Source of the DNA: Alphaproteobacteria bacterium
GTDB taxonomy: Bacteria > Pseudomonadota > Alphaproteobacteria > UBA6615
Length of the DNA: 64,000 bases
Assembly (NCBI GenBank): GCA_021774575.1
Contig: JAJFIX010000006.1
Coordinates: 124,001-188,000 of the forward strand
Direction of reading: 5' to 3'
The position numbers and the translations under genes were made by a program. The notes under the pieces were generated by a model. That model was not told the DNA's origin. It worked only from the letters and a program-made list of their open reading frames with translations, and did not search any database. This document shows, piece by piece, positions 1 to 64,000 of this stretch (position 1 is its first letter; every line of letters begins with the position of its first letter).

Positions 1-1
1 A

Positions 2-1198
2 GTTGAGCTGGAATTACTGCGCGAAATTGGCAATAGCCTAACCCAGACCCCGCGCAACTTTTCGGCCCATCGCAAAATCGAGCGCCAACTTAAGGCCAAA
101 AAAGCGATGTTCGATACCGGCCAGGGTATCGACTGGGGAACCGGAGAGGCACTGGCGTTCGGCACGTTACTCTGCGAGGCAACCCCGGTTCGCCTCTCTG
201 GCGAGGATTGCGGTCGCGGTACATTTTCCCATCGTCACGCAGTGCTAACAGACCAGAAAAACGAAGATCCGTATATTCCGCTGAACAATATCAAATACGG
301 CCAGGCGCCGATTGAAATCGTCGACAGCCCGCTATCTGAATTTGGCGTCCTCGGCTTTGAATATGGTTACAGCCAGGCCGAGCCCCACGCTTTAGTGTTG
401 TGGGAAGCGCAGTTTGGTGACTTTGCCAACGGCGCCCAGATTGTGATCGATCAATTTATTACATCAGGCGAGACAAAGTGGCTGCGGATGTGCGGCTTGG
501 TTTTGCTGCTGCCCCATGGGTTTGAGGGTCAGGGACCCGAGCATAGCTCGGCACGACCCGAGCGCTTTTTGCAGCTCTGTGCCGAAGATAATATCCAGGT
601 GGTAAACTGCACGACTCCGGCAAGTTACTTTCATGTTTTGCGCCGCCAAGTTCGGCGCAAATTTAGAAAACCCCTGGTCATAATGACGCCCAAATCCTTG
701 CTGCGTCATAAACTTGCGGTTTCATCCCTCGATGATTTTGGACCCGGAAGTTATTTCCATCGTGTGCTGCCCGATAGCGACAATCGTGCGGCAGATGCTG
801 ATATTCGGCGGGTCGTTCTGTGCTCGGGCAAGGTCTATTACGATCTATATGAGGCACGCGCAGAGCGTTCCGCCGATGACATATTGCTTCTCCGGCTTGA
901 GCAATTATACCCGTTCCCACGCGAGGAATTGATCGACGAATTATCGCGGTTCAAAAATGCCGAAATCGTCTGGGCCCAGGAAGAACCTTCTAATATGGGC
1001 GCGTGGACATTTGTGAATGATCGTTTGGAACACGTCATATCCGATATCGGCGCCAAACAAACGCGCCCGATTTACGTTGGGCGCCCGGCGGCGGCATCAC
1101 CAGCCACCGGCAGCAACAAGCGACATCGTATTGAACAAGCAACTCTGGTCGATGAGGCCTTGACCGTCGGGGCGAAATCGATCCTCCGGCACGACTGA
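2..1198 (+). CDS. sucA: 2-oxoglutarate dehydrogenase E1 component, C-terminal part
   Basis: This is the thiamine-diphosphate E1 subunit of the 2-oxoglutarate dehydrogenase complex (TCA cycle), which decarboxylates 2-oxoglutarate and passes the succinyl group to the lipoyl arm of E2. The reading frame is open from base 2, so the gene starts before the window; 398 residues are visible. Family signatures include IDWGTGEALAFG, YIPLNNI and the transketolase-like C-terminal region with GQGPEHSSARPERFLQL and WAQEEPSNMGAW. The gene ends 24 bases before sucB, so the two form the usual sucAB operon. Identification is secure; only the N-terminal part is missing because of the window edge. Confidence 0.96.
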   Translation, partial: VELELLREIGNSLTQTPRNFSAHRKIERQLKAKKAMFDTGQGIDWGTGEALAFGTLLCEATPVRLSGEDCGRGTFSHRHAVLTDQKNEDPYIPLNNIKYGQAPIEIVDSPLSEFGVLGFEYGYSQAEPHALVLWEAQFGDFANGAQIVIDQFITSGETKWLRMCGLVLLLPHGFEGQGPEHSSARPERFLQLCAEDNIQVVNCTTPASYFHVLRRQVRRKFRKPLVIMTPKSLLRHKLAVSSLDDFGPGSYFHRVLPDSDNRAADADIRRVVLCSGKVYYDLYEARAERSADDILLLRLEQLYPFPREELIDELSRFKNAEIVWAQEEPSNMGAWTFVNDRLEHVISDIGAKQTRPIYVGRPAAASPATGSNKRHRIEQATLVDEALTVGAKSILRHD

Positions 1199-1222
1199 TA
1201 AATAGGTAAACAGGAATATCCC

Positions 1223-2431
1223 ATGGCTACAGAAATCACAGTCCCCGAGCTCGGCGAATCGGTCACCGAGGCCACTGTCGCAAAATGGCTGAAAGCCGTT
1301 GGTGAACATGTTGATGTGGACGAAACGCTGGTTGAGCTGGAAACCGACAAAATTACTGTCGAAGTAAGCGCCCCGGCGAGTGGCGCCCTGGAAACCATCA
1401 CGGCCGAAGAGGGTGTTGACGTCGAGGTTGGCGCCGTCTTGGCAAGATTTGCCGAGGGTGCGGCGCCGGGCAGCTCCGAGAAGGCCGCCGAGCAGGATGT
1501 GCCGGCAGAAGCCCCTGATGATGCACCAATTGAGGAAAAACCGCTGTCACCGGCCGTACGCAAACTTGTCGACGAAAATGAAGTCGATACCGGCACCATT
1601 TCCGGCACGGGCAAGAACGGACGATTGACGAAGGGTGACGTGATTTCGGTGATTGACGCCAAAGATGCATCCCCTCAGGTAAAAAGCCCGCCCAGCAGAC
1701 CCGCCCCGGCAAAACCACATGTTGCCGACGAAAGAGGCGAAGAGCGTGTGCGGATGACAAAATTGCGCCGCACCGTCGCTGCACGCCTAAAGCAGGCCCA
1801 AAATGAGGCTGCAATGCTAACGACTTTTAACGAAGTCGACATGTCGGCAGTTATTGCCTTGCGCAGTCAACACCGGGATGCTTTCGAGAAAAAGCACGGC
1901 GTGCGCCTAGGGTTCATGAGTTTTTTCGTTCGAGCGACAATCAATGCGTTGCGTGAAACACCTGGGGTGAATGCGGAGATTAGCGGCGACGAAATTATTT
2001 ATAAAAATTATTATGACATCGGTATTGCCGTTGGCTCGGACCAGGGCCTCGTAGTGCCGGTCCTAAAGGATGCAGACCACCAGAATTTTGCCGGCATCGA
2101 AGCTGCTATCCGTGACTTTGGCGCCCGTGCCCGAGACGGCAAACTGACGATAAGCGAGCTGACCGGCGGGACCTTTACAATCACCAATGGCGGCATTTTC
2201 GGCTCTTTGTTGTCGACGCCGATACTCAATCCGCCCCAATCGGGCATTCTCGGCATGCATAAAATTGAGGAGCGACCGATCGCCGTAGACGGGGAGGTTA
2301 AGATCCGTCCGATGATGTATATTGCTCTGACCTATGATCACCGTGTCGTAGACGGCCGCGAAGCCGTTACTTTTTTGGTGCACGTGAAGGAAGCAATTGA
2401 AAACCCGGAGCGATTACTCCTAGATATATAG
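1223..2431 (+). CDS. sucB: Dihydrolipoyl succinyltransferase (E2 of 2-oxoglutarate dehydrogenase)
   Basis: This is the E2 core of the 2-oxoglutarate dehydrogenase complex, which transfers succinyl from lipoyl-lysine to CoA. The 402 residues show a single N-terminal lipoyl domain (about 1-77) with the modified lysine in ETDKITVEV (K43), an acidic/proline-rich linker, a peripheral E3-binding domain around 110-145 ([14 protein letters not shown]), and the C-terminal catalytic domain with the active-site motif [11 protein letters not shown] (H373, D377). Length and layout are normal. It follows sucA closely and is probably co-transcribed; lpd and sucCD are not in this window. Confidence 0.97.
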
Positions 2432-2452
2432 CAAAATTGTGGGCGGCTCGCA

Positions 2453-2911
2453 GTGTATAAAAATGTCCTTATTTCGAGTCTGATCATCTCCTTGAATCTG
2501 GCCTCTGCCGCCACAGCTCAATCGATGTTGGATTTTCCAGTACCTGATGATGGTGTGGAAATTCCAATTTTCGTGGCCACAGATTTCGGCCACCTCACCT
2601 ATTCAACCTTCATCAATGGCGCGCCGGCGATCCGTATCGATCCCAGGCTATTGGAAAACCCGGGACTTTCGCGATTCGCCCTAACTCACGAATACGGCCA
2701 CCATCGGCTTGGGCATGTCACAGATCCCGATTCCAGGTTATCGGAAGAGCAAGAGGCGGACGCATTTTGTTGGGCCGTCGAGATTCTGGCAATTGCGGGT
2801 GACAACCAAGCGATTGACCTGGGCATCGCGCACCTCGCAGCACTAATTGAAGACCAAGATGATCGACGGCGGCTCGGTGAGATCGAAGCCTGTGGGGATT
2901 TTCTATCCTGA
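2453..2911 (+). CDS. Small secreted HExxH putative zinc metalloprotease
   Basis: The 152-residue protein begins with a cleavable-looking signal peptide (about residues 1-23, hydrophobic ISSLIISLNLASAA, then TAQS). It carries a zincin motif HEYGH (H79, E80, H83) and a downstream acidic stretch SEEQEADAF (E98-D103) that could supply the third zinc ligand, as in gluzincins of the M48/M78 type. I infer a periplasmic zinc peptidase of unknown substrate; I do not recognise a named family. The start is GTG, 22 bases after sucB, so it may be read through from the sucAB operon, though a role in that pathway is not implied. Only two cysteines are present (C106 and C147). Confidence 0.7.
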   Translation: MYKNVLISSLIISLNLASAATAQSMLDFPVPDDGVEIPIFVATDFGHLTYSTFINGAPAIRIDPRLLENPGLSRFALTHEYGHHRLGHVTDPDSRLSEEQEADAFCWAVEILAIAGDNQAIDLGIAHLAALIEDQDDRRRLGEIEACGDFLS

Positions 2912-2923
2912 CGGGGCCGCCTG

Positions 2924-3526
2924 CTACCGCTGCCGCCGCAGCAAAATATAAATAGCGCCATCGCCACCGTGTCGTATCTGCGCCTGGGAAATTGATAATA
3001 TTTGCTGCCGAAGCCCTGGCTCATTGAGCCATCGGGGAACCTGGCGACGCAATATTCCACTGCCGTTCTGCCCCGAGCCTTTTCCCGTGATGACCACCAC
3101 GCAGCGCCTGCCTATAGCGGCGGATGTGTGAATAAATCCATTTAGCGCGGCATGGGCCTCATCTTGATACATCCCGTGCAAATCCAGATGGGCTTCTATT
3201 GCCAGCTTGCCCCGGCGAAAACGATCAGCTGTGCGCCGATCAATATTGGGTGTTCCGCCCAATTCGAGCTCGGTGTGTCTATTCGGCTGCAATTTTGCTC
3301 GATTTTGGGTTTGCACTGGGGCTGATTTAGACCCGGTCTTGCGGCCACTCGCGGCTTTTGCCTTTTTCGCCCGCGCAGATTGGGCAACATCCTGCAGCGG
3401 GTCAATGTCGGTGTTGCGATACCGCTCGCTCGGACGTTTTTTAAGTGGCTTAACGTCGGCAAGGACCCGCTTGAACAGGGCTTTATCTTCTGGACCCGCA
3501 TCCTGTTGTCGCTTGTTCCCGGTCAT
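2924..3526 (-). CDS. Smr-domain (MutS2-type) DNA/RNA-binding or nuclease protein
   Basis: This is a stand-alone Smr-domain protein of 200 residues. The first ~90 residues are low-complexity and basic (many K, R, Q). The C-terminal Smr domain begins near residue 105 and shows the LDLHG motif, the glycine-rich VITGKGSGQNG segment and the GGDGAIYILL terminus. Smr domains are known as nicking nucleases or RNA-cleaving modules; the substrate here is unknown. A longer frame starts at 3577 inside mltA, but the ATG at 3526 lies 4 bases after the mltA stop and is preferred. The order tim44-mltA-smr is a common alphaproteobacterial operon. Confidence 0.85.
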   Translation of the reverse strand: MTGNKRQQDAGPEDKALFKRVLADVKPLKKRPSERYRNTDIDPLQDVAQSARAKKAKAASGRKTGSKSAPVQTQNRAKLQPNRHTELELGGTPNIDRRTADRFRRGKLAIEAHLDLHGMYQDEAHAALNGFIHTSAAIGRRCVVVITGKGSGQNGSGILRRQVPRWLNEPGLRQQILSISQAQIRHGGDGAIYILLRRQR

Positions 3527-3530
3527 CAAT

Positions 3531-4904
3531 TCATCGCCCGGGCTGAATTGCGCCCACAAATTCCGGCGCAGGCTCATATCGGCCGGCTACGTTGTTGGGC
3601 AGAAGCATAAAATAAACACCGCGGCTAGACATCTGTCCGGCAACCCTGCCAGCGCCATCCCCAGACCCCCAGTAAAAATCGCCCCGAACCGCACCCTTTA
3701 TCGCAGCGCCGACATCCTGCGCCATCATCAGTCGCTGTATTTGGTCACCACTGCCTCCGACCGGCGCGGCATTTAGCCAAACCGGTATACCGAGGGGAAT
3801 TACATCGGGGTCGACGGCGAGACTGCGTCGCGGCGTTAGCGGCACCCCGGCAGCGCCAATAGGTCCCTCGCCCAAATTTTCAGTGAAAAAAATGTAGCGC
3901 GGATTAATCGCCAGCAATGCGTCCAATCGATCCGGATTTAAATCAATCCAGGACTGAATGCCCACCCAGCTCGCCGCATTGCGCTCAATTTCACCTTGAT
4001 CGATTAGCCAGCGCCCGATCGACCGATACGCATGACCGTTATGCGCTGCAAACCCAGCCCTGGTCTGTGTTCCGTCGGGCAGATCGATCCGCGCGGAGCC
4101 TTGAACGTGCATGATGAAGGCGTCAAGGGGGCTGGCCAGCCAAAATATCGCATCGGCACGCTCATCGAGCGACCCCTCGCCGATATCGCCCCTGGTGTCA
4201 TAGGCCTCGAATTCGCCGTCTGCGAATTTTCCGACAATGCTCCGCCCCCTCAGCGCGGGGTCAAAATTACCCAGATCAATGCTAATTCGGTCTGGCGGGG
4301 GTGCATATAATGGCGCTGTAAACTCGTCGGTTCGCTCGCGTGCGCCCTTTAGGACCGGCTCATAATATCCGGTGAATAGGCCATGCTGCTCGCCTCCGTC
4401 GAACACCGCTATTGGTGTCATATTTTCAACAATCAAGCGCCGCACGGCGGTACCGTCATTTTCCGGTAATCCAGCTAGCACCTGGCAAATACCAGCCCAA
4501 TCGGCGGCTGTTCCCCCGACGCCACCAATTTCGGCGGATCTATCTGCTTCAACAGCAACACTATTCGTTAACACCGGACCGACAGCGCTTTCCAGGGGTC
4601 GGACAAGCAACGAACGACAACTTCGGCGCCAGGCAATCATTATCTCAGATAAATCGTCGGCGTCCCAACCAGGCAAGTTGGCAAAATTTGTCGCGAAATA
4701 TTTTGGCCCGGCGGGCAACACCGAAGTCACCAGTTCGCTGGTCGTATCAGTTTCTACTTCGATCGCCGTTTCTTCAGCGCCCGATTGCGGTCGGTTCGAA
4801 AACAGTGCTGTCATCAGCCCAGCCACCACAAATATTATGAGGGTAATGCTGGCGCCCAACAACATGCTGGTATTGGCTGCCGGCAATTTGCTTTTTAAAG
4901 ACAT
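3531..4904 (-). CDS. mltA: Membrane-bound lytic murein transglycosylase A (MltA domain)
   Basis: This peptidoglycan lytic transglycosylase cleaves the MurNAc-GlcNAc bond to give 1,6-anhydro ends. The 457 residues start with a membrane segment (about 17-36, LGASITLIIFVVAGLMTAL), with no lipobox, so it is probably anchored by a transmembrane helix rather than a lipid. The MltA domain contains FTGYYEP. The C-terminal 3D domain contains LAVDPDVIPLGIPVWL and the aspartate-rich stretch DVGAAIKGAVRGDFYWGSG, which holds the catalytic Asp in this family. It lies between the tim44-like gene and smr on the same strand. Confidence 0.93.
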   Translation of the reverse strand: MSLKSKLPAANTSMLLGASITLIIFVVAGLMTALFSNRPQSGAEETAIEVETDTTSELVTSVLPAGPKYFATNFANLPGWDADDLSEIMIAWRRSCRSLLVRPLESAVGPVLTNSVAVEADRSAEIGGVGGTAADWAGICQVLAGLPENDGTAVRRLIVENMTPIAVFDGGEQHGLFTGYYEPVLKGARERTDEFTAPLYAPPPDRISIDLGNFDPALRGRSIVGKFADGEFEAYDTRGDIGEGSLDERADAIFWLASPLDAFIMHVQGSARIDLPDGTQTRAGFAAHNGHAYRSIGRWLIDQGEIERNAASWVGIQSWIDLNPDRLDALLAINPRYIFFTENLGEGPIGAAGVPLTPRRSLAVDPDVIPLGIPVWLNAAPVGGSGDQIQRLMMAQDVGAAIKGAVRGDFYWGSGDGAGRVAGQMSSRGVYFMLLPNNVAGRYEPAPEFVGAIQPGR

Positions 4905-4931
4905 TTAGTCGTAGCCGGCTCTATGCGAGAC

Positions 4932-5642
4932 CTAATTGGACGAATCCGTCGCTATAAGTACCCAATTTGGGTTCCGGGATTTGGTGTCGCGGGAAAACGT
5001 CCAATAATCCGTGACCGTGGATACTTGATTTGGGTCGCCATCGACGACCCGGCCCTCACTGTCACGGGTCACGTTAATTTGCTCACTAACCAATTTCACC
5101 GTGATGTTGGCTGTCAAGTTGTCCAATTTCGCTTCGACAATTTCGTTCTTCAGCAGGCCGATTAGAGAGGTCTCCAGGGACAGCTTCTTATCCTGGCGAT
5201 CCTGAATGGCCGCGGCGAAATTGGCATATACGTCCCCCGACAACAATCCGTGCAGCGTCTCTTTATCACCATCTGCGTATGATTCTATGATCATTGCGAA
5301 CGCTGCTTGGGCGCCGGACTGAAATGTTTCGAGGCCAAAACTTTGGTCGGCGGCGCCAATTTTGGTCAGCTCGTCGCGCAAACCAGCGCCAGCACCGGCA
5401 ACATCAAATTCTTGCGGCGACCGGTCGCCCCGCTCGGCATCGTCACCAATTTGATCGATCGGTCGGTCCACGTTTCGAGATGGCATTTCGATTATATTTT
5501 CGTCACGATGGCCAGCGATGGGGTGGCGATCATTTTGCGGTGGCCGTTGTTCGTGGCCGGTGCGTCGGCCCAGCACACTGCGCAGGCGCAGAATCAACGC
5601 GGCCGCTGCAATCGCAAATATCACTATAGTCAAAAGATCCAA
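4932..5642 (-). CDS. Tim44-like (TimA) inner-membrane protein
   Basis: Bacterial relative of the mitochondrial import protein Tim44. The proposed 236-residue product has one N-terminal membrane helix (LLTIVIFAIAAAALIL) followed by the family signature RLRSVLGRRTGHE, an acidic linker, and a C-terminal Tim44/MBA1-like domain (LETFQSGAQAAFAMIIESYADGD to DYWTFSRDTKSRNPNWVLIAT). The open frame extends upstream to 5834, but family alignment favours the TTG at 5642, which puts the helix at the extreme N-terminus; an ATG at 5681 is the alternative. Neither has a clear Shine-Dalgarno. Divergent from fxsA, upstream of mltA. Confidence 0.85.
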   Translation of the reverse strand: MDLLTIVIFAIAAAALILRLRSVLGRRTGHEQRPPQNDRHPIAGHRDENIIEMPSRNVDRPIDQIGDDAERGDRSPQEFDVAGAGAGLRDELTKIGAADQSFGLETFQSGAQAAFAMIIESYADGDKETLHGLLSGDVYANFAAAIQDRQDKKLSLETSLIGLLKNEIVEAKLDNLTANITVKLVSEQINVTRDSEGRVVDGDPNQVSTVTDYWTFSRDTKSRNPNWVLIATDSSN

Positions 5643-5833
5643 GGCGGCGCCTATATGTTTTCGACCGCTCCGCGCAGCCATTCGCCGAGCCGGTGCAGCC
5701 CAATTCCGAGACCCAATATGTGGCGCCCGGAATAATAATACCCATGTATGGCTGGTTCTAAGGTAGACCCTCCGGGCTGATGTTTCCAGTCCTGATAAAA
5801 AGTTAATATTGGCGCACACGAAAGGGTTCCACA

Positions 5834-6364
5834 TTGGGTCTCATACTATTTGCCGCACTCATTGGCGTGCCACTGTTGGAAATTGCCGTCTTTATTCAAG
5901 TTGGCGGGCTAATTGGTGGTTGGCTGACTATTGGGCTCGTGCTTTTCACTGCGGTGTTAGGTGCAGGCTTGCTCCGCCGGCAGGGCCTATCAACCATCGC
6001 CAGGATACAAGAGGAAATTGAACAAAGCCGATTGCCGGTTCAGGCGCTCTTCGACGGCGCCTGCCTACTCTTTGCTGGCGCTTTATTGCTAACTCCCGGC
6101 TTTGTCACCGACATAGTCGGATTTTTACTCCTGGCGCCGCCGGCCCGAAACGTCTTGCGCCGCCTTATATGGGCGCATTTACAGCGCAGAGGCGGGGCAA
6201 ATATTGCCGGCGGTGGTTGGACCGGGAGCCCCGGACCGGGCGACCGAAACGACAGAGATCGCAATCGAGACGACGCTCGTGTGATTGATGGGGACTTTCA
6301 CGAAGTTTCCGAAGACGAACGTGGCCCCCAAAGCCCAACAAAATCGGAGGCAAATCACCACTAA
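5834..6364 (+). CDS. fxsA: FxsA family cytoplasmic membrane protein
   Basis: FxsA proteins are small inner-membrane proteins; the E. coli one relieves exclusion of phage T7 by the F plasmid, but the normal role is unclear. The 176 residues include two or three hydrophobic segments (FAALIGVPLLEIAVFIQVG, LTIGLVLFTAVLGAGLL and GACLLFAGALLLTPGFVTD) and the typical TPGFVTDIVGFLLLAPP signature, followed by a polar, glycine- and arginine-rich tail. The start is TTG with AAAGGG about 9 bases upstream. It reads divergently from the tim44-like gene and precedes secB, a usual alphaproteobacterial arrangement. Confidence 0.9.
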   Translation: MGLILFAALIGVPLLEIAVFIQVGGLIGGWLTIGLVLFTAVLGAGLLRRQGLSTIARIQEEIEQSRLPVQALFDGACLLFAGALLLTPGFVTDIVGFLLLAPPARNVLRRLIWAHLQRRGGANIAGGGWTGSPGPGDRNDRDRNRDDARVIDGDFHEVSEDERGPQSPTKSEANHH

Positions 6365-6444
6365 ATAATTGCCCGGGCGCGCCGATCCGTGATAGCTGAT
6401 CGCCAAACGGCATATGGACCGAAGACAAAGGGAAAGCACAATAG

Positions 6445-7053
6445 ATGGCCGACGACAGCACTCCAACCAATAACAGCGACGATGCGGCAACGGCTGCTCC
6501 GGCCCCAGTGGGCCAAGCCAAGCCCCAAGAGGTGCAGATTGCGATCACCGCCCAATATATAAAGGATTTATCGTTCGAAGTGCCCGGTGCGCCGGACATC
6601 CTGGCCAAGATCGCGAGCGGACCGCCCCAAGTCAAATTTAATATGGACGTCCGGACCAATCGCATCGGCGCGCCAGACAGCGAGAATGAGGCGGTCGAAG
6701 TTGCTCTGAGTCTTGGCGTTGAGTCGGCGATAGATGGGGAGGCGGTATTTATCGCCGAAATGCAATATTGCGGCATTTGTCCAATTGCCAAAATCCCGCC
6801 CCAAGCCCGGCGCTATGTCTTGCTTGTCGAAATACCCAGGCTGCTCTTCCCGTTTGCTCGGGCGACAATTTCAAATGTTATAATTGATAGCGGATTTCCG
6901 CCGGTCATGATCCAGCCGATCGATTTCGTCGCTCAATATCGTATGCGCATGCAAAAAGAAGCTGCCGCACAAACCGAACGTCAGGCCGAACGTCAGGCCG
7001 AAGGACAAGCAAACGGATCGAATCCCACTGGGGAAGGAAATCCTCCGGCCTAG
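6445..7053 (+). CDS. secB: Protein-export chaperone SecB
   Basis: SecB is a cytosolic tetrameric chaperone that keeps preproteins unfolded and delivers them to SecA. The core domain (about residues 30-175) shows typical stretches such as QIAITAQYIKDLSFEVP, VFIAEMQYCGIC and FPFARATISNVIIDSGFPPVMIQPIDF. The protein has 202 residues, longer than the E. coli protein, because of a low-complexity N-terminus (D, A, P, T) and a C-terminal tail rich in Q, A and E that includes a 12-base tandem repeat. It is convergent with dnaQ, which ends 5 bases away. Confidence 0.96.
   Translation: MADDSTPTNNSDDAATAAPAPVGQAKPQEVQIAITAQYIKDLSFEVPGAPDILAKIASGPPQVKFNMDVRTNRIGAPDSENEAVEVALSLGVESAIDGEAVFIAEMQYCGICPIAKIPPQARRYVLLVEIPRLLFPFARATISNVIIDSGFPPVMIQPIDFVAQYRMRMQKEAAAQTERQAERQAEGQANGSNPTGEGNPPA
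6976..6999 (+). repeat. 12-bp in-frame tandem repeat in the secB tail
   Basis: The unit gaacgtcaggcc occurs twice head to tail (6976-6987 and 6988-6999) and encodes ERQA-ERQA; a diverged third unit (EGQA) follows. It lies in the non-conserved C-terminal tail of SecB. Confidence 0.9.
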
Positions 7054-7057
7054 GCGA

Positions 7058-7753
7058 TTAAGCCCGCCAAAGAGGGTCGGTTATTTTACTGAGAAAGGCG
7101 TCGTGATCGGACGTTTCGGCCTCGGTTGGCGCGTGTGGCCTGATCGGCTTGGCGGAATTTGAAGCTTGGTTCAAGTTGTTGACCATGTCGTTAGATTCGC
7201 CGCCTAGGGCTCGCGTTTCCGCTGCCAATTCAAAACCTGGCTGCCGACCGCCAACAAGCTCAAGATAGACAGCCGCTAACAACTCGGAGTCCAGTAGGGC
7301 TCCATGCTTTTCTCGATCACTTAAGTCAATTTCGAATCGGCGACACAAATCGTTGAGACTAACGCGAGCACCAGGAAACTTACGCCTTGCCAGGGCAACG
7401 GTATCAATCGCCTGACCCGACTGGATTGGCGGCAATTCTAACCGAGCAAGCTCTGCATTAAGAAAAGAGAGATCGAAGCCGGCATTGTGAATTATCAACT
7501 TAGAATCGCCGATAAAATCAAGAAAGCCCGTCGCTACCTCTGCAAACCGGCCCTTATCGGACAAAAAAGCATCTGATAATCCGTGAATCTTAAACGCCTC
7601 GTCGGGCATTTGCCGCTCTGGATTTAGGTAAACATGGTAGACTTCGCCGGTCGGCAAATGTTGGCTGAGTTCTACGCAACCAATTTCGACGACCCGGTGG
7701 CCGTCTTTTGGGCTCAGCCCCGTGGTTTCAGTATCCAAAACTACTTCGCGCAT
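7058..7753 (-). CDS. dnaQ: DNA polymerase III epsilon subunit (3'-5' proofreading exonuclease)
   Basis: Proofreading subunit of the replicative polymerase. The 231 residues contain the DEDDh exonuclease motifs: ExoI VLDTETTG (D7, E9) near the start, ExoII around IIHNAGFDLSFLN, and ExoIII around EKHGALLDSELLA with the histidine of the DEDDh type. The C-terminal tail, past about residue 180, is the region that binds the alpha subunit in this family. It is the last gene of a minus-strand run PPSR-maf-aroE-coaE-dnaQ, 17 bases after coaE. Confidence 0.95.
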   Translation of the reverse strand: MREVVLDTETTGLSPKDGHRVVEIGCVELSQHLPTGEVYHVYLNPERQMPDEAFKIHGLSDAFLSDKGRFAEVATGFLDFIGDSKLIIHNAGFDLSFLNAELARLELPPIQSGQAIDTVALARRKFPGARVSLNDLCRRFEIDLSDREKHGALLDSELLAAVYLELVGGRQPGFELAAETRALGGESNDMVNNLNQASNSAKPIRPHAPTEAETSDHDAFLSKITDPLWRA

Positions 7754-7770
7754 TTTAGCCCCTTATCCAA

Positions 7771-8418
7771 TTATTTGCCTAGACGAGCGAAATGGCGGGC
7801 CGCGTAACCCGGCGCCCATACATGGCCATTTGTATCCGTGAGCAGCTCAACCAGCATTGAGATAGAGGCAAAGGTATGCGCCTTATCTCTTCCCGTCGAG
7901 ACGACATAATCTGCCGCTTCTTTCTTAAGTTCATCGGGATATTGATGGGCCCGAATATTGTCAAATTTAACCTGGGTCATGCCCGGCCGCGACATAACAC
8001 GGTAAGCCTGTATCATAGCCGGCGCACTAACGACAAGAATTGCGTCCACTCTGTCTTCAGCGCCGGTCTCAAACAATAGCGGTATATCCAATACGGCAAG
8101 TCGAGCGCCGGCCAGGGCATTCTGGCGCAAAAACCTTACAGTGCTTGCCGCGACCAGCGGGTGTAAAATTGACTCCAATTGGCGGAGACTATCTACACTC
8201 GAAAACACGATTTCACCTAATATATTGCGATCAATAGCGTGATCGCGCTGTGATTTGGGGAATAGGCGCCCTGTCTCGGCTACGGCGGCACCGCCCTGTG
8301 CAAGGGCCTGGTGTACAACCCTGTCCGCGTCGTGGACCGGCACACCAAGCTCGCGAAACATTGCTGCGCACGTCGATTTTCCCATGCCGATCGACCCTGT
8401 TAAACCGAGAACAAACAT
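7771..8418 (-). CDS. coaE: Dephospho-CoA kinase
   Basis: Last step of coenzyme A synthesis: phosphorylates the 3'-hydroxyl of dephospho-CoA. The 215 residues open with the P-loop LTGSIGMGKST and contain the family substrate motif VHDADRVVHQ and the segment LDIPLLFETG. Length is normal. It begins 5 bases after the aroE stop, so the two are tightly coupled in the minus-strand run. Confidence 0.95.
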   Translation of the reverse strand: MFVLGLTGSIGMGKSTCAAMFRELGVPVHDADRVVHQALAQGGAAVAETGRLFPKSQRDHAIDRNILGEIVFSSVDSLRQLESILHPLVAASTVRFLRQNALAGARLAVLDIPLLFETGAEDRVDAILVVSAPAMIQAYRVMSRPGMTQVKFDNIRAHQYPDELKKEAADYVVSTGRDKAHTFASISMLVELLTDTNGHVWAPGYAARHFARLGK

Positions 8419-8423
8419 GAGGG

Positions 8424-9290
8424 TTAACTCATTGAGTCTGAGTTAAGTGTGAGTACGTGACGGCGCAATTCAGGTGTCACCGCCGGATCGACACCGAACC
8501 ATTGCGCGAAGGCTGGCCGCGCCTGATGCAACAACATGCCCAGCCCGTCAATTGCAATACATCCTTTGGCCCGCGCCTGGACTAACAGCTGTGTTTCCAG
8601 AGGGGTATAAACAATGTCGTTTACCACCGCGTCACCGGCCAGAGCTGACAAGTCTATTTCCAGCGGCGGCTGCCCGACCATGCCTAAACTGGTTGTATTC
8701 ACCACCAGTTTCGCACCGTCTAGGCGTTCCGTCCGGCTTGCCCAATCGGCGCAGATAATTTTTGCATGAGACGCGGTCAAGCGTGCGGCAAGAGCCTCGG
8801 CCCTGGCCCGACTGCGATTACACAAAACAATATCGGTTGCCCCCGCCTCCAATAGAGCAACACAAACGGCGCGGGCAGCTCCACCGGCTCCGAGAATTAG
8901 AATTTTCCCGGCATTAAAGGCTAGATCTGGCGCTCCATCTTTAATGTTTTCGATGAAACCGTAGGCATCGGTATTTATTCCCCTCAATCGCCCACCGGGA
9001 CCAACGATTATCGTGTTGACCGCGCCGATATGCTCCGCGGCGGAATCTACATCATCCAAGAAATTGAAACCGGCCTGTTTATGGGGAACCGTCAAATTGG
9101 CGCCACGAAACCCCATCGCCGGAAGGGCGCTCAACGCTGTTGCTAGATTCTTCGGATCAACCGGTAGCGGAATATAGGCGCCATCGATCCCATAGTATTT
9201 GAGCCAAAACCCGTGCAATTGTGGGGAGCGCGAATGGGCAACCGGCCAGCCCATGACCCCTGCGATCAGTGTTTTTCCTGTAATGTTCAT
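8424..9290 (-). CDS. aroE: Shikimate dehydrogenase
   Basis: Reduces 3-dehydroshikimate to shikimate with NADPH in aromatic amino acid synthesis. The 288 residues (from MNITGKTLIAGVMGWP) contain the substrate motif HSRSPQLHG, the catalytic lysine in NLTVPHKQ and the nucleotide-binding GAGGAARAVCVALLEAG followed by NRSRARAEAL. The open frame runs upstream to 9425, but its first 45 residues overlap maf and are not aroE-like; the ATG at 9290 overlaps the maf stop by 4 bases (ATGA), marking translational coupling. Confidence 0.95.
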   Translation of the reverse strand: MNITGKTLIAGVMGWPVAHSRSPQLHGFWLKYYGIDGAYIPLPVDPKNLATALSALPAMGFRGANLTVPHKQAGFNFLDDVDSAAEHIGAVNTIIVGPGGRLRGINTDAYGFIENIKDGAPDLAFNAGKILILGAGGAARAVCVALLEAGATDIVLCNRSRARAEALAARLTASHAKIICADWASRTERLDGAKLVVNTTSLGMVGQPPLEIDLSALAGDAVVNDIVYTPLETQLLVQARAKGCIAIDGLGMLLHQARPAFAQWFGVDPAVTPELRRHVLTLNSDSMS

Positions 9291-9889
9291 TTTCGGATGA
9301 TGTCGTTCGCCCGCAAAAAACGCAATAACGGCAGCAGAGGCAAACCAAGGGTGGTAAAATAATCGGCGGAAATTTCTGAAAAAAGCTGAACGCCCATTCC
9401 TTCCAACTGATACGACCCGGCACAAGCCAGCGTCTCGTCAGTCACAACCGCTAGATAACTATCGAGAAACCCCACACTAAAATTTCGCATGGTTAGGACC
9501 GCGACTTCAGTGTGATGCCAGAGCGATTTCTCGGCATGAACGGCGATAACACTGGTCCATAATTTGTGTGACTTTCCGCGTAGTTCCAGAAGATGGGCCT
9601 TGGCAATTGATTTGTCCTTCGGCTTATCATAGATAACACCGTCGCAGGCCAATACCTGATCCGCCCCGATTATGAGATGGCCTGGCCAAGAGGCGGATAT
9701 TTCTACTGCCTTCAATTCACCGAGTCGCTCGGCAATCGTACCTGGGCTGGCGCCATCAGCAATGAGTTCGGTTTTCACCGCACCCTCATCGATGTGGGCC
9801 GGAACAACATCGTGCAGTACACCCGCATCAAGTAGGAGCTTGGAGCGAATTGGGCTTGCTGACGCTAGAATGACCGACATTGGGGCCAT
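9287..9889 (-). CDS. maf: Maf family nucleotide pyrophosphatase
   Basis: Maf-type house-cleaning pyrophosphatase acting on non-canonical or modified nucleotides (dTTP/UTP or m7GTP type; the subtype cannot be decided here). The 200-residue frame shows the family signatures ILASASPIRSKLL near the N-terminus, AHIDEGAVK, IIGADQVLACDG and ELRGKSHKLWTSV. The start could be the second Met (residue 4). It sits between aroE (4-base overlap) and the PPSR gene (one-base overlap, TAATG). Confidence 0.93.
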   Translation of the reverse strand: MAPMSVILASASPIRSKLLLDAGVLHDVVPAHIDEGAVKTELIADGASPGTIAERLGELKAVEISASWPGHLIIGADQVLACDGVIYDKPKDKSIAKAHLLELRGKSHKLWTSVIAVHAEKSLWHHTEVAVLTMRNFSVGFLDSYLAVVTDETLACAGSYQLEGMGVQLFSEISADYFTTLGLPLLPLLRFLRANDIIRK

Positions 9890-10719
9890 TATTCGCCCTC
9901 GTTCGCTGCTGCTTCATTCAAAATTTGCAGGATCGCCGAAGCGGTCTCTTCTATTGATCGATGGGAGACGTCGATAATCGGCCATTTCATTTTTAGATAA
10001 AGTTTGCGTGCAGCAATTGTCTCCGCCTTCACCTGCTCCGGGTCGACATACGCCGTCGGCTCTTCTTGGCTCAACGACATTAAGCGCGATCGGCGTATTT
10101 CCACCAATCGTTTGGGATTATTTGTCAGCGCTATGATGCGAGGGGCGGACGGGCCTTTAATTGCAAATACTTGGCTAGGTAGCGTGATATCAGGCACATA
10201 AGGAATGTTTGCAGCCTTAACTCCACGATTTCCAAGATATAGGCATGTTGGAGTTTTTGAGGTCCGCGAAACGCCAACAAGGACCACATCTGCCGATCCG
10301 AGCCCATCAAGGCCCTGACCGTCATCATGGGCGAGCACCCAATCCATTGCTTCGATGCGTCTGAAATAATCCGCATCCATGGCGTGCTGGCGGCCAGGTC
10401 GATGACCCGGCTGTTCATCCAAATATGAGCCAAGAGCCTGCATTATCGGGTCCAAAACAGAAACGCATGGCGTTCCGAGTTTTCGACAGCCACTGAGCAA
10501 TTGGTCGCGTAGATCATTGTCCACGAGAGTAAAGACGACAAGTCCCGGATTGGATTTTATATCCTCCAAAACCTGTTCCATCGCCCGCGATGTTCGTGCC
10601 ATCGGCCAGAGATGTTCAATGATTTGACCAACCTCGAACTGTGCCAAACAAGCACGCGTCACCGAGTGAATTGTCTCGCCGGTCGAATCAGATACAAGAT
10701 GTAGATGTCCTTGGCGCAC
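9889..10719 (-). CDS. Pyruvate phosphate dikinase regulatory protein (PPSR, DUF299)
   Basis: Bifunctional ADP-dependent kinase/Pi-dependent pyrophosphorylase of the PPSR family, which controls pyruvate phosphate dikinase or PEP synthase. The 276 residues begin with HLHLVSDSTGETIHSVTRA and contain the P-loop-like GVSRTSKTPTCLYLGNRG and the C-terminal WPIIDVSHRSIEETA motif, all characteristic. The start is GTG with GGTGAG just upstream. This is the RP001-type gene known to flank the replication origin in Caulobacter and Rickettsia, and it faces hemE across the AT-rich gap here. It is probably the first gene of the run through to dnaQ. Confidence 0.94.
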   Translation of the reverse strand: MRQGHLHLVSDSTGETIHSVTRACLAQFEVGQIIEHLWPMARTSRAMEQVLEDIKSNPGLVVFTLVDNDLRDQLLSGCRKLGTPCVSVLDPIMQALGSYLDEQPGHRPGRQHAMDADYFRRIEAMDWVLAHDDGQGLDGLGSADVVLVGVSRTSKTPTCLYLGNRGVKAANIPYVPDITLPSQVFAIKGPSAPRIIALTNNPKRLVEIRRSRLMSLSQEEPTAYVDPEQVKAETIAARKLYLKMKWPIIDVSHRSIEETASAILQILNEAAANEGE

Positions 10720-10946
10720 GTCTCACCCCACAAAAATTTTCACATTCATATTTTGACGAGCCTATTTATGCCCTATTGCCAGGTATTATTTTTGAATTCG
10801 ATGGATAACTGACGAATTTGTATAGGACTGCATTTTTCTTTAAACCCAATTGGATTTTCAATCCCGTCCTTCTGCTCCTGTTACTAAATATAATCACCGA
10901 TGAGGACGAAGGGTTTTTTCGGTACTTATGACCGATTAAATTTACT

Positions 10947-10955
10947 GGTGAATAA
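10947..10955 (-). promoter_or_regulatory. DnaA-box-like 9-mer
   Basis: The minus strand reads TTATTCACC, one mismatch from TTATNCACA. It lies in the PPSR-hemE gap; a single word like this could occur by chance in AT-rich DNA. Confidence 0.45.
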
Positions 10956-11023
10956 ATTACCACACACCACATCGCCCTTTATTACTGGTAATTAGAGATA
11001 TTTTATCCCAATACAGGCAGTGA

Positions 11024-11032
11024 TTATCCCCA
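11024..11032 (+). promoter_or_regulatory. DnaA-box-like 9-mer
   Basis: TTATCCCCA differs from TTATCCACA at one position. It is 9 bases before the next DnaA-like word and 12 bases after a weaker one (TTATCCCAA, 11003-11011), so the three form a same-strand cluster. Confidence 0.5.
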
Positions 11033-11041
11033 GATAATAAT

Positions 11042-11050
11042 ATATCCACA
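11042..11050 (+). promoter_or_regulatory. DnaA-box-like 9-mer
   Basis: ATATCCACA matches the consensus TTATCCACA except for the first base. It is the best candidate DnaA box in the gap and shares orientation with its neighbour at 11024-11032. Confidence 0.55.
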
Positions 11051-11108
11051 CCGGGATCTTTATAAAATTTAATCCCCGATTCACCGCCGACCAACCACTA
11101 CTACTATC

Positions 11109-11126
11109 TAAGATTTTAAAATCTTA
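11109..11126. repeat. 18-bp perfect palindrome in the putative origin
   Basis: taagattttaaaatctta is a perfect inverted repeat with no spacer, all A/T except for two G-C pairs. It lies 92 bases before the hemE start. It could be an operator for hemE, part of the unwinding region, or a binding site for an origin regulator; the sequence alone does not decide. Confidence 0.85.
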
Positions 11127-11218
11127 TTTGAATTAGATGGCTTGGAATTCACTGCAAAATCGGTGATTTTATCGAGCAGTTCACACGTTCAGTCGCCAAA
11201 GGATTTGGTATCGAAAAT

Positions 11219-12268
11219 ATGACCACAGAAAAAATTATCCTGCGATCACTCCTGGGTCACGAAGTTGAGCGGCCGCCTTTTTGGTTCATGCGTCAGGCCG
11301 GAAGATTTTTGCCCGAATACCGGAAAATACGAGCGTCCGTCCGTGGATTTCTTGATTTGTGTTACAACTCAGAATTGGCCGAGGAAGTAACGCTTCAACC
11401 CGTGCAGCGATTTGATACCGATGCAGCAATCTTATTTGCGGATATACTTTTGGTTCCACACGCCTTGGGACAGGATTTGGCGTTTTTGGAGGGTGAGGGA
11501 CCGGTTTTAGATCCGATTCGAAATATTAGTGGGTTAGATGCGTTACGACCGGAAGGTCTTTTAGAAAAACTATCGCCAATTTTTTCCACGGTCGAGCGGC
11601 TTGCAAGATCGTTAGCTCCAGAAAAAGCGCTAATTGGATTTGCGGGTGCACCATGGACTGTTGCGACTTACATGGTTGAAGGTCGAGCGAGCCGAGATTA
11701 TCCGAATATTAAAAATTGGGCATACGGTGATCCGGCGGGATTTGGCAAGCTCGTCAGTTTGCTTGAGGACGCGACAGCGCAATATCTGATTTTTCAGGCA
11801 AATGCTGGTGCCGACGCATTACAATTATTTGATACCTGGGCAGGTGTTTTACCTGCGGATATGCAGGAACGCTGGGTCGTTCAACCGACGAAAAGGATAG
11901 TTGATAGCGTTAGAAAAGTTCATCCAAATATTCCAATCATTGGATTTCCGAAGGGAATCGGACCTGGACTAATACGCTACGCGAATATTACCGGTGTTTC
12001 GGCGGTTGGATTGGATACCAGCATGGATCCCGCTTGGGCAGCCAAATATATTCAACCAATTTGCGGTATACAGGGCAATCTTGATCCGGGACTTTTGTCT
12101 GCTGGTGGAGATACTATGCTGGCGTCGGCAAATGAAATTATTGATGACCTTAAATCTGGTCCGCATATATTTAATTTAGGTCATGGAATATGGCCAACAA
12201 CGGATCCTAATCATTTGGCTGATCTCGTAGCTATGATCCGAAATTATCGATATTCGCGGCTGGATTAG
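11219..12268 (+). CDS. hemE: Uroporphyrinogen decarboxylase
   Basis: Removes four carboxyl groups from uroporphyrinogen III to give coproporphyrinogen III in haem synthesis. The 349 residues carry the two family signatures, WFMRQAGRFLPEYR near the N-terminus and GFAGAPWTVATYMVEG in the middle. Length is normal. The gene is notably AT-rich: sampled 60-base lines give about 38% G+C against 55-62% in argG and gcv genes. It is adjacent to the putative oriC and followed directly by hemH. Confidence 0.96.
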   Translation: MTTEKIILRSLLGHEVERPPFWFMRQAGRFLPEYRKIRASVRGFLDLCYNSELAEEVTLQPVQRFDTDAAILFADILLVPHALGQDLAFLEGEGPVLDPIRNISGLDALRPEGLLEKLSPIFSTVERLARSLAPEKALIGFAGAPWTVATYMVEGRASRDYPNIKNWAYGDPAGFGKLVSLLEDATAQYLIFQANAGADALQLFDTWAGVLPADMQERWVVQPTKRIVDSVRKVHPNIPIIGFPKGIGPGLIRYANITGVSAVGLDTSMDPAWAAKYIQPICGIQGNLDPGLLSAGGDTMLASANEIIDDLKSGPHIFNLGHGIWPTTDPNHLADLVAMIRNYRYSRLD

Positions 12269-13342
12269 GTGGTCATTTTGGATCGAGAAAAACGTAAAAT
12301 TGCGATTGTTTTATTTAATTTGGGTGGCCCAGATAGTCCTAAAGCTGTTCGGCCATTTCTTTATAACTTGTTTCGGGATCCTGCAATAATTGGAGCACCT
12401 TGGCTAATCAGGTATGCGTTAGCACATCTAATATCCCGATTACGCGATAAGAAGGCACAGAATATTTATAACCTTATCGGTGGAAAATCACCGATACTCG
12501 CGAACACTCTGGTTCAGGCACGCGCTTTGGAAAATTCTCTCAATAAGGCGTTGGGTGACGAATTTAAGTGTTTTATCGGGATGCGATATTGGCGCCCGTT
12601 TATTTCTGAGGCCGCGCGGGACGTTGTTGCGTTTGGCCCGGATAAGGTCATTTTATTGCCTCTTTATCCGCAGTTTTCAACAACAACTACAAATTCTAGT
12701 CTAATCGAGTGGCAGAAGCAGGCCGACAGGCTTAATTTTAGGCCGAGAACGTCGATAATTGGGTGTTTTCCTACCTACCTTGGTTTTGTCGGGGCAATCG
12801 CAAATTCCCTTCAGTTGGAACTCGATAAGCTCGATGCAATTAGTGAGGTTCGAGTACTGTTTACCGCCCACGGCTTACCCGAAAAGATAGTGTCTGCTGG
12901 TGACCCCTATCAATGGCAAGTTGAGCAAACGGTTGAGTCAATATTGAATAATCTCAATTATCCGGACATTGATAGTGTCATTTGCTATCAGAGTCGGGTC
13001 GGGCCGATGAAATGGATTGGGCCTGCAACGTCCGACGAAATTTCGCGCGCCGGTCGGCAGGGTAAGGCACTTTTGGTTGTTCCAGTTGCTTTCGTTTCAG
13101 AACATTCCGAAACGCTGGTTGAGTTGGATATTGAATATGCTGAACTTGCCGGTAAGGCAGGTGTTCCCACTTATCGACGTCTCAGCACAGTTGGCGCTAA
13201 TGCCGTTTTTATCGATGGGTTGGCCGAGCTGATTACTGGCGCCGATGCTCGTGGGCAAGGCCCCTATTGTCAGATGGGCGATCGGATTTGCCCGTCTGAG
13301 TTCGAACGGTGTGTTTGTGTCCATGGGGAGTTAAATAATTGA
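12269..13342 (+). CDS. hemH: Ferrochelatase
   Basis: Inserts Fe2+ into protoporphyrin IX. Signatures include NLGGPDSP at the N-terminus, the catalytic-histidine motif LFTAHGLP and QSRVGPMKWIGP. The C-terminus contains C334, C341, C348 and C350 (CPSEFERCVC), which resembles the [2Fe-2S] cluster ligands reported in some bacterial ferrochelatases such as that of Caulobacter. The frame begins with GTG immediately after the hemE stop; a TTG at 12278, preceded by AGGTGG, is an equally good start. It is AT-rich like hemE and overlaps hemJ by 4 bases. Confidence 0.95.
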   Translation: MVILDREKRKIAIVLFNLGGPDSPKAVRPFLYNLFRDPAIIGAPWLIRYALAHLISRLRDKKAQNIYNLIGGKSPILANTLVQARALENSLNKALGDEFKCFIGMRYWRPFISEAARDVVAFGPDKVILLPLYPQFSTTTTNSSLIEWQKQADRLNFRPRTSIIGCFPTYLGFVGAIANSLQLELDKLDAISEVRVLFTAHGLPEKIVSAGDPYQWQVEQTVESILNNLNYPDIDSVICYQSRVGPMKWIGPATSDEISRAGRQGKALLVVPVAFVSEHSETLVELDIEYAELAGKAGVPTYRRLSTVGANAVFIDGLAELITGADARGQGPYCQMGDRICPSEFERCVCVHGELNN

Positions 13343-13782
13343 GTATTTTGGCCGCATATTATCCTGTGTTCAAAGCATTGCATATTATCGCGGTTATTTC
13401 GTGGATGGCTGGGCTGCTCTATTTGCCTCGATTATTTGCCTACCATGCAAGTGCGGAAAACGGTTCGATGCAATCAGAGACTTTTAAGATAATGGAGCGC
13501 AGGCTGTTGCGCGGGATTATGACCCCGGCGATGGTTATGACGTTTGTGTTCGGTGGCTTGGTCATGGCGTCGTTGGGTATCGATTTTGGCAGTACTTGGG
13601 TTTGGATAAAATTCGTTGGGGTTGGCGGGCTGGTCGTTATTCACGGGCTTTTGGCCAAATGGCGAAAAGTGTTTGAGGCTGATACAAACCAACGGTCACC
13701 GCGCTTTTATAAGTTTGTAAATGAGATCCCAACAATATTGATGATCATCATTGTTTTTGTGGTTGTGATGAAGCCCTCCTGA
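13339..13782 (+). CDS. hemJ: Protoporphyrinogen oxidase HemJ
   Basis: HemJ-type (UPF0093) membrane enzyme that oxidises protoporphyrinogen IX to protoporphyrin IX. The 147 residues contain four hydrophobic helices and the conserved start FKALHIIAVISWMAGLLYLPRLF with the essential-type histidine, plus WVWIKFVGVGGLVVIHG. It starts with TTG overlapping the hemH stop by 4 bases, so hemEHJ form one operon giving three late haem steps. No HemG or HemY alternative is seen in this window. Confidence 0.93.
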   Translation: MSILAAYYPVFKALHIIAVISWMAGLLYLPRLFAYHASAENGSMQSETFKIMERRLLRGIMTPAMVMTFVFGGLVMASLGIDFGSTWVWIKFVGVGGLVVIHGLLAKWRKVFEADTNQRSPRFYKFVNEIPTILMIIIVFVVVMKPS

Positions 13783-13987
13783 GGCGCCAGACAATGACAA
13801 TTTGTGAGTTAAATATCTAATTTTGTTGACTTCTGTAGGCACAGTCTCTAACTGGATAGATCGAGTTGCTGGCGATTGCCCGCACTCTCATTCTCATTCG
13901 AAGTCTTTCCTGCCCTTCCTGCAAGGCGTGAAATTCTGTGCGCCTGGTCACAGATAGCGCTCTACATCCAGCCCGGAAAATCTCAAC

Positions 13988-15277
13988 ATGGTAAGCACAG
14001 AAATCGATACCGCTGACGATATGAATCTTCAGGATTTAAAGATGAAGACACCGTCTGAACTTCTGGCGTTTGCGGAAGAGCTGGAAATCGATAATGCCAG
14101 CACGTTGCGGACACAAGACATGTTGTTTGCCATTCTCAAGGAGCTGGCTGAAAACGATGTGCTGATCACTGGTGGCGGGGTCTTGGAAGTTTTATCCGAT
14201 GGATTTGGTTTTCTCCGGTCACCGGAATCAAATTATCTTCCGGGTCCAGATGATATTTATGTTTCACCCAGCCAGGTGCGGCGGTTTTCGCTGCGTACCG
14301 GGGATTCGGTTGAGGGTGAAATACGGGCGCCGAAGGAAGGCGAGAGATATTTTGCGTTGTTGCGCGTCAACAAGGTCAATTTTGACGATGTGGAGCAGAC
14401 CCGGCACAGGATCAATTTTGACAATTTAACGCCGCTTTATCCTGAGGAGAAACTTAGCCTCGAGATTACTGACGGCGAGAAGCCGAATAATACGTTGAGG
14501 GTGATCGAATTGGTCGCGCCGATTGGTAAGGGTCAGCGCGCTTTGCTGGTGTCGCCGCCCCGTACCGGCAAAACCGTGATGATGCAAAATATCGCTAAGG
14601 CGCTGATGGCAAATCATCCGGATGTCTACCTTATTGTGTTGCTGATCGATGAACGGCCCGAAGAAGTTACGGATATGCGGCGCTCGGTGAAGGGCGATGT
14701 GATTAGTTCGACTTTTGATGAACCGGCAACTCGCCATGTTCAGGTGGCGGAAATGGTAATTGCCCGTGCCAAGCGGCTTGTTGAGCATAAGCGCGACGTG
14801 GTGATTCTCTTGGATTCGATAACCCGTCTAGCTCGGGCCTATAACACAGTCGTTCCGTCGTCGGGCAAAGTTCTAACCGGCGGCGTTGATGCCAATGCCC
14901 TGCAACGACCGAAGCGCTTTTTTGGTGCTGCTCGCAACATTGAAGATGGCGGGTCCCTGACAATTATCTCAACTGCGCTCATTGATACCGGATCGCGGAT
15001 GGATGAAGTCATTTTCGAGGAATTTAAAGGAACCGGTAATTCCGAGATTATTCTCGATCGCAAACTTGCCGACAAGCGGACATTTCCGGCAATCGATATT
15101 ACGAAATCGGGAACTCGGAAAGAAGAGCTCTTGGTTGATAAGGGCACCCTATCAAAAATGTGGGTGTTGCGGCGTATCCTGCAGCCAATGGGTGTTGTTG
15201 ATGGGATGGAGTTTCTTTTGGATAAACTCAAATCATCTAAAAATAACGACGATTTCTTTGACAATATGAATCAATAG
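13988..15277 (+). CDS. rho: Transcription termination factor Rho
   Basis: Hexameric RNA helicase for factor-dependent termination. The 429 residues show the N-terminal Rho domain ([18 protein letters not shown]), the RNA-binding cold-shock-like fold ([30 protein letters not shown]), the Walker A PPRTGKT (K195), Walker [17 protein letters not shown] and the Q/R loops. The frame starts at ATG 13988; the internal ATG at 14021 (MNLQDL) matches the usual family start and may be used. The 205-base gap before it could hold a rho leader; I see no clear terminator or ORF in it. Confidence 0.97.
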
Positions 15278-15293
15278 GGCGTTGGGGGCGGGT

Positions 15294-15782
15294 TTATACA
15301 CCGCTGCCGAGATTTAATCGCGGCTGCTTGGTTTCTAATTCCAGCAATTCTATCTTAGTGGCGTCACCCACACCGCCGGAAAAGCCTCCTAGTTTTCCGT
15401 TTGCTGCCGTCACACGATGACAGGGTATAATGACCGGGATCGGGTTTGCGCCACAGGCGCCACCAACCGCCCGGGCCGCTGTGCCAACGGATTTTGCGAG
15501 TTCGCCATATGTTTGCGTGCCGCCATAGGGTATGCGCATCATTGCGGCCCAGACTGTGTGCTGAAACATGGTTCCGGTCGGCGCTAGTGGCAATGTAAAA
15601 TCGGTACGGGTACCTTGAAAATATTCACAGAGCTGATTTTGCGTTTCATCAAGTAGAGGGTCTTCGTCGTTTTCGGGCAATCTAGGTGTATTTGCTACAA
15701 GCCACGTCACCCTGACAACTTGTTCGTTAGCGACGCGTATCTGCATTGGGCCCGTAGGCGTGTCGAATATGCGACATTTCAT
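15294..15782 (-). CDS. ogt: Methylated-DNA--protein-cysteine methyltransferase
   Basis: Suicide repair enzyme that takes the methyl group from O6-methylguanine. The 162 residues contain the active-site motif PCHRV with C121, the winged-helix segment FQHTVWAAMMRIPYGGTQTYGELA and the C-terminal GGFSGG loop. No AdaA zinc domain is fused, so it is the Ogt/AGT type. It is convergent with rho (16-base gap) and follows the yyaL-like gene, 11 bases away. Confidence 0.94.
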   Translation of the reverse strand: MKCRIFDTPTGPMQIRVANEQVVRVTWLVANTPRLPENDEDPLLDETQNQLCEYFQGTRTDFTLPLAPTGTMFQHTVWAAMMRIPYGGTQTYGELAKSVGTAARAVGGACGANPIPVIIPCHRVTAANGKLGGFSGGVGDATKIELLELETKQPRLNLGSGV

Positions 15783-15793
15783 TAGGGGTGCCT

Positions 15794-17860
15794 TTAGTCA
15801 GCAATATTTTTTTTGAGAACGGAAGCAAGCTTAGTCGGGTTGTCAATTGGTAAGGAACATATTTTGCCCCGGCAAATATAAGCGGCGGCGCCACCTATCG
15901 GCGGCCTTTTTCCGTAGGCAGGGTTGCTGGGAGAAAGACTATTGCTTGGGGGAATGATAATGCAGTCAGTATTTGGCGAGGCGAGGGCGATTTTTAATAA
16001 TTCATCGCGACGCTGGACTGCCAATACCTCTTCTGCGTCGCAGACAATTACAACCTGGACAGCGTGTTCGAGGAAGTCTGCGGCTGATATTAGTGTTGCG
16101 TGGGATGGTGGAGATCGGCGGGCGGTTTCGGCAAAAGTCTCAATTAATGATAGGGCGCTCTCCTGATACTTATTTTTCCCGGTGAAAAAGTACAAGCGGG
16201 CGAAATTTTCGGCCATCATACTAGTGCCGGAAGGGGTTGGTTGGTCGTAGGCACTGATCGGTTTCGTGATCGTGTCTTTTGTAATGCTACTTGACTGGTA
16301 ATATGATTTGGCGTTTGAGTCTTTGGCGTGGGGAGCGGAAAAATAGTCGTCGACATAGACTATCCAAACTTCAGCCTGGGCCAAGTAGGTTGGCTTTCCT
16401 GTGGTTTCATACAAAATTGTCGCCGCCCTTATCATTGCAGCGTAATCTTCGAGAAATCCATCTTGGGCACTTGGTTGAGTCTGTACTAAATGTCCGAGTT
16501 TTAAATTGGTTGGTCCGCTAGCGGCGGCAGCGGCGTATGCCTGTTCTGCGTGGTTGAGCCAGTCGTCTCGGCCAAAAGCGGCCGCGGCCCTTGTCAGGGC
16601 GGCGATCATTAACCCATTCCAGTCTACGAGTATTTTTTCATCGCGCTTTGGACGGGGTCGGGTCGCGCGGGCGGCCAATAGTTTTGTTTTTGCCGTCACA
16701 AGAGTGCGTTCGGTGTTTAAATCAGCAGGTTTGCCGCGCCGTAACCTATTTAGAATAGAGCGGGATTCCCAGTTTCCGGTAGGTGTGACGTCGTACTCTT
16801 TGGCGAAAAGGGTCGCTGTTACGCCGAGGGACTCGAGGATTTCTTCGAGGGACCAAAGATAGAAGTTGCCCTCGCCACCATCGCTGTCGGCGTCGAGAGC
16901 GGCAAAAAACCCGCCGCCTTCATGGCGTAATTCCCGGACCGCCCATGCAATTGTCTCTTCGATGCGGGTCCGATGGAGGGCGTTTTGCGTGTGCTTCCAA
17001 ATAAGGACGTAGAACTCAATTAGCTGGGCATTGTCGTAGAGCATTTTTTCGAAATGAGGTATCAGCCAAGTGCGGTCGACGGCATAACGAGCAAAACCAC
17101 CACCGAGATGGTCGTATATGCCGCCCATAGCCATTTTATCGGCCGTTAGGAGGACCAAGCGTTCGAGGTGGCTGTTTCTGGATGTCAGGCGCCAGGCGAG
17201 ACTGAGGGCCGGTACCATTGGAAATTTGGGGGGACCGTAGAAGCCGCCATCCTTGGGGTCGAATTGGCCGGTAAGGTCGTCGGCGATTGTCTCCATATCA
17301 GAATCATTTAGGCCGGAACCGGCAGTGGGCGATGAAAGTTTGCCGAGGCTATCTAATATCGCTTGGGCATGATTGTGGACGTCTTCTGGGTTGGTCAAAA
17401 GTAATTCAGAGATTTTCGAAATGAGGTCGGCAAAGCCCGGGTGGCCAGATCTGGCTTTTGGCGGAAAGTATGTGCCGCCCCAAAAAGGCTTAGTATCTGG
17501 GGTGCAAAACATGGTCAGTGGCCAGCCGCCCTGAACCCCCATGAGCGCGAGGGCTGACTGGTAGATTGCGTCGATATCTGGGCGCTCTTCTCGGTCGACC
17601 TTAATATTAATGCAATGTTGGTTTAATAGAGCTGCGATTTCTTGATTTTCAAAGCACTCTCGCGCCATAACATGGCACCAGTGGCAGGCTGAATAGCCAA
17701 TTGATAGGAGAATCGGTTTGCCACTGGTTTTGGCCTCCAAGAGGGCCTGGTCGTTCCAAGCGCGCCAGTTTACCGGATTTTTGGCGTGTTGAAGCAAGTA
17801 TGGGCTGGATTCAGTCGAAAGCTGATTTGATTCGGTTGGCTTTGTCATAAGAGTGAGCAT
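15794..17860 (-). CDS. YyaL-like thioredoxin-domain protein (DUF255 / N-acylglucosamine epimerase fold)
   Basis: A 688-residue protein of the YyaL/SSP411 family. The N-terminal DUF255 thioredoxin-like domain has the motif YSACHWCHVM with the CxxC-like CHWC, PILLSIGY and IKVDREERPDID. The long C-terminal part is an (alpha/alpha) barrel-type domain (YDHLGGGFARYAVDRTWLIPHFEKMLYDNAQLIEFY). The cellular role of this family is not established. It is on the minus strand, back to back with mnmE (12-base gap), so its promoter probably overlaps mnmE sequence. Confidence 0.9.
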   Translation of the reverse strand: MLTLMTKPTESNQLSTESSPYLLQHAKNPVNWRAWNDQALLEAKTSGKPILLSIGYSACHWCHVMARECFENQEIAALLNQHCINIKVDREERPDIDAIYQSALALMGVQGGWPLTMFCTPDTKPFWGGTYFPPKARSGHPGFADLISKISELLLTNPEDVHNHAQAILDSLGKLSSPTAGSGLNDSDMETIADDLTGQFDPKDGGFYGPPKFPMVPALSLAWRLTSRNSHLERLVLLTADKMAMGGIYDHLGGGFARYAVDRTWLIPHFEKMLYDNAQLIEFYVLIWKHTQNALHRTRIEETIAWAVRELRHEGGGFFAALDADSDGGEGNFYLWSLEEILESLGVTATLFAKEYDVTPTGNWESRSILNRLRRGKPADLNTERTLVTAKTKLLAARATRPRPKRDEKILVDWNGLMIAALTRAAAAFGRDDWLNHAEQAYAAAAASGPTNLKLGHLVQTQPSAQDGFLEDYAAMIRAATILYETTGKPTYLAQAEVWIVYVDDYFSAPHAKDSNAKSYYQSSSITKDTITKPISAYDQPTPSGTSMMAENFARLYFFTGKNKYQESALSLIETFAETARRSPPSHATLISAADFLEHAVQVVIVCDAEEVLAVQRRDELLKIALASPNTDCIIIPPSNSLSPSNPAYGKRPPIGGAAAYICRGKICSLPIDNPTKLASVLKKNIAD

Positions 17861-17872
17861 AGTCGTTGTCCC

Positions 17873-19246
17873 ATGGAAGAAAAGTATACTAGCGATGTTG
17901 CCGCGGACTCTATTTTTGCCGTGGCCTCTGGCTCGGCCGTTGGCGCGGTAACGATAATTCGCGTTTCCGGGCCGTCCAGTGCGACCTCGATTGAGGCCTT
18001 GTCACGGCGGGCGGTCAGCTCCAGCCATAATTTGGAGCTACGACGCCTGTGTGATCCGGTTTCAGGAGAGCTACTGGATATTGGATTGGTTGTATTTTTT
18101 AGGGGCCCGGATAGTTTTACTGGCGAGGACATTGCAGAATTTCAGGTGCATGGCGGGCGGGCGGTTGCCGCCGCGATTTTGTCCGCCGTGGGATCGTTGC
18201 CTGGATTGCGTCCGGCAGAGCCGGGTGAGTTTACGCGTCGAGCCTATGAGCATGGCAAACTCGATATTACGGCTGCTGAGGCGATCGGTGACCTGGTTGC
18301 AGCCGATACCGAGGCACAGCGGCGGCAGGCTCTCAGGCAGATGGAGGGTGAGCTCTCTGATATTTACGGAGGTTGGAGGGCTCAATTGCTGGAGTCTATG
18401 TCAAAAATTGAGGCCGACATCGATTTTTCTGATGAGGAGATTCCTGGTGACCTAATTGATGTTGCCGCTGATGAGGTTGCTGGCCTTGTGGGCGATATTT
18501 CTCAACACCTAGATGATGCGCGTCGGGGTGAATTGGTGCGGGACGGCGTAGACATTGCTATTTTGGGCGCGCCCAACGCGGGAAAATCTAGTTTGCTGAA
18601 CCGGTTGGCGCGCCGCGAAGCGGCAATAGTTTCCCAAATTGCCGGGACGACCAGGGACGTGATCGAGGTTCATCTTAATCTCGGCGGATACGCTGTGACC
18701 GTTGCGGATACGGCGGGATTGCGCGAATCCGGTGGAGATACTGGTCTGTTAGACGGCGCTGAACACGAGGGTATTACGCGTGCCTTGGCGCGAGCCGAGA
18801 CGGCAGATATTAGAATAGTAGTTTTTGATGTTAGCATACTCCCTGATTTGGACGAGCAGTCGGCCAATATGATTGATCGGAATAGTGTAGCTGTATTCAA
18901 CAAACGTGACTTAGAGCCGGAATTGGATCTTCCTGAACTTAATGTGCCCGTTTTTGCGGTGTCGGCGGTTTCGGGTGAAGGTGTTGACGCCTTGATGAGG
19001 CACCTGACTGAGGTTGTTTGCTCTGTAATGCCGATGGGTGACACTGCACCCCTAACCAAAATTCGCCACCGGCTCGCGCTGGAGGGTTGCGTCGCCGCAT
19101 TAATGCGCAGTCAAACAGCTAGTCTTCCCGAGTTGCGGGCGGAAGATATGCGACTGGCTTTGCAGTCCATTGGGCAGGTGACCGGTCGTATCGATATCGA
19201 AGAGGTGCTGGGTGCAATTTTTGGTGGTTTTTGTATTGGAAAATGA
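17873..19246 (+). CDS. mnmE: tRNA uridine 5-carboxymethylaminomethyl modification GTPase MnmE
   Basis: With MnmG it modifies U34 of tRNAs reading split codon boxes. The 457 residues contain an N-terminal tetrahydrofolate-binding domain (IFAVASGSAVGAVTIIRVSG, GEFTRRAYEHGKLDITAAEAIGDL), an inserted G domain with GAPNAGKSSL, TTRDV, DTAGLR and NKRD, and the conserved C-terminal CIGK. The gene is followed by mnmG after about 170 bases. Confidence 0.96.
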   Translation: MEEKYTSDVAADSIFAVASGSAVGAVTIIRVSGPSSATSIEALSRRAVSSSHNLELRRLCDPVSGELLDIGLVVFFRGPDSFTGEDIAEFQVHGGRAVAAAILSAVGSLPGLRPAEPGEFTRRAYEHGKLDITAAEAIGDLVAADTEAQRRQALRQMEGELSDIYGGWRAQLLESMSKIEADIDFSDEEIPGDLIDVAADEVAGLVGDISQHLDDARRGELVRDGVDIAILGAPNAGKSSLLNRLARREAAIVSQIAGTTRDVIEVHLNLGGYAVTVADTAGLRESGGDTGLLDGAEHEGITRALARAETADIRIVVFDVSILPDLDEQSANMIDRNSVAVFNKRDLEPELDLPELNVPVFAVSAVSGEGVDALMRHLTEVVCSVMPMGDTAPLTKIRHRLALEGCVAALMRSQTASLPELRAEDMRLALQSIGQVTGRIDIEEVLGAIFGGFCIGK

Positions 19247-19416
19247 GCCGTTCTCGGATATTGAATGGTAAGGGTAGCCTAATTCGATTTCTTTGGGTTA
19301 CGGCGGCTACCTTAGTTCATTTAACGATTGTGGCACAGTGTATTGTGTTTTAGGTCGGCAGCGTGACCCGTATTGCGAGTCTTGTCGAAGCCAGAGATTG
19401 CGTGGATAATTTTACT

Positions 19417-21312
19417 ATGAATATTTTGCAGCTCGGTGATTTAGCTGGGCACAAGTTCGATGTGGTTGTCGTTGGCGGTGGTCATGCAGGTTGTGAGGCT
19501 GCCGCAGCATCTGCTCGAGCGGGGGTCGAGACCCTTTTGCTGACCCATAAGATAAGTACAATCGGCGAGCTCTCATGCAATCCAGCCATAGGTGGCCTTG
19601 GCAAGGGACATTTGGTGCGGGAAATTGATGCTCTGGATGGGATTATGGCGCGGGCGATTGATCGGGCCGGCATACAGTTCAGAATGCTAAATCGGTCGAA
19701 GGGTCCAGCTGTTAGGGGGCCACGTGCCCAGGCTGATCGTAAACTTTATCGAAACGCGATATCTGAATTGCTCAGCGAATATGACACTTTGTCGGTTATT
19801 GAGGCTGCTGCGGAAGGGTTTTCTGTTGAATCAAGTGGTAGAATTAGTACGGTATTGCTCGACTCTGGCGAGTCTGTGCACGCTGGTGCGTTTGTTCTGA
19901 CCACGGGAACCTTTTTGCGCGGGCTCATGCACATTGGTGAGTCTAAAACACACGGCGGGCGGCACAATGCTCCGCCGGCAGTAGGATTAGCACAGGGACT
20001 CTGTGGGGCGGGGTTTCGGACTGGCCGCTTGAAGACTGGAACGCCGCCTCGATTGGATCGTCGGACCATCGATTTTTCTGGCTTGGAGGTACAGCCTGGC
20101 GATTCACCGCCGGTACCTTTCTCATTTTTGACGGATACTATTTCCGTACCCCAGGCAAATTGTCATATCACCGGGACCACCGCCGCAACTCACGCCGTAA
20201 TTCGTGAGAACATTAAACGGTCGCCTCTTTATTCCGGCCAAATTGAAGGCACCGGACCGCGGTATTGTCCGTCGATTGAGGATAAAGTGGTCCGATTTCC
20301 CGATAGGGACACTCATCAAATATTTTTGGAGCCGGAGGGGTTGGAGGACGACACAATTTATCCCAACGGCATTTCGACGTCGATGCCAGCTGATGTTCAA
20401 TTGGCAATGGTAAGGACCGTTCCCGGATTAGGGGGGGCGGAAATTATGCGTCCCGGCTATGCAGTTGAGTATGATTTTGTTGACCCCCGACAACTTGCGC
20501 CGACTCTGCAAACTCATCTTGTCCCTGGTTTGTTTTTGGCCGGGCAGATCAATGGCACCACCGGGTATGAGGAAGCGGCTGCGCAGGGCCTTGTCGCCGG
20601 TGTAAATGCGGCGATATTGGCCTCCGGAAGGGAGCCGAATTTCCTGCTTGATCGGGCGGACGCCTATATAGGAGTAATGATCGATGATTTGGTCACTCAC
20701 GGCACAACAGAGCCATACAGGATGTTTACCTCGCGGGCCGAGTTTAGACTGCTCCTGAGGGCTGATAATGCGGATCAGCGGCTAACTGGGAAGGGTATTG
20801 AGGCAGGTATTGTGTCAGCTGACCGTGAGGCTCAATTCTGCTCCAAACAGCAAGTCCTTGAGCGAGCCCGGTCACATCTCGCAGAATTATCTGCTGCCCC
20901 GAGTTTATTGGCCCGAAACGGAATTAGGGTCGCCCAGGACGGTGTGCGGCGTACGGCGATGGATTTGCTCGCCTATCCGAATATTGGATTTGAACAGCTC
21001 GCGCGCTTATGGCCGGAACTTGCGGGTTTGCCGGCGGTAATTAGAATGCAAGTTGAGGCGGATGGGCTCTATTCGGGGTATTTGGCGCGCCAACAATCTG
21101 ATGTTGAGGCATTGCGCCGGGATGAAGCGTTGATCATTCCGGCGGCATTGGATTTTTCTAATGTGGGAGGGTTATCGAATGAGGTATCGGAGAAATTGAC
21201 GCAAGCACGGCCGGCAACTCTTGGACAGGCTGCTCGGGTTTCGGGCGTTACTCCAGCGGCGTTGACGGCCCTGCTCCGTTATGTAAAACGCCGTCCAGAA
21301 GTTGCGGCTTAG
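19417..21312 (+). CDS. mnmG: tRNA uridine 5-carboxymethylaminomethyl modification enzyme MnmG
   Basis: FAD-dependent partner of MnmE. The product has 631 residues from the chosen ATG, with the FAD-binding [12 protein letters not shown], the family motif [26 protein letters not shown] split over residues 40-70, [21 protein letters not shown] and [14 protein letters not shown]. An earlier GTG at 19363 adds 18 residues not typical of the family; ATG at 19417 puts the FAD motif at the usual distance from the N-terminus, although neither has a strong Shine-Dalgarno. A parS site follows its stop by a few bases. Confidence 0.95.
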
Positions 21313-21320
21313 GTGCTAAA

Positions 21321-21336
21321 TGTTTCACGTGAAACA
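21321..21336. promoter_or_regulatory. parS: parS centromere site 1
   Basis: tgtttcacgtgaaaca is a perfect 16-bp match to the universal ParB-binding parS palindrome. It lies in the short mnmG-rsmG gap, near its own parAB genes and about 10 kb from the putative oriC. Confidence 0.95.
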
Positions 21337-21347
21337 TTGACCGTTAT

Positions 21348-22013
21348 ATGACCCCGGAAGAGTTTCGCCGCACGGCGAATGTTTCACGTGAAACAATTAT
21401 CGCGCTGGAGCGCTACCACGAGCTCATTTTGCGATGGCAGAGCAAGATGAACTTAATTGCCGAATCAACAAAGGGCGATATATGGGGGCGTCACTTCAGC
21501 GATTCCGCACAATTGGCCAAATATGCTTTGCAGGACCCGCCGAACCTACGGGGGACAAATTCGGATGCTGCACCAGGCAAAAAAATATACATGGACTTAG
21601 GTTCTGGGGCTGGCTTTCCTGGGCTGATATTGGCATTATTAGGTGCAAGACCGCTACATCTTGTGGAAGCAAATGGCCGTAAGGCTACATTTTTAGCCGA
21701 GGCGGCGCGATATATGGGTCTGGATTCTAACGATTATGTTGTCCATCCAGTTAGGGTTGATGCGTTAGACCAAGAGTTTGCGGGCCGTGCAGCAGTTGTA
21801 ACTGCGCGGGCCCTGGCAAATCTCAACCAGTTACTTGGTATGGCCGCTCCGTTGCTGGCTCCCGAAGGAATTTGCGTGTTTCCAAAGGGGCGCGCATGGC
21901 GCCAAGAATTGGCGGCGGCACAACAGAATTGGACCATGTTGATAGAGACCTTTGACAGCGAATCAGATCGGGAAGCCGCAATACTTCGCATTTCGGATCT
22001 GCACAGGAAATAA
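21348..22013 (+). CDS. rsmG: 16S rRNA (guanine527-N7)-methyltransferase RsmG
   Basis: Methylates G527 (E. coli numbering) of 16S rRNA using SAM. The 221 residues contain the family motif LRWQSKMNLIAEST, the SAM-binding DLGSGAGFPGLILA and the later VTARALANLNQLLGMAAPLL. A parS site lies inside the N-terminal coding region and gives residues NVSRETI, the classical arrangement in gidB genes near origins. It ends 5 bases before parA. Confidence 0.95.
   Translation: MTPEEFRRTANVSRETIIALERYHELILRWQSKMNLIAESTKGDIWGRHFSDSAQLAKYALQDPPNLRGTNSDAAPGKKIYMDLGSGAGFPGLILALLGARPLHLVEANGRKATFLAEAARYMGLDSNDYVVHPVRVDALDQEFAGRAAVVTARALANLNQLLGMAAPLLAPEGICVFPKGRAWRQELAAAQQNWTMLIETFDSESDREAAILRISDLHRK
21380..21395. 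promoter_or_regulatory. parS: parS centromere site 2, inside rsmG
   Basis: A second perfect parS palindrome (identical 16 bases) is embedded in the rsmG reading frame, 59 bases downstream of site 1. ParB nucleates at such sites and spreads. No third perfect copy was noticed in the window. Confidence 0.95.
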
Positions 22014-22018
22014 AACCA

Positions 22019-22888
22019 ATGAGTCCCAACGATCAAATGAATGAGTCAAGATCAAAGACAGGCCGAGGACGCATAATAGCCGTGGCAAACCAAAAGGGCG
22101 GAGTTGGTAAAACGACGACCGTTATTAATTTGGCTACGGCATTGGCAGCATGTGGGGCTACCGTACTGGTTGTTGACCTAGACCCCCAGGGGAATGCGAC
22201 AACAGGTTTTGGTTTGCCCGACGAAGCCAGAGCCAGCGGGAGTTACCAACTTTTGACCGGTTCGAAAGTCGAGCCGTGCGAGACAATTGTGCCGGGCTTG
22301 AAATTCATCCCGACTTCGGTCGACCTAGTTGGTGCTGAACTAGAGCTGGTCTCCGAAGGTCAACGTGAATACAAGCTAAAGGCCGCTCTCGAGCCCTTTC
22401 TTGTAAGATTCGACTATATATTTATCGACTGCCCACCTGCATTGGGTTTGCTCACGTTAAATGCACTAACGGCAGCGGACACGGTGATGGTGCCAATGCA
22501 GTGTGAGTTTTTTGCCCTCGAAGGGCTAAGTCATTTACTGCAAACAATTGAACGCGTTCGAGCCCATTCAAATCCCGATCTAGAAATTGAAGGCTTTGTC
22601 TTGACCATGTATGACCGCCGTAACAATTTGTGTCGGTCCGTCGAAAGCGACGTAAGGGCTCATTTTGGCGCTAAAGTTTACACCAGCGTTATACCGCGAA
22701 ATGTGAGGGTTTCGGAGGCCCCATCATTTGGTAAACCGGTCCTTCTGTACGATATAGGTTGCGCCGGTGCGCAGGCATATATCCGCCTAGCCAGCGAAAT
22801 AATGGACCTAGACAGTGTGCCGCCGCCAGTCAGTCATGGAGGCGCGACGCCAAGACAATTTTCCAGAGCAAGTGAGGCCGCAGAATGA
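22019..22888 (+). CDS. parA: Chromosome-partitioning ATPase ParA
   Basis: Walker-type ATPase that drives segregation of the ParB-parS complex. The 289 residues include the deviant Walker A QKGGVGKTT, the switch DLDPQGNATTG, Walker B FDYIFIDCPPALGLLTLNAL and the typical ARMR-like tail region NVRVSEAPSFGKP. The first 15 residues are variable, so the start may be one of two closely spaced ATGs. It overlaps parB by 4 bases. Confidence 0.96.
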   Translation: MSPNDQMNESRSKTGRGRIIAVANQKGGVGKTTTVINLATALAACGATVLVVDLDPQGNATTGFGLPDEARASGSYQLLTGSKVEPCETIVPGLKFIPTSVDLVGAELELVSEGQREYKLKAALEPFLVRFDYIFIDCPPALGLLTLNALTAADTVMVPMQCEFFALEGLSHLLQTIERVRAHSNPDLEIEGFVLTMYDRRNNLCRSVESDVRAHFGAKVYTSVIPRNVRVSEAPSFGKPVLLYDIGCAGAQAYIRLASEIMDLDSVPPPVSHGGATPRQFSRASEAAE

Positions 22889-23790
22889 GTGACGAAAGCC
22901 CAAGCCGTCTGGGGCGCGGCCTCTCCGCGCTATTACCAGGAGCGGCTGGCCAATCGACACCAAATACCGTCAGTGTCGGGACCCCCGCACCCAGCGAAGT
23001 TCGGCAGTTCGCCATATCCGATATCGAACCGAGTTCGTTGCAGCCGAGGCGCATTTTTGACGATCAGGAAATGGAATCACTGATCCGGTCAGTGGCTGAG
23101 AAGGGTGTTTTGCAGCCCATCCTCATCCGGCCGATCGATGGCGGACGTAGTAGATACGAGCTAGTTGCTGGTGAGCGCCGCTGGCGCGCAGCACAGGCAG
23201 CGCAATTGCATGAAATACCGGCCGTGGTCCGGGATCTGGATGATCAGGAAGCGCTGGAAATTGCGCTGGTCGAAAATTTGCAGCGTGACGCTTTGACCCC
23301 GCTGGAAGAAGCGCAAGGCTACCAGAGGCTCATCGACCAATTTAATCATACACAGGAAGATGTGGCGGTTGCCGTCGGAAAAAGCCGCAGCCATGTCGCT
23401 AATACCGTGCGTTTATTAGGCCTACCGAGTTCGATCAAAGCTGCCCTGGATGATGGCGACCTGACTGCGGGGCATGCGCGGGCGCTAATGGCTGCCGCTG
23501 AACCAGAAGGACTGGCAAAAACGGTAATTAAGAAGGGCCTGAATGTTCGCCAGACCGAACGATTGGTTAAAGCCGAATCTCATTCGGATTTGGGTCAGAC
23601 AAAGGGAGGCGCCCAACCGGCAGGATCCAAAAGCGCAGACATACTCGCTCTGGAGCGACGTTTATCGGATTCCCTTGGCGTGCCAGTAGATATCTCATTC
23701 GATGGAAAGGGCGGTAAACTCATGATTGATTATCGCACATTAGACAAATTAGACGATATTATTCAAAGGCTTACAGCAGAAGAAAATTAG
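22885..23790 (+). CDS. parB: Chromosome-partitioning protein ParB
   Basis: ParB is a CTP-dependent DNA clamp that loads at parS. The 301 residues start with the ParA-interacting SRLGRGLSALL motif, followed by the CTP-binding domain with LQPRRIFDD, ELVAGERRWRAAQ (GERRxR box) and IALVENLQRDALTPLEEAQGY, then the helix-turn-helix VAVAVGKSRSHVANTVRLLGLP and a C-terminal dimerisation region. The two parS sites upstream in rsmG complete the ParABS set. Confidence 0.96.
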   Translation: MSDESPSRLGRGLSALLPGAAGQSTPNTVSVGTPAPSEVRQFAISDIEPSSLQPRRIFDDQEMESLIRSVAEKGVLQPILIRPIDGGRSRYELVAGERRWRAAQAAQLHEIPAVVRDLDDQEALEIALVENLQRDALTPLEEAQGYQRLIDQFNHTQEDVAVAVGKSRSHVANTVRLLGLPSSIKAALDDGDLTAGHARALMAAAEPEGLAKTVIKKGLNVRQTERLVKAESHSDLGQTKGGAQPAGSKSADILALERRLSDSLGVPVDISFDGKGGKLMIDYRTLDKLDDIIQRLTAEEN

Positions 23791-23821
23791 AAGAATCACA
23801 TTGAGTCAAGTTCACCTTGTA

Positions 23822-24865
23822 TTATGTCCTTCTGCGCGATCGCTTGCGAGCCCGTTGGGCGATCGCCAATAGTTCACGGTGGCAGCTTGCTTCGGATGGA
23901 ATTCCTGTTGATTTCAGGCCGATCTCTGCAATGACAAGGTGACCGATAACCGCTTGTAAGTCAGATACGCCCCAAATATTGAGCTGAGCGCCAAATTGTT
24001 GCTTATGTTTCCAAAAAACAGGTGGTCGCAGGCCAGCCATGGCGCGGTCAAGGTTTGCGCCGGATTTCATCGAAGACGCGGCGCGGTATAGGCGCTGAAA
24101 ATGTATAACTACGGATCGCAACACCGATACTGGTGAGGTGCCGTCTCGCCATGCCCTGGCCGCCAGCCGCTCAAGTTGCTCCAAGTTACCTGCCGCGACA
24201 GCAAGGGCAAGTTCGCCTTGTCCCGTTTCCGCCGTTGCAACGATGCAGGTCGCAACATCTTCATAGGTCAAATTTCCACCCGGGCCAGCATACAGTGCCA
24301 ATTTGACCAGCTCACTCATACGCAATCCGTGATTTTCGGCCAATGTATGGGAGAGATACTCAACTGCCGGCCTCTCAATCGTAATGTCCTGGGCGGCCAG
24401 ATTTGCCTGAATGAACTGTGCGAGGGCGTTACCGTCCAATGGGTAGCAAGCCAAAGCTGCCGCATTCTCGGCCGTTTCGGCAAGTTTGCGCAACTTTGAC
24501 CGAGGGCTGAGTTCACCGGCCTGAACAAGAAGCATCGGCGAATGCAGTCCGACATCGCCTTCGACAAAGCGCTTAATATCGTCGGCCTGTGCGTCTACCG
24601 CATTCCTCAGCAGTACGATCCGTCGGCGTCCGGTGAGGGACTGGGCGGTAATTTCGTCCCAAAATTTTTCCGGAGAGCTCCGCAGTGTCGCCCCGTCTAC
24701 GTGCGAAACACTAAAAGGGTCAGAAATGTCATCGGTATACTTATCTGCCAGCTCAAATAGGCGAGAATCGGATAATCCGCGATCCGGCCCAAATACGACG
24801 ATTGCAAAGATCGTCTTTGGGGGAGCGGCGATAAAACTAACCGCCTTGGCCGGGGATATTTTCAT
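23822..24865 (-). CDS. holA: DNA polymerase III delta subunit
   Basis: Clamp-loader delta subunit. The 347 residues from MKISPAKAVSF show the HolA pattern: a weak RecA-like first domain (FAIVVFGPDRGLSDSRLFEL), RRIVLLRNAVDAQADDIKRF, and a C-terminal helical collar with FWKHKQQFG. A TTG at 24898 extends the frame by 11 residues without support, so ATG 24865 is preferred. Convergent with parB (31-base gap). It follows lptE, with 91 bases between. Confidence 0.9.
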   Translation of the reverse strand: MKISPAKAVSFIAAPPKTIFAIVVFGPDRGLSDSRLFELADKYTDDISDPFSVSHVDGATLRSSPEKFWDEITAQSLTGRRRIVLLRNAVDAQADDIKRFVEGDVGLHSPMLLVQAGELSPRSKLRKLAETAENAAALACYPLDGNALAQFIQANLAAQDITIERPAVEYLSHTLAENHGLRMSELVKLALYAGPGGNLTYEDVATCIVATAETGQGELALAVAAGNLEQLERLAARAWRDGTSPVSVLRSVVIHFQRLYRAASSMKSGANLDRAMAGLRPPVFWKHKQQFGAQLNIWGVSDLQAVIGHLVIAEIGLKSTGIPSEASCHRELLAIAQRARKRSRRRT

Positions 24866-24956
24866 GGATAAATTATCCTGCTGCACCTTGAGGCGCAATC
24901 AACCCAAACAATTCAACTGGACATCGCCAAATAGCACCGGCCTTACCCGGCACCCG

Positions 24957-25505
24957 TTACTCGGTGTCGGGGTGCAGACTTTGAGCATCCAAATAGGCAA
25001 TAATTTGCATTGTCAAACGGTCCGCGATGTCTCTGGCCGCCCGTTCCCGGGAGCTCACTTCGGCGGCCAACGTCGCAACCTCATTGACCGAAATTGAATG
25101 ACTATTTATTGATCGCACCCTACCGGAAAACGGCGTTTCTTCACTTTCTGTCTGGCTCAGTACGAAATCGGCATTCAGCGTAAGGCTGGCGCGGGTCGCG
25201 GTGTCGTCGCGCCGCACGGCAAGGTTTGTAATATGTTCCGTCAGAATTACGCGCAAGACATATTTTGCATGATCCGGCTTCCCGCCAGGCGTCATGCGAT
25301 CCAACAGATAGTTGCGGACCATTTGGCCTCGACGGTCGGCAATGGGTAGGATCTCGATTTGAGCCATTTCTCCGCCAGCCGCAAAATTATCGGCGCGTAG
25401 ATATACCGGGCGAAAACCGCAGGCGCTGAGGAGGAGAGCCAAAGTGAGGCAAATCGTTCCGAAGCCACCGCTGGTAAATTTCCAATCAGCCATATTGGGT
25501 CCCAT
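24957..25505 (-). CDS. lptE: LPS-assembly lipoprotein LptE
   Basis: Outer-membrane lipoprotein partner of LptD in LPS insertion. The 182-residue frame has a signal peptide ending in the lipobox LLSAC (C29), followed by the typical GFRPVY start of the mature protein, then IEILPIADRRGQMVRNYLLDRM and a Ser/Thr-rich beta-sandwich body. Met5 is an alternative start. It lies 4 bases after leuS, and the leuS-lptE-holA order is widely conserved in Alphaproteobacteria. Confidence 0.9.
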   Translation of the reverse strand: MGPNMADWKFTSGGFGTICLTLALLLSACGFRPVYLRADNFAAGGEMAQIEILPIADRRGQMVRNYLLDRMTPGGKPDHAKYVLRVILTEHITNLAVRRDDTATRASLTLNADFVLSQTESEETPFSGRVRSINSHSISVNEVATLAAEVSSRERAARDIADRLTMQIIAYLDAQSLHPDTE

Positions 25506-25509
25506 CGAC

Positions 25510-28074
25510 CTATAATACGAAGTTAATCAGTTTATTTGGCACAACAATAACCCGCCGCGGCGAAGTCTCGCCAAGCGCCTTTTTGACATTTGGAATTTTT
25601 CGCGCCGCCTCTTCCACCGCTGTATTGTCGACCTCGTCGGTGAAGTCGATTGTTCCCCGCAGTTTTCCGTTGACCTGCACGGCAAAGGTAACAGACTTTA
25701 CCGCTAGTAATTGGTCGTTTGCCCTCGGCCAATTCGATTCAACCAAAATCTCTGAGTGGCCCAGTGCCGACCATAATTCCTCGGCTAAATGTGGCATCAT
25801 CGGACCCATCAATTGAACCAGCGCCTCAAGAGCTTCGCGCAGTGCCCAGTCAAATTCACCATATCCGTGAACGAAATTTGTAAATTCGTGCAGTCGCGCC
25901 ACGGCACCGTTAAAATGGAAGCGCTCTATCGCGATCGTAACGTCATTTATGGTTCGATGGGTTTCCCGTCTCAACACGAGCGCGCCCTCAGCTATATCTT
26001 GCGGCTCCGGCGTTCCGGGCTGAGGTAATTTTTGCAACGCGTTCTCGACGACCCGGTGAACACGATTTACAAACCGAAACGCACCCTGTGCACCGGCATC
26101 GGTCCACTCCATGTCCCTTTCAGGTGGACTATCGGACAAAATGAACCACCGGGCCGTGTCTGCACCAAAGGCGGAGATGACTTCCGAGGGGTCGATGACG
26201 TTACGCTTCGATTTGGACATCTTTTCGATGCGACCCATGGTAACCGGCAGGTCGGAAACAGAGCTGAGGAGCTTGTCCCCGTCCTCGACTAATTCGGACG
26301 GCTGCACCCAATTGCCATCGCTGTCGCGATAGGTCACATGGTTGACCATCCCCTGGGTGAACAGTCCGGCAAACGGTTCGTCGATGCCAACATGTCCAGA
26401 TGCTTTCATAGCCCGCACGTAAAACCGGGAATAGAGGAGATGCAAAATAGCGTGCTCTATACCGCCGACATATTGATCAACTGGCAACCAGTAATCGGCC
26501 GCATTGCGGACAACCGGTATCTCTGCGTTCGGCGAGCAGAACCGAGCAAAATACCATGAAGAATCGATAAATGTATCAAAAGTGTCGGTATCCCGGACCC
26601 CGTCGGCGCCGCAATCTGGGCAAGCAACATGTTTCCAAGTGGGGTGCGTGTCGAGCGGGTTCCCGGCGCCTCCAAGTTCGATGTCATCGGGCAGAGTCAC
26701 CGGTAAATCGGTTTCTGGCACGGGTACGGCCCCGCAAGACAGGCAGTGGATTATTGGGATCGGGCATCCCCAATAGCGCTGACGAGAAATGCCCCAGTCG
26801 CGCAGACGATATGTGATCGCGCCCTCACCGCTACCAGTAGCCTCCAGTTTTTCAATGACCTGCTTCTTTGCTGTGGCAACATCCAGACCATTCAGAAATT
26901 CGGAATTCGCCAAAATTCCGTTTCCAATATAAGCCTCGTTGCCGATCCTAAAATCGGCTGGATCGACGTCAGTTGGAACGACCACAGGCGTCACGCTCAA
27001 ATCATATTTTCGAGCGAAATCCAAGTCTCGCTGGTCGTGTGCCGGACAGCCAAAAATGGCCCCGGTCCCGTATCCGCTGAGCACAAAATTTGCGATATAT
27101 ATTGGCAGCTCGATTTCCGGCGACAACGGATGCGCGACCCTCAGCCCTGTATCCAAACCCTTTTTCTCGGCGCGCTCAATTACCTCCTCGCTGGTGCCAA
27201 GTTGTTGGCACTCGGAAACAAAAGCGGCAATCCTTCCGTCTTCATCGGGGAGGGTGGCGACCAAGGGGTGGTCGGCGGCCAGCCCACAAAAACTTGCGCC
27301 AAAAAGGGTGTCGGGTCGGGTTGTGAAAACCCGGACGGCTCCATCGTCTTGGCTTGCGTCGCGACCAACTATCGAAAACGTTACATAAGCGCCCTCGGAT
27401 CGCCCAATCCAATTTTCCTGCATGAGCCGGACGCGCGATGGCCAGCGGTCAAGCGACTTCAGTCCGTCCAGCAGCTCTTCACGATATTCTGTAATTTTCA
27501 GGAACCATTGCGCCAACCGCCGTCGCTCGATAACCGCACCGGACCGCCAGCCTTTGCCGTCAATAACTTGTTCATTGGCGAGCACCGTATGGTCAACCGG
27601 ATCCCAATTGACGTCACTTTCTTGTCGGTAAACAAGTCCAGCGGAAAGAAAATCGATAAACATCGATTGCTCATGGACATAATAGGTGGGATCGCAGGTT
27701 GCAAATTCGCGGCTCCAATCGATAGACAGTCCCATGGATTTGAGCTGCTCACGCATTGCCGCGATGTTGCTATAAGTCCATTTTGCCGGGTGGGATTTTT
27801 GCTCTATCGCAGCATTCTCGGCGGGCAGGCCAAACGCATCCCAACCCATCGGGTGCAAGACATTAAACCCTTGCGCCCGTTTATATCGGGCGATGACATC
27901 GCCTAGTGTGTAGTTACGCAAATGTCCCATATGGATGCGTCCCGAAGGATAGGGAAACATCTCCAAAACATAATATTTCGGCCCCGACATGTCGTCACTG
28001 GCAGCGAACGCCTTCCGCTCATCCCAAATTTTTTGCCATTTGGGTTCCGTTGTTTTGAAATTATATCGTGTCAT
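25510..28074 (-). CDS. leuS: Leucyl-tRNA synthetase
   Basis: Class I aminoacyl-tRNA synthetase charging tRNA-Leu. The 854 residues show the HIGH-type motif [12 protein letters not shown] near residue 45, the editing domain ([29 protein letters not shown]), a zinc-like cysteine region ([11 protein letters not shown] ... CPDCGADG), the KMSKSKRN motif and an anticodon-binding helical domain with [14 protein letters not shown]. Length is normal. It is the first gene of leuS-lptE-holA and follows a DUF3576 lipoprotein gene. Confidence 0.97.
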
Positions 28075-28153
28075 AAAGAAGGCCGCCTTGAACCGAGGAA
28101 ATATTTCGGTTGTCAGTATTTATGATTGTGGGGTGGAGTTTTTGACCCTGAAA

Positions 28154-28723
28154 TTAGCTGTTTGCAAGCCGAATTTCACGAGCCCTCGTTAGGATTGCAT
28201 TCTCTAATTCAATTGGGACGCTGCTGCCGACCTCGGTGTTAACCCAGCCTCTTTGGGGGTCGAGAATTTGTTTGAAAACCGTTGCCCGTAAACCGTCGGC
28301 GCGCAATTGGCGATCAAGTATGTAAACGGTTACTTTAAACCGTTCATTTGCCGCCTCGGGCGGTGCATACCAATCAGAAATAATGACACCGCCAAACGGG
28401 TCGGCGGATTCGAGGGGAATAAATGAAAGCGTGTCGAGCGAAGCGCGCCAGAGATAGCTGTTAACCCCTATCCCAGAGCCGCCGCCCGAGCCAGCGCCGT
28501 CATTTTCTGAACGCCGACTGCTGATCGATAAATCGAAGAGAGAGTTTTTGTCCTCTTCACCGCGCTGCAATGTGCGGGTTCGTGTTGCGCTGTTCGGTAA
28601 CTGCGCTTCCGACTGACTTTCGCCCTGACATTCAGCGCAAAATTCATCTGTCGACAGGACCCGGACGCCATTGGCGCAGGCCGAAAGCAGAAGGCAGAGA
28701 CTGCAGATATAAAGATACCGCAT
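28154..28723 (-). CDS. DUF3576 domain lipoprotein
   Basis: A 189-residue predicted lipoprotein with signal peptide MRYLYICSLCLLLSAC and lipid-modified C16. The mature part matches the DUF3576 pattern: GSGIGVNSYLWRASLDTLSFIPLESADPFGGVIISDWY and a basic, beta-rich end. The function of the family is unknown; it is often encoded upstream of leuS in this class, as here. The frame opens at 28783, but starting there would bury the signal peptide, so ATG 28723 is chosen. Confidence 0.87.
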   Translation of the reverse strand: MRYLYICSLCLLLSACANGVRVLSTDEFCAECQGESQSEAQLPNSATRTRTLQRGEEDKNSLFDLSISSRRSENDGAGSGGGSGIGVNSYLWRASLDTLSFIPLESADPFGGVIISDWYAPPEAANERFKVTVYILDRQLRADGLRATVFKQILDPQRGWVNTEVGSSVPIELENAILTRAREIRLANS

Positions 28724-28863
28724 CAGGTTTACCCGTTCGCCATAATCGCCATATTGCCAAGTATTGGACGGAGAATTCCCCACGTCGAATTATCGAGCTT
28801 CACCGACCAACGAAATTTGTCCGATATTTTTGAACTTGGGTCAAGGGTTGCTCAAAATATTTG

Positions 28864-28898
28864 CCTGTGACCTGTGACTAAATAATGGAACCTGTGAC
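28864..28898 (+). repeat. Three copies of CCTGTGA(C)
   Basis: The octamer cctgtgac occurs at 28864-28871, 28871-28878 and 28891-28898, just beyond the porin terminator. The spacing is uneven (7 and 20). It may be a small protein-binding array or chance. Confidence 0.6.
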
Positions 28899-28899
28899 C

Positions 28900-28932
28900 A
28901 AAAAAAGGGTGGCTGACCGAGGTCAGCCACCC
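28900..28932 (-). terminator. Rho-independent terminator of the porin gene
   Basis: A perfect 12-bp stem (GGGTGGCTGACC with its complement, two-base centre) is followed on the minus strand by seven T residues. It lies 24 bases after the porin stop codon, in the right place and orientation. It is one of the two clear intrinsic terminators in the window. Confidence 0.92.
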
Positions 28933-28956
28933 AATGTCACGCAATTTTAACCGAAT

Positions 28957-30231
28957 TTAGAAATTCACGATGGTCGATAACGTCCAAGTCGTTGCGTCAT
29001 TATCGCCAATGGAAGTCGTGCTGTCCGTATTGACGAAGGTTGCATCCTCAATGATGTGGTGCGTAATGCCACCAGCCAGTGCTAGGCCGGGGGCCAAGAC
29101 GTAGTTAAAGCTGCCGGAAATCGCAGTGGCGTCGCCGTCAACGTCAATTCCGCCGACTTCTCCTTCTTCGTCCCAAATGAAGCTGGCTCCTGCCGAGACG
29201 CTCCATGGGCCGGCACCATATGCCAAACCGGTATCGATCCAGCTTTTATCATTGTCCATCATGCCCGGTAAGTCGACCTCAGCGTGGCCGTAGCCAAATC
29301 CGGCGGCAGCTCCCATTCCGGTAACTTTTAGCCCCGTTGAAAACAGATGCTGATCTTGGTCAACATTTCCCGTCCCAATGCCAACGCCATTGCTACCCTC
29401 GTAGCCCGCATATAAGACGGCATGATAATTGCCGTATGTCGCAGTATATTGGCCGGCCAGGGAATAAATGTCTTCACTGGTTCCGGCCCCAGAACCGTCA
29501 ACCATGTCGGTGTCAGACTCTTGGGTATAGCTCGCGGCGATGGATAATCCGCCGACATTGGCGCTGGTAAAGCGAATCGTGCCGCCTTGCCCGCGATAGG
29601 ACGTGACCCCGGCACCCGATATCGTGCCGGTGTTAACATTTTTGCTGCCACCGGCGGCGTAGTGGCCGTAGCCGACCATGACGGATCGACCGCCGACATC
29701 CAGGGCTTCGGTCGCTGACTGGGTGTCACCCATGGAAATTTTGCCGTAATCCGACATGATATAAATTTCGCCACGGTGGGTCCCGACATCGATTTCGAAG
29801 CCGTATGTCAGCCCATTACTTGATGTTGCTGAGCCGAGCAGGGAAAAATCCCGCCGATTATCAAACAGCGAAAAATCCGGACGCATGCCCTGTTGCTCGC
29901 GGTCTTGGTTTACCCATTGAGCGTCAACACGAACAGTGCCGGCAAACCTGATGGCAAATGCCGAGTTTTCCCGTGTGACGGGGGAATCTCGCTCGCTCGC
30001 CTCGTCGATATAACGGGCGTTGATGCTTGAAAAGTTCCGCTGCTCGAATGAGCCGTTGCCCGCGATATCGACCCGCCCATGGGGGTTTCGTCCAGGGACT
30101 CCGGGAGATTGTGTGACTGAGGCGCCAGCATTGGCGGCGCTTTGGCCAACTTGAGAGGTCTCGGCAAATGTATTTGCCGCGCCAAATGACATTGCAGTCA
30201 ATGCCGTCGTGACGAGAAGAACGCGCTTCAT
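28957..30231 (-). CDS. Outer-membrane porin
   Basis: A 424-residue trimeric-porin-like beta barrel of the gram-negative porin family. Evidence: a signal peptide (MKRVLLVTTALTAMSFGAANTFA), alternating hydrophobic beta strands, an FRFAGTVRVDAQWVN-like first strand region, GDTQSATEALDVGGRS (porin-type loop), YGFEIDVGTHRGEIYI and a C-terminal Phe (TLSTIVNF) as needed for Bam insertion. The frame opens at 30306, but GGAG at 30241-30244 is 9 bases before the ATG at 30231, which fixes the start. It has its own terminator and is probably monocistronic and highly expressed. Confidence 0.92.
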   Translation of the reverse strand: MKRVLLVTTALTAMSFGAANTFAETSQVGQSAANAGASVTQSPGVPGRNPHGRVDIAGNGSFEQRNFSSINARYIDEASERDSPVTRENSAFAIRFAGTVRVDAQWVNQDREQQGMRPDFSLFDNRRDFSLLGSATSSNGLTYGFEIDVGTHRGEIYIMSDYGKISMGDTQSATEALDVGGRSVMVGYGHYAAGGSKNVNTGTISGAGVTSYRGQGGTIRFTSANVGGLSIAASYTQESDTDMVDGSGAGTSEDIYSLAGQYTATYGNYHAVLYAGYEGSNGVGIGTGNVDQDQHLFSTGLKVTGMGAAAGFGYGHAEVDLPGMMDNDKSWIDTGLAYGAGPWSVSAGASFIWDEEGEVGGIDVDGDATAISGSFNYVLAPGLALAGGITHHIIEDATFVNTDSTTSIGDNDATTWTLSTIVNF

Positions 30232-30587
30232 CGTGAAGGTCTCCATAAAATAACGGCCAGGGCCAGGGGGGCTGCCGCCGTCGTTACGCTCGTTTAGTAT
30301 GAGCACCAGGGTTATTCGCCACCTGAACCGTCGAAAATTCGCCAGAATTTTGCCGTCGATAGTCCAAGATCAAAGGGAGTAGACGAATATTGTCTCCGAG
30401 TTGGCAATGTTGTTTGAATAAAATTCTTGAATATATAAAATAAGTTGCAATAAAGTCACAAAAAACTGCTCGTTAGATTGGCCAAGTCAAAAAAATACAA
30501 TATCTAGTGGATATAGAGTGGCTGCACCCAAAAGGTGATATCTATTCTGTGTATAACTTTGAAATAAAGATTGGCGTAACCTGAACC
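30232..30587. other. Non-coding gap between the porin gene and the YggS-like gene
   Basis: A 356-base AT-rich divergent region without a credible ORF. It must contain the promoters of both neighbours and a long porin 5' leader. No clear hairpin or RNA gene was recognised; a weak -35/-10 pair for the porin gene is listed separately. Confidence 0.7.
30432..30461 (-). promoter_or_regulatory. Candidate porin promoter
   Basis: On the minus strand TTGTGA (30456-30461) is separated by 18 bases from TATATA (30432-30437). This would give a leader of roughly 190 bases before the porin start, which is long; the match is only moderate and the region is AT-rich. Confidence 0.3.
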
Positions 30588-31274
30588 ATGCACACTATGA
30601 CGGCCGACGAGGCTGGCGAAAACCTGCGGACTGTACGTTCAAATATCCATGATTCTGCTGAAGCGGCTGGACGTGACGCTGACGGGGTTAATCTGATTGC
30701 CGTCAGCAAAAAGCAGTCCGATGATCGTGTTGACGCCGCCATCAAGGCCGGCCAAAGAATATTTGGTGAAAACCGCGTCCAAGAAGCCACCTTGAGGTGG
30801 GGGCCTCGCCGTCAAAATTGGGAAAATCTCGAGCTTCACCTTGTTGGGCCGTTGCAATCAAATAAAGCTAAGGACGCCGTCGCGCTATTTGACGTCATCC
30901 ACACTGTTGACCGCCGAAAAATAGCCGAGACCTTGGCCCGAGAATTTGATCGGCAGAACCGGCAATTAAATTGCTTCATTGAGATCAATACGGGAGAGGA
31001 AGAGGCAAAGGCCGGGGTCTCTCCCGGCCAGGCCGACAAATTTATTGCCGAATGTCGGGACACATTCGGCCTGCCGATTATCGGGCTCATGTGCATACCG
31101 CCGTCCAGCGACGAAGCTGCCCTGCATTTTGCTTTGTTACGCGACATTGCGGCGCGCAATGGGCTAAGGCGTTTGAGCATGGGAATGAGCGCCGACTATG
31201 AAAAAGCAATCCGCTTTGGTGCAACGGATATCCGCGTTGGGACGTCGATATTTGGTCAGCGTGTCACGAGCTAG
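30588..31274 (+). CDS. YggS/PLPBP-family pyridoxal phosphate homeostasis protein
   Basis: A PLP-binding single-domain protein that keeps PLP and amino acid pools balanced. The 228 residues match the family: NLIAVSKKQ with the PLP lysine (K44 or K45), FGENRVQEA, WENLELHLVGPLQSNKAKDAV, INTGEEEAKAGVSP and LSMGMSADYEKAIRFGATDIRVGTSIFG. Length is typical. The start is either the first ATG or the second, 9 bases later. Divergent from the porin; convergent with the L,D-transpeptidase gene. Confidence 0.93.
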   Translation: MHTMTADEAGENLRTVRSNIHDSAEAAGRDADGVNLIAVSKKQSDDRVDAAIKAGQRIFGENRVQEATLRWGPRRQNWENLELHLVGPLQSNKAKDAVALFDVIHTVDRRKIAETLAREFDRQNRQLNCFIEINTGEEEAKAGVSPGQADKFIAECRDTFGLPIIGLMCIPPSSDEAALHFALLRDIAARNGLRRLSMGMSADYEKAIRFGATDIRVGTSIFGQRVTS

Positions 31275-31288
31275 CTGCGGCGCCTGCC

Positions 31289-31843
31289 CTATTTGCCCGG
31301 TTGTTGAATAACAATATTCGTTTGTCGGTCAACCCGGGCAAGGACCCTAACTAACACCTCTTTTTGCAGGGCAATACAGCCGAGAGTCGGTCCGAAATTC
31401 GCCTTGGCAATATGAACGAAAATGGCGCTCCCGTAGTTTTTTCTCGCCGGCGCGACATTGTGACCGATCGTCACGATTAGGTCATAGAGTGGGTCGTCTC
31501 TCCAAAGATGCTCAATGTTAGGCTTGCTTGTTGAGTGACCAGATAGTGTCACCAGGCAATTATAATTGGCAGAAAGGGGGTTGTCGTTCCAGCCCATGTC
31601 CGGCGTGATGGCTGTAACGGGCAACCGAGACCGGGGGCGAGGCATCCGGTCTTGCCGGTAGAATATACGCTGCAAGGGAAATCGACCGGCGGGGGTTGCA
31701 CCGTCGCCCTCGCGTTTGTGGGACCGAATTCCTGCTCGCCCGATTGCGCAATCGGTCTCAATTGGGCCGATCGTCAGCCTAGCGATACTGCGTGAATGCC
31801 CGCTTGTAACGACGATCAACCCGGTGTTTTTAGGGTTCCGCAT
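31289..31843 (-). CDS. L,D-transpeptidase-like (YkuD-fold) protein
   Basis: The 184 residues resemble the COG3786 branch of YkuD L,D-transpeptidases: GREGDGATPAGRF-type N-terminal motif (here KREGDGATPAGRFPL), MGWNDNPLSANYN, LIVTIGHN, a histidine in IFVHIAK and the catalytic cysteine in PTLGCIAL. No signal peptide is visible, so either the start lies elsewhere or the protein acts in the cytoplasm, as suggested for some members. Any peptidoglycan role is inference. It is 12 bases upstream of nothing shared: its 3' end faces the YggS-like gene, and the methyltransferase gene lies just upstream on the same strand. Confidence 0.82.
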   Translation of the reverse strand: MRNPKNTGLIVVTSGHSRSIARLTIGPIETDCAIGRAGIRSHKREGDGATPAGRFPLQRIFYRQDRMPRPRSRLPVTAITPDMGWNDNPLSANYNCLVTLSGHSTSKPNIEHLWRDDPLYDLIVTIGHNVAPARKNYGSAIFVHIAKANFGPTLGCIALQKEVLVRVLARVDRQTNIVIQQPGK

Positions 31844-31855
31844 CTTGCCAAAAAA

Positions 31856-33094
31856 TTAATCTGTGGGAAATTTCAGTAACAACCGATTAATGCCATTTAG
31901 CGCATCATAAAGGTTTAAAAATTGTCGCGAAAAACCCGGCCAATCTATGTCGGGCCTTAATGCATGAACGGCTTCATATATGGTCTCTAAATTGTTCGTG
32001 CCGTCGCACTGCCGGATAATCGCCTTGGCAAGGGCTGGCATCGGCAAACGGATATCCAGACCATTGATTCGACCGGCAAAATGGCCGTTTGAAACCGCCT
32101 TCACGCCGTCCTCAGGCAGCATGTCGCGCAAAACCGGAATAGCGTCTTTGCGCATCGGGTCGGGCAGCTCAATCGTATTTGCCGATTTCACCGCGTACAG
32201 AATATGGACGTTCATATTGCCCGCGATCAGTTCGGCCAGCGCGGCTTGTTCAATTGGTGCCTGAGCCTTGGCCCGGTCGATCAACGTTGGGTCATTGAGA
32301 TAAAATTCAGGCCGGTAGCGGCCCGGTTCGATAAAGCTCGTCACGCGAAGGCCGGCGCTGTCAATAAGTGTTGCGAGCTCGGAAACCAAATAGGCCCGGT
32401 CTTGACTGTGTAGCAGCAGATCAAAAAGCCCGGCGTCCGTACCGTTCAAATGGTCGGTAACGAATGGATTGCGGACAAGCCAATTGGTTTGCGGTAACGC
32501 GCCGATCAGTTTGCGCGCCGCCGCCAACCGATCCGTTATCGGCTCACCTTCCGGGCAAATGGATTTCAAGGCATCTTGAATATGGTAAACACCCGTTCGA
32601 CCGAGTTCGCCATAAACCATCAGGCCAATTCCACCGTTATCGGCTAGGAGGGCGGATAGCGCGGCAAACCCTGCAGACGGATCGTCCAGATGATGAAGGA
32701 CGCCGCAACAATCGATATAATCATATTCGCCGTCCGATGGCCCAATATCTAAAAGTGAAGCCTGACGAAATTCGATATTGGTGAGGTTGCGTTTTTTGGC
32801 CCGGGCGCGGGCGATGTCTTGGGAGGCGCTGGAGAGATCGAGGTGGCAAACCGAACCATCAATATCTGCGTCGGCTAATTGCTGCGCCAACATAATCGCC
32901 GCGTCACCGGTTCCGCCGCCGGCAATTAAAGCTCGAAATCCCTTTGTCCAATCTCGGGCGCCACCAAAAACATAGTGATTTAACTCCCACAAATTACTCG
33001 GGGACCCGGTAATAAGCCGTGTGCCTTCGTCGGCGGGATCTCGTTCCGGATAGGGAAGGGCCTCATATTGAGCCCGGAGATTTTCCAATGCCAT
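31856..33094 (-). CDS. Class I SAM-dependent methyltransferase with C-terminal extension
   Basis: The 412-residue protein starts with YEALPYPERDPADE, then a methyltransferase domain with the SAM motif IAGGGTGDAAIMLAQQL, the acidic loop CHLDLSSASQDIARARA and YDYIDCCGVLHHLDDPSAGF. About 200 further residues (RTGVYHIQDALKSI to the end) are helical-looking and not recognised; they resemble the extra domain that follows such methyltransferases in other genomes. The substrate is unknown. ATG 33094 is preferred, but AGGTGG suits a TTG at 33088 as well. It is 12 bases before the L,D-transpeptidase-like gene on the same strand. Confidence 0.8.
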   Translation of the reverse strand: MALENLRAQYEALPYPERDPADEGTRLITGSPSNLWELNHYVFGGARDWTKGFRALIAGGGTGDAAIMLAQQLADADIDGSVCHLDLSSASQDIARARAKKRNLTNIEFRQASLLDIGPSDGEYDYIDCCGVLHHLDDPSAGFAALSALLADNGGIGLMVYGELGRTGVYHIQDALKSICPEGEPITDRLAAARKLIGALPQTNWLVRNPFVTDHLNGTDAGLFDLLLHSQDRAYLVSELATLIDSAGLRVTSFIEPGRYRPEFYLNDPTLIDRAKAQAPIEQAALAELIAGNMNVHILYAVKSANTIELPDPMRKDAIPVLRDMLPEDGVKAVSNGHFAGRINGLDIRLPMPALAKAIIRQCDGTNNLETIYEAVHALRPDIDWPGFSRQFLNLYDALNGINRLLLKFPTD

Positions 33095-33177
33095 AACCAC
33101 CTGCTGCAATTTTTATCTGCTGCACCTTGATCGTGCACGCCTTGCCTCGGCGTCGGCAGCCGTGCCAATTTGCCCTC

Positions 33178-33717
33178 ATGAGAGGATATTTTGGCATAGG
33201 CGTAGAAGGCATCAGCAAGGCGATGAACGTGGGTAGTATTATGCGTACCGCCCACGCGTTTGATGCCAGTTTTATATTCACCATTGATGCTCAATACCAG
33301 CGCATCGACGGGGAAAAATCCGACACGTCTTCGGCGCTCGACCATTTGCCGCTCCATGAATTCGCGGATCTAGATGATTTTCGCCTGCCAAAAGACTGCG
33401 ACCTCGTCGGTATCGAATTGGTGCCGGGTGCTGCTGACCTGCCGAGCTTTCGCCACCCAGCGCGGTGTGCTTATGTGCTAGGGCCGGAGCGTGGCAGTCT
33501 TTCGCCACAATTGACGGAAAAATGCAATTTTGTGGTCAAAATTCCGACAAAGTTTTGCGTCAATGTCGGTGTTGCCGCAGCCATCGTGATGTATGATCGG
33601 GCGCTGAATTTAGGACGATATCCAGCTCGGCCGGTGCGGGCTGGCGGCTCAACCGATCCGATGCCTGAACATGTATTCGGCGACCCGGTTCTTCGCCGCG
33701 CTTCTACCGCCCGATAG
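33178..33717 (+). CDS. SPOUT-family (TrmH-type) RNA methyltransferase
   Basis: A 179-residue SpoU/TrmH-like 2'-O-methyltransferase. The three SPOUT motifs are visible: motif 1 KAMNVGSIMRTAHAF, motif 2 AYVLGPERGSLS and motif 3 CNFVVKIPTKFCVNVGVAAAIVMYDR, which together form the knotted SAM site. The target base cannot be told from the sequence. The frame opens at 33127; ATG 33178 (MRGYFGIGVEG) gives the standard family start. Divergent from the methyltransferase gene. Confidence 0.88.
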   Translation: MRGYFGIGVEGISKAMNVGSIMRTAHAFDASFIFTIDAQYQRIDGEKSDTSSALDHLPLHEFADLDDFRLPKDCDLVGIELVPGAADLPSFRHPARCAYVLGPERGSLSPQLTEKCNFVVKIPTKFCVNVGVAAAIVMYDRALNLGRYPARPVRAGGSTDPMPEHVFGDPVLRRASTAR

Positions 33718-33764
33718 CGCGGTTGGTCGGCCACATTAAGGCGCCTTTTTTGCTTGGAAACAAT

Positions 33765-34313
33765 ATGACGAAAATTAGTAAATTGCGGACACTGGCCTTG
33801 GCTACAATCCTAATAGCCGGAACCATTGGCCTAATAGCCGGAACCATTGGCGCCGCCATGGCGCAATCTTCCAGTGACCAACGGCGGGAGGTATTTAATG
33901 ACTGGCAGACATTTTCTGCTGGTTCGGGTAACTCCAAAATGTGCGTTGCGCTCTCTTTTCCAAAGGAAATTCAGCCCGAAGGGCTAAACCGCGGAGACAT
34001 CGCGATCCTTGTTTCCCATCAGCTCGAATTTCAAGATTTTGACGTTTTGCAAATCAAGCTCGGCTACCCCCTGGAAGAAGGTCGACCCGTCAAAATAAAT
34101 ATCGATGGGCGCCAATGGGACTTATTTCCCGATGCCGAAAACGCGTGGCCGATTAGTCTGGAGGACAACGCCGCCATATTGCGGGCGATGAAAGCCGGCC
34201 AAGAAATGTATGTTGAAGGCCGATCCCAGCTGGGCAACATGACCATGGATCGATACTCGCTGCGGGGAATTTCTGCGGCCCTGCGATCGATCGATATTGA
34301 CTGCGGTCGCTAA
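33765..34313 (+). CDS. Invasion-associated locus B (IalB) family periplasmic protein
   Basis: The 182 residues have a signal peptide ending in AAMAQ and a body typical of IalB: FNDWQTFSAG, GNSKMCVALSFPKE, QIKLGYPLEEGRPVKINIDG and LRAMKAGQEMYVEGRSQLGNMTMDRYSLRGISAAL followed by the terminal DIDCGR. The family was named in Bartonella but is widespread in free-living Alphaproteobacteria; function is unclear. The signal peptide contains a perfect 21-base duplication. ATG 33765 is chosen over the upstream ATG at 33723. Confidence 0.85.
   Translation: MTKISKLRTLALATILIAGTIGLIAGTIGAAMAQSSSDQRREVFNDWQTFSAGSGNSKMCVALSFPKEIQPEGLNRGDIAILVSHQLEFQDFDVLQIKLGYPLEEGRPVKINIDGRQWDLFPDAENAWPISLEDNAAILRAMKAGQEMYVEGRSQLGNMTMDRYSLRGISAALRSIDIDCGR
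33810..33851 (+). repeat. 21-bp perfect tandem duplication in the IalB signal peptide
   Basis: Two identical 21-base units (33810-33830 and 33831-33851) lie head to tail and encode the repeated heptapeptide IAGTIGL / IAGTIGA in the hydrophobic core. Period equals seven codons, so the frame is kept. Confidence 0.95.
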
Positions 34314-34358
34314 TACGCGGCGATTGCGTTCTGGGCCGCTTCCGCGGTAAAGGAGCGC

Positions 34359-35534
34359 ATGACCACAAACCTCGCATCCATATCGAGCCCAACAAGGGCG
34401 ACATCTGTCGTTCCAGCGCCCGAGCCCGACCGAATTGACCTGATCGGCAAAGATATGGCCGAGTTCGGCACAATTGCCGAAAACCTTGGCATGCCGTCAT
34501 GGCGGGGCAAGCAGCTCTGGGGTTGGGTGTATCACCATCGGGAAACCGATTTTTCCCAGATGACTAATCTATCCAAGGATTTGCGCAACGTGCTCGACGA
34601 GACCTGCGTTGTCAGCCGTCCCGACGTCGCATCCCGTCATATCTCAATTGACGGGACGGTCAAGTGGTTGATTAAATTTGCCGATGGCAATTTGGCCGAA
34701 ACCGTTCTGATACCAGAGGCCGATCGCCTTACCTTGTGCATATCGAGCCAAGTCGGCTGCACGCTGAACTGTAAATTTTGCCATACCGGGACCCAAAAGC
34801 TCGTCCGAAATTTAACCGCTGCCGAAATCGTTGGCCAACTGATGGTGGCCCGGGATTATGTCGCCTCCGGTGCACCGGGTAGTGAGCACGCTCACTTTAC
34901 CGCGCCGGAAAATGGAGAGACGCCTGACCCCCATCGCGTTTCAAATATTGTGATGATGGGCATGGGCGAGCCGCTCTATAATTTTGATAACGTCAAAAAA
35001 GCGCTGGATATTGCGACCCATAACGAAGGCGTTGCTATTTCCAAGCGCCGGGTAACCGTTTCGACAGCGGGTGTTGTGCCGATGATGGAGCGGTGCGGCA
35101 CCGAAATTGGTGTTAAATTGGCAGTTTCACTGCATGCGGTCACCGATGAGTTGCGCGACGTCATTGTGCCGATAAACCGAAAATATCCGATTTCCGAATT
35201 GTTGACAGCTTGCCGGAATTATCCCGACGTTCGAAATTCTAGGCGCATCACCTTTGAATATATTTTGCTTAAAGGCGTTAATGACTCCCTGGCAGATGCA
35301 CGGGAATTGGTTCGTCTCATCAAGGGCATCCCGTCGAAAATTAATTTGATCCCGTTTAACCCGTGGCCCGGCGCGCCCTATGAGCGCTCATCAGATAAGG
35401 TCATTGAGGCGTTTGCCCAAATCGTTCGGGATGCGGGCTACCCGTCGCCGGTGCGGCGGCCGCGAGGTGAAGATATTCTCGCGGCGTGCGGCCAGTTGAA
35501 AAGCGCATCTGAACGCCAACGCAAATCCAAGTAA
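34359..35534 (+). CDS. rlmN: Dual-specificity 23S rRNA/tRNA adenine-C2 methyltransferase RlmN
   Basis: Radical-SAM enzyme that methylates A2503 of 23S rRNA and A37 of some tRNAs. The 391 residues include the radical SAM motif CTLNCKFC (C134, C138, C141), [35 protein letters not shown] and the C-terminal [13 protein letters not shown], which holds one of the catalytic cysteines. The N-terminal ~40 residues are variable. The next gene, argG, starts 91 bases downstream. Confidence 0.96.
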
Positions 35535-35625
35535 AACCCACGCGCCGCCGGTGGGGCTTGCCCTGCCGCAATGAAGCAGTATAGTCGCGCGCCATCATGT
35601 TAACCTTCAAATTAGGGATCGCCTC

Positions 35626-36843
35626 ATGGCCACAAGTGGCATCAAGAAAGTAGTACTCGCCTATTCGGGCGGCCTAGACACCAGCGTTATATTGAAGTGG
35701 CTGCAGCAGGAATATGACTGCGAAGTGGTGACCTTTACGGCCGACCTTGGTCAAGGTGAGGAGGTCGAACCGGCGCGGGCAAAAGCCGAGATGCATGGCA
35801 TCAAGGAAATTTATGTCGAAGACCTGCGCGAGGAATTTGTCCGCGACTACGTGTTTCCAATGTTTCGGGCCAACGCGCTTTATGAAGGCACCTATTTGCT
35901 CGGCACGTCCATCGCGCGCCCGCTCATTGCCAAGCGCCAAATTGAAATTGCCCACGAGACCGGGGCCGATGCTGTTTCCCATGGGGCCACAGGCAAAGGC
36001 AATGACCAGGTTCGGTTTGAACTTGGCTATTACGGCCTTGATCCCGATATTAAAGTGATCGCGCCATGGCGCGAATGGGATCTTAATTCCCGCACCAAGC
36101 TCATTGAATTTGCCGAGAAGCACCAAATTCCCGTTGCCAAAGATAAGCGCGGCGAAGCCCCATTTTCTGTTGACGCCAATTTGTTGCATATATCCGCTGA
36201 AGGAAAATTGCTTGAGGATCCCTGGCACGAACCCGAAGAATTTATCTTCTCGCGTAGCGTCGCTCCTGAAGTGGCACCAGATAAGCCGACCTATATTGAA
36301 ATTGGTTTTGAGCGCGGAGACCCGGTGTCGATCGACGGCGAAAATTTGTCTCCGGCGTCATTGTTGACGCGCTTGAACGAATATGGGGGCGCTAACGGTA
36401 TTGGTCGTTTGGATCTTGTTGAAAACCGATTTGTCGGCATGAAGTCGAGGGGGGTCTACGAAACTCCTGGCGGGACGATTTTGTCAGTTGCCCATCGGGC
36501 GATGGAATCGCTGACATTGGATCGCGAAGCCACCCACCTAAAAGATGAACTCATGCCCCGCTATGCCAAACTCGTCTATAACGGATTTTGGTTTGCCCCC
36601 GAACGCGAGATGCTCCAAGCGTTGATCGATACCAGCCAAGCTCAGGTGAGTGGCGTCGTGCGAATGAAGCTCTATAAGGGCAGCGCAACGGTTGCCGGGC
36701 GCAAATCAGATCAGAGCCTCTACAGCCTAGAACATGTCACATTCGAGGAAGATACGGTTTACGACCAGCGTGATGCCCAGGGATTCATAAAGCTCAACGC
36801 CCTTCGCTTGCGTTTATCGAAGGCCCTCCGGTCAAGCAAGTAG
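35626..36843 (+). CDS. argG: Argininosuccinate synthase
   Basis: Condenses citrulline and aspartate with ATP in arginine synthesis. The 405 residues contain the ATP pyrophosphatase loop [35 protein letters not shown] and the tail [20 protein letters not shown]. Length is normal. It is convergent with the ATPase gene (37-base gap). Confidence 0.97.
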
Positions 36844-36880
36844 CGCAATAATCACGAACGGGACCGGGCGAAGCGCGGCA

Positions 36881-38314
36881 CTAGAATATTGCTTTGAGTC
36901 CGTAGGGGCCGGGCTGTTTTGCGCCCACCGGGTCGAAGTAATAGCTGGTCAAGTAGCAGGCCCAACTCGCCGGACGTGTTGTCACCGTGACGCCACCAAA
37001 TATTTCCTCGGTGAAGCTGGCGCTGTCAAACATCAGCGCCGAGTCTAGTCTGTTTGATTTGCAGAATTTTAGCAGGCTTCCAAGTCCGCCGGCCACCGAT
37101 CCGCCGCCGGGCGACCATGCTACACACCGGGGATCGCCGGCCCGGGGCGGCTGCCCCTCCATGGCAAGCAATGGAATGTCGCCGGCCAGGCCGCTTTGGG
37201 TCCAATTGGCATAGGAAAAACTCTCAGCCAGTGCCCCGCGCGCAATATGGCTGGCAAGGGCGGCCTCGATCAGCCGTCCGGCTGCCGGGTGTTCTGGAGA
37301 AATATTTTCGTGAAGGGCACCGAAGAAACATGGCGATGCGGGATAAACTTTAAACCGGGTCGCGCGCTCCATCCGTTTACCATAGAGATCGACCCGATTG
37401 AGCCGGTAAAGCAACCCGGCGCGCTCCAAATAATCCATATATTTGCGCAGGGTGTTTTTAGCAATTCCCAGATCCTTGGCAATCGCCTCATAAGCCAACT
37501 CTTCGCCGGTCCGCCCGACAAGATAGGCGAAAGCACGCCTCAAGTCCCTGGTATCATGAATGCCGGCGTGATTTGGCGTTCCGTCGTCGACGATATCCAG
37601 GACAAATTGTGCCGCCGCCGCCGCACCATGAGGCCCACCACCGGCAGCCCCAAGGCCTGGAAAGCCCCCATGATTAAGGTATTCGAAGAATGCGGCATTC
37701 AGCGCACGCAGATCGGTGGTGAGTGAGAAATGACCAACCAATGAGCTCTCCCGGCCGGTCAGGCGCAAAAATTCTGCAAAACTTAGTGGCGGTACAGGTA
37801 TTTCATGAACATTGAGCAGATTTGCTTCAGTTTTCTCGGTTTCCTCCGCGTCCGGGATCAGTGGTGCCAGTGCGGAGGTAGCTATGATCGTAACCGGCGC
37901 ATATTTGGCAAAAATGCGCGCTTGCATTTCCCGCCAATCAGAAATGCCGTCAATATCATCGATGAGGAGAAGGCGGCGCCGATCCAGCTTGGCATTGGTG
38001 TTCCAAAATTCCGCAATGCAAGCTTCAATTCCGACCTCACCAATGGCTGGAATCCCGGCCGGAAGGTATAGAATGTCGGCCGAAGCTGTACCGTTGGTAA
38101 GTAGCTGGGCCGCAGTCTGCATTAACATGGTAGATTTGCCGACGCTGCGAGGTCCGAATATCAGCGAAGCGGCGGGCCCTTGCTCAGACTCGAGTATATT
38201 AAAAAGATCGATGAGTGGTTCACGGTGTCGGCGCAGTGCCAAATTTCCGGCAAAACGTGACGATGACGCCCACCATGGATTTGCAGCCGCTATCAGCTCA
38301 GTCGGTATTTTCAT
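36881..38314 (-). CDS. AAA ATPase with DUF4143-like C-terminal domain
   Basis: The 477 residues form an AAA_14-type ATPase: Walker A FGPRSVGKST (K60), Walker B RRLLLIDDIDG (about 112-123), sensor IIATSALAPL, and the arginine-rich LPPLSFAEFLRLTGRE-like segment (VPPLSFAEFLRLTG), then a winged-helix piece (YEAIAKDLGIAKNTLRKYMDYLERAGLLYRLN) and a DUF4143-type end. Such proteins are widespread, often horizontally shared, and poorly understood. It stands alone between argG and tldD, with a 185-base gap before tldD that holds no credible gene. I do not know its role. Confidence 0.85.
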   Translation of the reverse strand: MKIPTELIAAANPWWASSSRFAGNLALRRHREPLIDLFNILESEQGPAASLIFGPRSVGKSTMLMQTAAQLLTNGTASADILYLPAGIPAIGEVGIEACIAEFWNTNAKLDRRRLLLIDDIDGISDWREMQARIFAKYAPVTIIATSALAPLIPDAEETEKTEANLLNVHEIPVPPLSFAEFLRLTGRESSLVGHFSLTTDLRALNAAFFEYLNHGGFPGLGAAGGGPHGAAAAAQFVLDIVDDGTPNHAGIHDTRDLRRAFAYLVGRTGEELAYEAIAKDLGIAKNTLRKYMDYLERAGLLYRLNRVDLYGKRMERATRFKVYPASPCFFGALHENISPEHPAAGRLIEAALASHIARGALAESFSYANWTQSGLAGDIPLLAMEGQPPRAGDPRCVAWSPGGGSVAGGLGSLLKFCKSNRLDSALMFDSASFTEEIFGGVTVTTRPASWACYLTSYYFDPVGAKQPGPYGLKAIF

Positions 38315-38499
38315 AATCGGATCAGCCGTTTACTTATGAAGATCAAGACGCTAAGCCGCATAAAAATATGGGCGGCCAGCATGAATTTGGCGGGCTTCGA
38401 TTGGACGGCGCGACTTACGACCGCACATAACGCAGCATACTACTCCTAGACTGATTCGCGGTCCTGGGGCAACTCAATGATCTTAGTAATGTCTGCCGA

Positions 38500-39933
38500 T
38501 TAGATAGCCGTGCCGCCGACCGTTAAGTCATCGAGCAGAATCGTGGGCTGCCCAACCCCGACGGGAACGCCCTGCCCATCCTTGCCGCAGGTGCCAACCC
38601 CTGGGTCAAGCGCCATGTCATTACCGATCATTCGAACCTTTTTCAGCGCTTCGGGACCGCTGCCGATAAGTGTCGCTCCTTTAACTGGCGCGCCGATTTT
38701 TCCGTCTTCGATCATGTAGGCCTCAGTGCATGAAAAGACGAATTTGCCCGAGGTTATATCGACTTGGCCTCCGCCAAAATTGACCGCATACAGGCCCGAT
38801 TTCGCCGATCCAATAATTTCCTCAGGATCCTGTGTGCCTCCGAGCATATAGGTGTTGGTCATCCGTGGTATCGGATTATGAGCAAAAGACTCCCGCCGGC
38901 CATTGCCGGTCGCCTTGTGTCCCATTAGCCGCGCGTTAAGGCGATCATGCATATACCCTTTTAGAATTCCGTCTTCGATCAGCACTGTTTCACTGGACGG
39001 CGTCCCTTCGTCGTCGATAGTCAGCGACCCCCGCCGGTTCATTAACGTCCCGTCATCGATTACGGTGACGCCCGGTGCCGCCACTCTTTCGCCGATCAGG
39101 CCGGAAAAAGCGGAGGTGTTTTTGCGATTAAAGTCGCCTTCAAGCCCATGTCCGATTGCTTCATGCAGCAAAATTCCCGGCCATCCAGGTCCCAATACCA
39201 CGGTCATTTCACCTGCCGGGGCGGCCACGGAGTCTAGGTTGACGATCGCCTGACGCAGAGCTTCGTCAACTTGTTGCCGCCAGGCGCTGGGGTCGATCCA
39301 TTGGTCATATCCAGCCCGCCCGCCGACACCCTGGGACCCGGTCTCCATTCTGTCGCCTTGTGCGGCGACAATGCTCACATTGAGTCGCACCATTGGCCGA
39401 ATATCGGCAGCCATAGCGCCATCGCTCCGGATAATTTGGACGGCCTGCCAGCTCGCCGCCATTGAGGCGGTAACTTGGTGAATTCTTGGGTCTTTGCCGC
39501 GGGCGTAGGCATCGATCTCGGCGAGCAACGCGACTTTATCTTCAAATGCCATTTCGGCCAGCGGATTGATGTCGGCGTAGAGCTGTTGATTTGTTGTTGC
39601 TGGCAATTGCGAATAGCCGCCACCTTGGCCGGTAGCGACGGCTTTTACGGTTTCTCCGGCTCGGGAAATGGCGGCCTCGGTTAGTTCCGATGCGTGTGCG
39701 TAACCGGCGGCCTCGCCAGCGACGGCGCGGAGGCCAAAGCCTTGCGTGGTGTCGAAGGTTGCACTTTTTACCCGTCCGTCATCAAATAAAATACTCTCGC
39801 TCTGGCGATATTCCAGAAACAATTCGCCGTCGTCGGCTCCGTGAAGTGCGTCACCGACGATTGTCTCCACTCGACCCTCATCCATGCCGGTCCGGGAAAA
39901 AAATAAATCGCTGGTCTGGGTGATATTGGACAT
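38500..39933 (-). CDS. tldD: Metalloprotease TldD
   Basis: TldD is the catalytic subunit of the TldD/TldE zinc protease that degrades unfolded or modified peptides, including in microcin and modified-peptide maturation. The 477 residues contain the metal motif HEAIGH near residue 256 and the C-terminal signature CGKDGQGVPVGVGQP. The partner TldE (pmbA) is not in the window. Length is normal. It reads away from coxB. Confidence 0.94.
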   Translation of the reverse strand: MSNITQTSDLFFSRTGMDEGRVETIVGDALHGADDGELFLEYRQSESILFDDGRVKSATFDTTQGFGLRAVAGEAAGYAHASELTEAAISRAGETVKAVATGQGGGYSQLPATTNQQLYADINPLAEMAFEDKVALLAEIDAYARGKDPRIHQVTASMAASWQAVQIIRSDGAMAADIRPMVRLNVSIVAAQGDRMETGSQGVGGRAGYDQWIDPSAWRQQVDEALRQAIVNLDSVAAPAGEMTVVLGPGWPGILLHEAIGHGLEGDFNRKNTSAFSGLIGERVAAPGVTVIDDGTLMNRRGSLTIDDEGTPSSETVLIEDGILKGYMHDRLNARLMGHKATGNGRRESFAHNPIPRMTNTYMLGGTQDPEEIIGSAKSGLYAVNFGGGQVDITSGKFVFSCTEAYMIEDGKIGAPVKGATLIGSGPEALKKVRMIGNDMALDPGVGTCGKDGQGVPVGVGQPTILLDDLTVGGTAI

Positions 39934-40030
39934 CGGTATTGGTTCCTCGCGGCGGGTTGTTTGCGCACAATATAGGCGTCATTCGCCCGCCAGCCACAAA
40001 TATTATGAGCCGGTTGGAAAATGTTCTATT

Positions 40031-40053
40031 GCCGACCGAAAGGATCGGTCGGC
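40031..40053. other. Perfect 8-bp hairpin upstream of coxB
   Basis: GCCGACCG (40031-40038) pairs with CGGTCGGC (40046-40053) across a 7-base loop (aaaggat). There is no T run on either side, so it is not a normal terminator; it could be an operator or a leader structure. Confidence 0.6.
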
Positions 40054-40124
40054 TGTGCTGAAGTGTGAAAATTTCGGCAAATTATGCGACGTTTGGCCGC
40101 GTGACGGCGAAACGGCCTCACCTT

Positions 40125-40153
40125 GTTGCGACGCTTGGCCTGGTGTAGCTTCC
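40125..40153 (+). promoter_or_regulatory. Candidate coxB promoter
   Basis: TTGTTG followed by a 17-base spacer and TAGCTT resembles sigma-70 promoters seen in alphaproteobacteria, about 115 bases before the coxB start. Both hexamers match the consensus only partly. Confidence 0.3.
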
Positions 40154-40268
40154 GCGCCTAATTGCGCGCCCCAAATAGCGCGCAGGTGCGGTGCCTATTG
40201 GAAGCCCGTGGTGGAGAAGCCTATGTTGGCACCATCCGGTGCAATAACCTGATCATCGAGTGACGTGG

Positions 40269-41162
40269 ATGAATATTCAAATTAAGCAGACAGAAGCTGT
40301 GGCGACGACTGGCAGATCGGGTAGAGGCAGATCCTTTGCCTTGCTAACCGCATTTGCCGGGACTTTCATTTCTCTGACCTGGCTCGGCGGTTCAATGGCA
40401 TTTGCTCAACAGCCGGAACCCTGGGGGCTCAATTTTCAGGCAGCGGCGACCCCCTATGCCGAGCAGGCGCGCAGCTTTCATGACCTTCTTCTCTGGATTA
40501 CCACCGCGATCACGCTGTTTGTTACGGCCCTGCTCGCCTATATTGTCATCCGGTTTCGTGCGTCGGCAAACCCCGAACCCAGCCGCACCACACACAATAC
40601 TTTGTTGGAGATATTGTGGACGGGCATTCCGGTTTTAATACTCATCGTTATCGCCATTCCGTCGTTTCGGCTGCTTTATCTGGGCGACGACTTTTCAGAT
40701 GCGGACATGACTGTTAAGGCGATTGGCCATCAATGGTATTGGGAATACGAATATCCCGACCATGGCGGGTTCTTTTATGACTCATTGATGTTGCGTGGCG
40801 ATCAGCTTCCCTCGGATGAGCCGCGTCTATTGGCGGTCGATAATCGTCTTGTTGTCCCAGCAGGCAAGAAAATCCGCCTTATGGTCGCAACTGTTGACGT
40901 ACTGCATGCATTTGCTGTTCCGGCATTTACGGTGAAAATTGATGCCGTTCCTGGTCGAATTAACGAGACTTGGTTCCAGGTTGATCGTCCCGGGGTATAT
41001 TATGGGCAATGTTCCGAACTCTGCGGTCGTGATCATGGGTATATGCCAATTGCCGTTGAAGTGTTACCGCAGGCAGAATTCGATGCATGGGTTGCCGCCG
41101 CACAAGAAAAATACGCCGCTGCAACGCCCGTAATGACGCGGCTTGCCGCGATAGACCGATAA
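40269..41162 (+). CDS. coxB: Cytochrome c oxidase subunit II
   Basis: Subunit II of an aa3-type haem-copper oxidase; takes electrons from cytochrome c at its CuA centre. The 297 residues show a leader/first hydrophobic segment, two transmembrane helices (near 75-95 and 115-135) and the periplasmic cupredoxin domain with the CuA ligands CSELCGRDHGYM (C248, C252, H256, M259) plus an upstream His in HAFAVPAF. The frame opens with GTG at 40260; ATG 40269 is preferred. It starts the coxB-coxA-ctaB-ctaG-coxC cluster. Confidence 0.96.
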   Translation: MNIQIKQTEAVATTGRSGRGRSFALLTAFAGTFISLTWLGGSMAFAQQPEPWGLNFQAAATPYAEQARSFHDLLLWITTAITLFVTALLAYIVIRFRASANPEPSRTTHNTLLEILWTGIPVLILIVIAIPSFRLLYLGDDFSDADMTVKAIGHQWYWEYEYPDHGGFFYDSLMLRGDQLPSDEPRLLAVDNRLVVPAGKKIRLMVATVDVLHAFAVPAFTVKIDAVPGRINETWFQVDRPGVYYGQCSELCGRDHGYMPIAVEVLPQAEFDAWVAAAQEKYAAATPVMTRLAAIDR

Positions 41163-41185
41163 AGGCCGGACTTAAGTTCCGGTAA

Positions 41186-42832
<1,647 letters not shown>

Positions 42833-42843
42833 GCAGGGGACAA

Positions 42844-43806
42844 ATGGCGGATACGACGGTCAGCCAGGCCAGTGCGGACAAAGTCGGGGGCGAATATTTC
42901 GCTGTTGCCGATTTTGTCGCGCTGCTCAAGCCTCGGGTGATGTCGTTGTCAGTATTTACGGCCTTTGTCGGCATGGCCTTGGCGCCGTCAGAGCTCCATC
43001 CGATCTTGATGGGCGTGGCGATTTTTTGCATTGCGCTGGGTGCCGGCGCGTCCGGCGCAATAAATATGTGGTACGACAGAGACATTGACGCTGTGATGTC
43101 TCGAACCCGGGCACGACCAATTCCGATGGGGCGGGTAGAGCCTGAAACGGCGCTGGCCTTTGGTATTATTTTGTCGATGGGCGCGGTTACGCTGCTCGGA
43201 CTGGCGACAAACTGGGTGGCAGCGGGATTACTCGGAGCAACCATCGCTTATTACGTTGTCGTTTATACAATGTGGCTAAAGCGGCGAACCACGCAAAACA
43301 TTGTCATTGGGGGTGCCGCTGGGGCGCTACCACCGCTTGTCGGTTGGGCTGCAGCGACAGGCGAAATTAGTCTGGCGCCTCTTAGTTTGTTCCTGCTGAT
43401 TTTTTTCTGGACGCCGCCCCACTTTTGGGCGCTGGCTTTATACCGAAATGACGACTTTGCCCGCGCCAAGTTGCCAATGCTGCCGCTGATCAAGGGTGCT
43501 GCGTCGGCCAAACGGCATATTCTTGCCTACACGCTGATTTTACCGCCCCTGTCCACATTGCCGTACTTTGCTGGTATTGCTGGGACGGGGTATCTGGTTA
43601 TTGCGCTGAGTCTTGGTGCCTATTTTGTCGCTCGTGCCGCAATATTGCTGCGGACGGCGGAAACTGAAAGCGTCCCTGCTGGCGGCGTTCAACCCCATGA
43701 CCTGCCTGCGAAGAAACTGTTCGCATTTTCGATCCTCTACCTATTCGTCCTGTTCGCGACCCTGCTGCTAGAGCCGGTTCTGCGGACATTGGCGGGCTTG
43801 CTTTAG
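42844..43806 (+). CDS. ctaB: Protoheme IX farnesyltransferase (haem O synthase)
   Basis: Converts haem B to haem O, the first step to the haem A used by the oxidase. The 320-residue product has the UbiA-type prenyltransferase fold, with NMWYDRDIDAVMSRTRARPIP (split Asp-rich motif 1) and ALALYRNDDFARAKLPMLP (motif 2) and about nine membrane helices. The frame opens at 42715 inside coxA; ATG 42844 is 9 bases after AGGGGA-like sequence and 11 bases after the coxA stop and is preferred. CoxA-ctaB order supports haem A supply to this oxidase. No ctaA (haem A synthase) is in the window. Confidence 0.95.
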   Translation: MADTTVSQASADKVGGEYFAVADFVALLKPRVMSLSVFTAFVGMALAPSELHPILMGVAIFCIALGAGASGAINMWYDRDIDAVMSRTRARPIPMGRVEPETALAFGIILSMGAVTLLGLATNWVAAGLLGATIAYYVVVYTMWLKRRTTQNIVIGGAAGALPPLVGWAAATGEISLAPLSLFLLIFFWTPPHFWALALYRNDDFARAKLPMLPLIKGAASAKRHILAYTLILPPLSTLPYFAGIAGTGYLVIALSLGAYFVARAAILLRTAETESVPAGGVQPHDLPAKKLFAFSILYLFVLFATLLLEPVLRTLAGLL

Positions 43807-43814
43807 GAGGGAAT

Positions 43815-43955
43815 ATGGGCCACATCGACAGCGACGCCAAATCAGATATGCGCCAGCGCGCCCTGCGCCGCAAAAACCGTGCAGTGGCTCTTTCGTTGGT
43901 CGGCGCCGTCGTCCTGTTTTATTTCGTCTATATCGTCCGTGCCGGAGTGATTTAG
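43815..43955 (+). CDS. CoxF-like small membrane protein of the oxidase cluster
   Basis: A 46-residue ORF with a strong AGGAGG ribosome site at 43806-43811, ending one base before ctaG. It reads MGHIDSDAKSDMRQRALRR, then a hydrophobic helix (VALSLVGAVVLFYFVYIVRAG) and stops: a basic N-terminus with one membrane segment. Short ORFs of this form (often called coxF) occur between ctaB and ctaG in Alphaproteobacteria. It is too short for many gene callers. A role in oxidase assembly is inferred from position only. Confidence 0.8.
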   Translation: MGHIDSDAKSDMRQRALRRKNRAVALSLVGAVVLFYFVYIVRAGVI

Positions 43956-43956
43956 C

Positions 43957-44508
43957 ATGTCCGGACACAGAAAATGGGCCGTACTTTCGGTTGGAATTGT
44001 CGCCGGTATGACCGGGCTTTCTTTTGCCGCTGTGCCGATGTATCGCGCTTTTTGCCAGCAGTTCGGGTTTGCCGGAACACCGCGGATTGATGCGACGGCG
44101 TCGATCCCGACAGTCATTGCCGACCGGGAAATGACTGTCCGCTTCAATGGAGATACGGCAAATGGCCTAGCTTGGAATTTCAAGCCGGCGCAAGTTTCGA
44201 TGACAGTCCGGCCTGGCGAAATAAATTTGGCCTATTTCGAGGCCGTCAATATGGCCGATCGCGAAATTGTCGGTACGGCGACGTTCAATGTGACGCCCCT
44301 CCTGGCGGCAAAATACTTTGTCAAAACCGAGTGTTTTTGCTTCACCGAACAGCGCCTGGCCGCCGGCGAAAGTGCATCGATGCCGGTCAGTTTCTATGTC
44401 GACCCGGGGATCATTGACGACCCGTCACTCGACCAATTGCGCACATTAACTCTGAGCTATACGTTCTTTGAAACGTCAGCAAGCCAGCAAACAGCGGCTC
44501 TAAATTAG
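43957..44508 (+). CDS. ctaG: Cytochrome c oxidase assembly protein CtaG (Cox11)
   Basis: Copper chaperone that inserts CuB into subunit I. The 183 residues begin with a membrane helix (AVLSVGIVAGMTGLSFAAVPMYRAFCQQFGF), then a periplasmic beta domain with the copper-binding pair ECFCFTEQ and MPVSFYVDPGI, all typical. Length is normal. It sits between the CoxF-like ORF and coxC. Confidence 0.95.
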   Translation: MSGHRKWAVLSVGIVAGMTGLSFAAVPMYRAFCQQFGFAGTPRIDATASIPTVIADREMTVRFNGDTANGLAWNFKPAQVSMTVRPGEINLAYFEAVNMADREIVGTATFNVTPLLAAKYFVKTECFCFTEQRLAAGESASMPVSFYVDPGIIDDPSLDQLRTLTLSYTFFETSASQQTAALN

Positions 44509-44530
44509 GCAATTTAAACAGGCAAAACAC

Positions 44531-45361
44531 ATGTCAGACCACGCAAAAAACCACCCTTATCATCTCGTCGATCCGAGCCCTTGGCCGATCCTCGGGGCTA
44601 TTGCCGGATTTTTCTTTTTCGGCGGCATTCTGGTCTATATGCACCCCGGACTTTTGGGGGCGGAAAATCGCGACATCATTGAAGGCTTTGGGCCGTGGAT
44701 TATCGTGCCGGGTGTTTTGGCGGCGATGTACACGATGATGCGTTGGTGGATGGATGTGGTGCGCGAAGCGACCCATGACGGCCATCATACGCCGGTTGTG
44801 CAGGTTGGCCTGCGATTTGGCATGGCGCTCTTTATCGCTTCCGAGGTCATGTTTTTTGCAGCATTTTTCTGGGCATTTTTTAACGCCTCGATTTTTCCGA
44901 CAGAGCAAATCGGCTTTTCTTGGCCGCCGCCGGGTATTGAAACCTTCAATCCCCTGGATGTGCCGCTCCTCAACACGCTCATTTTGTTGACCTCGGGTTT
45001 CACCGTCACTTGGGCCCATCACGATATCCGCGCCGGCAACATGAAGCATGCGACGGGGATGCTTGTGATCACCGTATTGCTCGGCCTTACGTTTACCGGC
45101 CTGCAAGCCTTGGAGTACGCTGAAGCAACATTTGGCTTCTCCGAAGGCATCTATCCGACGGTTTTTTATATGGCAACCGGGTTTCACGGTTTCCACGTTA
45201 TCGTCGGAACGCTGTTCCTGGCTGTGTGCATGTTTAGGACGGCGCGCGGGCATTTCACTAAAGACCACCATTTTGGTTTTGAGGCAGCGGCCTGGTATTG
45301 GCATTTTGTCGATGTGGTCTGGCTGTTCCTCTACACCTTCGTCTATTGGTGGGGCGGCTGA
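44531..45361 (+). CDS. coxC: Cytochrome c oxidase subunit III
   Basis: The 276 residues form seven membrane helices of the subunit III family, with HPYHLVDPSPWPILGAI at the N-terminus, REATHDGHHTPVVQVGLRFGMALFIASEVMFF and the C-terminal AAWYWHFVDVVWLFLYTFVYWWGG, the usual ending. It supports proton uptake and stability of the oxidase. The next gene overlaps its last codons. Confidence 0.97.
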   Translation: MSDHAKNHPYHLVDPSPWPILGAIAGFFFFGGILVYMHPGLLGAENRDIIEGFGPWIIVPGVLAAMYTMMRWWMDVVREATHDGHHTPVVQVGLRFGMALFIASEVMFFAAFFWAFFNASIFPTEQIGFSWPPPGIETFNPLDVPLLNTLILLTSGFTVTWAHHDIRAGNMKHATGMLVITVLLGLTFTGLQALEYAEATFGFSEGIYPTVFYMATGFHGFHVIVGTLFLAVCMFRTARGHFTKDHHFGFEAAAWYWHFVDVVWLFLYTFVYWWGG

Positions 45362-45735
45362 GCCAGGCGGATAAATCGACAAGCCTTTTCTCTTCGATAC
45401 GAACGGGGATTGCATGTGCTTGCCCCCGATGTGGGGAAGGCAAGCTATATGACGGCATCCTGACGGTGCGTAAATCCTGCACCGTATGCGGCTTGGATCT
45501 CAGGCCGCTTGCTGCCGAAGATGGCCCGGCGTTTTTTATCATTGTGATTATTTCGGCGGTTATTTTGCCGTTGGCGGTGGCCATCGAATTTATGCTCGAA
45601 CCGCCAATTTGGGTTCATATCCTGATATGGCCCCCGTTGGTCATCGGCGGGGCCATAGCGATGTTACGCCCGGCCAAGGCGATGCTCATTGCCCAGCACC
45701 ATAAGCATTTGAGTGAACCCGAGACGGGCCAGTGA
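45349..45735 (+). CDS. DUF983 zinc-ribbon membrane protein
   Basis: The 128 residues (from the GTG at 45349) have a zinc-ribbon of two CxxC pairs (CPRCGEG and CTVCGLDL) followed by two membrane helices (FFIIVIISAVILPLAVAIEF and HILIWPPLVIGGAIAML). DUF983 genes usually follow coxC and precede surf1, as here. The start is unclear: no ATG, GTG or TTG lies between the coxC stop and the first conserved residues, so translation must begin inside coxC (ATG 45298, TTG 45346 or GTG 45349) or use a rare codon such as the CTG at 45358. It ends with a 4-base overlap to surf1. Confidence 0.85.
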   Translation: MGRLSQADKSTSLFSSIRTGIACACPRCGEGKLYDGILTVRKSCTVCGLDLRPLAAEDGPAFFIIVIISAVILPLAVAIEFMLEPPIWVHILIWPPLVIGGAIAMLRPAKAMLIAQHHKHLSEPETGQ

Positions 45736-46418
45736 CCCCCAAAAAAATTGGCTGGGGCGATTGCGCGGTTGTACTGATAGTTGCTACGCTGTTCGGACTT
45801 GGCGGCTGGCAATTGCAGCGCCTCACCTGGAAGCAGGACTTGTTGGGCACAATGGAGGCACGCCGTCTTGCCCCCGTTGTCGACCTTGCAGACCTTGCCG
45901 AAGACTGGGCTACTGCCGAATTCAGACGTGTTCGAATTTCCGGAGCACTTGGCGGCGTTCGCCGCCTAAAACTAATGAGCCGCGTACGCTTGGGCGAAGT
46001 TGGCGTGCATATCGTCGCGCCGGTGCAATTAGATGATGGGGGCGCCCATGTTTTTGCCGACCTTGGTTGGGCACCAACAGATTGGGTGCAGCCACAATAT
46101 TTCGCTCCGCCACAGGTTAATTTTATTGCCGTAGTCCGAGCCTTTGGACCTAAACCCTCAATGCGCCCGCCGAGCAATATGGCGGCGGGTGAGCTATTTT
46201 GGATGGATGGTGTGGCGATAATCCAGGGTGCGGGAGTCGCCCCGGTCCTGCCTATTTATGTGGTGGCCCTTCCCGGGGCAAGTACAGAGCCCGGAATTTT
46301 ACCCGATGGCGCTTTTCCTGTTTTGACTAATCACCACTTACAATATGCGCTGACTTGGTTTGCGTTGGCGTTCGGGCTTATTGCAATCTACATCACAATG
46401 CTCATCAAACGGCGCTAG
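45732..46418 (+). CDS. surf1: SURF1 family oxidase assembly protein
   Basis: SURF1 proteins help insert haem a into subunit I. The 228 residues have an N-terminal helix (CAVVLIVATLFGLGGWQLQRLTWK with the WQxxR-like signature), a periplasmic domain with RLKLMSRVRLGEVGVHIVAPVQ and DLGWAPTDW, and a C-terminal helix after NHHLQYALTWFALA. The start is GTG, overlapping the DUF983 stop by 4 bases. It closes the oxidase assembly cluster. Confidence 0.92.
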   Translation: MTPKKIGWGDCAVVLIVATLFGLGGWQLQRLTWKQDLLGTMEARRLAPVVDLADLAEDWATAEFRRVRISGALGGVRRLKLMSRVRLGEVGVHIVAPVQLDDGGAHVFADLGWAPTDWVQPQYFAPPQVNFIAVVRAFGPKPSMRPPSNMAAGELFWMDGVAIIQGAGVAPVLPIYVVALPGASTEPGILPDGAFPVLTNHHLQYALTWFALAFGLIAIYITMLIKRR

Positions 46419-46427
46419 GCGGCACAA

Positions 46428-47924
46428 ATGCAAGCATATGAAAAATTGAAAGCTAATTTCCAGCGCGCGGGTTTGCTGAATGAGGTCGATGCCGTGCTTC
46501 ACTGGGACCAGGCGGTCATGATGCCTGAGGGTAGCGCGCCGATGCGCGCTGAGCAGGCCGCCGAACTCAGCCTCGTCACCCACGAAATCCTCTCCGACCC
46601 GGCGCTGCCGGATTTGTTCGAGGCGGCGGCCGAGGAGTTGATCCGAGACGCGAACCCGTGGGATCTGGCAAATTTGGCACTTATGCGACGCGAGCACGCA
46701 CATGCTGCCGCCGTGCCGCCAGATTTGGTCGTTGCTGAGCAAAAAGCGGCGGCCGCTTGCGAAATGCGGTGGCGGCAAGCCAGGGCGGAGAAAAATTTCC
46801 AGAGTCTAGCGCCGGACCTAGAAAAATTACTCGATCTCGTTCGCGAAATTGGCGCGGCAAAAAGCGCGGCCCTGGATCTAGCCCCGTATGATGCGCTGAT
46901 GGATCAGTTCGAACCCGGCGGTCGGATCGAAAAAATCGAACCGGTATTTGATGAACTCGCCGCCTTTTTGCCTGACTTTCTCGGAGACGTTCTGGACGTT
47001 CAAGCGAGCCAGGAAAAACCACTGCAACCGTCGGGGCCATTTCCGGTGGAGGCGCAGCGGCGCCTCGGCGAGCGAATGATGGGAGAATTTGGTTTTGATT
47101 TTGACCGGGGCCGACTTGATGAAAGTCATCACCCGTTTTGCGGCGGGCCGATGGGCGATGTTCGTATTACGACGCGCTATGACGAAGCTGATTTTTCTAG
47201 CGCTTTGCTGGCGACAATTCACGAAACCGGCCACGCGCTATATGAGATAAATCGACCCTCGGACCGATCCTATCAGCCGGTTGGTCTCGCTGGCGGCATG
47301 GCGCTGCACGAATCCCAATCGTTGGCTTTGGAAATGCAGACCGCACGCGGCCTTCCGTTTCTCACCCATGCGGCGCCAATTATCCGCGAGGCATTTGGTG
47401 CCGCGCCGGGACCCGAATGGGAACCGGAAAACCTGAGCCGCCTATTTTCACGTGTCGTTCCCGGGTTTATTCGGGTTGAGGCAGACGAGGTTACCTACCC
47501 CGCCCATGTCATATTGCGCACCCGGCTTGAGCGGGCGATGATCGCCGGTGATCTTGTCGTGGTGGACTTACCGGGCGCATGGAATGACGGAATGCAGGAC
47601 TTACTTGGTTTGACCCCGCCAGATGATGCGCTGGGCTGCTTGCAGGATATTCATTGGCCGAGTGGTGCCTTTGGCTATTTTCCGACCTATACAATGGGCG
47701 CCATTGCCGCCGCTCAATTTGTCGCTGCGGCCCGGCAATCGGTCCCTGATCTCGACGGGCATATCGCAGCCGGTGATTTTGCCAAGCTAACAAATTGGAT
47801 GACGGTACATGTCCACAGCCAAGGCCGACTTGCCGATACGGACGAAATACTGACCCGGGCCGTTGGCCGACCCCTTGACGTCGGCGCCTATATCGTACAC
47901 CTGAAGACGCGCTATTTGAATTAG
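46428..47924 (+). CDS. M32 family carboxypeptidase
   Basis: Zinc carboxypeptidase of the Taq/Pyrococcus type. The 498 residues are mainly helical with the zinc motif HETGH (H265, E266, H269) and the third ligand region HESQSL; the DPHPF-type segment here reads DESHHPF, followed by DVRITTRYDEADF. Length is normal (about 500). It is 9 bases after surf1 but not part of oxidase assembly; thrC follows after 10 bases. Confidence 0.94.
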   Translation: MQAYEKLKANFQRAGLLNEVDAVLHWDQAVMMPEGSAPMRAEQAAELSLVTHEILSDPALPDLFEAAAEELIRDANPWDLANLALMRREHAHAAAVPPDLVVAEQKAAAACEMRWRQARAEKNFQSLAPDLEKLLDLVREIGAAKSAALDLAPYDALMDQFEPGGRIEKIEPVFDELAAFLPDFLGDVLDVQASQEKPLQPSGPFPVEAQRRLGERMMGEFGFDFDRGRLDESHHPFCGGPMGDVRITTRYDEADFSSALLATIHETGHALYEINRPSDRSYQPVGLAGGMALHESQSLALEMQTARGLPFLTHAAPIIREAFGAAPGPEWEPENLSRLFSRVVPGFIRVEADEVTYPAHVILRTRLERAMIAGDLVVVDLPGAWNDGMQDLLGLTPPDDALGCLQDIHWPSGAFGYFPTYTMGAIAAAQFVAAARQSVPDLDGHIAAGDFAKLTNWMTVHVHSQGRLADTDEILTRAVGRPLDVGAYIVHLKTRYLN

Positions 47925-47934
47925 AGGCTGCCCC

Positions 47935-49371
47935 ATGATTTCTTCCGCGATTTCTTCCGCAACTATCCCACCGAAATTTATTAGCACCCGCGGCGATGCC
48001 CCGGCTCTTGGTTTCGTTGACGCAATGTTGACTGGCTTGGCGCCGGATGGCGGGCTCTATGTTCCCGAAACTTGGCCGCAGTTATCCGCTGACGACCTGC
48101 GTGCGATGGCAGGTTTATCCTATGTGGAGATTGCAACGCGCGTGATGCGGTCGTTTGTTGGCGATGAAATTGACCCGGCGATATTCGACAAACTTGTTGC
48201 CGAGACCTATGCGGATTTCGGTGATCCTAAAATCGCACCGTTACGAAAACTCGATGATAATCGTTGGCTGCTTGAACTTTTTCACGGACCCACCCTGGCG
48301 TTTAAAGATTATGCGTTGCAGCTGCTCGGCCGTCTTTTTGAACATGTTCTGAGCCAGCGCGACGAGCGCATAACGATTGTCGGCGCGACGTCCGGCGACA
48401 CTGGTTCGGCGGCGATCGAAGGCTGCCGCCATGGCGATCATATGGATATTTTTATTCTCCATCCGCTGGGGCGCACGTCTGAGGTTCAACGTCGCCAAAT
48501 GACCACGATCCTTGCGCCCAACGTTCATAATATCGCGCTGAAGGGCAGTTTTGATGATTGCCAAGACGCGGTAAAGGCAATGTTTGATGATGAGGCTTTA
48601 CGCGAGCGCCTCAATCTCTCGGCGGTTAATTCGATAAACTGGGCCCGAATTATGGCTCAAATCGTCTACTATGTAACGTCGGCGGTAGCGCTCGGCGCAC
48701 CGGATCGTGAAATCGCTTTTGCCGTACCTTCGGGCAATTTTGGCAATATTTTTGCCGCCTATGCGGCGCGCGAAATGGGGTTGCCGATTGGCAAATTGAT
48801 CGCCGGTTCGAATTCCAACGATATTTTGGCGCGCACCTTGATGGCCGGCGATATGTCGATGGAGCCGGTTCAGCCAACGTTAAGTCCGTCGATGGATATC
48901 CAGGTATCGTCAAACTTCGAGCGGTTATTATTTGATCTCTTTGACCGGGACGGCTCGGCGGTAACTCGTTTTTTGACTAACTTTCGGCGGACCGGGGTTG
49001 CCTCATTGCCGGATGAGCGCCTTGCCCGGATCTCCGGACTTTTTGTCGGTGCGTCGGTCAACGATGCCGAGACATTGGTAACAATTCGTGCTGTTCACGA
49101 GAATCACGGCATTTTAATTGACCCCCATACTGCAGTTGGTATTGCGGCGGCTGATAAAGTCGGCTCAAATCTAGATATGCCCTTGGTTGCTTTGGCTTGT
49201 GCTCACCCAGCCAAATTTCCGGCAGCTGTCGAGCAGGCAGCGGGCACCCGTCCGGACTTGCCTGCTGATCTGGCAGATCTATTTGGGCGTGAGGAACGGT
49301 TGACGGTTCTCGAAAACGATATAGAAGCAATAAAGACGTTCATTTCTTCCAATGCGCGGATGACGGAGTAA
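47935..49371 (+). CDS. thrC: Threonine synthase
   Basis: PLP enzyme converting O-phosphohomoserine to threonine. The 478 residues contain the PLP lysine motif TLAFKDYALQ (K124), SGDTGSAAIEG and PSGNFGN. The first residues are MISSAISSATIPP, produced by a 12-base tandem repeat. The homoserine kinase gene thrB lies 8 kb away on the opposite strand. The M16 peptidase gene starts 8 bases downstream. Confidence 0.96.
   Translation: MISSAISSATIPPKFISTRGDAPALGFVDAMLTGLAPDGGLYVPETWPQLSADDLRAMAGLSYVEIATRVMRSFVGDEIDPAIFDKLVAETYADFGDPKIAPLRKLDDNRWLLELFHGPTLAFKDYALQLLGRLFEHVLSQRDERITIVGATSGDTGSAAIEGCRHGDHMDIFILHPLGRTSEVQRRQMTTILAPNVHNIALKGSFDDCQDAVKAMFDDEALRERLNLSAVNSINWARIMAQIVYYVTSAVALGAPDREIAFAVPSGNFGNIFAAYAAREMGLPIGKLIAGSNSNDILARTLMAGDMSMEPVQPTLSPSMDIQVSSNFERLLFDLFDRDGSAVTRFLTNFRRTGVASLPDERLARISGLFVGASVNDAETLVTIRAVHENHGILIDPHTAVGIAAADKVGSNLDMPLVALACAHPAKFPAAVEQAAGTRPDLPADLADLFGREERLTVLENDIEAIKTFISSNARMTE
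47938..47961 (+). repeat. 12-bp in-frame tandem repeat at the thrC start
   Basis: atttcttccgcg (47938-47949) is followed by atttcttccgca (47950-47961), 11 of 12 identical, immediately after the ATG; the encoded residues are ISSA-ISSA. The segment is not conserved in the enzyme. Confidence 0.9.
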
Positions 49372-49379
49372 GCTTTGAT

Positions 49380-50642
49380 ATGAAGGATATCCGCGTTACG
49401 ACCCTGGATAATGGGCTGCGCGTTGCCACAGATCGCATCAATACGGTGGAGACAGCGTCGCTGGGCATGTGGATTTCCGCCGGCGCTCGCTATGAAACCG
49501 CGGATGTGAACGGTATTGCCCATTTGCTTGAGCACATGTTTTTCAAAGGTACCTTGCGTCGCGACGCTTATGCCATTTCTGCCGAGATCGAAAATGTCGG
49601 TGGGCATTTAAACGCTTATACGGCGCGCGAAAATACCGCATTTCACGCCAAAGTTCTTAAAGAACATGTGCCGCTTGCCGTCGATGTAATCGGCGATATT
49701 TTGCAGAATTCGACTTTCGATGCGACCGAACTCGCCCGTGAAAGTGAGGTCGTATTACAAGAAATCGCCCAGGCAAAGGATACGCCCGACGACATTATAT
49801 TCGACCACTTCCAATCGCGGGCATTTCCCGGCCAGCCATTGGGCCGGCCGGTGTTGGGTGAAGGCGAAATCGTCTCGGCGCTGACCTCGGAGAATTTGCG
49901 CACTTGGCGCGACCGGCACTACCGCGCTTCGAGCATGGTTTTTGCTGCGGCGGGTAATGTCGATCATGACACTTTGGTGGCCATGGTAAGTGAACAATTT
50001 GCCGAATTGCCAGCCGGCAGCTCCGGCGATGTCGCGCCGGCGGCATATGAAGGCGGCGATATTCGCGAAACACGTTCTTTGGAACAGCTTCATCTGGTGC
50101 TCGGCTTTGAAGGGGTGGCGGTCGGCTCGCCGGATTTTTACGCCGGGGCTTTGATGTCCAATTTGCTGGGCGGCGGCATGTCATCGCGGCTGTTTCAGCA
50201 GATACGAGAAAAACGCGGCCTCGCCTATTCGGTATATAGCTTCACCTCACCATTCCATGATTGTGGTCTGCTGGGCGTCTACGCTGGCACCGGTAGCCAT
50301 CAGGCAAAGGAATTGATGCCGGCGCTGGCCGACGAACTTATCGGATTAGCTGACAGCCTCGATGAAGCGGAAATTGAATCGAGTCGGGCTCAGCTAAAGG
50401 CAAATTTGTTGATGGGTCTCGAATCGACCGGCGCGCGGTGTGAACAGCTTGCCCAGCATTTGATGCATTATGGCCGCGCCCTGGCGATTGATGAAATCAT
50501 CGCAGGTGTCGAGGCGGTAAATTTGGCTCAAGTCGCCAATTTGTCCCGACGTATTTTTTCCGGAACTCCGACGTTGGCGTTACTCGGCCCAGCCGATGGT
50601 GCCGAATCCTACGAGGCGTTTGCCGGCCGGTTTGCGGCATGA
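49380..50642 (+). CDS. M16 family zinc peptidase
   Basis: A mitochondrial processing peptidase-like protein of 420 residues with the inverted zinc motif HLLEH (H48, E51, H52) and the downstream glutamate in the ESEVVLQEI helix (typical third ligand). Later parts contain the FLGGGMSSRLFQ-like motif (here LLGGGMSSRLFQQIREKRGLAY). In Alphaproteobacteria such genes commonly follow thrC, as here. The start is ATG 49380, 8 bases after thrC. The next gene overlaps by 4 bases. Confidence 0.95.
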   Translation: MKDIRVTTLDNGLRVATDRINTVETASLGMWISAGARYETADVNGIAHLLEHMFFKGTLRRDAYAISAEIENVGGHLNAYTARENTAFHAKVLKEHVPLAVDVIGDILQNSTFDATELARESEVVLQEIAQAKDTPDDIIFDHFQSRAFPGQPLGRPVLGEGEIVSALTSENLRTWRDRHYRASSMVFAAAGNVDHDTLVAMVSEQFAELPAGSSGDVAPAAYEGGDIRETRSLEQLHLVLGFEGVAVGSPDFYAGALMSNLLGGGMSSRLFQQIREKRGLAYSVYSFTSPFHDCGLLGVYAGTGSHQAKELMPALADELIGLADSLDEAEIESSRAQLKANLLMGLESTGARCEQLAQHLMHYGRALAIDEIIAGVEAVNLAQVANLSRRIFSGTPTLALLGPADGAESYEAFAGRFAA

Positions 50643-51253
50643 GGCTGTTCCGCCAGTATCATTATAGTGAAGGCGCCAATCGCCTGGAGACACCGCGCCT
50701 TTTTTTGCGGCTCGCTCAGGATCGTGACTGGAACGGATATGCGGAATTGCGTTCTGCCAGCAGAACTTTTTTGCAACCGTGGGAGCCCACTTGGCCAACC
50801 GACGCCTTGACCAAGGCATCCTTTCATCAGCGTGTCGCTCGCTATCGCATGGCATGGCGCGATGATAGCGGATACAACTTCTTGATATTTGCCGACGGCC
50901 TAGATGGCGTTAACGTGGGTGAACTCGTTGGGGGAATTGGGGTGACAAATATTCGCCGCGGTGTCGCCCAGGCCGGGACGCTCGGCTATTGGATGGGGGT
51001 GCCATTTGTCGGGCAAGGGCTAATGGGGGAGGCGCTTCGGGCCGTGCTCGATTATTGTTTCGACGGCCTTGACTTGCATCGGGTGGAGGCGGCCTGTCTG
51101 CCATCGAATGAGCGAAGCCGCCGGCTCCTGGAAAGCGGCGGATTTGACCGCGAAGGATATGCAGAGAAATATCTAAAAATCCATGGAGCCTGGCAAGATC
51201 ATCTGCTGTTTGCGCTCAATGTCGAGGCGTGGACGCAGAACGAAAGGCCTTAA
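50639..51253 (+). CDS. GNAT family (RimJ-like) N-acetyltransferase
   Basis: The 204 residues show a GCN5-related acetyltransferase fold of the RimJ/RimL subgroup: [15 protein letters not shown] near the start, [29 protein letters not shown] (acetyl-CoA loop region) and [27 protein letters not shown]. The likely substrate is a protein N-terminus or a small amine, which the sequence does not decide. It overlaps the M16 gene by 4 bases and ends 4 bases into the convergent yqgE gene. Confidence 0.9.
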
Positions 51254-51864
51254 GCGCGACCGGCATTGTCCGAAAGCATGCTCTGATCGATCCCAAGTAC
51301 TGCCAGCGCCCGTTGCCATTTGTGGGTGACATCTTGGTCAAAAATAATGGCGCTATCGGCCGGCGCATTGAGCCAGGCATTTTCCTGAAATTCGGCCTCA
51401 AGTTGGCCGGGTCCCCAGCCAGCATAACCTAATGCTAAAAGCGTCTCGCTGGGCCCGGACCCTTGGGCGATCTCGCGCAGAATATCAATTGTCGCTGTGA
51501 GTGCAAATTTATCGTCAACGACCAATGTGGCATCCTCGACAAAATCAGCACTATGGAGAACGAAGCCTCGCTGCGACTCAACGGGCCCGCCAAAATGGAC
51601 TGGTAAATGGTCACCCACCCGGTCGGCCTCAATTTCGAGTTGGTCAAGAAGTTCGAGAAAAGAAATATTATCGAACGGCTTGTTGACCACCAACCCGACA
51701 GCACCCTCGGAAGAATGTGCACATAGATAAATTACCGACTTGGCGAAGCGCGGGTCTCCCATGGCCGGCATGGCAATCAGCATTTGACCACAAAGGTAGC
51801 TCGAACTGTTTCGAGCGTTTGGCTCACTTTTAGATCTGCCGGTTTCCGCTGAGGTCGTTTCCAT
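51250..51864 (-). CDS. YqgE/AlgH family protein (UPF0301)
   Basis: The 204 residues match UPF0301: [58 protein letters not shown] and [22 protein letters not shown]. Family function is not settled. The first ~25 residues are extra and low-complexity. Convergent with the acetyltransferase gene, sharing 4 bases. Confidence 0.92.
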
Positions 51865-52023
51865 TCCTGCGCCTTTCTTGCCTCCCTGGCACTAATGCTT
51901 AATGTATAGACATCAAACTTCATAAGCCAAGAAGGTGCGCATGAGCAAGTATCGCGCCCGGTTTCGGCGCTGAGTTTGGGGGATACTGCACAGAAAAGTG
52001 AGCACAGGTGACAGTCGTAGAGG

Positions 52024-52051
52024 TTAAAAACGTAAAAAACGTGTCTATATT
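52024..52051 (+). promoter_or_regulatory. Candidate promoter of the DsbD-like gene
   Basis: TTAAAA (52024-52029) and TATATT (52046-52051) with a 16-base spacer, about 40 bases before the ATG at 52093. Match is moderate; the tract repeats aacgt twice. Confidence 0.35.
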
Positions 52052-52092
52052 CAGCTAATTGAGACCGAACCGACAGCATATTGGAATTGGCA

Positions 52093-54282
52093 ATGATTAG
52101 TCCGAAAACAGCCTTTGGCACAGCGCTCCTTGGTATATTTCTTGGGATTGTGCCCTTAGCAAGTGCTGGGGCGCAACCGGCGGACCCTGGAGCCAGCGAA
52201 TGGAGCCATGGTGAAAAAGCACGCGTACGGCTGATTTCGACGGTTACCGGTGTCGGTGAATTGGAAACAATGCAGCTGGGCCTTGAGGTCGTGCTTGAGG
52301 AGGGCTGGAAGACCTATTGGCGCTCACCGGGGGATGCTGGCGTGCCGCCGCATATCGATTGGGTGGGAAGTGCAAATGTCGCCAGCGTCGATCTTGCTTA
52401 TCCGGCGCCCAAGCGCTTCAGCTATTATGAATTGGAAACCTTCGGCTACAAAGAGCGGGTCATCTACCCGCTCGAAATTCGCCCTGAAAATGTCGGTACG
52501 GAAATAAGCTTCAAGGCCGCTGTCGACATCCTAATATGCGACGATGTTTGCATACCCCACAGCATGGATCTTTCCATGCAGCTACCCGACGGGCCGGCGC
52601 GTGGCAGCGAATTTGCCAATCAAATAAATCAATTTTCCGCCAAAGTTCCCGGTGATGGAAGCAATTCGGGCTTGGTATTTGAAGACGCCGTGCTGCGCGG
52701 CACCGACGAAGCGCCGATACTCCAAATTGCTTTTGCTGCTGAGGAGCCGTTTGTCGCTCCCGATTTGCTTGTTGAGGGGCCGGATTTTGTCACCTTTACT
52801 CGACCGACGGTGCAGCTCACCAGGGATGCCAAGCGCATTTTGGTAACGGTTTCCGCGGCCGACAGTTTTGGCGAAGCGAAAGATTTGGGCATTACATCGA
52901 TGCCGCTCACCGTGACCCTAATCGATGGTGATCGAACGATGGAAAAAATCGTGACGCCACAATTTGGCGCCACAGCGACCTTCAATCCGGCTGACTTTGG
53001 TGCCGCCAGCGCCGCGTCAGGTGCTTCCTTTTTGGCGATCCTAGTCATGGCGTTGATTGGCGGACTGATCCTTAATTTAATGCCCTGTGTTTTGCCGGTT
53101 TTATCGATCAAATTCTTGTCGGTGGTGAGCCATGGTGGTGACGATCCACGTCATGTTAGGGCCGGGTTTCTCGCGACCAGCGCTGGAATTATCGCGGCAT
53201 TTCTGACCTTGGCCCTTGTCCTGGTTGGGCTCAAGAGTTTTGGCATGGCGGTTGGCTGGGGCATTCAATTCCAGCAACCGGTTTTTGTTGTCACGCTCAT
53301 TCTCGTATTGGTTCTCTTTGCGGCTAATATGTGGGGCCTTTTTGAAATTAGGTTGCCGGGGGCTGTGTCGGATGTTGCGGTTGCCCATTCCGGCGGCACA
53401 TCGATCAAGGGTCAGTTTTTTCAGGGCGTATTTGCGACCGTTTTGGCGACCCCGTGCTCGGCGCCGTTTCTTGGAACTGCGGTCGGATTTGCTTTGAGCC
53501 GGGGGGCGGGCGAAATAATTTCGGTATTTGCCGCCCTCGGCATTGGCATGGCCATGCCGTTTCTTGCCGTTGCCATGGTGCCGAAAGTTGCAACAAGATT
53601 GCCGAAACCAGGCGCATGGATGCTGACCTTAAAAAAGATCTTGGCATTCGTACTGCTGGCGACGGCGGGTTGGCTGGTGACGGTTCTCGGCGTGCAGGTT
53701 TCGGTTCTTGCGGCGGCAATTGTCACCGGTTTGATGGTGCTAACTTTGATTTCCATCGCTGGGCGTTCGCGTAGCAATGGCGGCGGGTCTCACGGTATGG
53801 CGCGCGCCGTGCCGGCGGTGGTCATATTGTTAGCGGCGGCGGCCTACGCGACACCATCTCTCGTACCGGTCCCTGACCATATTCAAGTTACCGAGATCCG
53901 CGGGAATGTTGAATGGGTGCCCTTTGATCGTGGGGCCATTCCGGAACTGGTTGCCTCGGGCAAAACGGTATTTGTCGACGTGACGGCGGAATGGTGCATT
54001 ACCTGCCAGGTGAACAAAAAAAGGGTGCTCGATACGGGTCAGATTGCGCAAATATTGGAAATTGACAATATTGTTGCGATGAAAGCCGATTGGACCAAGC
54101 CAAATGAAGATATCCGCGCATATCTGGAAAGCTTCAACCGTTTTGGCATTCCATTTAATGTTGTTTATGGTCCAACCGCACCGGCCGGCGTGACGCTTCC
54201 GGAGCTACTGACCGACGGCGCCGTGTTGTCGGCACTTTCGCAAGCCGGAACCAGCCTGGAGGTTGCAAATTCTTCTCCTTAA
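52093..54282 (+). CDS. DsbD/ScsB-type thiol:disulfide interchange protein
   Basis: A 729-residue membrane reductase that moves electrons from cytosolic thioredoxin to the periplasm. The layout is signal peptide (ends near SAGAQ), a periplasmic ScsB-like N-terminal domain with the pair CDDVC (C149, C153), a membrane transporter domain of about eight helices containing LMPCVLPVLSIKF and ATPCSAPFLG (one cysteine each, the usual redox pair), and a C-terminal thioredoxin domain AEWCITC (C635, C638). ATG 52093 is chosen; TTG at 52081 adds four residues. The gene lies just before a peroxiredoxin gene. Confidence 0.92.
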   Translation: MISPKTAFGTALLGIFLGIVPLASAGAQPADPGASEWSHGEKARVRLISTVTGVGELETMQLGLEVVLEEGWKTYWRSPGDAGVPPHIDWVGSANVASVDLAYPAPKRFSYYELETFGYKERVIYPLEIRPENVGTEISFKAAVDILICDDVCIPHSMDLSMQLPDGPARGSEFANQINQFSAKVPGDGSNSGLVFEDAVLRGTDEAPILQIAFAAEEPFVAPDLLVEGPDFVTFTRPTVQLTRDAKRILVTVSAADSFGEAKDLGITSMPLTVTLIDGDRTMEKIVTPQFGATATFNPADFGAASAASGASFLAILVMALIGGLILNLMPCVLPVLSIKFLSVVSHGGDDPRHVRAGFLATSAGIIAAFLTLALVLVGLKSFGMAVGWGIQFQQPVFVVTLILVLVLFAANMWGLFEIRLPGAVSDVAVAHSGGTSIKGQFFQGVFATVLATPCSAPFLGTAVGFALSRGAGEIISVFAALGIGMAMPFLAVAMVPKVATRLPKPGAWMLTLKKILAFVLLATAGWLVTVLGVQVSVLAAAIVTGLMVLTLISIAGRSRSNGGGSHGMARAVPAVVILLAAAAYATPSLVPVPDHIQVTEIRGNVEWVPFDRGAIPELVASGKTVFVDVTAEWCITCQVNKKRVLDTGQIAQILEIDNIVAMKADWTKPNEDIRAYLESFNRFGIPFNVVYGPTAPAGVTLPELLTDGAVLSALSQAGTSLEVANSSP

Positions 54283-54374
54283 AGGACTGGATATATTCCT
54301 CTGTTAGATTAGTTTGATGATCGAATATGAACACGTGAAATTGAACGCGAATGCATGACAGGAGAAATATTTCG

Positions 54375-54860
54375 ATGGCGATCCAAATTGGCGATTCCGT
54401 GCCTGAAGGCAATTTCAAAGTTAAGTCCGCAGATGGTATCGACGATCTTTCGAGCGGTGACCTTTTTAGCGGCAAAAAAGTTGTCCTATTTTCTCTGCCG
54501 GGCGCCTTTACGCCGACCTGTTCGGCCAAGCATCTTCCCGGCTATATCAGCAATGTCGATGCTCTCAAGGCCAAGGGTGTCGATGAAATTGCCTGCCTTG
54601 CCGTAAATGACGCCTTTGTCATGGGCGCATGGGGCGACGCCCAAGGGGCGGCCGGAAAGGTAACAATGCTTGCCGACGGATCTGGCGATTATACTAAGGC
54701 GTTGGGGATGGAACTCGACCTAACGGGGCTTGGTCTCGGCGTGCGTGGCAAAAGATTTGCCATGGTTGTCGAGAATGGCAATGTTACTCAACTTGCCGAA
54801 GAGCCGAACCCCGGTGAGCTTGATGTCTCGGCGGCTGAAAAAATACTGGCCGCCCTTTAA
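54375..54860 (+). CDS. Peroxiredoxin (Prx5/redoxin family)
   Basis: A 161-residue thiol peroxidase that reduces hydrogen peroxide or alkyl peroxides. The peroxidatic cysteine is C49 in PGAFTPTCSAKHLPGY, the exact Prx5 signature, and FAMVVENGNVTQLAEEPN is the typical C-terminal part. There is no signal peptide, so it should be cytoplasmic. AGGAG at 54360-54364 lies 10 bases before the ATG. The frame from 54351 adds eight residues without support. A terminator follows the gene. Confidence 0.94.
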   Translation: MAIQIGDSVPEGNFKVKSADGIDDLSSGDLFSGKKVVLFSLPGAFTPTCSAKHLPGYISNVDALKAKGVDEIACLAVNDAFVMGAWGDAQGAAGKVTMLADGSGDYTKALGMELDLTGLGLGVRGKRFAMVVENGNVTQLAEEPNPGELDVSAAEKILAAL

Positions 54861-54884
54861 GGCAAATTTGGCTGATATGTTACG

Positions 54885-54916
54885 TGGGGCGGTGCTTATA
54901 GCGTCGCCCCATTTTT
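54885..54916 (+). terminator. Rho-independent terminator after the peroxiredoxin gene
   Basis: A 12-bp stem (TGGGGCGGTGCT with AGCGTCGCCCCA, two G-T wobbles, three-base loop TAT) is followed by TTTTT on the plus strand, 24 bases after the stop codon. It separates the peroxiredoxin gene from the AhpD-like gene. Confidence 0.88.
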
Positions 54917-54992
54917 ACGTCCTCCATAATTAGTTCAATTCTGCCATATTGGCGTAATTAGGAGGCAATCGGATTAGGAGGGAAACCCGCGA

Positions 54993-55658
54993 ATGGTTCA
55001 GCGTCTTACCGGCATATCCCACGAAGAGGCTACCGGCCTTGCCAGCCATGTCTTTGCCGCTTCCGATAAATTTCTCGGCCGAACTTCAAACCTTGTGCGA
55101 ATTTTGTCGGCGCACACGCCCTATTTGGCAAGATGGTTTGTTGGGTTTATTACAGCGGTCCGCCAACCTGGATTGGGCGCGACCAGTGATGCGCGACTGC
55201 GGGGGTTGGCGTGCATAAAAACGTCGATGGTTAATGCGTGCGATTATTGCACGTCGCACACGTCAATTTATGGTCAGGGCCTAGGCATCAGTCCGGCGCA
55301 ACTGCAGGCGATGCAAAGCGATGACTATGCGCAAAGCGACTTATTCGATGAGCGGGAAAAAGCGGTCATCGCTTGGGCCCAGGCGATGACGGACAATAGT
55401 GCAGCCCGTGATAAAAAAACTTGGGAAAATATGAAGCGGTTATTCAGCGAAGCAGAAATCGTTGAGTTTTCGTTGGCGTGCGCGATGTTTAATATGATCA
55501 ATCGGCTTAACGATTCGTTTTGGACGGAACTTGAGCCGTCCGAATTCAACGAAAAACAATGGTCGGCCGTTGAGGGCTTAACTGTCGGCGATAGCGAAGC
55601 CTATGCAAGTGAATTTGCTGCAATCGGTAAAGCGGATCGACACGCTGCTGGATCATAA
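54993..55658 (+). CDS. Carboxymuconolactone decarboxylase/AhpD-like protein
   Basis: A 221-residue member of the CMD/AhpD family with the redox CxxC motif CDYCTSHTS (C83, C86) and the helix-rich core (RLRGLACIKTSMVNACDYC, LFDEREKAVIAWAQAMTD, FSLACAMFNMINRLNDS). AhpD proteins act as peroxidase-linked thiol reductants, while other members are decarboxylases; the CxxC and the neighbouring peroxiredoxin gene hint at an antioxidant role, but a terminator lies between them. The function is not decided by sequence. Confidence 0.85.
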   Translation: MVQRLTGISHEEATGLASHVFAASDKFLGRTSNLVRILSAHTPYLARWFVGFITAVRQPGLGATSDARLRGLACIKTSMVNACDYCTSHTSIYGQGLGISPAQLQAMQSDDYAQSDLFDEREKAVIAWAQAMTDNSAARDKKTWENMKRLFSEAEIVEFSLACAMFNMINRLNDSFWTELEPSEFNEKQWSAVEGLTVGDSEAYASEFAAIGKADRHAAGS

Positions 55659-55692
55659 ACCGGTTCGATCGGGCGGCTTTAAGTGGCGGGTT

Positions 55693-56172
55693 CTAACGCG
55701 CGGCAAACTGTGCCGCTGCCTCTGTCGCCAGCATGTCGGCACGCTCATTGCCTGGATCACCCGCATGACCCTTCACCCAGATCCAATCGATTTGCCGCCC
55801 GACAATTGCCTTATCCAGCCGCTGCCATAAATCGGCGTTTTTTACAGGTTTTTTAGCGGCTGTTTTCCACCCGTTCTTTTTCCAGTTTTTGATCCAGTCG
55901 GTAATGCCGTTGCGCACATATTTCGAATCTGTGTGCAGTTTAATCGGGCCACGCCGTTTCAAGGCCTCGATCGCCTGAATAGCTGCCATTAGCTCCATGC
56001 GATTATTTGTTGTATCGGCGGCGCCGCCGGAGAGTTCTTTTGTTTCCCCGCGCCAGGTCAGCATCACACCCCAACCACCGGGTCCTGGATTGCCGAGGCA
56101 CGAACCATCGGTGTAAATTTCAATAAGTTGCTCGGTGTTTGTGCTTTCGGCGATCTCGCTATCAGAGTCCAT
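55693..56172 (-). CDS. rnhA: Ribonuclease HI
   Basis: Removes RNA from RNA-DNA hybrids. The 159 residues (from [10 protein letters not shown]) contain the catalytic set: [16 protein letters not shown] (D), the MELMAAIQA glutamate, and [10 protein letters not shown] (D), plus [18 protein letters not shown] with the final aspartate. The frame opens at 56253, but its extra 27 residues are not RNase H; the ATG at 56172 overlaps the end of thrB by 11 bases. Confidence 0.95.
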
Positions 56173-57130
56173 AATCCCCCGGTACCTTGGTGGCGTGAAA
56201 AAATTTGAGCTTGGCGATATATTCGGCCGGGTCCTTTGGTTTAACCAATGCACCCTCGGGATGATTGAGCAGATCGAACAGCCGGGTCAGCAGAAAACGC
56301 AGGGCTGCGCCACGCGCGAGAACGGGCATCGCCGCAATTTCAGCGTCTTGCAGCGGTCGCTTTTCGGCATATCCGGCAAACAGGGCAGCGGCGTTTTGAG
56401 CATCGAAACTGTGATCAGGCCCAAAGCACCAAGCGTTGAGGCAAATTGCTAAATCGTAAGCCAGGAAATCATTGCAGGCAAAATAGAAGTCGATAAAGCC
56501 GGACAATTCATTGTTGAGAAAGAATACATTGTCGGGAAAAAGATCGGCGTGGATGATCCCCGATGGCAGGTCTGCCGGCCAGCATTTGCTAAGGTCTTCG
56601 ATGCTCTCATCAATCAACTGTGCCAACCCAGGTACAATTTCGTCGGCCCGGTCTTTGGTGCTTGTGGCGAGCTCTCGCCAACCCTCAAGCGACAGGTTAT
56701 TTTGCCGATGCATTGGAAAGCTCTTGGCCGCTAAATGCAGCGCCGCCAGACCGCTACCGAGCTGTCGGCAATGGGCCGGGGTGATGCGCTGCACAGCCAA
56801 CCCGTCGAGGAAGGTAAAAATCGCCGCCGGTCGGCCAGCCAAATATCGCAAGGCATTGCCGTCGCGCCCATGGACCGCTGCGGGGCAGGCCAATCCCTTG
56901 TCGGACAAATGGTCGATTAGGCCGAGGAAGTAAGGAAGATCGCCCTCTTCAACCCGTTTCTCATACAGAGTCAAAATATAGTCGGTGCCGCCATTTTTGT
57001 TGGTGCGTAGCAGGTAATTTGAATTTTCCACGCCCTCGGCAATCCCCTTATAAGAGATCGCCTCCCCGATCTGATAATCGGCGAGAAATGCTGCGAGTTC
57101 TAGGTCTCCGACATGGGTATAAACGGCCAT
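56162..57130 (-). CDS. thrB: Homoserine kinase (ThrB, type II)
   Basis: Phosphorylates homoserine on the way to threonine. The 322 residues show the APH-like kinase fold used by the alphaproteobacterial type II enzyme: [18 protein letters not shown] near the start, and the kinase loop [43 protein letters not shown] with the catalytic aspartate and the metal aspartate. It partners thrC, 8 kb upstream on the other strand. RNase HI follows with an 11-base overlap. Confidence 0.94.
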
Positions 57131-57337
57131 GAAAGGGGGATAACGTTTGACTCATGGAACCGTCAAGCGGCCATTCCATATACGGTGTGATGAACATTGG
57201 GATAGCCGAGAGCGTGGTTAAATTCAGCTTGGCCACAGGACCGGGTTGCTCCAAACCAAATGCTCGATTAATCTTTTTCAAACTGGCAGTCCGGCGCGAA
57301 TTTTGGCGCCCGACCAACGCGGGATTTTGATGTTGAT

Positions 57338-57946
57338 ATGCAGACGATGAGGACCGGCGAGGGCGTTTTTTGGGGCGATTTTCTGAAGCGAGGTTTTGGC
57401 GCGGCTGCATTGATGTGGTTGGTGGCGGGGTGTTCGGCGCTACCAGCGACAATACCTGGATTGCCGCAATCCCTGCGCGCCGAAATTCCGCCATGTCCGA
57501 ATGTGAGAATTTTGGAACCAGCGTCGCGGGTGACAAAATATTTGTCGGGTCAGGGGCGCGACATGACCGACATAATACTGATCGCTAAAATTACAGACTT
57601 CCAGGGTGAGTGCGAAACGCGAGATGTTGATGACCGAACTCAAGTCGTCAATATGGATCTCACCGTTGTTTTTCAAGCGGATATGGGGCCAGCAAATCGA
57701 TCGCTAACTGGCGAATTTTCCTATTTTGTTGCTGTAGTCGACGCTGCTGACAGGATTTTGGCAAAGGAAGTATTCCCCGTTACCGCCGCCTTTGAGCTCG
57801 GAAGAAACCGGGTGTTTGTGCAAGATCTTGCCTATCAGGCGATTGAGCTGCTGGCTGGTGAAACAGCGGCTGATTATGACATATTGCTCGGGCTCCAGCT
57901 GACAAGTGACGAACTTACCCAAAATCGCGAATTGGGTGGGAATTGA
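57338..57946 (+). CDS. Hypothetical lipoprotein
   Basis: The 202-residue product has an N-terminal hydrophobic stretch and a lipobox (LMWLVAGC, C32), then a mature part beginning LPATIPGLPQ. It contains beta-rich sequence such as MDLTVVFQADMGPANRSLTGEFSYFVAVVDAADRILAKEVFPVTAAFELG, which resembles conserved alphaproteobacterial lipoproteins of unknown function. Two ATGs (57338 and 57347) could be the start. It ends 66 bases before the glycine riboswitch and does not appear to belong to the gcv operon. I do not recognise a function. Confidence 0.75.
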   Translation: MQTMRTGEGVFWGDFLKRGFGAAALMWLVAGCSALPATIPGLPQSLRAEIPPCPNVRILEPASRVTKYLSGQGRDMTDIILIAKITDFQGECETRDVDDRTQVVNMDLTVVFQADMGPANRSLTGEFSYFVAVVDAADRILAKEVFPVTAAFELGRNRVFVQDLAYQAIELLAGETAADYDILLGLQLTSDELTQNRELGGN

Positions 57947-58328
57947 ATGTTCCAAAAATTCCTTTGCACAGGATGGCGGAATAAGGGATAGATACCGGAC
58001 ATGTCAGCCGATCCCTGCGGGAGAGACTGTCCTGCCCGACCCAATTGATAGGGAGTTGGGCGGGGTGGCGCCGAAGGAGCAACCGCCCAGGAAACTCTCA
58101 GGCAAACGGACCGTTGGGGGATGACACTCTGGAAAGCAGACCCGGTGCAGGCCCGACCTTGTCGGCCACGGATCGGGTCTCACCGAAGGGGTAAGGCCGC
58201 CGATTACGGCGGCGAATCTCTCAGGTACATGAGACAGAGCGGGCCCCGGTCATCACGACGTGATGGCGACCGGGCGTGTGCTCATTTGTTTTGTGGGAGG
58301 GCTAATGCCCCGTCCGGAGAGATCAGAT
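57947..58328. other. Long leader of the glycine cleavage operon
   Basis: A 382-base region before gcvT whose main content is the tandem glycine riboswitch. About 85 bases between the second aptamer and the gcvT start form the probable expression platform. No ORF of note is present; a weak promoter-like TTGCAC lies near 57964. Confidence 0.8.
58015..58243 (+). ncRNA. Tandem glycine riboswitch
   Basis: Two adjacent glycine aptamers. The first (about 58015-58137) has GCGGGAGAGAC, then GCCGAAGGAGCAA, GGAAACTCTCAGGCAAACGGA and ACTCTGGAAAGC. The second (about 58138-58243) has CACCGAAGGGGTAAG, AATCTCTCAGGTAC and GAGACAGAGCGGG. These are the conserved core words of the family, in the usual order, and the following gene is gcvT, a standard target. 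Binding of glycine is expected to raise expression of the cleavage genes (established for this family, usual sign inferred here). Boundaries are approximate. Confidence 0.95.
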
Positions 58329-59498
58329 ATGTCGGCGCCTGCGCAAGCATTGCGCCAGACTGAGCTCCATTCATTGCATACCGAGCTTGGTGCGCGAATG
58401 GTGGCGTTCGCTGGCTATGACATGCCCGTGCAATTCCCGGATGGTATCGTCGCCGAACACCTCCACACGAGAGAGTTTTGCTCGGTTTTCGACGTATCGC
58501 ATATGGGGCAGGCACTGTTGAGGGTCGAGGGCGGTGGATTTGGCGTCACTGCGGCCGCACTTGAGACTTTGATCCCAGGCGACATCCAAGGCCTGGCACC
58601 CGGTGCAATGCGTTACTCGCTGTTGCTGAATGAGGCCGGTGGTATCGTCGATGATATCATTGTGACCCGGTTGCCGGCGGCCGATGGCTGGTCCGGCGAT
58701 GACCTATTGCTGGTCGTAAATGCGGCGCGCAAACAGGGAGATTTTACCTATATCGCGAATTCCATTCCCCAGGCCAAGCTGACACCGCTCGTCGACCGGG
58801 CGCTGCTGGCGGTGCAAGGCCCGACAGCGGCAAAGGCACTTGCCGACCTATTCCCGCATGCAGCCGAAAAGCTAGCCAACCTCCCCTTCATGCACACTGT
58901 GTCCGTCGTGGATGGCGGTCACGAAATGTTGATCTCCAGGTCGGGATATACCGGCGAGGATGGATTTGAGATATCGGCGGAAAATGGGGCGGTTGAACAA
59001 TGTGCGCTGAGGCTGCTGGCATTGCCCGGAGTTGCGCCGGCGGGACTGGGTGCGCGCGATAGTCTGCGGTTAGAGTCAGGATATTGCCTCTACGGCCACG
59101 ATATTGATGAAACGACGTCACCGGTTGAGGCCGGGTTGATATGGGCAATTGCCAAGGCGCGGCGTGAAACCGGTGGATTTCCTGGCGCTGAGCGAATAAT
59201 GGGCGAACTGGCGAATGGCCCAAGGCGCCGCCGTGTTGGCTTGATGCCCGAAGGAAAATCGATTGTGCGTGACGGCGCGACTATTTGCGATCAATCCGGT
59301 TTGGACATCGGCATAGTCACCAGTGGGGCCTATGGACCGACGGTAGGCGGACCGGTTGCAATGGGGTATGTTCGCGCCGACGTTTCGGTGTTGGGTCAAG
59401 AATTGTTTTTATCGGGTCGAACCAAACCTGTTTCGGCCCAAATCGTGAAGCTACCATTCGTGGCGGCACGGATCTTTCGTGGAGGCCGGACGGCCTGA
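58329..59498 (+). CDS. gcvT: Aminomethyltransferase (T protein of glycine cleavage)
   Basis: Takes the aminomethyl group from H protein, releases ammonia and loads methylene-tetrahydrofolate. The 389 residues start MSAPAQALRQTELHSLHTELGARMVAFAGYDMPVQFPDG (family start split across positions) and include RSGYTGEDGFEIS and LRLESGYCLYGHDIDE. GGAG at 58316-58319 is 9 bases before ATG 58329, which fixes this start over the GTG at 58260. First gene of the riboswitch-controlled gcvT-H-PA-PB set. Confidence 0.96.
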   Translation: MSAPAQALRQTELHSLHTELGARMVAFAGYDMPVQFPDGIVAEHLHTREFCSVFDVSHMGQALLRVEGGGFGVTAAALETLIPGDIQGLAPGAMRYSLLLNEAGGIVDDIIVTRLPAADGWSGDDLLLVVNAARKQGDFTYIANSIPQAKLTPLVDRALLAVQGPTAAKALADLFPHAAEKLANLPFMHTVSVVDGGHEMLISRSGYTGEDGFEISAENGAVEQCALRLLALPGVAPAGLGARDSLRLESGYCLYGHDIDETTSPVEAGLIWAIAKARRETGGFPGAERIMGELANGPRRRRVGLMPEGKSIVRDGATICDQSGLDIGIVTSGAYGPTVGGPVAMGYVRADVSVLGQELFLSGRTKPVSAQIVKLPFVAARIFRGGRTA

Positions 59499-59524
59499 AA
59501 TTAGTGTTGGCCAGACGGCCTGAA
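59484..59524 (+). repeat. 16-bp imperfect direct repeat at the gcvT end
   Basis: GGCCGGACGGCCTGAA (59484-59499), which includes the gcvT stop codon, recurs as GGCCAGACGGCCTGAA (59509-59524), one mismatch, period 25. It looks like a small duplication of the gene end into the gcvT-gcvH gap. Confidence 0.85.
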
Positions 59525-59546
59525 CTTCAAGGAGCGACGAAGAACT

Positions 59547-59918
59547 ATGTCAGCAAAATTTACCGAAAATGACGAGTGGATCACTGTCGACGGAGAGATT
59601 GGCACCGTCGGAGTTACGAGCTATGCCCAAGACCAGCTCGGCGATATCGTCTATGTTGAGCTGCCGACTGTTGGCAAAACCTATAAGGCGGGCGACGAAA
59701 TTGGTGTCGTTGAATCGGTTAAAGCTGCAGCCGAAATATTTGCTCCTGCCGACGGCGAGGTGACCGAAATAAATGCCGCCCTGGAAGACAAGCCGGGCGT
59801 GATTAACAGTGACCCGGCTGGCGACGGCTGGATCTATAAAATCAAACTTTCCAATGGACCGCAGGTCGATGGGCTGATGGACGACGCAGCGTATAAGGCT
59901 TTCCGGCCGGACGCTTAA
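59547..59918 (+). CDS. gcvH: Glycine cleavage system H protein
   Basis: Lipoyl carrier that shuttles the methylamine group among P, T and L proteins. The 123 residues start [19 protein letters not shown] and contain the lipoylated lysine in [11 protein letters not shown] (K59), with the typical acidic context and the end [17 protein letters not shown] occurs upstream at about 59530. Length is normal. It is followed by gcvPA after 29 bases. Confidence 0.96.
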
Positions 59919-59947
59919 GGGTCGTTCGTGGAGTTGGGAGCTTAGTT

Positions 59948-61312
59948 ATGCGTTACTTGCCACTGACCGATGGCGAGCGGATGTCGATGCTGGCGGACAT
60001 AGGAGCCGCCGGTATTGACGATCTATTCGAAGACGTGCCGGTTGCGGCACGTTTCGATGGCCGGTTTGAGTTGACCGATCATATGGGTGAAATGGCGGTT
60101 ACCGAGGCCTTTCAGGGCTTTGCAGAGCGCAATTTGAGCCCGGCGCGTGCGCCCTGTTTTTTGGGCGCCGGAGCTTATCGCCACCATGTTCCTGCTAGCG
60201 TTGACCATCTAATCCAGCGCGGCGAATTCATGACCGCCTATACGCCTTACCAGCCCGAGATTAGCCAGGGCACTCTACAAACACTTTATGAATTTCAGAC
60301 GCAGGTCGCGCTGCTGACCGGGATGGACGTTGCCAATGCGTCGATGTATGACGGCGCGACGGCTTGTGCCGAAGCCGTCTTAATGGCGCGGCGAGTAACA
60401 AAACGTAGCGGGGCGATTTTATCGGGTAACCTTCATCCCCACTATCGGGACGTAGCGTTGACGACATGTCGCCATTTAGCCACCGTATTTGATCGGGCGG
60501 ATCCGGCGATACCCGGACCGGAAGCGGCTGACAATGAGCTTGCCGATTTGGCGGCGCGGATTGACGACCAGACCGCATGTGTCGTCGTCCAAAATCCCGA
60601 TATTTTCGGTCGGATTCGAGACCTCACGGATTTGGCTGCCGCCTGCCATGCTTCGGGGGCATTATTGGTTGCCGTTGTTACCGAGGTAATTTCGCTCGGC
60701 GCATTGGTTTCGCCCGGCGAAATGGGGGCCGACATCGTTGTTGCCGAGGGCCAAAGCTTGGGCAACGGCCTCAGTTTTGGTGGGCCCTATCTGGGGCTTC
60801 TTGCGACCCGCAGCCGATTCATCCGGCAAATGCCGGGTCGCCTCTGCGGCGAGTCCCATGATGTCGATGGTAGGCGAAGTTACACACTGACCCTTTCGGC
60901 TCGCGAGCAGCATATCCGGCGTGAAAAAGCGACAAGCAATATTTGCACCAATTCCGGGCTGACGGCATTGGCTTTTTCCATCCACTTAGCGTTGTTGGGC
61001 GAAAAAGGGTTGCGCGAGCTGGCGTTGATAAATCACCACCGCGCCTTAACCCTAGCCGCAAAGCTCGATGAAATTCCTGGGGTCGAAATTCTGACCGAAC
61101 GATATTTCAACGAGTTTACCGTACGCTTATCTCAATCGGCCGAGACCGTTGTCGATCGACTGGCGGAAAACAACATTCTTGCAGGTGTTCCGATGAGCCG
61201 CCTTTTTCCAGGCAATAATGATGTCGAGGACTTGGTGTTGATCGCAGTAACAGAGACCGTCAGCGAACGCGATATAGACCGGCTCGCGACGGCGCTGGGG
61301 GCTCAAAAATGA
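59948..61312 (+). CDS. gcvPA: Glycine dehydrogenase (decarboxylating) subunit 1
   Basis: N-terminal half of the P protein as a separate subunit. The 454 residues include [26 protein letters not shown] at the start (split in two here for length), [38 protein letters not shown] and [19 protein letters not shown], which are the family landmarks. The two-subunit (alpha2beta2) form is common in Alphaproteobacteria and Firmicutes. It overlaps gcvPB by 4 bases. Confidence 0.96.
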
Positions 61313-62844
61313 ACGGGTCACAATTTAGCCATCAGGGCCTTCAATTTGAAGAAAGCTTGTTGTTCGAATTGGACCGGCCTGATTCGTGCGGCGTTGATTT
61401 TGACGGTCACGCAGACCTTGGTTTAGCCGAAGATAGTCTCGGCAACCTTTATCGACGGGCCCCCATCGCGTTACCCGGTTTAAGCGAACCGGAGGTCGTG
61501 CGTCACTATACAAGACTTAGCCAAAAAAATTATAGTATCGATAGCGGTCTCTATCCCCTCGGTTCGTGCACGATGAAACATAATCCACGCCTGAACGAAA
61601 AACTCGCGCGCTTAGAGGGATTGGGTGATTTGCATCCATTGCAGCCGGTGGCAACGGTGCAAGGGGTGCTGGCTCTCTACGATGATATCGGTCGCTGGCT
61701 GCAAGAAATTTGCGGCATGCCTGCGGTTGCGCTGTCGCCGGCTGCTGGTGCCCATGGCGAGCTTTGCGGCATGATGTGTATCCGTGCGGCGATTGATGAA
61801 AAAGAAGGCGAGGACAGCAGTCGTCGTCGTGTGTTGGTGCCGGAATCTGCCCACGGCACAAACCCCTCGACGGCAACTATTTGCGGATTCACCGTCGACC
61901 CAATTCCCGCAGATGCCGGCGGACGGATCGACATGATGGCGTTTAAGGATAAACTCGGCGACGGGTCCGACGTTGCCGGAATCATGATTACCAACCCAAA
62001 TACTTGCGGTTTATTTGAAACTGATATCGCCAAAATTGCCGAACTTATTCACGCCTCGGGTGGATATGTCTATTGCGATGGGGCGAATTTGAACGCGATC
62101 ATGGGCCGCGTTCGTCCGGGGGATTTGGGCATCGATTGTATGCATATCAATTTGCATAAAACGTTTTCAACCCCCCATGGCGGCGGCGGACCGGGAGCTG
62201 GTCCGGTTGTTTTGAGTGCCGCCTTGGCTCCTTATGCGCCACTGCCGTGGGTGGTGAAAACCGGTGATGATAAATTTGACCTGATTGAACACGAGCCGGG
62301 CGGTCCGGCCAAACCCTTTGGCCGCCTCAAGGGATTTCACGGTCAGACCGGCATGTTTATCCGGGCGCTGGCTTATATGATGAGCCATGGGCGCGACGGG
62401 CTTCGTCAGGCCAGCGGGGATGCGGTCCTCAACGCTAATTATGTGCTGGCGAAACTCAAAGACGTGATGAGCCCGGCATTCCCCGAATACTGCAAACACG
62501 AAGCGCTGTTTGACGACAGTTTTTTGGCTGGCACTGGGGTCAGCACGATGGATTTTGCCAAGGCGATGATTGACGAAGGCTTTCATCCAATGACGGTCTA
62601 TTTCCCGTTGGTTGTACATGGGGCGATGCTGATCGAGCCAACAGAGACCGAATCAAAATTTGCCCTCGATGAATTTATTGGCGCCATGCGTGTTCTTGTT
62701 GAGCGGGCAAGAACTGGTCCGGCGGAGAAATTTCACCAAGCGCCACGTCTTGCGCCGCGCCGTCGGATCGACGAAACAGAGGCGGCGCGCAATTTGCGCC
62801 TTCGCTGGCTACCGGAAGAACCGACACGGGATGCGGCCGACTAG
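61309..62844 (+). CDS. gcvPB: Glycine dehydrogenase (decarboxylating) subunit 2
   Basis: C-terminal half of the P protein, carrying the PLP site: the lysine is K284 in [17 protein letters not shown]. The 511 residues also contain [34 protein letters not shown] and the C-terminal [15 protein letters not shown]. With gcvPA it decarboxylates glycine. A glutathione S-transferase gene starts 45 bases after the stop, so the transcript may continue. Confidence 0.97.
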
Positions 62845-62889
62845 CCGGCGATATCTACACCGGCCGATAGATCGGGAGAAGGCACGCTC

Positions 62890-63525
62890 ATGTATCAGCT
62901 ATATGGTCGACCGGGCTGGGGGTCGGTGCTTGTCGAGGCTCAATTGGCCTGGTACGGACTCGACTATAATTTGAATGTGGTTGGAGACCTGTTCGAAGAC
63001 GCGGCGGCGCGGGTATCTCTGGAAACCATCAATCCTCTGGGCCAAATCCCGACCCTGGTGACAGGAGACGGTGAGGTTTTGACCGAAAGTGCGGCCATCA
63101 CCCTGCTCCTGGCAGAGCAAAATCTTGAAAATTCTTTGGCGCCGCCGGTGGGTGATGCCGCGCGGGCCGCATTTTTGCGTTGGCTGATCTGGTTTGTTGC
63201 AAATCTATATCCAACTTTTACCTATGCCGATGATCCGGCGCGCTTTGTCGACCAAGTGGATGCCCAGCCAGGTTTCCTCGCGGCGGTTGATGCCTATGCG
63301 CTCAATCTATGGAACCAGGTCGAAGGCGCGGCAAATGGCCCCTGGTTTTTGGGCGATCGGTTCACGGCGCTGGATATATATATTGCTGTGATGACCCATT
63401 GGCGACCAAGGCGACCATGGTTCGCGGCCCACTGCCCAAAATTATATGATATCGCCGTGGCGGCCGATGCGGAACCGCGTCTCGGGGAAGTTTGGCGAAC
63501 AAATATCTTGGAGACACCTGAATGA
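62890..63525 (+). CDS. Glutathione S-transferase family protein
   Basis: The 211 residues have a thioredoxin-like N-terminal domain (YQLYGRPGWGSVLVEAQLAWYGLDYNL) with the NPLGQIPTLV segment and the ESAAITLLLAEQ helix, then an all-helical C-terminal domain (FLRWLIWFVANLYPTF, WFLGDRFTALDIYIAVMTHW). This is the standard GST fold; the substrate is unknown. It sits between gcvPB and a hydroxy acid dehydrogenase gene, sharing 4 bases with the latter, and so may be part of the riboswitch operon. Confidence 0.92.
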   Translation: MYQLYGRPGWGSVLVEAQLAWYGLDYNLNVVGDLFEDAAARVSLETINPLGQIPTLVTGDGEVLTESAAITLLLAEQNLENSLAPPVGDAARAAFLRWLIWFVANLYPTFTYADDPARFVDQVDAQPGFLAAVDAYALNLWNQVEGAANGPWFLGDRFTALDIYIAVMTHWRPRRPWFAAHCPKLYDIAVAADAEPRLGEVWRTNILETPE

Positions 63526-64000
63526 CATTAATGCACCGGTACCCAGCTGTTTCCTATTTACGCGCGCCAGCGAAGCGACGCATACCGCATCTGGCCTGGG
63601 AGTTTCTAGATAGTGGAACCGGCAGCGATCGGTGTGTTGTCAGAAATGAAGCTGCCTTTGAGGCGGTGCGCCTGGTGCCCCGTTTTCTACGCGGCGATTT
63701 TGTGCCCGGAACCAAAACCGAGCTCTTCGGAATAAAATACGATGCGCCGTTCGGCATCGCGCCAATTGGCCAATCGGGGTTGATTTGGCCGGGGGCCGAA
63801 AAAATACTGGCGGCAACGGCAGCAAAATTCCGCATCCCCTACGGCCTGAGTACGGTTGCTGCTGAATCGATTGAGGCGGTTGGACCCATTGCCGGGGATA
63901 TGGGTTGGTTTCAACTATATCCGCCCAAGGATACCGATATTCGAGACGATATTCTCAACCGCGCCGCGACAGCGGGGTTTGAGGTCTGCATGTTGACCGT
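63522..64000 (+). CDS. FMN-dependent alpha-hydroxy acid dehydrogenase, N-terminal part
   Basis: The frame starts at ATG 63522 (overlapping the GST stop as ATGA) and is open to the window end, giving 159 complete codons. It shows the lactate/glycolate oxidase-family beginning: WEFLDSGTGSD, NEAAFEAVRLVPRFLRG, LFGIKYDAPFGIAPIGQSGLIWPGAE and MGWFQLYPPKD (the FMN-binding PxG and WFQLY signatures). The oxidised substrate (lactate, glycolate or mandelate type) cannot be told. Its place next to the gcv genes hints at glyoxylate or glycolate metabolism, which is inference. Confidence 0.88.
   Translation, partial: MTLMHRYPAVSYLRAPAKRRIPHLAWEFLDSGTGSDRCVVRNEAAFEAVRLVPRFLRGDFVPGTKTELFGIKYDAPFGIAPIGQSGLIWPGAEKILAATAAKFRIPYGLSTVAAESIEAVGPIAGDMGWFQLYPPKDTDIRDDILNRAATAGFEVCMLT

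Follow-up and report, generated by a model that had tools for sequence, protein, structure and literature searches.

At what point on this alphaproteobacterial chromosome does replication begin, and how might the DNA be opened there? The mapped origin of Caulobacter and the origin of Rickettsia occupy the slot between hemE and the PPSR gene (COG1806/RP001) (PMC1914354), and the same slot is present in the DNA considered here. The window is the whole stretch analyzed, 64 kb in length, corresponding to bases 124,001-188,000 of contig C42 (488,100 bp) in a genome of 3.50 Mb assembled in 46 contigs. Positions are given in window coordinates unless a contig is named.

Probable location of the chromosomal origin

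The left flank of the slot is the PPSR gene, which encodes a kinase/pyrophosphorylase homologous to COG1806/RP001 (9889-10719, minus strand; PF03618, 291 bits), and the right flank is hemE, encoding uroporphyrinogen decarboxylase (11219-12268, plus strand; PF01208, 357 bits). The gap between them is 499 bp long, exactly 10720-11218, and the two genes are neighbors in nearly all relatives in our synteny comparison. An earlier note on this DNA had proposed the gap as a putative origin, describing it as AT-rich and about 10 kb from two parS sites. Both flanking genes are now confirmed by Pfam, and the gap has a GC content of 36.7%, compared with about 53-55% across most of the window. When nearest-neighbor energy is calculated over the whole contig, the least stable 499-bp stretch coincides with the gap to within 20 bp. 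Two perfect parS sites are indeed found 10 kb to the right, at 21321-21336 and at 21380-21395, the second within the 5' end of the gidB reading frame, and these are the only sites genome-wide with at most two mismatches. They are followed by parA (22019-22888, plus strand; PF13614, 196 bits) and parB (22885-23790, plus strand; ParB N-terminal, HTH and C-terminal Pfam domains), while dnaA lies 28 kb to the left of the gap. No Rfam features were found in the gap.

Raw cumulative GC skew falls to almost the same minimum at two places on the contig, one near the gap and the other 29 kb away at C42:105,349, just upstream of dnaA. Because of this near tie we used a fit in which third-position skew (GC3) is regressed on gene orientation plus a break point. 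The corrected break falls at C42:134,500 (window 10,500), with a 2-lnL range of C42:132,500-135,500 (window 8,500-11,500) and a gain of 54 lnL over no break, and the keto-skew minimum is at window 11252. Placing the break at parS costs about 22 lnL. On the strength of the skew break, the duplex instability (the gap is the contig's least stable 500 bp) and the conserved synteny, it is very probable that the gap at 10720-11218 is the chromosomal oriC. As an origin it is unremarkable and belongs to a known kind.

Replication might instead start at dnaA, with the PPSR-hemE gap being a mere divergent promoter region. The raw skew is lowest just upstream of dnaA and three DnaA-like words are found nearby, but once gene orientation is corrected for, a break at dnaA loses 5.8 lnL with GC3 alone and 9.7 lnL when TA skew is added. 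The gap is also favored by keto skew, by duplex stability and by the conserved module discussed below. Comparison with a contig of a relative (G004) also argues against dnaA, since the skew switch and the PPSR-hemE gap there are no more than about 9 kb apart. That switch is clean: the cumulative skew is lowest at 379,178 and the 2-lnL range spans 373,500-382,500. The gap, near 372,300-372,800, is about 1-9 kb from the switch and 2.9 lnL below the best fit. In a closed genome of the same class (G032), the change from negative to positive skew falls in the interval 3.54-3.65 Mb, which includes PPSR-hemE (3.605 Mb). We consider an origin at dnaA very unlikely.

Still less plausible is a working origin at a cluster of five perfect and several near-perfect DnaA boxes that are packed into 145 bp (C41:98,033-98,175), with ilvD on one side and an autotransporter-like gene on the other. 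The skew there is positive on both sides over tens of kilobases, so that no replication start is recorded, and none of 23 family members has a comparable triple of perfect boxes. This dense cluster (G000:C41:98033-98175; L093:18033-18175) holds about nine DnaA boxes in all, five of them perfect, and may be a DnaA titration or datA-like site, which fits better than an origin. A second intergenic set, of five perfect DnaA boxes over 700 bp and all on one strand, is found at G000:C45:188348-189057 (L099:18348-19057). Both perfect-box clusters were rejected as the origin, the skew being unchanged at each.

The stretches sampled from the other contigs mostly have one skew sign. Within the sampled stretches, contig C25 probably holds the terminus, because its skew turns from positive to negative. 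The start of contig C31 (C31:1-20000; L112) has weak negative skew and then positive skew, which remains a caveat for the origin call; it is possibly the result of an island, an inversion or an assembly effect.

DnaA boxes and conservation in the family

The DnaA-box-like words of the gap are spread over both strands. A plus-strand group consists of TTATCCCAA (11003-11011), TTATCCCCA (11024-11032, one mismatch) and ATATCCACA (11042-11050, one mismatch), and a weak word, TTATTCACC, is on the minus strand at 10947-10955; the earlier note had listed words at these places, and the word scan finds them there. It had also reported no exact TTATCCACA, which holds for the entire 64-kb window. It had overlooked TTATCCATC near PPSR (10800-10808, minus strand), at a place where nearly all family members have a reverse box, as well as the module at 11070-11150 described in the next section. 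Against dinucleotide shuffles, the gap's two words with at most one mismatch give P of about 0.027, and its five words with at most two mismatches give P of about 0.05-0.09. The words in this single gap are real but weak, marginally above chance, and alone they prove little. We rejected them as stand-alone proof of an origin, as they are marginal against the shuffles, and the case for the origin rests on comparison.

The interval is 384-513 bp long in 20 relatives of the same family, and almost every family member has a minus-strand DnaA-like box at a distance of about 50-80 bp from PPSR. Pooling the gaps, one for each genus, gives a strong excess: there are 13 boxes with at most one mismatch, where 1.1 are expected, and none of 300 shuffle sets reaches 13. 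The most conserved block of the family alignment is on the hemE side, consisting of TTATCCC.., ATTCACCG and CTACAACTAC followed by AT-rich DNA. A profile of this block, built without the window, has its top match among the contig and the sampled loci at C42:135070-135139, and because the score is just 7.9 bits (E 5.4), the match supports position only. The two comparisons that the earlier note had suggested for its origin proposal, GC skew and alignment with relatives, both bear it out: the gene-corrected break falls at the gap, even with the raw minimum near-tied with the dnaA region, and the family members retain the interval, with their DnaA boxes in constant positions.

The earlier note had further suggested that the origin may use a divergent box set. 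This is only half right: domain IV of this genome's DnaA carries the canonical GGRDHTTV signature, and for this reason a set of weak boxes of the Caulobacter kind is a likelier explanation than an altered DnaA specificity. The Caulobacter G-box word TGATCCACA, which is TTATCCACA with a T-to-G change, is absent from the gap, although it is found in several family members. What the gap does share with the Caulobacter G- and W-boxes is a set of low-affinity DnaA sites with no perfect consensus box (PMC4468827).

More broadly, the gap resembles Caulobacter Cori and the Rickettsia prowazekii oriC in its flanking genes, weak boxes, AT-rich DNA and parS sites about 10 kb away (PMC1914354, PMC4468827). 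It differs from the Caulobacter type in its lack of a CtrA site or an IHF consensus match; no TTAA-N7-TTAA was found in the gap, even in a loose form. Genes for both CtrA (417 bits, which exceeds the cut-off) and GcrA are present, and no match to the SciP family (PF06627) was found. Direct CtrA repression of the Caulobacter kind is not supported at the gap, because of the missing CtrA consensus site. A putative methylation input is possible through the gap's only GANTC, a CcrM-type site (11078-11082), which overlaps a weak box of the module.

A candidate unwinding module

The module, at 11070-11150, is on the hemE side of the words described above. The family alignment places a first box, TAATCCCCG, at 11070-11078 on the plus strand (TTATCCCTC and similar in relatives), and a second, weak box, CGATTCACC, at 11077-11085 on the same strand; it is this second box that overlaps the GANTC, and GATTC or GACTC recurs at that position in many family members. 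Next is a plus-strand (CNA)5 tract, CAACCACTACTACTA, at 11092-11106, a class of repeat enriched across the Alphaproteobacteria (see below). Read on the minus strand, the tract consists of DnaA-trio-like 3'-GNT-5' repeats, of which the last three are GAT. On either strand of the 488-kb contig there is just one other CNA run of at least five repeats, inside hemH. The AT-rich stretch that follows (11107-11150) is, from its instability, the likely duplex unwinding element; the 60-bp segment starting at 11099 ranks within the contig's 15 least stable. The CNA tract is immediately followed by a perfect 18-bp palindrome, TAAGATTTTAAAATCTTA (11109-11126), one of eight such palindromes in the 488 kb; it is not conserved in the family alignment.

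This arrangement suggests how the origin might open. DnaA would bind the low-affinity boxes scattered through the gap. An oligomer of DnaA could extend from the tandem weak boxes (11070-11085) in the direction of hemE and engage the minus strand of the (CNA)5 tract, which would act as a DnaA-trio-like element. The AT-rich DNA at 11107-11150 would then melt, and the helicase would be loaded there. By analogy with the basal unwinding system (BUS) of Bacillus (PMC8287927, PMC10721633), we think that a trio-like unwinding mechanism at the (CNA)5 tract is probable, with less assurance than we assign to the location of the origin.

The module resembles the BUS of Bacillus subtilis and others, a combination of DnaA-boxes and DnaA-trios, which likewise has tandem co-oriented boxes, a short spacer, trinucleotide repeats and AT-rich DNA; the three repeats of the window tract beside the AT-rich side are also GAT. 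The published limits for a BUS are a co-oriented box, with at most two mismatches if single, and a spacer of at most 16 bp. Here TAATCCCCG has three mismatches and is 19 bp from CTACTACTA, and the nearer CGATTCACC is weaker still, so that the boxes of the window are weaker than the published search allows. As for the requirement of at least three 3'-NAN-5' trios, CTACTACTA at 11098-11106 supplies three 3'-GAT-5'. Two further differences concern the trio itself and its reader: the middle base is free in the alphaproteobacterial repeats, whereas the published rule fixes a middle A (PMC8287927, PMC6727663), and Asn187 is replaced by tyrosine. A BUS-like architecture is present, yet it is outside the published limits.

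Trinucleotide repeats and DnaA residue 187

The CNA form was first noticed in alignments and then re-tested in an enlarged sample against all two-position masks. The class-wide test covered 64 families, with one gap each, and compared all one- and two-position trinucleotide masks with dinucleotide shuffles. Among the two-position masks, CNA (equivalently ACN or NAC) shows the highest enrichment by a wide margin, with z of about 22-24, the next mask reaching 7.4, while the published trio form, NTN on the hemE strand, has no enrichment (z 1.1). Runs of at least four CNA repeats are found in 14-16 of the 64 gaps on the hemE strand and in none on the opposite strand. On the trio strand, the outer G and T are fixed and the middle base in runs of at least three is T 47 times, A 42 times, G 35 times and C three times. 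About half of the families have no CNA run of at least three.

For runs of at least four, the 30 nt after the run average 79% A+T, compared with 55% for the gap and 54% before the run, and these 30 nt are more AT-rich than the gap in 23 of 23 gaps (a count that is not one per family). ATCC[AC]C or ATCCCT is found within 40 nt upstream of 18 of 29 CNA runs, compared with 17% of background windows.

Even with the gap taken as oriC, the CNA tract could be a leader or promoter element of hemE, or a site for primase or some other protein. In favor of this, the tract shares the strand of hemE and in most cases precedes that gene by 30-280 bp. Against it, in the seven genomes that have usable upstream sequence and in which hemE is apart from PPSR, the 700 bp upstream of hemE hold no run of at least three and no near-consensus box. 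This absence indicates that the tract is a feature of the origin interval rather than of hemE. The tract's position after DnaA-box-like words and before an AT-rich stretch also points away from a hemE element, a reading that we consider unlikely. PPSR and hemE do not adjoin in nine alphaproteobacterial loci (L223, L228, L231, L239, L240, L241, L021, L069 and L070), and no origin-like CNA run was seen in these upstream of PPSR, or of hemE where it was read; L231 has one CNA run 1.1 kb from PPSR, which looks coding. Since no origin-like CNA run was seen, genomes with hemE apart from PPSR may have their origins elsewhere.

Returning to the CNA tract as a trio-like element of the origin, we considered how DnaA might read a repeat with a free middle base. 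In the B. subtilis DnaA structure, Asn187 contacts the middle adenine of the trio, and Arg202 and Glu228 contact the guanine (PMC10721633). When the DnaA of this genome is aligned to 8btg, positions 187, 202 and 228 are occupied by Tyr, Lys and Glu, respectively. Position 187 is Tyr in 27 of 29 alphaproteobacterial DnaAs, the other two having Phe and His. A guanine pocket that is kept and an adenine contact that is changed would fit, as judged from these alignments, a trio with a fixed G and a free middle base. According to a review, the end bases of the trio may vary and the middle base must be A (PMC6727663); the alphaproteobacterial pattern is the reverse of this rule, with the outer bases fixed and the middle free. 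The Alphaproteobacteria may thus read the trio as 3'-GNT-5' instead of the published 3'-NAN-5', possibly via the Tyr in place of Asn187. We lean slightly toward a class-specific 3'-GNT-5' trio with a free middle base, matched by a co-evolved Asn187-to-Tyr change in DnaA, bearing in mind that the tyrosine link is one class-level correlation and not a set of independent events.

The trio variant appears to be new. Our literature search, with most subscription journals outside its scope, found no description of trios at alphaproteobacterial origins, and BUS activity has been tested in six homologues, none of them alphaproteobacterial (PMC8287927). The authors of the trio rule suspected that deviant trios with no middle adenine might exist (PMC8287927). 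If the reading proposed here is true, the GNT repeat together with the lost adenine-reading residue would be a case of such trios and would give a reason why searches for trios can overlook these origins.
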